A DNA stretch of 20,951 nt, from IMG/VR virus record IMGVR_UViG_3300042521_001771, positions 1 to 20,951 of that record; one strand, 5' to 3'. The notes under the pieces are model-generated. The model searched no databases and had not been told where the DNA came from. It saw only the letters and a list, made by a program, of their open reading frames with translations. The stretch comes from a virus. How positions within the stretch are numbered: position 1 is the stretch's first letter; each line of letters begins with the position of its first letter. The position numbers were made by a program, and so were the translations under genes. Shown in pieces: positions 1-20,951 of this stretch.

Positions 1-241
1 TTAAAGCCTGATTCATTCTTTTTTTAAATTGCTTATACTCGTATATTTCTCCGAATTCATTATTAACGACTCTTTTAAATAAATATCGATTATCATTAAA
101 CCAACGAATATCTAATCTCTTTAAATCCTGACATCGTAAATATCGATCCTGATATAATATTGAATAAACTTTTCCGCATATTTCATTACTTATTATTATC
201 GCAAATGGCTTTCGGACTCTATGTAATGAAATTATAATCAA
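1..241 (-). CDS. Partial hypothetical protein, 3' end outside window
   Basis: A reading frame without stops runs from just after the TGA at 248-250 to the window edge, about 80 codons. It has no ATG near its beginning. The first usable start is a TTG at 239-241, two bases after the stop of the preceding gene (243-503), so translational coupling is plausible; ATT codons nearby are alternatives. The protein begins roughly MIIISLHRVRKPFAIIISNE and is rich in Tyr, Arg, Asp and Phe, with the segment RWFNDNRYLFKRVV about two thirds along. Composition and codon choice (several CGA arginines) match the neighbouring genes, which is why I call it real. It lies in the small-gene transcription unit that starts at 1110. 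I recognise no family and assign no function. Confidence 0.55.
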   Translation of the reverse strand, partial: MIIISLHRVRKPFAIIISNEICGKVYSILYQDRYLRCQDLKRLDIRWFNDNRYLFKRVVNNEFGEIYEYKQFKKRMNQAL

Positions 242-242
242 T

Positions 243-503
243 TCAAATCAGGGATTTTACTACAAATATAATTTTTTCTCCGTCACTTTTTTCCTCGTAA
301 TCTCGAATCGGACAATCATACCATTGTTTAAATTCATATTTAAAGTCCCGACCTGATCTCGAAATTATCGCTTCTTTTGATTCAATCCCTGATCCTATTT
401 CATTTTTAATCTGATCGATTATTTTTTCCAGGTCAAAAATGCTTTTATATTCGATATCAATAAAAACCCTTTTATTTTTTAAATGCTTTCGATTCATTTT
501 CAT
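243..503 (-). CDS. Small hypothetical protein (86 aa)
   Basis: Starts at ATG 501-503 (a second ATG two codons later is equally possible) and ends with TGA. It overlaps the end of the preceding gene (472-669) by 32 bp. The N-terminus is basic (MKMNRKHLKNKR). A beta-strand-like stretch (VFIDIEYKSI) and a helical stretch (LEKIIDQIKNEI) follow, then a charged, aromatic C-terminal part containing KQWYDCPIRDYEEKSDGEK. There is no signal peptide or membrane segment. It belongs to the run of small genes after the lysis cassette, probably expressed from the promoter at 1080-1110. I do not recognise the family; the length and mixed alpha/beta pattern fit a small cytoplasmic phage accessory protein. Confidence 0.7.
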   Translation of the reverse strand: MKMNRKHLKNKRVFIDIEYKSIFDLEKIIDQIKNEIGSGIESKEAIISRSGRDFKYEFKQWYDCPIRDYEEKSDGEKIIFVVKSLI

Positions 504-669
504 TGACTTGAGAATTTACGACTTCTAAATAATCCAAATATAAGTTTAAATTAAAACTACCCCCTTTATCTTTTAATCCTTTACCGAGGGATTTTTTCGA
601 CCAAAAATTGATATAAACTTTAATTTGACTTCTCAAATGATCGGGATACGGTATATAAGTATTTTCCAT
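472..669 (-). CDS. Small hypothetical protein (65 aa)
   Basis: ATG at 667-669, TAA at 472-474. It lies 17 bp after the previous gene and overlaps the next by 32 bp. The sequence is mildly basic, with an N-terminal YPDHLRSQIKVYINFW stretch, a Lys/Gly-rich middle (KSLGKGLKDKGG) and a short Leu/Tyr-rich helix or strand (FNLNLYLDYLEVV). It has no membrane segment and no recognised motif. It is retained as a gene because it is in line with its neighbours, fills the space between them and uses the same codons. Function unknown. Confidence 0.65.
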   Translation of the reverse strand: MENTYIPYPDHLRSQIKVYINFWSKKSLGKGLKDKGGSFNLNLYLDYLEVVNSQVNENESKAFKK

Positions 670-686
670 TTTTTTGCTTTTTAAAA

Positions 687-1055
687 TTAATATTCTGAAT
701 AAAATTCGGGATCGTATTCCTCCGATTGATAATAAAAATCAATATTATTTTCAACTTCTTCGATTAATTTTTCTTTCAAAAAATTCAAATCAGATTCAGA
801 TAAAGATAGTATTATAATTTCGTCCTCACTATCGAGAATTTCGTATGTAATATGATTTAAATCAATATCGATTATATATTCACTTGAAGAATTATCAAAA
901 TACTGTCCATTGATATTAATAAAATCAGTCTCGATTACTTCTTTGATATTTATATCGACTCCTGAAATATAATATTTATACTTTGAATCCTCAAAATATA
1001 AATCATAATAAGTCCCCGCTTTGTGAACATCCAAATCAATTAATTTTCTTTCCAT
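687..1055 (-). CDS. Acidic hypothetical protein (122 aa), first gene of downstream unit
   Basis: The frame can be extended to a TTG at 1080-1082, but that codon lies inside the -7 element of the promoter at 1080-1110 and would not be transcribed from it. I therefore choose the ATG at 1053-1055 (MERKLIDLDVHKAG). The protein is strongly acidic and Tyr-rich, with alternating beta-like segments (YYDLYFED, YKYYISGVDINI, EYIIDIDLN) and an acidic, aromatic tail (SEEYDPEFYSEY). No membrane segment, signal peptide or catalytic motif is visible. It is the first gene after the late-operon terminator, so it probably has different timing or strength of expression from the lysis genes. The family is not recognised. 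A small acidic phage protein could be a DNA mimic or inhibitor of a host enzyme, but nothing in the sequence proves that. Confidence 0.7.
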   Translation of the reverse strand: MERKLIDLDVHKAGTYYDLYFEDSKYKYYISGVDINIKEVIETDFININGQYFDNSSSEYIIDIDLNHITYEILDSEDEIIILSLSESDLNFLKEKLIEEVENNIDFYYQSEEYDPEFYSEY

Positions 1056-1079
1056 TGCTTTAAATTTTAAATTATAAAC

Positions 1080-1110
1080 CAAAGATATTTATTCGAAATC
1101 ATATAAACAA
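1080..1110 (-). promoter_or_regulatory. Bacteroidota-type promoter for the small-gene unit
   Basis: On the minus strand a TTG (1108-1110) is followed by exactly 20 nt and then TATCTTTG (1080-1087). This matches the Bacteroidota vegetative promoter (-33 TTG or TTTG, -7 TAnnTTTG, spacing about 19-21). Transcription would begin near 1073-1076, leaving a leader of about 20 nt before the ATG at 1055. It lies just downstream of the intrinsic terminator at 1133-1168, so it would restart transcription for 1055 to 1. Confidence 0.72.
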
Positions 1111-1132
1111 CTATTTTGAGATATTTTTTTTT

Positions 1133-1168
1133 AAAATAAATAAAAAAACCCCGATTTTTTTCGAGGTT
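1133..1168 (-). terminator. Intrinsic terminator at end of late/lysis operon
   Basis: On the minus strand AACCTCGA (1168-1161), a loop of six A (1160-1155) and TCGGGGTT (1154-1147) form an 8-bp stem with one G-U pair. A run of seven T and further T-rich sequence follows, to about 1133. This is a canonical Rho-independent terminator, placed after the last lysis gene and before the promoter at 1080-1110. Confidence 0.85.
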
Positions 1169-1254
1169 AGACCCGAATCTTTCTCATTTCGGGGAGGAAC
1201 AAATCCCCTAACTCATTAAGAATTAAGGGATTAATTATAATTAAAATTTAATAG
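1133..1254 (-). ncRNA. Candidate small structured RNA with own promoter and terminator
   Basis: About 120 nt follow a very good promoter match (1259-1290) and end in the terminator at 1133-1168. After an AU-rich 5' part come three hairpins on the minus strand. Hairpin 1 has a 10-bp stem (AATCCCTTAA at 1232-1223 with TTAGGGGATT at 1211-1202, one G-U pair) and an 11-nt loop. Hairpin 2 is a 6-bp stem (CCCGAA 1193-1188, TTCGGG 1177-1172) with a 10-nt loop. Hairpin 3 is the terminator. The linker between hairpins 1 and 2 is pyrimidine-rich (TGTTCCTC). No ORF of useful length fits and it has no tRNA features. An alternative fold pairs GTTAG (1212-1208) with CTAAC (1170-1166) and would compete with the terminator. 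The simpler view is a structured 3' UTR of the late mRNA. Confidence 0.5.
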
Positions 1255-1258
1255 CAAA

Positions 1259-1290
1259 CAAATATATTATTTTATTCGCCTGAATACAAA
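1259..1290 (-). promoter_or_regulatory. Bacteroidota-type promoter inside the 3' end of the 99-aa gene
   Basis: On the minus strand TTTG (1290-1287), a 20-nt spacer, then TATATTTG (1266-1259). Both boxes match the full Bacteroidota consensus (TTTG and TAnnTTTG). Expected start of transcription is about 1252-1255. No start codon of a plausible gene follows before the terminator at 1133-1168, so the transcript would be short and non-coding unless the terminator is read through into the 687-1055 gene. Confidence 0.62.
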
Positions 1291-1566
1291 TTTTCCGATC
1301 AATTTTCCGATTATTTTACCAAATAATTTGAGAAATCCCGATTCTGATTTAATATCAATATCCAATTTATTTGCTTCTTTTTTGATATTTATATCCAATT
1401 TTTCCGAATCGTATTTTAATTCTTTCATTAATTCGTCTTTATGTAATTCAAAATCGATTTTCTTTCCGTCAAATTTGATATCGGTATTTTTTTCCGTTTT
1501 ATCGATTTCGATTTTATTTCCTGAAATATCAATATCCAGGTTAATATCTTTCTTTTTTTTAGCCAT
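1267..1566 (-). CDS. 99-aa protein with cationic amphipathic C-terminus, candidate lysis accessory (disruptin-like)
   Basis: ATG at 1564-1566, 3 bp after the endolysin stop, ending just before the late terminator. It has three parts. The N-terminus is poly-Lys (MAKKKKD). Residues 8-74 alternate hydrophobic and charged residues in repeated strands (LDIDI, IEID, IDFEL, LDINIKKEANKLDIDIK). Residues 77-99 form a cationic amphipathic helix with the repeat GK(I/L/F)(I/V) three times (GKIIGKLIGKFV). Lys/Arg 80, 84, 88, 92 and 96 fall on one face and Gly 83, 87 and 91 beside them. This tail resembles membrane-active antimicrobial peptides. Disruptins are a known class of phage lysis protein that break the outer membrane with such a peptide. 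The position next to holin and endolysin fits, but the role is inference; a peripheral membrane anchor is the main alternative. No signal peptide is visible. Confidence 0.75.
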   Translation of the reverse strand: MAKKKKDINLDIDISGNKIEIDKTEKNTDIKFDGKKIDFELHKDELMKELKYDSEKLDINIKKEANKLDIDIKSESGFLKLFGKIIGKLIGKFVFRRIK

Positions 1567-1569
1567 TTA

Positions 1570-2184
1570 TTAGGGATTAAATTCTTTAATTAAACAATAT
1601 GATACTGATTCTTGTTTTTTTGATTTTTGGGCTTCTTTATACCATTCCATTTGAGATAAATATTTATCCCTTTCATTGATTACCTGACATCCCGCACTCC
1701 ACCCGTCAATGCTCGATTTAGTAATTTTTAAATTTCCCTGACGAAAATCATAGGTATTAGTATGATAATTGATTCCGAAAAATCCCTCTTGTATTGTTCC
1801 TGATTCTTCACTTTTTGAATCATTATCTCCGTCCCTGAATACTTTTATTTTTGCTCCCGTTTGAAGCAAAGCGGGCATTTTTCCTTTATGTAATCCATAT
1901 CTCCAAAGATCATAATACCAAAGATCTGATTTTACGACTGCCGCACCCAAAGAATTATAATGTTTATATCCACCTTTTAATATTGATAATCCAGGATTGG
2001 TTGTTCCCGTCAAAACCTGAATGAATTTTTCCCCCTCGAATTCGTAAAATTTATCGTCAAAATAATTTGGTTGATCCTCGTTTGATCTGACTCCTAAAAT
2101 CCAGCGACCCGTTGGAATTCCTTTGAAATTTGATAGTGATTTTACCCGATTCAGCAATTCAATATCTTTATATTTTCTAACCAT
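1570..2184 (-). CDS. Endolysin, L,D-transpeptidase-like peptidoglycan hydrolase (204 aa)
   Basis: ATG at 2182-2184, overlapping the end of the previous gene by 8 bp. No signal peptide, so export would depend on the holin. The C-terminal half has a YkuD-like active-site arrangement: His141 in GINYHTNT and Ser163/Cys166 in GWSAGCQVI, the H...SxGC pattern of cysteine-dependent L,D-transpeptidase-fold enzymes. The middle part (residues about 50-115) carries the conserved-looking GTTNPGLSIL and WRYGLHKG stretches. Proteins of this type sit beside the holin in Bacteroidota phages and are annotated as peptidoglycan hydrolases. The likely job is cutting cell-wall peptides at the end of infection. That it hydrolyses rather than cross-links is inferred from the lysis-gene context. 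Length is typical for a single-domain endolysin; no separate wall-binding domain is seen. Confidence 0.75.
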   Translation of the reverse strand: MVRKYKDIELLNRVKSLSNFKGIPTGRWILGVRSNEDQPNYFDDKFYEFEGEKFIQVLTGTTNPGLSILKGGYKHYNSLGAAVVKSDLWYYDLWRYGLHKGKMPALLQTGAKIKVFRDGDNDSKSEESGTIQEGFFGINYHTNTYDFRQGNLKITKSSIDGWSAGCQVINERDKYLSQMEWYKEAQKSKKQESVSYCLIKEFNP

Positions 2185-2431
2185 TTTTTCGTCTTTTTAT
2201 GATTGATATTCCCACAAATATAATAATTAAAATAATTAATACATTTTTCCCCAAATCAGGTCGATTAATATATTTATGAATCAATTTTTTTTCTTTCTCT
2301 TTCGTCTCAATCAGAATTGTAGTATCATTTTCCTTTATAATTAAAAAAGAATCAATCGATTTTAAACTATCCTCTGAATGATTTTTATGTTCTATTTTAT
2401 AAAGGGAATCAATATAAAGATCATTTTCCAT
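2177..2431 (-). CDS. Single-pass membrane protein of the lysis cassette (84 aa)
   Basis: ATG at 2429-2431, overlapping the holin stop by 11 bp; its TAG overlaps the endolysin start. Residues 1-60 are hydrophilic and highly charged (KEKEKKLIHKY). Residues 63-78 (NVLIILIIIFVGISII) form one membrane helix, followed by KRRKNG. Positive charge lies on both sides of the helix, slightly denser at the short C-terminal end, so an N-out/C-in, tail-anchored-like orientation is possible but not certain. Its place between holin and endolysin suggests a holin partner (antiholin), a second small holin or an inner-membrane spanin-like protein. An i-spanin would normally have its membrane helix at the N-terminus, so that fit is poor. 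No family recognised. Confidence 0.72.
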   Translation of the reverse strand: MENDLYIDSLYKIEHKNHSEDSLKSIDSFLIIKENDTTILIETKEKEKKLIHKYINRPDLGKNVLIILIIIFVGISIIKRRKNG

Positions 2432-2735
2432 TTTTTTTATTTTTAAGCCAACCTAAATAATAGTCGTATAAATCGTCGATCAAAAGATCCATTTTCTCCG
2501 TTATTTCATTCGCAGTCCACCCAACAATAAAAGCAATCAGGATCGAAATACGAGCGGATAAATGCCCGTAAATCATTTCAACCAATCCAATAGCCGAATA
2601 ACATAAAATCCCCGCTATAATCATACTCAAAATAGTTGATATTGGCTTTAATCTCTTTTTAATCGCCTTTAATAATGCTCCGATCATTCCAATAAAGATC
2701 GAAATCAAATCCGCAAAATTTTCAAATCCTTTCAT
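2421..2735 (-). CDS. Holin (104 aa)
   Basis: The frame extends to a TTG at 2775-2777 inside the preceding gene. The ATG at 2733-2735, one base after that gene's stop, gives a natural holin N-terminus (MKGFENFADLISIFIG) and is chosen. There are three hydrophobic segments: residues about 8-22, 32-52 (ISTILSMIIAGILCYSAIGLV) and 60-76 (ARISILIAFIVGW). A basic loop (KAIKKRLK) lies between the first two, and the C-terminus ends in a basic tail (KNKKNGK). The segment FIVGWTANEITEKMDLLIDD is typical of phage holins of the LydA-like superfamily III type found next to Bacteroidota endolysins. The role is to form lesions in the inner membrane that release the endolysin. Family assignment is from pattern only. 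Confidence 0.7.
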   Translation of the reverse strand: MKGFENFADLISIFIGMIGALLKAIKKRLKPISTILSMIIAGILCYSAIGLVEMIYGHLSARISILIAFIVGWTANEITEKMDLLIDDLYDYYLGWLKNKKNGK

Positions 2736-2736
2736 T

Positions 2737-4908
2737 TTAAATATAATATGTTCTTTTATTTTTAAATTTATCCCCAACTTTAGCCGTTAATTTTGCTTTT
2801 CTCGAAAAATCGTAATACTCAATTTCGGGACTTTCCTCAAGTATTACGGGAATATCGTTATATCGATATGAATGATTGTGAGCATTATAATCTGAAATAA
2901 ATAATTCATTCTCACTCAATAAATAAAGATCGACCAAAGGCTTTAATTGACATTCCTCAATCGGATCGGTAATTATTTCATATTGATTCAGATTTTCTCG
3001 AATTACTCGCTTCATTTCTCGATTTTGATAAATGATATTATCGATTTCCATATTTGGCTGTCGATTCCCGATATATCCATAAAATCGGTGAGTGCTTTCA
3101 ATATTTGATCCTGAAAAATTGATCCCCTCGATTTCGTGATATCCGTCAAATATCGCCCGAACTCGAGCCGTATTTTTGGCATTTTGGATTGAATAAGCAA
3201 GTAAATTATAAATCCCCCAATCAATAAAACCAATTATTCCGCTTATATTATATTCGATCACTAATTTATAACATCCCTCACCGTCAGAAATTAAAACATC
3301 ATTCCAATTAATTGTCGTGAAAATTGCATTCGGCTCATTAATAAATAATTGAGGAGTCGGAGTGAAATTAGTCTCCGATCCATTTTTATACAATTTGAAT
3401 TGAGCCGTTCCTCCGATATTTAATTTGATCCAGGCTGAAGTTTTATCATTTTCCCAAGTATTCGAAGAATTCGAACCGAGAACGATATTTTCACAGCAAC
3501 AATCTTTTATCCCTCGATTTTGCTCCTGAAAATTATCAGGCAATTTTATCGAATCATACTCTTTATAAATTCGATCCTCAATCCCACAAAGAGTGCAATC
3601 GATTCCCTCCGTTTTTAAATAATTATCCCCTGAAATAAACCAGGATTCAAAATATATCGGAGGATCGGGATCTAACGGAGATAAATCACCAATCGGACAT
3701 AATGAATTTTTTGATAATACTGCTAATCCTGGATCGCCCAAATTAGCCGATATTCTCCAAGCATAATCCCCGTCCCAAAAACAATACAAAATAAAATTTG
3801 GATCAAATGGAAACGATAATAAATAATAATTTCGCCCATTATATAAGCCTGAAACTTGAGATTCGATTGTATATTCAAAATCTCCCGTAAATATAAATCT
3901 GATCCCGCAATCACAATCGGAGGGGATAATCGGACATTCTTTCGCTTCCGAAGTATTGAAAGTATCAAAATATGAATTCTGACTCCAACCAAAAACATTC
4001 GGTAAATTTGAATAAGGGGCTTCGACAAAAGATCCGTCATTTTCTAAAAATGAAACTAAATCCCCTTGCGATCCTGGTATCAATAAAGTCCAACCCGTCC
4101 CAAATGGAGCACCCCAGTTATAAACTGAAATTTGAAATAAAATTCCTGGATATTCAGGGACTTCAAAAATATAAGTCGGAGCACCCGATATTGGATCAAT
4201 TTGATAAATATTTATATCAATCGTATTCGATTCTTGCGATCCTGGTATAATATATTGAATCGATAAACAATTCGTTAAATAGGTATCGCATTCTTTGGTT
4301 TCAATATATGAAAATCCCTGACCTAAAATCCAAACGGGAGAAACCGCAAAAGGGGGACAAGGGGGTAAAGAGTTTTTTACTGCTCCAAATGATTGCCCGC
4401 CTGATCCTCCCAAAATCCAACCGATCTCCCATTGATTGTTCGGATCATTATAATAAAGGAAAAAATCAACTCCCTCGATATTCCATTGATAATAATTATA
4501 TCCTCCGTAAGTCCCTGAAATATTAAGATTATTAATATATGTTTGAGGGATTGAATAAAAAGATATAAATTGAGTGAATTTCACCGAAAGAGATTGCCAT
4601 TGTCCCGCTGATATATTTCCTGATACTTCGCTTGCTATTGGAGTCGCCCATTGAACGTGAATAGTCCCTCCATTATTAGGTAAAGATCCCGATTCAACTT
4701 TCCAAAAATCGTTTAGTTGGTCATACCAAATCGTAAATAAATCAGTATTTGAAGTGACTAAATTATTCAGAGATAATAAATACCAATTCGCTCCATTTAA
4801 TCGACCCTTTGGAATTAATTGAGCAGTCTGATTTCCGTATTGTTCCCCGTTAATATCGATCTGATATTTTTCAATCGTGAGGGTTATATTTACGCAATCA
4901 CAAGCCAT
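2737..4908 (-). CDS. Repeat-containing, Cys-rich tail/adhesin protein with conserved C-terminal domain (723 aa)
   Basis: ATG at 4906-4908, overlapping the previous gene by 11 bp. The protein opens with MACDC. Residues about 20-440 hold four divergent copies of a beta-rich module: NGANWYLLS...FWKVESG, GGYNYYQW...QWEIGW, a third ending GWTLLIPGSQ, and NGRNYYLLS...AWRISANLG. Copies 2 and 4 also share a following KNSL-Cys-Pro stretch. There are 17 cysteines, several in clusters (DCDC 331-334, CTLC 438-441, CCC 470-472). Residues about 470-723 differ in style and contain FDGYHEIEGINF, IYQNREMKRVIREN, LLSENELFISDYNAHNHSY and DFSRKAKLTAKVGDK. I recognise this domain as recurring in structural proteins of Bacteroidota siphophages. 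Placed between the fibre and the lysis genes, it is probably a virion-surface or tail-tip protein with exchangeable N-terminal binding modules. Receptor binding is inference. Confidence 0.75.
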   Translation of the reverse strand: MACDCVNITLTIEKYQIDINGEQYGNQTAQLIPKGRLNGANWYLLSLNNLVTSNTDLFTIWYDQLNDFWKVESGSLPNNGGTIHVQWATPIASEVSGNISAGQWQSLSVKFTQFISFYSIPQTYINNLNISGTYGGYNYYQWNIEGVDFFLYYNDPNNQWEIGWILGGSGGQSFGAVKNSLPPCPPFAVSPVWILGQGFSYIETKECDTYLTNCLSIQYIIPGSQESNTIDINIYQIDPISGAPTYIFEVPEYPGILFQISVYNWGAPFGTGWTLLIPGSQGDLVSFLENDGSFVEAPYSNLPNVFGWSQNSYFDTFNTSEAKECPIIPSDCDCGIRFIFTGDFEYTIESQVSGLYNGRNYYLLSFPFDPNFILYCFWDGDYAWRISANLGDPGLAVLSKNSLCPIGDLSPLDPDPPIYFESWFISGDNYLKTEGIDCTLCGIEDRIYKEYDSIKLPDNFQEQNRGIKDCCCENIVLGSNSSNTWENDKTSAWIKLNIGGTAQFKLYKNGSETNFTPTPQLFINEPNAIFTTINWNDVLISDGEGCYKLVIEYNISGIIGFIDWGIYNLLAYSIQNAKNTARVRAIFDGYHEIEGINFSGSNIESTHRFYGYIGNRQPNMEIDNIIYQNREMKRVIRENLNQYEIITDPIEECQLKPLVDLYLLSENELFISDYNAHNHSYRYNDIPVILEESPEIEYYDFSRKAKLTAKVGDKFKNKRTYYI
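3589..4851 (-). repeat. Four divergent ~100-residue protein modules within the 723-aa adhesin
   Basis: Residues about 20-440. The shared pattern is NG(R/A)N(Y/W)YLLS or GG(Y)NYYxW, then F, a W or Y with D or N, and a closing aromatic segment W(K/E/T/R)(V/I/L). Spacing between copies is roughly 90-110 residues. DNA-level identity is low apart from short stretches such as the words for IPGSQ at about 4068-4082 and 4236-4250, so the duplication is old. Confidence 0.55.
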
Positions 4909-5113
4909 TTATTATATTAATTTGATTATCGAACTCTTTACCCGCTTCTAAAATCAATAATGCTCTTGCTGATTGCATTGCTTCATTATCATTAATTGAT
5001 ATTTCTAATTCTTTACCGAATATGAATTGATTTTGATATTCAATATTATCGGGAATAATCTCAAAATATACTTTATTTTCGATCTGATTTTCCTTAATAA
5101 TTTTTACTTCCAT
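4898..5113 (-). CDS. Small hypothetical tail-module protein (71 aa)
   Basis: ATG at 5111-5113, 3 bp after the fibre gene and overlapping the next start by 11 bp, so coupled translation is likely. The sequence begins MEVKIIKENQIENKVYFEII, contains two beta-like stretches and ends in a helix (NEAMQSARALLILEAGKEF). No cysteine, membrane segment or recognised motif. Being tightly packed between two long surface proteins, it could be a fibre chaperone or a minor tail component; no family is recognised. Confidence 0.7.
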   Translation of the reverse strand: MEVKIIKENQIENKVYFEIIPDNIEYQNQFIFGKELEISINDNEAMQSARALLILEAGKEFDNQINIINGL

Positions 5114-5116
5114 AAT

Positions 5117-7216
5117 TTAGTATTTAGTATATATTTGAATCGTAGCGACATCCATTATAGCGGCTATGGAAGTTGAAGATCCATTGCAACGGCTAACTAC
5201 GGGACATAAAAAAGAACTCGGCAAATTAGTTGATAAAATGCCAGTTGCTATTGCTCCCGTATCAATTCTTGTTACTCGATATTTTACTGAATTCGATCCT
5301 AATTCATTAAATAACTCCAGGCAATAAATCCCAGTAAAAGCAGATCCAACAGTTCTATTAGCGGGAAAATTTGAGCCGAGATCAATTTTTGTTGCCGATC
5401 CAGCACTATCATTATGCAATATTTGTAAATTCAAATCAGTAGGATCATTTCCGATCCCGATTATATTTCCTAAACTGCTTGCGAAAGTTAATGATCCAAT
5501 TTGAAAAGTAATTGCATTACCCAAACCAACCCAATTATGAGCCGAACTATTATAAGTTAAATCAGCAAATCCAAATGTAAAAATACAATGCCAACCCATA
5601 CCAATAACTATATCAGTTCCATTCCCTCGATACCCAGCAATACTCCCCGAACTCGTTGTGCTTGTAAATCGAGATCTGATTATTTTAGTTGCAGTCGCTC
5701 CACTTAATATTAACGCTGATTGAGTTCCGCCAATCGATCCCGATAATAATCCGCTATAAAAAACTGTGGGTGATCCATTGGTAAAAGTATGAAATCTTGA
5801 AACATTAAATCCGCTTATTTTTGGGATAAATTCGCTACTCGGATCTACCCAGGATATAACTCCTGATCCATTAGTTGATAAAACTTGTCCATTTGATCCG
5901 TCCGTCAATGGAAATTTATAAGCCTGATTAAATTGAATTTCCCCTGATTTAAGGACGGCAAATCTCCGTAATGAAGCATTGGTATCAGTTATTGAAAATA
6001 ATCGATCTGAAATTAATAAAGTCGTTGGATTGATATAATAAGCAACCAAATCATTCAATACTACTGCTCCCGTATTGGAAATATTAATCTGATAAAAATC
6101 TAAATTTTGAAATTCAATTCCGAAATTATTTCCGTCAATAATTCGATTGCCCGTCAAAGATCCGTCAGTATTATAAATATTTTCGGATTGAGGGATCGGT
6201 TTATTTTCCCAAACTAAAGTCGTTCCATTAAAAGTTAAAACTTCCTCGTCATTCGGAATCCCTGAAATTAAAACATCGTGTAATTCATTTAATTCGTATC
6301 CATTTTGGATAGCATATAAAATCCGACCATTTATATTTTGCGATCGAGTTACGATCCCGATAAATACTGAATGATTTGGTTGAATCGGAGGGGTAGTAGT
6401 AACTAATCCGTCCGTCGTCGATAGCCATAATCTTTGCCCGATTGAATAAGCAGAAGTATCGAGATTATCGACTTCTCCGCTCGTCACAATATATCCCGTC
6501 TGATCGTTTAAAACATCCTCGAATACCGCTCCGATAGTCTTTGAAGAAGTCGCTTCGGTCGAAGCATTTGCTTTTAAGGCTTCAGGAAAAGTAGCAGAAA
6601 CGGAGGAAGTTTTTAAATAAACAATCGTCCCTTTCAATAAAGTCGATCCCGTTTTATTTATAAATCCGACCATTTCTTTTCGAGCCGATTCAACGATACC
6701 GTCATTATTTGGATCATATTGAGACTTCAACATATCTCCACCCGTCGGTAAAGAAATAAAAGATAAATTTCCCGCTCCGTCAGTTGAAATTACTTGACCT
6801 GATAATCCGTCCGAAGTCGGTAAATAATATTCGTCATTGATTCTCACTCCACCTCCATTGATTCGGAATATTTCCTGAGCCGTTGTAGCATTTCGGACGA
6901 TCATATATTGACCTGTATCCTCGATATTGAATTCGACTCCAAAAGTTCCAACGGGATCGGGATTTACGTTAAATATTAATTTCCTTAAATTATCAAATTG
7001 TAATGCGTGATTATCGGCATTGATAATTCTTTCCCCGCTTAAAGTTCCGTCGGAGGAATAAATTGTTTGAGCCGTTGATAATATTCCTGATTTAATTACT
7101 GATCCTTTTATTTTAGCCGTTTGATATACTAATCCGTCGAAATAATCGATATCGTAATAATCGTCGTCCCCGAAAATAAATCTTTCCAAAGGATATAAAT
7201 GTATTTTAGCACCCAT
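5117..7216 (-). CDS. Tail fibre / receptor-binding protein (699 aa)
   Basis: ATG at 7214-7216. The protein is modular. Residues 1-50 are a unique N-terminus, likely the attachment end. Residues 52-75 and 347-370 are copies of a YxxDGxLxGxRII motif, and residues 131-155 and 433-457 copies of a PxxDGxxGQVxSTxGxGxxS(F/W) motif. Both are common in phage fibres and surface adhesins. Residues about 180-315 (NKTGSTLLKGTIVY through LHDVLISG) match a domain widely seen in tail and decoration proteins. The C-terminus (about 470-699) contains VGLGNAITF, IGIGNDPTDLNLQILHNDSA and KIDLGSNFPANR. It looks like the C-terminal head domain of many siphophage fibres and probably contacts the receptor. It is Ser/Thr/Gly-rich, as fibres are. 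Trimerisation is inferred from the family style. Confidence 0.82.
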   Translation of the reverse strand: MGAKIHLYPLERFIFGDDDYYDIDYFDGLVYQTAKIKGSVIKSGILSTAQTIYSSDGTLSGERIINADNHALQFDNLRKLIFNVNPDPVGTFGVEFNIEDTGQYMIVRNATTAQEIFRINGGGVRINDEYYLPTSDGLSGQVISTDGAGNLSFISLPTGGDMLKSQYDPNNDGIVESARKEMVGFINKTGSTLLKGTIVYLKTSSVSATFPEALKANASTEATSSKTIGAVFEDVLNDQTGYIVTSGEVDNLDTSAYSIGQRLWLSTTDGLVTTTPPIQPNHSVFIGIVTRSQNINGRILYAIQNGYELNELHDVLISGIPNDEEVLTFNGTTLVWENKPIPQSENIYNTDGSLTGNRIIDGNNFGIEFQNLDFYQINISNTGAVVLNDLVAYYINPTTLLISDRLFSITDTNASLRRFAVLKSGEIQFNQAYKFPLTDGSNGQVLSTNGSGVISWVDPSSEFIPKISGFNVSRFHTFTNGSPTVFYSGLLSGSIGGTQSALILSGATATKIIRSRFTSTTSSGSIAGYRGNGTDIVIGMGWHCIFTFGFADLTYNSSAHNWVGLGNAITFQIGSLTFASSLGNIIGIGNDPTDLNLQILHNDSAGSATKIDLGSNFPANRTVGSAFTGIYCLELFNELGSNSVKYRVTRIDTGAIATGILSTNLPSSFLCPVVSRCNGSSTSIAAIMDVATIQIYTKY
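5846..7063 (-). repeat. Two duplicated module pairs in the tail fibre (6752-7063 and 5846-6178)
   Basis: The first unit, 6752-7063 (residues 52-155), begins IYSSDGTLSGERII and ends GQVISTDGAGNLSF. The second, 5846-6178 (residues 347-457), begins IYNTDGSLTGNRII and ends GQVLSTNGSGVISW. The order of motifs is the same in both, with the 180-315 domain inserted between them. This implies internal duplication of a shaft unit. Confidence 0.65.
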
Positions 7217-7225
7217 ATTTTTTAA

Positions 7226-9559
7226 TTAACTTATTATTTTTAATTCCCCGTAAGTCGTTTCTTTATCGATCCCGTCAGTCGTTTCCTTTCCATAGGCTTC
7301 GACATTGGTTGAACATCCTTTTATTTTGGTTGTAAATTTAACTCCATTTTCTAAATTTATCTTGTTCGAATCAAAATAACATTTCATTAATGCGACATCG
7401 GGACTCGGGAAAGATAACGAAACAAAATTACCTGAAATTGGAATCAAAGGATTATTTATATCATTATCAAAAGGGACTATCGTGCTCAATAAATATCGGG
7501 AAGCGGATTCTTTCGGCTCTGCGGTTATCATTCCCCAAAGATTAGATTGTTCCCAAGCATAGCCGTTAACCAACTGATGTCTTGCTTCAATTCTCATTAA
7601 TAATCCCTCCGTAATGATATTTACTTGCTGATTGGTCGATTCAATATAAAGATCAATTTTTTGAAATATATTCGGATCGGAATCATAATTTTTTATTTCG
7701 ACTATATCGTCATAAACATACCCCAAATTATCTGATTCGTATTCCAAATGAAGTCGTAATTTCCAATCTCCCGTATTTCCATAGGGAAACCAATTTTTAG
7801 TCTGATTATTTGGATAAAAATCATTATTCGCATTCGATTGCTCGAGCCAATATTCCCAACGATAAATAAAAGGGAAATATATTTTTACTCCATACTCAGT
7901 CGGAGTATCGAGTGAGGGATCTAAAATTAATAAAGCATTTCTTTTTTCACTCGTCGTCGGTAGGATTGAATAAATATTCAGAGATTCATTCAAAATATAT
8001 TTTCCTGAAACTTGAGGAATTGATCCAAATCCGAAAAAAACTTGACTTAAAGTAAAAGATTCTCCCGTAATTGAATTATATGCTTCGATCCTGGCTAAAA
8101 ATGAATCAATATTTTGATATAAATTCCATTTAAAAGACCCGACAAAAGATAAATCGTCCTCAATATTTGCATTATATCCTGAATTTACTCCAGGAATAGT
8201 ATCAGTAATATTTCCTGAATGATCGTAATATCCCGCAGTAATCATATCAATATTACCCGCTATCGGAGGATTGCTCGTTAATTGACCCTCAAAAACCAAT
8301 AAATTTATATTTCCAACTTTCGCCCAAACATAAAATAATTGATCTCCGCTATCTCGATTTGACATAAACTCGTCAAATAAAGGATCGGGATTAATTGATA
8401 AATCAATCGTAATAGTCGATCCCGTAATATTTGTATTGATTATATCGACGACATAATTTGCTCCGTCAGGATTGCTCGGAGATTGATAGTTATTTAAAGC
8501 AAATAAAGGGGTTGAGGGAATCGTCATTCCTAAATTTTGCTGTGGGGTAATTTTATTTTTATAATAATCCTCGTCATTTGGAATATATGAAAAACCAAGA
8601 GCAATGTCGGAGGTCGGTTGAGTCCCCGCTTCGATAATTATTTGAGCATTCGTGATTGAATCGTATCCGATTTCAGTAATTCCCTGAACTAATTGAGCGT
8701 CAGAAAATCCGACATTATAAGGCTCATTAAACCAACCCGTATTCGCTTCGAGATTGAAAATACATTGCGCCCTTTGAAAAGGCTCTCCAACTTCCCGAGC
8801 AAATTCAATTCGAGAAAATAATTTTAAGCAAAAATTTTGATTGAATTGATCCTGATCGTAAATTCCTGATTGAATGATCGAGAATTTTATATTATAAACA
8901 TATCCAAATGCTCCAAAATATCCCGCTTGAGTAGGAGATTCGTCAAGCATTTCGACTTGTGCTTCGATTACAAATTGTCCTGACTGCTTTCCAAAAGGAG
9001 TCATATCGAGAATTGTTCCACCTGGAATAAATGGATAGCCAGGATAAGCAGATAAATCGATTCGAAATCCCGTTGATTCTCCGTCAATTAATGAAAATTC
9101 GTTTCCTGATTGATTATTCTGAACGTGATTTACATAAGCAACTATTTCCTTTCTTCGATAATCCGTTGCTCCATATATTTGGACAATTTCTCCGTTTATT
9201 TGATCGGGAACGCAATTTGATTCTAATTGATCCAATCTCAATACCGAATAATTTGATCCCTCGACATTCACTATTTCATAAATTTGAGAAGTGAATAATA
9301 AATTTCCTACTGAATCATATTTCCGAATGCTTATTTGTTCGCCTTGACGAAATCCCTCAACTAACCAATTCCCGCTACCAAAAGTAATCGTCTTTTGAAG
9401 CAGATCAAAAGTTAAATAATTCGATCCTCCGCTAATTACTTGAACTTGCTCCAGGATTTTTAATCTGACATCCACTCGATCCCCCGCATTACATTGATAA
9501 AAAGAGGTTTCCGATCCGTCAGAATAAGTAAATTTTTTATCGATTATTTGAACTGCCAT
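7226..9559 (-). CDS. Large baseplate/tail structural protein (777 aa)
   Basis: ATG at 9557-9559, overlapping the previous small gene by 23 bp. It is a long, beta-rich, acidic protein with many aromatic residues and no membrane segment. It begins MAVQIIDKKFTYSDGSETSF; the N-terminal region (to about residue 130) contains GFRQGEQISIRK followed by YEIVNVEG, a pattern I have seen in large tail proteins of Bacteroidota siphophages. The middle and C-terminal parts include repeated bulky segments (FPFIYRWEYWLEQ, NTGDWKLRLHLEYE). The C-terminus is more polar (KIKGCSTNVEAYGKETTDG). Its place between the hub protein (9766-11484) and the fibre (5117-7216) makes a baseplate or tail-tip role likely. No enzymatic motif was seen; the exact role is unassigned. 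Confidence 0.72.
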   Translation of the reverse strand: MAVQIIDKKFTYSDGSETSFYQCNAGDRVDVRLKILEQVQVISGGSNYLTFDLLQKTITFGSGNWLVEGFRQGEQISIRKYDSVGNLLFTSQIYEIVNVEGSNYSVLRLDQLESNCVPDQINGEIVQIYGATDYRRKEIVAYVNHVQNNQSGNEFSLIDGESTGFRIDLSAYPGYPFIPGGTILDMTPFGKQSGQFVIEAQVEMLDESPTQAGYFGAFGYVYNIKFSIIQSGIYDQDQFNQNFCLKLFSRIEFAREVGEPFQRAQCIFNLEANTGWFNEPYNVGFSDAQLVQGITEIGYDSITNAQIIIEAGTQPTSDIALGFSYIPNDEDYYKNKITPQQNLGMTIPSTPLFALNNYQSPSNPDGANYVVDIINTNITGSTITIDLSINPDPLFDEFMSNRDSGDQLFYVWAKVGNINLLVFEGQLTSNPPIAGNIDMITAGYYDHSGNITDTIPGVNSGYNANIEDDLSFVGSFKWNLYQNIDSFLARIEAYNSITGESFTLSQVFFGFGSIPQVSGKYILNESLNIYSILPTTSEKRNALLILDPSLDTPTEYGVKIYFPFIYRWEYWLEQSNANNDFYPNNQTKNWFPYGNTGDWKLRLHLEYESDNLGYVYDDIVEIKNYDSDPNIFQKIDLYIESTNQQVNIITEGLLMRIEARHQLVNGYAWEQSNLWGMITAEPKESASRYLLSTIVPFDNDINNPLIPISGNFVSLSFPSPDVALMKCYFDSNKINLENGVKFTTKIKGCSTNVEAYGKETTDGIDKETTYGELKIIS

Positions 9560-9761
9560 ATCTTGTAATTATTTCGTTTATTCCTGATATATCATTATTT
9601 TTAGCAGAGGATAATATTTTTTCCAAATCCTTTTGTATCTCCGCTTTTTGCTCATTAAATTCAGGGGGTAAATCATTCATTAATTTTTGATTATAATCAA
9701 TTAATTTATTAAAATCCCTTTGAAAATTTTTCGCCATTTGATTTATTTCCTCTGCATTCAT
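9537..9761 (-). CDS. Small helical hypothetical protein (74 aa)
   Basis: ATG at 9759-9761, 4 bp after the hub gene; overlaps the next gene by 23 bp. Almost entirely polar and helical (NQMAKNFQRDFNKLIDYNQKLMNDL, then EIQKDLEKILSSA), with probable coiled-coil character and no cysteine or membrane segment. It could be an assembly chaperone or a small structural helix bundle of the baseplate. Family not recognised. Confidence 0.7.
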   Translation of the reverse strand: MNAEEINQMAKNFQRDFNKLIDYNQKLMNDLPPEFNEQKAEIQKDLEKILSSAKNNDISGINEIITRYGSSNNR

Positions 9762-9765
9762 ATTA

Positions 9766-11484
9766 TTAAACTATTCTTTGAGTATTTACTTTTCCCGTAG
9801 CATAATCATTCGGAATCCGATAAGTAATATTTGCTTCCTTTGATTCGTCAAAATATTCGATCTCCAAAACCTCGCAATCCAATCCATTTATGTTAGCATA
9901 ATTATTACCAAGCAAAGATATAAAATCAGAATCGGTTAATTTTATTCGAGCATTTTCTTTTAAGATCCAACCATTTAATTGTATCTGATTTATTGAATGA
10001 TATTTTTGCCATAATGCGTTAGCACCAATAATTTGTAAATAATCAGATGGCTGTTTTCCGTTTATAGTCCAAAGTAATTTTGTAGTAGAAAAATAAGGAG
10101 CGGAAATCTTTAAACAATCCTTTCTTTCTCCGATCGTATTCCCGTAATTCGTTCCCCCTCCAAATATTCCCGTAACTGCGTCAATGGCTAAAAATAATCC
10201 CTTTCCGATCAATTCCACCCAATTTAATTTGTCTTTCCTCGATCCCAAAGCAAAAGGGATTGATACCTCATTTAATCCTTTTATCGATACCAAATCCTGA
10301 TTTACTATATTTAATGGCTCGGTCGAATATTCGACTAAATTATAATCAAAAGTTTCTCCGTCAATACAATGCGAATCGGTAAAATCATTTGCATAATGAA
10401 TATAATATCGTTTCCAAATTTCCTCCGAATTATAGGAAAATTCCTCGTCTCGATCCCCCTGAATATTTAAAGCGGGGATAATTTGAGCCGATATATTATT
10501 TACCCAATAATCCCGCCTTTCGAGATAAACAATTCCGTCATAAACTCGAACTTTAGCATTAAACATTGATTCAAGAGTTTCCAATAACGACCATAATGTC
10601 GGAGTCGTATCGGAACTCGACGGATATCCTTTATTAAAAGGATTGAAAAATTCTTCAGGCAAAATATCAAACCACGATTTTCGATTTCTTACAAGAGGAA
10701 CGGGAAGCAAAGTCAATCCCGATTCATTATCCAGGATAGTCGATTGAAAATTAAATCCTAAATGCTGACATCCTTTCAAACATAATTCTTTTATTTTACA
10801 TCCGAGTAAATTTCTTTTCGGAGGGAATATCAAAGTAAATAATTGAGCCGCTAATTTTATAAGAGCGATCAAAATCAAAGCGAAATAAGCAATTTTGAAA
10901 ATCAGTTCCAAAGCAAGAATTATAATAGCACCCCAGTCGGGACCTGGAATCGGTAATCCTACGGGAGTAACGGCTTTTATTAATGCTTTAGCCGTTTCGA
11001 AGACTGCTTTTCCCGCTTCAATCGCTTCCTTTGATAAAATATAAATCGAGATCCCTAAAGTGATTGATTTGGTTAATTGATCGTCCTGAATTATAAAATA
11101 TGGAATTTTAATTGTATTGAATTGAACTCCATTTTTTGCCATTAATTCAAAAGTCGTTCCTTGTGCTCGATCTTTAAAATTATCAAATCCCTTTCTTTTT
11201 TTTACTGAAACCTCAACTTCATTATTTTTGATTATAAGAGATTCAGTCAGATCGATATAATAATTCAATTCCGTCCCTGAATTCATTTGTATTCGATATG
11301 GAATCCCCTCAAATATTCCTATATTTTGAATATGATTGAGAATTAAGTCTTTTGCTTCACGAGGTAAAATAATTGAATCGGTCGTTAATTCCAATTCATT
11401 CGGATTCCCCGTAAAAAGAGATTTGATTCCGATTTCCGTTCGATTTCGGGGACTTATTTCAATATCATTTATAAAATGTTTCAT
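9766..11484 (-). CDS. Tail hub/tip protein with internal hydrophobic segment (572 aa)
   Basis: ATG at 11482-11484 overlaps the tape measure stop (ATGA), so the two are translationally coupled. The N-terminus (MKHFINDIEISPRN) and the C-terminal half look like a tail hub or distal-tail family I associate with Bacteroidota siphophages: residues about 225-270 with CKIKELCLKGCQHLGF, about 295-330 with LWSLLETLESMFNAKVRVYDG, and 500-560. Residues 185-220 (GAIIILALELIFKIAYFALI and on) are strongly hydrophobic and could form one long or two short membrane helices. A second, weaker stretch is at 425-440. As the gene directly after the tape measure, it likely forms the hub at the tail tip; the hydrophobic part could enter the host membrane during DNA delivery, which is inference. 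Confidence 0.75.
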   Translation of the reverse strand: MKHFINDIEISPRNRTEIGIKSLFTGNPNELELTTDSIILPREAKDLILNHIQNIGIFEGIPYRIQMNSGTELNYYIDLTESLIIKNNEVEVSVKKRKGFDNFKDRAQGTTFELMAKNGVQFNTIKIPYFIIQDDQLTKSITLGISIYILSKEAIEAGKAVFETAKALIKAVTPVGLPIPGPDWGAIIILALELIFKIAYFALILIALIKLAAQLFTLIFPPKRNLLGCKIKELCLKGCQHLGFNFQSTILDNESGLTLLPVPLVRNRKSWFDILPEEFFNPFNKGYPSSSDTTPTLWSLLETLESMFNAKVRVYDGIVYLERRDYWVNNISAQIIPALNIQGDRDEEFSYNSEEIWKRYYIHYANDFTDSHCIDGETFDYNLVEYSTEPLNIVNQDLVSIKGLNEVSIPFALGSRKDKLNWVELIGKGLFLAIDAVTGIFGGGTNYGNTIGERKDCLKISAPYFSTTKLLWTINGKQPSDYLQIIGANALWQKYHSINQIQLNGWILKENARIKLTDSDFISLLGNNYANINGLDCEVLEIEYFDESKEANITYRIPNDYATGKVNTQRIV

Positions 11485-14400
11485 TTTCGAACTTTATATC
11501 TATTATAAATAATTGTATTTCCTCTTTTTTGCTTATCAATTATCTCGACCATTGATTGAGTTACTTCCCCAAGTCCGTAATAATTTTCAGGTTTATTCCT
11601 GATTGTTTGATTTACCTCGTCTAATTTATTGACTAAAATCGCTAAATCCAAAGCCGATCCACTCTGATTATTCCCTTTCAATAATTTCCCGTTTTGATAT
11701 TCAATAGCAATTCGAGTTAATTCTTCATTACTAATCCCTTTTAAGCGATCATTCAGATTTTTTGGGATTACTCTTTCGTTTGGATGTAATATAGCCTGAA
11801 ATCCTCCCTTTCCGTCAATTCCTGATCCATTTTTACCCGTATCTTCCGTTCCTGATTCAAAAGCGGGAAGCGAATTTAAAAAGGCTTGAAGCAAAGCGAC
11901 ATCTTTTATAGTATCAGTCAGAGCCTTGCTCGATTTTTCCCCTGGTTCTAAATTTTGTAAATTCTTCGAATAGGCTTCATAAACCGACTGAGTCAATTTG
12001 ATTCGATTCTGCTTCCGTAATTCCTTTTCCTTTTGTTTATTGGCTTCAGCAATGATCCGATCTTGTTCTGCTATTGATTGTTTTGCGTCTATATTCCCCT
12101 GAACTGCTAATTCTTTCAACATATCTCGAGTCTTTTCAGCCGCTTGAATTTCTTTATCTAATTGAGCGACCTTTCTTTCCGATTGCTTAATAAAAAAATC
12201 AGTTGAAACCTTGACAATATCGTCCATTTTTTTATATAAATCCTCTTGTGCTTTGATCTGCTTTTTTGCTTTTTCGTCGAAATCTTTTTGCTCTTTATTA
12301 TAATATTCGTCCTGAGCGTCTTGAATTTCCTCGCCCGCTTGTTTTAACTTTTCATTTTTAGCGTCCTCGATTTTAATTATTTTATCTTTGGATTCCTCTG
12401 CTTTTTTGACTTTTTCGGTTTCTGCGTCTTTATTTCTTTTCGCATTTTCGATATCTAATTGTTCCTGGCGATCGGCATAAATTTTATTTAATTCAGCAAT
12501 TTTAGTATTTTTTTGTTTGGTCGTTAATTCTGAATCATTGATTTTATCTAACTCAGATTGATAATTACTATCTAATTTTTTTTGTTCTGCTAATATTTCC
12601 GCTTTAACTCTTTCGTCAATGGCTTCGAGATCGAATTTTAATTGATCCTGAGCATATTGTTTTTCCAATTCATATCGATCGACAATTTGTTGCTCAACGG
12701 GGCTATACATATCTCCGAATTCGACTTGACCTTGAGCATTGATTTTACCCTCAACTCCGACCTCAATTTGTCCCGTTTCCCTTGCTTTTTTCTTTGCATT
12801 ATTAATTGTAGCATTGATATCTTTATCTAATTGAGATAATTTTCTTTCATTTAATATATTTTGAATCTCATTCAATAATGTTTTTTGTCGATCGAGATAA
12901 AAATCAATTTCTGATAATTCAACTTTTAAATCTTTATGCAAATTGACATTAGTTTTTAATTTATCGGAGTTATCAGCAACTCGAACTGAATAATCCTCTT
13001 GTGCTGAATTAACCTCTAATTGACGCACTTGCGCTTCGTCCAAAGCGTCGTTAAATTCCTTTCGGCTTTCTTTTAAATTTTTAAGTAATAATTCGTCCTT
13101 TTGTAAATTTTGACTCAAATTTCCAATTAAAGAAGCATTTAAATCAGTCGATCCCTGACCTCGCATTCTGATCTGATTTACTTGCTTTTGTTGTTTTTTC
13201 TGCTCCTCCCGTAATCTTTTTGTATTGGCGATTTGAAATTCTAATCTTGTAATATTTGCGTCATAATCCTTTTTTGATTGTTCGTAAATATCCTTTTCTC
13301 GATTTGCTCTTTCTTTATCTAATTTTTCCTGGCTTTCTCCATTTGCTCGTCTTGTTCGAAGTTCTTTATCGAGTAATCGTAATCTTTCCTGAACTTTTTT
13401 CTTTTCGTCCTCGACTGTTTTACTTCCCTTTTGATCTGCGTATTCTTTTGCTTTATTGAATAAATCTTGTTGCCTACGGGCTTCAGCCGCTCCCGAAGCG
13501 ATATCATACCATTTTGTCGCTACCTCGACTAATACTGATATCAGTAACATCCACCCAATCGCTTTAAATGCTTGACCGAATCCTTTTACTGCCGTTCCCG
13601 CTTGAGTAGCCGTAGTCCCCGTCATTTGTTGCGCCCTCGCTAATTGGATTTGTTCTAATCGATAGGCTCGAGTTCCAGGAATTTGTCTCAATATATTTGC
13701 TCCGAATTCTTTAAAATTCGTATTTCTTAATTTTTCGATTGCTAATAATCCATAAACTACCCCTTTATAAATGAGCCAGGCTCTCGCTAATTTTCCAATC
13801 AAAGAAATTATTGTTCCCAAATTATTTGCCAGGAAATCCAAAATATATCCAAATGATCCCGTCATTTTTCCCGATTCGTCAAGACCGAGAATATATTTAT
13901 CAAAAGCACTTTTTAATTTATCAATTTTAGCCGCTAACGTATCATTCTTTTTAGCGAATTCGTCATTAATTGAATTCGTATTTTTTAGAGCCTTTCCCGC
14001 CTGATCCGTTCTCGTTGCTAATAATTCCTGATTCTTTGATAATTTTAATAATACCTCACTTGCTCCCGCTCCGTCAATTTTTAATCCGTCAAGAGCCTGA
14101 GCCAGTCCCACCGTATCCCCCTCAAATTGACCCGATTTTGCTACGACTTTATTGAATGCTCCCATTAAATCGGTATTCACTAAATCGGTAAATTCTTTCA
14201 TAGGCATACCGACAAATTCAGCGAATCCCGCTGTATTCGAAGCCATTTCTTTTAATAATCTTTGAGTAGCCGTTCCCCCTCTTTCAGCCGTAATATTCAA
14301 TTCCTGGAGTGTCGCTGATAATCCTAAAACTTGAGACGAAGTTAATCCCAAAGGAATACCAACCCCTCCGATTCGACCCGCAAAATCTGAAATAACGGGC

Positions 14401-15512
14401 GAGGTCGCTGATCCCTCTGCTCCTAAAACATTCAGGGCATTTCCGATATTTAATAAATCCCCTGAAACATCCTTTGATTTTATATCTGATAATACATTCC
14501 GAAGCCCTCCGATAGTAGCCGTTATTTCCTCTGCTCCTCCCGTAAATTCGTCCCCTAAAGCGACATTTAATTTATCGATTGATTCAGTAAATCCGACAAT
14601 ATCTTTTTTCCCGATCCCTAATTGACCACCGATTACTGCTATCTTTTGTAAATTTTCAACTGAAGTTCGAGTATCAATATTTAATAATTCCCTCGATAAA
14701 GCCTTTGCTTCTTCGGTTGTCGTTCCGACCGTCTTTGCTATATTCGCTGCTTCTTCGTCAAAGGATTTCAGAGTATTTACCGTTGCTCCGACGACTTGAG
14801 AAAATCCAAAAGCGATCCCTAATTGACCCAATCCGAATTGTAATTGATTTATTGCGTCCCGATAATTTCCAACATTCCTGAAATTATCTCCGACTGTCCG
14901 ATCAATATCTTTTAATTTTCGATCCCCCTCTTGTGCTGATTGAGTTACGACTTTATAAGTATTCGCTAATTTTCGATATTCTGCTCCATTCTTTTTACCC
15001 GCTTCTTCAAGTCGAATCATTTGAGCGGCTAATTCTTTTGATTGATTTTTTAATTCTCGAGTATTTCGCTCAAGTTCTTTATATGCTGAACTCTGATCTT
15101 TTAATTGTTTCGCTTCTTTCTCTTTCTCTTTTGCTAATCTTTTGGCTTCCTGGCTTTCTAATTTAGATACTTTTATTTGCTCTTGTTTATTCTTTAATTT
15201 CTGATTTTCGATCGCCAATAATTCAAGTTCTGCTTTTCCTTTTTTAGTCAATGCTTGAGATCTTAATTCGTCGATTTGATTGGCTTGCTTATTTAAAGCA
15301 TTTGCTTTTTCAATCAATGTCAATATCTTATTTAAGTCAGAAACATTATCAATTTTTAATCCTTTTAAAGAGGATTTTATTTCGGACGCCATTGAACCAA
15401 ATTTTAATTTAACTTCGTCCAATTTCTTTATTGTATCGTCTGCTGAATCTCGAACTCCTTTGAATAAATCCTCTGATTCGAATAAATCTTTCGCTGATAT
15501 TTTAGTAGCCAT
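11481..15512 (-). CDS. Tape measure protein (1343 aa)
   Basis: ATG at 15510-15512. It sets tail length and is ejected ahead of the DNA. Residues about 85-200 are coiled coil rich in Lys, Glu and Gln. Residues about 240-500 match the TP901-type tape measure core (NIAKTVGTTTEEAKALSREL, then GGQLGIGKKDIVGFTESIDKL). Hydrophobic segments at about 554-592 and 648-670 could cross membranes. Residues about 690-1200 are a long Lys/Glu coiled coil. Near the C-terminus a Gly-rich stretch leads into LHPNERVIP (1242-1250), a motif common near the end of such proteins. At about 0.15 nm per residue, 1343 residues predict a tail near 200 nm. It is the longest gene here, with compact spacing to its neighbours. 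Confidence 0.93.
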   Translation of the reverse strand: MATKISAKDLFESEDLFKGVRDSADDTIKKLDEVKLKFGSMASEIKSSLKGLKIDNVSDLNKILTLIEKANALNKQANQIDELRSQALTKKGKAELELLAIENQKLKNKQEQIKVSKLESQEAKRLAKEKEKEAKQLKDQSSAYKELERNTRELKNQSKELAAQMIRLEEAGKKNGAEYRKLANTYKVVTQSAQEGDRKLKDIDRTVGDNFRNVGNYRDAINQLQFGLGQLGIAFGFSQVVGATVNTLKSFDEEAANIAKTVGTTTEEAKALSRELLNIDTRTSVENLQKIAVIGGQLGIGKKDIVGFTESIDKLNVALGDEFTGGAEEITATIGGLRNVLSDIKSKDVSGDLLNIGNALNVLGAEGSATSPVISDFAGRIGGVGIPLGLTSSQVLGLSATLQELNITAERGGTATQRLLKEMASNTAGFAEFVGMPMKEFTDLVNTDLMGAFNKVVAKSGQFEGDTVGLAQALDGLKIDGAGASEVLLKLSKNQELLATRTDQAGKALKNTNSINDEFAKKNDTLAAKIDKLKSAFDKYILGLDESGKMTGSFGYILDFLANNLGTIISLIGKLARAWLIYKGVVYGLLAIEKLRNTNFKEFGANILRQIPGTRAYRLEQIQLARAQQMTGTTATQAGTAVKGFGQAFKAIGWMLLISVLVEVATKWYDIASGAAEARRQQDLFNKAKEYADQKGSKTVEDEKKKVQERLRLLDKELRTRRANGESQEKLDKERANREKDIYEQSKKDYDANITRLEFQIANTKRLREEQKKQQKQVNQIRMRGQGSTDLNASLIGNLSQNLQKDELLLKNLKESRKEFNDALDEAQVRQLEVNSAQEDYSVRVADNSDKLKTNVNLHKDLKVELSEIDFYLDRQKTLLNEIQNILNERKLSQLDKDINATINNAKKKARETGQIEVGVEGKINAQGQVEFGDMYSPVEQQIVDRYELEKQYAQDQLKFDLEAIDERVKAEILAEQKKLDSNYQSELDKINDSELTTKQKNTKIAELNKIYADRQEQLDIENAKRNKDAETEKVKKAEESKDKIIKIEDAKNEKLKQAGEEIQDAQDEYYNKEQKDFDEKAKKQIKAQEDLYKKMDDIVKVSTDFFIKQSERKVAQLDKEIQAAEKTRDMLKELAVQGNIDAKQSIAEQDRIIAEANKQKEKELRKQNRIKLTQSVYEAYSKNLQNLEPGEKSSKALTDTIKDVALLQAFLNSLPAFESGTEDTGKNGSGIDGKGGFQAILHPNERVIPKNLNDRLKGISNEELTRIAIEYQNGKLLKGNNQSGSALDLAILVNKLDEVNQTIRNKPENYYGLGEVTQSMVEIIDKQKRGNTIIYNRYKVRK

Positions 15513-15515
15513 TAT

Positions 15516-16061
15516 TTAGTTTTTTGATAATTTATTTATCCTTTCGTATTCCTTTAATAAATTGAAAAATTCAATTACGCAAATCTCTTTTGATCTGATC
15601 CAATATCCCAACCATTTCGATAAATGAACTATCGCCTGATCGATTGATATTCCTCCACTATTTAAATTTAGTTGCATTGCTTCGAGTTTCCTGGATTCCA
15701 TTTCAATTAATGTCAATTTGAATCGATCTCCCGTAATTAAATAATCCAATTCGAGCAAAGCCTTTTTTTTCATTTGATTTATAATCTTTTTATATAATTC
15801 AGATAGTCCGAATGTTTGAATATATTGATCGTATAATTTTTCCCACATTTTTATATCATTTTCATTATGAATATCATTAACTCCGACCTTTTTTCTGATA
15901 TAAATTACCTTTCCCTCCGTGCATTTTATCCAATTATAAAGGGGAAAATTATCGAGATTTTCGAAATAAATAATTTCGGATTTCCTGATTGATTTCCTCT
16001 TTAATTTTGATCGCAATTTTTGACTGATTTTCTTCAGTAATTCCAACAATCTCGTTGCCAT
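15516..16061 (-). CDS. Conserved tail protein upstream of tape measure (up to 181 aa); start uncertain
   Basis: It ends 3 bp before the tape measure gene. The frame starts at ATG 16059-16061, giving 113 bp of overlap with the preceding gene. Its first 30 residues are almost only Lys, Arg, Leu and Ser, unlike the rest, and may be a non-native reading of the other gene. From about residue 31 (IYFENLDNFPLYNWIKC) it looks like a protein regularly found before tape measure genes in Bacteroidota siphophages, ending in EICVIEFFNLLKEYERINK. There is no ATG between 16061 and about 15848, only TTG codons (for example 16014-16016). So the true start is the ATG, a TTG, or a frameshift from the upstream gene. 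By position it could be a tail assembly chaperone; I cannot prove that. Confidence 0.75.
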   Translation of the reverse strand: MATRLLELLKKISQKLRSKLKRKSIRKSEIIYFENLDNFPLYNWIKCTEGKVIYIRKKVGVNDIHNENDIKMWEKLYDQYIQTFGLSELYKKIINQMKKKALLELDYLITGDRFKLTLIEMESRKLEAMQLNLNSGGISIDQAIVHLSKWLGYWIRSKEICVIEFFNLLKEYERINKLSKN

Positions 16062-16428
16062 ATTTTTCGAATAAATTAGTTTTGTTTCCGTCCTCGTCGG
16101 TTTTTATAGGATCTCCGTCCATTAAAAACTCTAATTTCCCGACTCTGACTATAATTGAATTATAAAATTCTCCCGTATCAAATAATGTATAAGGATCTCC
16201 GTGTCTCTTTCGACCTCCCGTAATTTGTTCAGTCAATTTCGAATAATAATAATTTCCCTCCGTATCCTCAATCCTTTGATTATTTCCGTCAATGGAATTT
16301 TTTAACTGATCCTGGACTAAATTAATAATATATTTTTTTACTGCTGGCTTGCTCAATATTTTATACCAAATCGCTTCCTGACTGATAGCCGTTTTACTTC
16401 TTCGAATCGCTTGGTATAATGCTTCCAT
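15949..16428 (-). CDS. Tail completion/neck-like protein (159 aa)
   Basis: ATG at 16426-16428, right after a candidate promoter. The sequence has a helical N-terminus (MEALYQAIRRSKTAISQEAI). A middle part, GGRKRHGDPYTLFDTGEFYN, leads into SIIVRVGKLEFLMDGD. The DTGEF(Y)NSI pattern is typical of small tail-completion or neck proteins of siphophages, which join tail tube and head. The C-terminal 38 codons (KIAIKIKEEINQEIRNYLF) overlap the next gene by 113 bp, and their codon use fits this frame better. It lies between the tail tube gene and the tape measure, where chaperone pairs made by ribosomal frameshifting are often found. Confidence 0.75.
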   Translation of the reverse strand: MEALYQAIRRSKTAISQEAIWYKILSKPAVKKYIINLVQDQLKNSIDGNNQRIEDTEGNYYYSKLTEQITGGRKRHGDPYTLFDTGEFYNSIIVRVGKLEFLMDGDPIKTDEDGNKTNLFEKYGNEIVGITEENQSKIAIKIKEEINQEIRNYLFRKSR

Positions 16429-16432
16429 AGTT

Positions 16433-16465
16433 CAAAGTTAATCCGAATAATAATATTTATCTCAA
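16433..16465 (-). promoter_or_regulatory. Candidate promoter before the tail completion gene
   Basis: Minus strand: TTG (16465-16463), a 22-nt spacer, TAACTTTG (16440-16433). The spacer is at the long end for Bacteroidota. It lies between the terminator at 16472-16506 and the ATG at 16428; transcription would begin almost at the ATG, giving a nearly leaderless mRNA. Single matches of this quality occur by chance in AT-rich DNA; the position supports it. Confidence 0.42.
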
Positions 16466-16471
16466 TCGAAT

Positions 16472-16506
16472 AAAAAAAGGGGATATCACAAAGATAATCC
16501 CCCTTT
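16472..16506 (-). terminator. Intrinsic terminator within the structural module
   Basis: On the minus strand a hairpin from 16506 to 16479: GGGGA, bulged T, TATC, loop TTTGT, GATA, TCCCC, with flanking A-T pairs, then seven T (16478-16472). It follows the 127-aa gene by about 20 bp. It would separate capsid and tail-tube transcripts from the tape measure onwards and may be only partly efficient. Confidence 0.8.
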
Positions 16507-16526
16507 CCGTTTGATAGTTTAATCGT

Positions 16527-16910
16527 TTATCCCTCCGTTGAAGAATCTTTAATCTCCGAATCAATTACTTTCGATTCTGATTCAGCGATTATATTTTTCG
16601 AAACTGATCTTTTTACGATTACTTTATCTGAAAACTTTTGTTTCCAAATATCGACCGCTTTATTGAATTGAATTTCTACCGTCTTGTTTGGGATTAAATT
16701 CTTTAAAAATTCCTTTTGTTTCTCGCTAAATAAACTATTGAGATAAGCCATATTAACGGAATTTCTACCGAAATTTACTTCATAACTTTGCTGATATAAA
16801 AAAACAATTCTACGGGTTGGAATTCCTTGAGCACTAAAAATCTTTATCGCTTCCGATATTGATTTAATTTTTCTCATTGATTCCTCAGTAAATTCAACTC
16901 TCGTAGCCAT
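16527..16910 (-). CDS. Candidate tail assembly chaperone-type protein (127 aa)
   Basis: ATG at 16908-16910, 10 bp after the major tail protein gene, and followed by a terminator. The sequence is mostly helical: MATRVEFTEESMRKIKSISE, then AIKIFSAQGIPTRRIVFLYQ, then FSEKQKEFLKNLIP. It ends in a disordered, acidic Ser/Glu/Lys tail (residues about 100-127). No cysteine or membrane segment. The slot directly after the tail tube gene is where siphophages usually keep the small helical assembly chaperone that binds the tape measure; the assignment rests on position and predicted helicity only. Confidence 0.72.
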   Translation of the reverse strand: MATRVEFTEESMRKIKSISEAIKIFSAQGIPTRRIVFLYQQSYEVNFGRNSVNMAYLNSLFSEKQKEFLKNLIPNKTVEIQFNKAVDIWKQKFSDKVIVKRSVSKNIIAESESKVIDSEIKDSSTEG

Positions 16911-16920
16911 AATTCAAAAA

Positions 16921-17817
16921 TTAATTAGCCTCGAATTGAACTGATCCCGAAAATCCGTCTTTGATTATACTCAAAGTATAAACTTCTCCCGTTACGAATC
17001 CAAATGAAACCAAATAAGTTCCTGGAGTCGATTCAGATATCGATCCGATTGGCTCAATTCCATTGGTTACGGATTCAAGTTGGAAATCAGAAATTGTCGC
17101 TCCTACGAATTGAATCGGATTCAAAGCCGTTCCATAATCAAAAGAAGCAACCGCTTCGATTGAAGTATTTAAAACTTCATTTTGAAGAACTAAATTTACA
17201 TCGATCAATCCTGATAAAGAATTGAAATCGATTCCCGCTTCAGTAGCCGTTATCATATACATAGTTGATTCGTCGAATAATCGATCGAAATCAAAACCAA
17301 GCATAATTTTTTGAACTGTTGAATCAGTCGCAAACATAAATTTCGGATCCCACGATTGAGCATCAACGGGAATCGGATAAAGGAAATTACCAACTTTTGA
17401 TCCGATCAAATTTCCCGTTACGTCAACGACATAAACTCCAAAAGATACGCAACGACCTCCATTCAATTTACCCAATAAAGTCGGAGTCGAATCCTCACCC
17501 CATAATTCGCCCGCAAAGGATCTTTTCCCCTGACGAAGAAAAGCCATTCGTCCCGAATTCGCTTCTTCGAATTGAGAATCGGCTTTTGCTAATTCAACAT
17601 TTTCAAATAAAGGAAGCGGAAACCAACGCTTGCTTGAATCAAACTCATTTACCAAATCATTCCAAGTCGGTAGTGGAGCAGTCAAATCGATTCCGTTTAA
17701 AGATCCGTCATTTGCTCTCAAAGGCAACATTATCAATGAAGCCGTTACGGATTGAATCGGAACGCAACCAGGGCGTCCAGTATTACTCAATCCTACATTA
17801 CAATTACATCCTGCCAT
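16921..17817 (-). CDS. Major tail protein (298 aa)
   Basis: ATG at 17815-17817 behind an A-rich leader. Polymerises into the tail tube. The start MAGCNCNVGLSNTGRPGCVP, with Cys 4, 6 and 18, together with NDGSLNGID and SSKRWFPLPLFENVE, is a pattern I recognise from tail tube proteins of Bacteroidota siphophages. Residues about 1-205 are the tube domain, ending near FDESTMYMITATEAGIDF. Residues about 206-298 form a separate beta-rich domain (FVGATISDFQLESV, then GTYLVSFGF, then YTLSIIKDGF) of the kind often found as an Ig-like decoration on the outside of tail tubes. It lies between the neck gene and a small helical gene. High expression is expected; the terminator at 16472-16506 may help separate it from downstream genes. 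Confidence 0.85.
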   Translation of the reverse strand: MAGCNCNVGLSNTGRPGCVPIQSVTASLIMLPLRANDGSLNGIDLTAPLPTWNDLVNEFDSSKRWFPLPLFENVELAKADSQFEEANSGRMAFLRQGKRSFAGELWGEDSTPTLLGKLNGGRCVSFGVYVVDVTGNLIGSKVGNFLYPIPVDAQSWDPKFMFATDSTVQKIMLGFDFDRLFDESTMYMITATEAGIDFNSLSGLIDVNLVLQNEVLNTSIEAVASFDYGTALNPIQFVGATISDFQLESVTNGIEPIGSISESTPGTYLVSFGFVTGEVYTLSIIKDGFSGSVQFEAN

Positions 17818-17850
17818 TTTTTCTATTTTTAAGCATTAATAAAATTTAAT

Positions 17851-18522
17851 TTAACATTTACAATTTTCTTTATATCTAATTAAATTGAGCCGAAGTTCAA
17901 CCCCGCTCAAATTAGCGTCCAAAATGTTTTTAATATATCCTGATTGATCCTCAACTCCAAATCGAGTAAAATTTATTAATTCAAATGATTCGATCGTTTT
18001 ATATGATCGATTTTTATTAATCACTTCGATAAATAATTTTGCTAATTCAGACATCGGCTCAACTACATTATGAATATGATCTGCTGTATAAAAATCCACA
18101 TTATTCGTTTCGTCCATAAAGAATACTCGAATATCACAATCCCAATCGTAAACCGATTCTCTCCCGTGCTTTTTATACCTCAAATCGTGAAGCAACCAAA
18201 TCAAAGGGGTTTTATTTAATAAATTATCCTCTGCGATCGTCCATTCTCGGTTAGCGGATATTTTCGTCCCGCTAATGAAATAAGGTTCAGGTAAAAATAA
18301 TAATCCGTCAGCCGATCCCGCTTTAAAAAAAGAATCGGATTCAATTTCAGTTATTATAAATTCGTTCCCGTCCAAATCTTTTAAAGTTTTTCCGATTCGA
18401 GCATATTTGGTTTTACAAGATTCAGTTATTTCCGATATTGGATCGTATTTTCCCTGAATCGAGAAATCAATTTGCTCGACTATTTCTTTAATATGAACTG
18501 AAATATCCTTTATCATATCCAA
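17851..18522 (-). CDS. Neck / tail-terminator-like protein (223 aa)
   Basis: ATG at 18520-18522, overlapping the connector gene by 10 bp. The N-terminus is helical (MDMIKDISVHIKEIVEQID). The conserved-looking core is PLIWLLHDLRYKKHGRESVY, then DCDIRVFFMDETN and FYTADHIHNVVEPM. The C-terminus carries FTRFGVEDQSGY and DANLSGVELRLNLIRY, followed by a Cys pair (CKC). I know this combination from a Bacteroidota siphophage family that sits between connector and tail tube genes. By order it is the best candidate for the tail terminator or head-closure protein. No enzymatic motif is seen. Confidence 0.75.
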   Translation of the reverse strand: MDMIKDISVHIKEIVEQIDFSIQGKYDPISEITESCKTKYARIGKTLKDLDGNEFIITEIESDSFFKAGSADGLLFLPEPYFISGTKISANREWTIAEDNLLNKTPLIWLLHDLRYKKHGRESVYDWDCDIRVFFMDETNNVDFYTADHIHNVVEPMSELAKLFIEVINKNRSYKTIESFELINFTRFGVEDQSGYIKNILDANLSGVELRLNLIRYKENCKC

Positions 18523-19817
18523 TAATTGAACAATTTTCTTACCCCTTTGAATTTATTATATCCGATTCCGATCTTTATTACCTCGAATTGAGCATTATTA
18601 TCCCCGCCTGATATAGTCATTATATCCCCGATTTTATAATCTTTACCGAATTCATTGATAGTAATTGATTGAATTACTCCGTCCGTTACTGAATTGATCG
18701 TTATTTCTGCGTCCTGATTTCCTCCGACGAGATATAATAAATCCCCCGCCTGATAATTTTCCCCGCCCTCAACTAAGTCAAGAGTAAAAACCGACTGATT
18801 TGGATCTAAGGGATCAACTGTGATAGCAAATAATGCTCCTGATCCGAATCCTCCGAAAGTCGAAAATTCTCCGTCTGCGTAACCGCTTCCTGAATTCGAA
18901 AGATATTGTCCGTCAATTACCCCTACTCCATTCGTGGTAATTTCAGCGACCGATCCCGATCCCGTTACTTCGCTTATAAATTGAGTCGTATAAAATAAAT
19001 CGTCGAGATATAACTCACAATTCAAATCTCCGTCCTGGATATATAATAAATCCCCGATTGAATAATTTATCCCCTTTTGATTTATGCTTATTGATTGAAT
19101 AATCCCTCCCGTAGCAATATAATCGATCGTTGCTCCTGATCCTGATCCCCCTGATAAAGCAATATTATTACCTGAATTCGGATAGTTCGTTCCCGCTATT
19201 TGAATAGTCAGAGATCCGATTCCTCCGTCCGTGATTTGCTCCGTAGCATATAATAAAGGTGCTATCATTGAGGGATAATTAGTCCCTGAATTAATGATCG
19301 ATAATTGAACGATTTGACCCGTTTCGATATTTGGATTTAATAATATAAATTCCTGAATCGCCTGATAACTTCTGACTGCTTCATTATATCGATTATACAT
19401 AGTATTTCGAATAGTATTCGCAATCTCGCTATTTTCTGATTTCGGATTTGTATTTCCAAATGGAGTCATTTGATTAATCAGATCTTTCGCATATTCAAAA
19501 TAAATGAATCCTTTAAGCATTTCCTTTAATCCCTCTGAATCGAGAATAGTATTCATTATTTGAAAAGAATTCGCCAAATAATAATAATTTGCGACATCCT
19601 CCGAAAATGGATAATACAATTTAGTAAAATTCGGAGATTGAGGAATATTCAAAAGCGGATCGAAATCTGCTATAATTTGATTATAAAATTCTACTCCGAA
19701 TAATTCTTTCAAATATCGAGGTTCATACCGATCGATATAATCTTGTAATTTCGCATTATCGTAAAGTCCTTTCGATAATTGATATTTTCCCGTGAAATCG
19801 TTAATGCTTAATATCAT
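18513..19817 (-). CDS. Head-tail connector with inserted glycine-rich repeats (434 aa)
   Basis: ATG at 19815-19817. Residues 1-165 look like the Bacteroidota phage connector family (DUF6712-like, comparable in role to HK97 gp6): MILSINDFTGKYQ, YIDRYEPRYLKELFGVEFYN, and a helical part up to YNEAVRSYQAIQEFIL. Such proteins are normally about 170-200 residues. Here residues about 170-415 carry roughly six copies of a GxxYxxGDxLxIxGG-type repeat (for example GINYSIGDLLYIQDGD and GKDYKIGDIMTISGGD). The last 15 residues (YNKFKGVRKLFNYWI) resemble the usual end of the connector. I infer that a repeat cassette was inserted near the C-terminus and is displayed outside the neck. The alternative is a simple C-terminal extension. 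Confidence 0.78.
   Translation of the reverse strand: MILSINDFTGKYQLSKGLYDNAKLQDYIDRYEPRYLKELFGVEFYNQIIADFDPLLNIPQSPNFTKLYYPFSEDVANYYYLANSFQIMNTILDSEGLKEMLKGFIYFEYAKDLINQMTPFGNTNPKSENSEIANTIRNTMYNRYNEAVRSYQAIQEFILLNPNIETGQIVQLSIINSGTNYPSMIAPLLYATEQITDGGIGSLTIQIAGTNYPNSGNNIALSGGSGSGATIDYIATGGIIQSISINQKGINYSIGDLLYIQDGDLNCELYLDDLFYTTQFISEVTGSGSVAEITTNGVGVIDGQYLSNSGSGYADGEFSTFGGFGSGALFAITVDPLDPNQSVFTLDLVEGGENYQAGDLLYLVGGNQDAEITINSVTDGVIQSITINEFGKDYKIGDIMTISGGDNNAQFEVIKIGIGYNKFKGVRKLFNYWI
18576..19298 (-). repeat. About six GxxYxxGDxLxIxGG protein repeats inside the connector
   Basis: Repeats start near residues 176 (NSGTNYPS), 207 (IAGTNYPNSG), 247 (QKGINYSIGD), 308 (NSGSGYADGE), 350 (EGGENYQAGD) and 389 (EFGKDYKIGD). 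Each is followed by a hydrophobic strand, a GG or DG turn and an A or C with a beta strand. Units are about 30-60 residues. Similar repeats occur in many phage structural proteins. Confidence 0.7.
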
Positions 19818-19822
19818 TTCTT

Positions 19823-20029
19823 TTATATTAAATCTCCAAGTCCTTTTTTAATAAGGATTAAAGCAATTTCTCCCGTTAATTCGTATTCTGCGTCCTTTGG
19901 CATTATTTTATTTTTTCCGTTGGATCTGAATCGATATAATTTAGCGGGATCAATTTCGGGGATAGCCTGGATATTTTTATCCGAAAATTCCTCTTTTAAT
20001 CCTTTATTTTTATTTGAATCTTTTTTCAT
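19823..20029 (-). CDS. Small capsid-module protein (68 aa)
   Basis: ATG at 20027-20029, 20 bp after the capsid gene and 5 bp before the connector. The N-terminal third is charged and probably disordered (MKKDSNKNKGLKEEFSDKN). The rest is compact: KLYRFRSNGKNKIMPKDAEY followed by a helix ending LILIKKGLGDLI. A small protein with a YRF...GxxY...A..L...G pattern between capsid and connector genes is common in tailed phages; it may be a minor head protein. No firm family. Confidence 0.72.
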   Translation of the reverse strand: MKKDSNKNKGLKEEFSDKNIQAIPEIDPAKLYRFRSNGKNKIMPKDAEYELTGEIALILIKKGLGDLI

Positions 20030-20049
20030 TTTGAGTCGCTTTAATTAAA

Positions 20050-20951
20050 TTATCCCGCTATTGCTGGGTCAAGAGCCGCAATTGAAGTTGAGATTGTTCC
20101 CTTTTGGAATGCTCCCAAATCATTTGCTTTGATATAATTTACTGCTCTTGTTTCACAAATAATCGAGATCATATTTCGAGTGAAATCGTCATTTTCATAA
20201 CCGAAAGTGATATTCATAGCCTCACGCATTCTCAAATTATCTTTGCTCATATCAGCAACAAGGAATGTATTAGCCGCTATCCAAGTCGTAGAAACGACAG
20301 TCAAATTAGCGATTTTTGGTTGCCCTGATAAATTATCGAGATAAAAAATCGGATAAGTATATTCTCCCGTTGAAGTTTTAGTTAATTGCAATTTAGCAAC
20401 ATCCAAAGGATTTAAAACGACGTGAGTCGGGAAAAATTTAGCCGCTTCAATATTTGCGCAAGCCACTCGAATTACATCGTGAAGATTAGCAGAAATAATT
20501 GTATTTGCGAAAGTTCCCGCTGTCCAAGCAGTCGCAAGAGTAAACATCCCCTCTAATTGAGATCCAACTCCAGTCCCGTTAAGGATTCCATTTTCCAAAT
20601 CGTCAGCAACCGAAGCCATTAAATCGGTATTGATTTCGTTTTGCATAAAAGGTAAATCGGCTAACATTTCTTTCGAAACTTTGATTACTCCCGCAATCTT
20701 TTTTACCTCTTTTGAAACTTCCTGATATTTCAATTCGCCTTGTGGTTTTGCTCCCGCTTCAGCAACATAATCAGAAGTTGATCGTAAAGTTTGCTGAATA
20801 TAAGTCACGAATTTTGAAGTCGTAGTCCCTCGATTCACGACATTTTGCAATAGGATTCTTTCTCGAGCGATTCGATTGATTTGAGGATCTAATACCGATA
20901 AAGCGATATTTCCCGTATAATCTCCCGTGATAGTCGTATCAGTCTTAATAT
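20050..20951 (-). CDS. Major capsid protein, HK97 fold (partial, N-terminus outside window)
   Basis: The open frame runs through the window edge without a stop. The TTG at 20848-20850 is therefore internal, and at least 299 residues of the C-terminal part are present. The sequence ALSVLDPQINRIARERIL precedes QNVVNRGTTTSKFVTYIQQT. The features are those of HK97-type capsid proteins: YVAEAGAKPQGELKYQEVS (E-loop and P-domain start), VIKVSKEMLADLPFMQNEIN (spine helix region), ILNGTGVGSQLEGMF, AANIEAAKFFPTHVVLNP-like A-domain helix and strand (ANIEAAKFFPTHVVLNPLD), and FLVADMSKDNLRMREAMNIT near the end. It builds the icosahedral shell; the missing N-terminus may hold a scaffolding or delta domain. 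Highly expressed gene of the late operon. Confidence 0.9.
   Translation of the reverse strand, partial: IKTDTTITGDYTGNIALSVLDPQINRIARERILLQNVVNRGTTTSKFVTYIQQTLRSTSDYVAEAGAKPQGELKYQEVSKEVKKIAGVIKVSKEMLADLPFMQNEINTDLMASVADDLENGILNGTGVGSQLEGMFTLATAWTAGTFANTIISANLHDVIRVACANIEAAKFFPTHVVLNPLDVAKLQLTKTSTGEYTYPIFYLDNLSGQPKIANLTVVSTTWIAANTFLVADMSKDNLRMREAMNITFGYENDDFTRNMISIICETRAVNYIKANDLGAFQKGTISTSIAALDPAIAG

Follow-up and report, generated by a model that had tools for sequence, protein, structure and literature searches.

A probable short RNA behind the lysis genes of a group of Bacteroidota-type phages, its start antisense to their own early message starts

Bacteroidota are a dominant phylum among the bacteria of gut, soil and water, and to our knowledge little is known of how their phages time their genes. 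The locus described here raises this question at one place, the short gap between the last lysis gene and the first early gene: does it hold the end of an operon only, or an RNA gene as well, and what would such an RNA do? The window, i.e. the whole stretch of DNA analysed (20,951 nt; IMG/VR record IMGVR_UViG_3300042521_001771), is an exact piece, reverse complemented, of the viral contig IMGVR_UViG_3300044733_002632 (G001; 36,656 bases, below the 36.7-kb contig), and contig positions (c) were converted by window position = 22572 - c. An initial annotation, made from the letters alone, had proposed an independent small RNA gene at positions 1133-1290. We suggest that a group of Bacteroidota-type phages probably makes a short RNA at this lysis end, its start being antisense to the starts of the phages' own early messages.

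In G001, 47 of the 48 genes of the ORF set run the same way. From the contig start, prohead protease and capsid genes are followed by a long stretch, taken for structural genes, and then by holin- and endolysin-like genes, p99 and the RNA unit, after which come genes for a DnaB-like helicase, NinG, the ERF recombinase, an exonuclease, a ParB-like nuclease and QueC/D/E-like proteins, with the large terminase gene near the contig end. No integrase was found among the 25 proteins (of 48 ORFs) compared with PHROGs or Pfam. The endolysin-like gene (1570-2184, minus strand; 204 aa; phrog_33083 endolysin, E = 1.2e-8), which served as a query for relatives, lies upstream of p99 (1267-1566, minus strand; 99 aa), the last gene of the lysis operon. 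The promoter type and the endolysin relatives point to a host in Bacteroidota; these relatives, all distant matches among annotated phages, include Bacteroides and crAss-like phages, but also Pseudoalteromonas phages. The first early gene after the RNA (687-1055, minus strand) encodes 122 aa from its ATG, with no Pfam match. A start of the lambda-like antitermination kind was considered and dropped because early genes follow (NinG, ERF and DnaB-like helicase downstream).

The p99 protein has a lysine-rich N-terminus, repeated D-I-x-x-D segments (D-I-x-V/I-D in the family) and a cationic C-terminus; the copy in the window has no PHROG match and, in Pfam, matches below the cut-off only. Proteins of this kind form a large family adjoining lysis genes (201 relatives in viral contigs; seen in the window and in L188-L266), possibly lysis accessory or membrane-active proteins.

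The promoter P1 (1259-1290, minus strand) is present as annotated, with TTTG (1290-1287), 20 nt and TATATTTG (1266-1259), and agrees with the type described for Bacteroidota in the available part of the source (-33 TTTG, -7 TAnnTTTG; PMC7366714). Its -33 part lies in the 3' end of p99 and its -7 box directly after the p99 stop codon. The match alone is weak evidence, since TTG-19..21-TAnnTTTG occurs at 7 sites on both strands of the 36.7-kb contig, 3 of them intergenic and on the coding strand; its weight comes from conservation. Between the p99 end and 1133 (about 115 nt) the minus strand carries no ORF of at least 40 codons, in line with the annotation. The two hairpins that it described were also recovered by prediction, 1255-1133 folding at -33.9 kcal/mol vs -22.7 +/- 3.7 for shuffles (z = -3.06): hairpin 1 with a 13-bp core (1202-1232, minus strand) and hairpin 2 (1172-1193, minus strand). 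The intrinsic terminator (1142-1168, minus strand; stem 1168-1147 plus T-run) ends both the RNA and the lysis operon, and terminator-like sites number 3 in 3 kb, both strands, vs 1.1 expected. The annotation recognised no known RNA family. Rfam gave no match at gathering score in the window, and a permissive search of 1050-1350 returned 10 matches, all far under their gathering scores and none of them to C4 or P4 CI. Two other readings were considered by eye and dropped, since neither is seen in relatives: an attenuator, in which hairpin 2 would pair with the terminator, and a leader peptide of six codons (ATG AGA AAG ATT CGG GTC TAA).

Relatives were sought in three ways, with the endolysin (23 viral loci), with p99 of three phages (at least 19 loci) and with a wider p99 alignment (80 listed of 201); the downstream stretches were compared in 77 of these 80 loci, L033, L253 and L261 sitting on contigs already included. 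Hairpins 1 and 2 are absent, by eye, from the nearest relatives (L003, L004 and L033), and each of them has a short stretch followed by a terminator. The 20-nt promoter spacing is kept in all three, P1 of the window being shifted by one codon relative to the stop, and a terminator also follows in other lineages with the -7 box. Among the p99 loci with enough sequence, TAnnTTTG lies within 25 nt of the stop in 87 of 96, which are not 96 independent cases because many are closely related; at other gene ends it was found in 8 of 415 (12 contigs). A TTG precedes the box by 17-21 nt in 69 of the 87 box-bearing loci. Nine loci are without the -7 box (L034-L036, L042, L048, L049, L251, L254 and L256), and in L042, L048 and L049 another open frame directly follows p99, as judged by eye. 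In L020 and L022 a different gene of 290 aa ends the operon, yet the same box and the same CTTCATAAT start are found.

The 10 loci of group B were found by protein alone. In them 7 of 78 columns of the RNA gene vary, vs 37 of 75 third codon positions of p99 and 58 of 83 columns of the spacer behind the terminator. In this group, therefore, constraint acts on more than a terminator. The proposal of an independent small RNA gene is borne out in part: comparative sequence evidence speaks for a unit of about 110-120 nt past the lysis genes, but this evidence does not lie in the hairpins. The linker TGTTCCTC and the hairpin loops had been named as the parts free for base pairing, and the evidence sits instead in the 5' tail of the RNA (about 1254-1231).

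We also searched viral contigs with the pattern TATNTTTG-N6-TCTTCATAAT, which gave at least 120 matches. Those inspected were L050-L135 (86, of which 13 already known) and L136-L170 (35), i.e. 108 new loci, with a terminator behind in 3 (L091, L121 and L150) and none in 105. The contig of L121 was already included as L038, and the stretch in L150 reads like L020; most of the listed loci without a terminator look like antisense reads through a coding region. In annotated phages, DNA similarity was limited to short chance-level matches, and p99 had no match in that collection. Cellular genomes yielded no endolysin relative, and a 21-base piece taken from the group B RNA had no exact counterpart in them.

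The 5' tail CTATTAAATTTTAATTATAATTAA (1231-1254, minus strand; 24 nt) is a putative seed. The predicted fold leaves 18 of these nucleotides (1254-1237) unpaired and places the others in the foot of hairpin 1. Apart from its own locus, this tail has just three perfect complements of 13 nt or longer in the whole 36.7-kb contig. They measure 19, 15 and 14 nt, and each starts, on the coding strand, 16-21 nt upstream of a start codon (25712, 29307 and 26490, the last that of the ERF recombinase). The longest is formed by 1253-1235 with the leader at contig 25712, outside the window. In the regions upstream of genes, none of 300 shuffled tails finds a match of 19 nt, and 4 of the 300 match three or more such regions over at least 12 nt. 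In a duplex-energy scan of the whole contig, leaders are the first two non-self windows.

Next to the RNA, the promoter P2 of the following gene (1080-1110, minus strand; TTG, 20 nt, TATCTTTG) was found by pattern search, and its region resembles the stretch preceding the gene at contig 25712 (78% over 73 nt). The leader behind it, target 1 (1056-1078, minus strand), can pair at 1077-1060 with an unbroken run of 17 tail bases if one leader base is bulged out; taken alone this match is weaker, 25 of 300 shuffles being as good (44 of 1000 in another run). When the full 82 nt before the terminator were used in place of the tail, the genes with a TAnnTTTG box ranked 5, 23, 26, 33 and 34 of 47, a poor ranking that we ascribe to the G/C-rich hairpins. 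Promoter-like leaders without a match are found at G001 33867, G004 11867 and G007 815 and 16089.

The pairing in the window's phage is of A/T only, and in very A/T-rich DNA both the promoter match and the complementarity could be chance, the locus being the terminator of the lysis operon and nothing else. Further results fit this explanation: L004/G012, G010, and lineages C and E show no such pairing, and coding windows of group B contigs can equal leaders in score. We nevertheless hold it to be highly improbable, since dinucleotide shuffles, segments of the same contig and leaders of other lineages are all beaten in most contigs tested. Against their own promoter-linked leaders, chosen by promoter pattern (G005 and G009 yielded none), no shuffled tail of 1000 was as good in G001, G002, G003, G004, G006 and G008; the number was 2 in G007, 6 in L003, 17 in G010 (one leader, of an unrelated gene) and 35 in G011 (two leaders), and L004/G012 was negative with 346.

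With same-strand segments of the contig as control, tails chosen by eye were compared in 9 of 12 contigs, the ERF leader being added for G011. The segments pairing as well were 0 of 988, 817, 737 and 653 in G001, G002, G003 and G004, 0 of 585, 434 and 309 in G006, G008 and G011, and 4 of 502 in G007, with G012 negative (160 of 993). The 24-nt tail of the window was fixed after the complementarity had been noticed, and the comparison was repeated in 11 contigs with the tail set by one rule for all of them (30 nt beginning 4 nt after the -7 box) and tiled same-strand segments of the same length. By this rule at most 2 segments pair as well in 9 of 11 contigs: 1 of 987 in G001, 2 of 502 in G007, 1 of 309 in G011, 0 of 138 in L003, and 0 of 817, 738, 653, 586 and 434 in G002, G003, G004, G006 and G008. 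These positive contigs count as four lineages because G002-G004 and G006-G008 share nearly one RNA. The two negative ones are G012 (64 of 993) and G010 (65 of 243, with one leader, that of an unrelated gene). Whole-contig scans of duplex energy are less clear-cut in group B and G011, where coding windows often score as well as leaders or above them, the best promoter-linked leader ranking 5th in G002, 11th in G003, 2nd (tied) in G004, 3rd in G006, 1st in G008 and 4th in G011.

The partners differ between lineages. The RNA of G011 (L033) has 14-nt perfect matches at exactly two non-self places, which are the leaders of a RadC-like gene and of ERF. In group B, the blocks CATAATT and TTAATTGTT match AATTATG, which holds the start codon, and AACAATTAA in several gene leaders, ERF included. 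Pfam confirmed ERF in G001, G004, G006 and G011; the genes of G002, G003, G008, G014 and G016 were called ERF-like by eye only. In lineage C2, the RNA sequence CATATCTGTTTT matches the leader AAAACAGATATG, again with the start codon, and this 12-mer occurs exactly once per orientation in 9 of the 10 contigs given, while the reversed control never occurs; in three C2 contigs (51, 47 and 28 plus-strand genes) the neighbouring gene ranks first for pairing. Pairing with the next gene was compared in 91 given loci, of which 82 were parsed into 55 distinct pairs, L265 being left out of the lineage tests. Neither lineage C (L034/L036) nor lineage E (L021/L022) pairs convincingly with that gene, and the next-gene leaders of L004, L033, L034, L021 and L022 are no better than shuffles (330 of 1000 as good in L033); in L022, choosing the later ATG instead of the early one gives no better pairing. 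Taken over the sequences, the predicted pairing of RNA and leaders is well supported. The unit has, by sequence, the marks of a small RNA gene, with its own promoter, an intrinsic terminator and no ORF, and with complementarity beyond chance outside L004/G012, G010, C and E.

When leaders are exchanged between lineages, the pairing proves specific to the own lineage. Over nine lineages, 133 of 362,880 permutations fit as well, four lineages fitting other leaders better than their own; over seven lineages, L262 being treated separately and L004, C and E excluded, a single permutation of 5,040 is as good, and that one is the true assignment. In the C2 member L262 the leader is AACCAAAACAATATCACATG and the RNA CATGTATATTGTTTGGTTA; both differ, yet they can pair (-18.9 kcal/mol; 2 of 1000 shuffles as good). 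In L251, which lacks the -7 box, the RNA GTTCCAAATATGAT can pair with two stretches where the next gene begins, ATCATATT and TGGAAC (5 of 1000 shuffles as good). Start contexts follow the same division: of 284 gene starts in group B (seven contigs, G002-G008), AATTATG spans 37 and AGATATG 0, against 5 and 12 of 131 in three C2 contigs and 4 and 2 of 47 in the window's phage. Read from the sequences, the change is a joint one of RNA and target leaders between lineages, rather than one within stems.

Complementarity of this kind would also arise from DNA sites, if the same protein-binding operator directly followed P1 in one orientation and the early promoters in the other. The arrangement in the window's phage would suit it, the shared sequence lying directly behind the -7 box at P1 and in the leaders. 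We consider it improbable, because the match takes in start codons and their context (AATTATG in group B, AGATATG in C2, ATGGAAC in L251), and because the group B blocks are ordered as one antiparallel duplex needs, with variable spacing.

The antisense match to early messages suggests a simple RNA switch that would turn early genes off, and the explanation that we find best and fairly likely is an antisense RNA that acts in trans and keeps early phage mRNAs from being translated. Its transcription would start at P1 and end at the terminator, and the 3' end of the lysis-operon transcript may be a second source. Its 5' tail would be the antisense of a leader common to mRNAs from early promoters, start codon included in several lineages, and would pair in trans with early leaders, blocking ribosome entry at the covered start region. 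As lysis-operon expression and the RNA build up, early genes, among them the next gene and the ERF recombinase operon, would be shut down. RNA production, its 5' end, its timing and repression rather than activation are what we infer from the sequences. Since the unit ends the lysis operon, late shut-off of early genes is the simplest role, and exclusion of like phages would follow from it. A time switch is not evident from the promoters, because P1 belongs to the same type as the target promoters.

The tail could also act mainly in cis: in late transcripts that read through the terminator it would fold back on the next leader and keep these transcripts from expressing early genes, a mechanism that would need no free small RNA. 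Such a lock agrees with the ability of the tail to pair with the leader of the next gene in B, C2, F (L251/L256) and L003, more weakly in the window, and with the adjacent leader being the only exact 12-nt partner in 9 of 10 C2 contigs. Yet the best partners in the window's phage lie 4-8 kb away, two distant leaders of G011 pair better than the adjacent one, the promoter box stands directly before the tail in 87 of 96 loci, and the terminator separates tail and next leader, so that we regard the cis-acting lock as unlikely. Since the best partners lie kilobases away in both the window's phage and G011, action in trans is favoured.

The gene next door raises one more possibility, a pair like a type I toxin-antitoxin system in which the RNA would be the antitoxin silencing a small membrane peptide. 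By a loose pattern, 30 of the 55 distinct loci parsed have a next gene that looks like one for a 48-aa protein with one apparent membrane segment (G004 is an example, as are three C2 contigs), and in the drawn B and C2 examples the start codon lies inside the predicted duplex. The resemblance to such a peptide is one of looks and is confined to parts of group B and to C2, and the toxicity is putative; the next gene differs in the window's phage, G002, G006 and G011, distant recombination genes are matched too, and the 122-aa protein of the window does not, by eye, look like such a peptide. A toxin-antitoxin pair thus has little probability in our estimate. The 48-aa-like protein behind the RNA carries PANxEHKxFL (L267/L268 (G014), position 13994; G004, position 10216).

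A trans-acting RNA of this kind has its nearest counterparts, by logic, in the P4 CI RNA and the C4 antisense RNA of P1, P7 and related phages, which are processed from the transcript that they control and act within one operon, in prophage immunity, by promoting premature termination. Like them, it would be a short phage RNA pairing with leaders of its own early transcripts; unlike them, it sits after the lysis genes and is complementary to several leaders at separate places, in many cases at their start codons, and the Rfam models of C4 and P4 CI have no match in the window. In lambda 6S RNA, the promoter pR' is followed by the terminator tR'. Our locus is similar in that a promoter is followed at once by a terminator, which would yield a short RNA, but early, not late, genes lie downstream here and the RNA is complementary to their leaders.

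Lambda 6S RNA is named among phage small RNAs in a 2025 review, whose available part covers sar, OOP, aQ, sas, 24B_1, PreS, VpdS and STnc6030 and describes none of these as pairing with a set of own early leaders (PMC12197685). P22 sar and lambda OOP are given in that part as phage antisense RNAs pairing with one phage mRNA each (ant and cII, respectively), sar interfering with translation initiation (PMC12197685); unlike these two as described there, the RNA of the window matches several leaders within one genome. On the host side, the accessible part of a Bacteroides study reports no obvious Hfq or ProQ and describes small RNAs of Bacteroides thetaiotaomicron such as GibS as A/T-rich and unstructured, with possibly extended seeds (PMC7366714). 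Going by that description, they share the promoter type with the RNA of the window, but are host RNAs acting on host mRNAs. The perfect matches of 14-19 nt fit a possible need of A/T-rich, unstructured RNAs for long seeds.

In the titles and abstract beginnings of the literature searched, which holds few subscription journals (early-gene-acting RNAs, RNAs of Bacteroidota, Flavobacterium or crAss-like phages, antisense immunity RNAs), no phage RNA matching several of its own early leaders was found. What would set this RNA apart is the conserved place, the match to several own leaders and the joint change; base-pairing phage RNAs as such are already known. If a conserved RNA reads the leader code of its own phage, this would be a testable early-to-late switch made of RNA alone, by which exclusion of like phages might be explained and through which repression in Bacteroidota could be programmed by a simple rule. 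Phage RNA genes could be found through their match to leaders of the same genome where sequence and structure are too variable for family models. A wider claim, that these RNAs are a widespread new anti-start-codon family of Bacteroidota phages that evolves with the leaders, shuts the whole early regulon, is the early-to-late switch and gives immunity to a second like phage, is possible, and we advance it tentatively, inclining somewhat against it as a whole.

Other elements were observed around these loci. In L008, L009, L010, L012, L013 and L015, no p99 follows the endolysin, and other hairpin-like stretches (GTTCAAGGTGTTGAAC in L008) precede the terminator; these may be another RNA element. 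In L192, L193, L213 and L218, an insert of about 90 bases with complementary ends (GAATTAAGAATTAAGAAACACTCCTATTGGG...CTAATTCTTAATTC) lies between the terminator and the next promoter, in the manner of a small mobile repeat. In G001 (contig 30768-33303, numbered 12768-15303 in L030), QueC-, QueD- and QueE-like genes and a tRNA-guanine transglycosylase-like gene form a run; their products could act in modifying the phage DNA with 7-deazaguanine. Behind a promoter-like site, a second long leader (for example TTCGAGTTCATCCTACATTATAAA...GGTATTATTGACCCTTTGAATGAATGTGAGGTAGGATG...) recurs in G002 (near 21237), G003 (near 5010) and G011 (near 3508), possibly another RNA gene or a regulatory leader.
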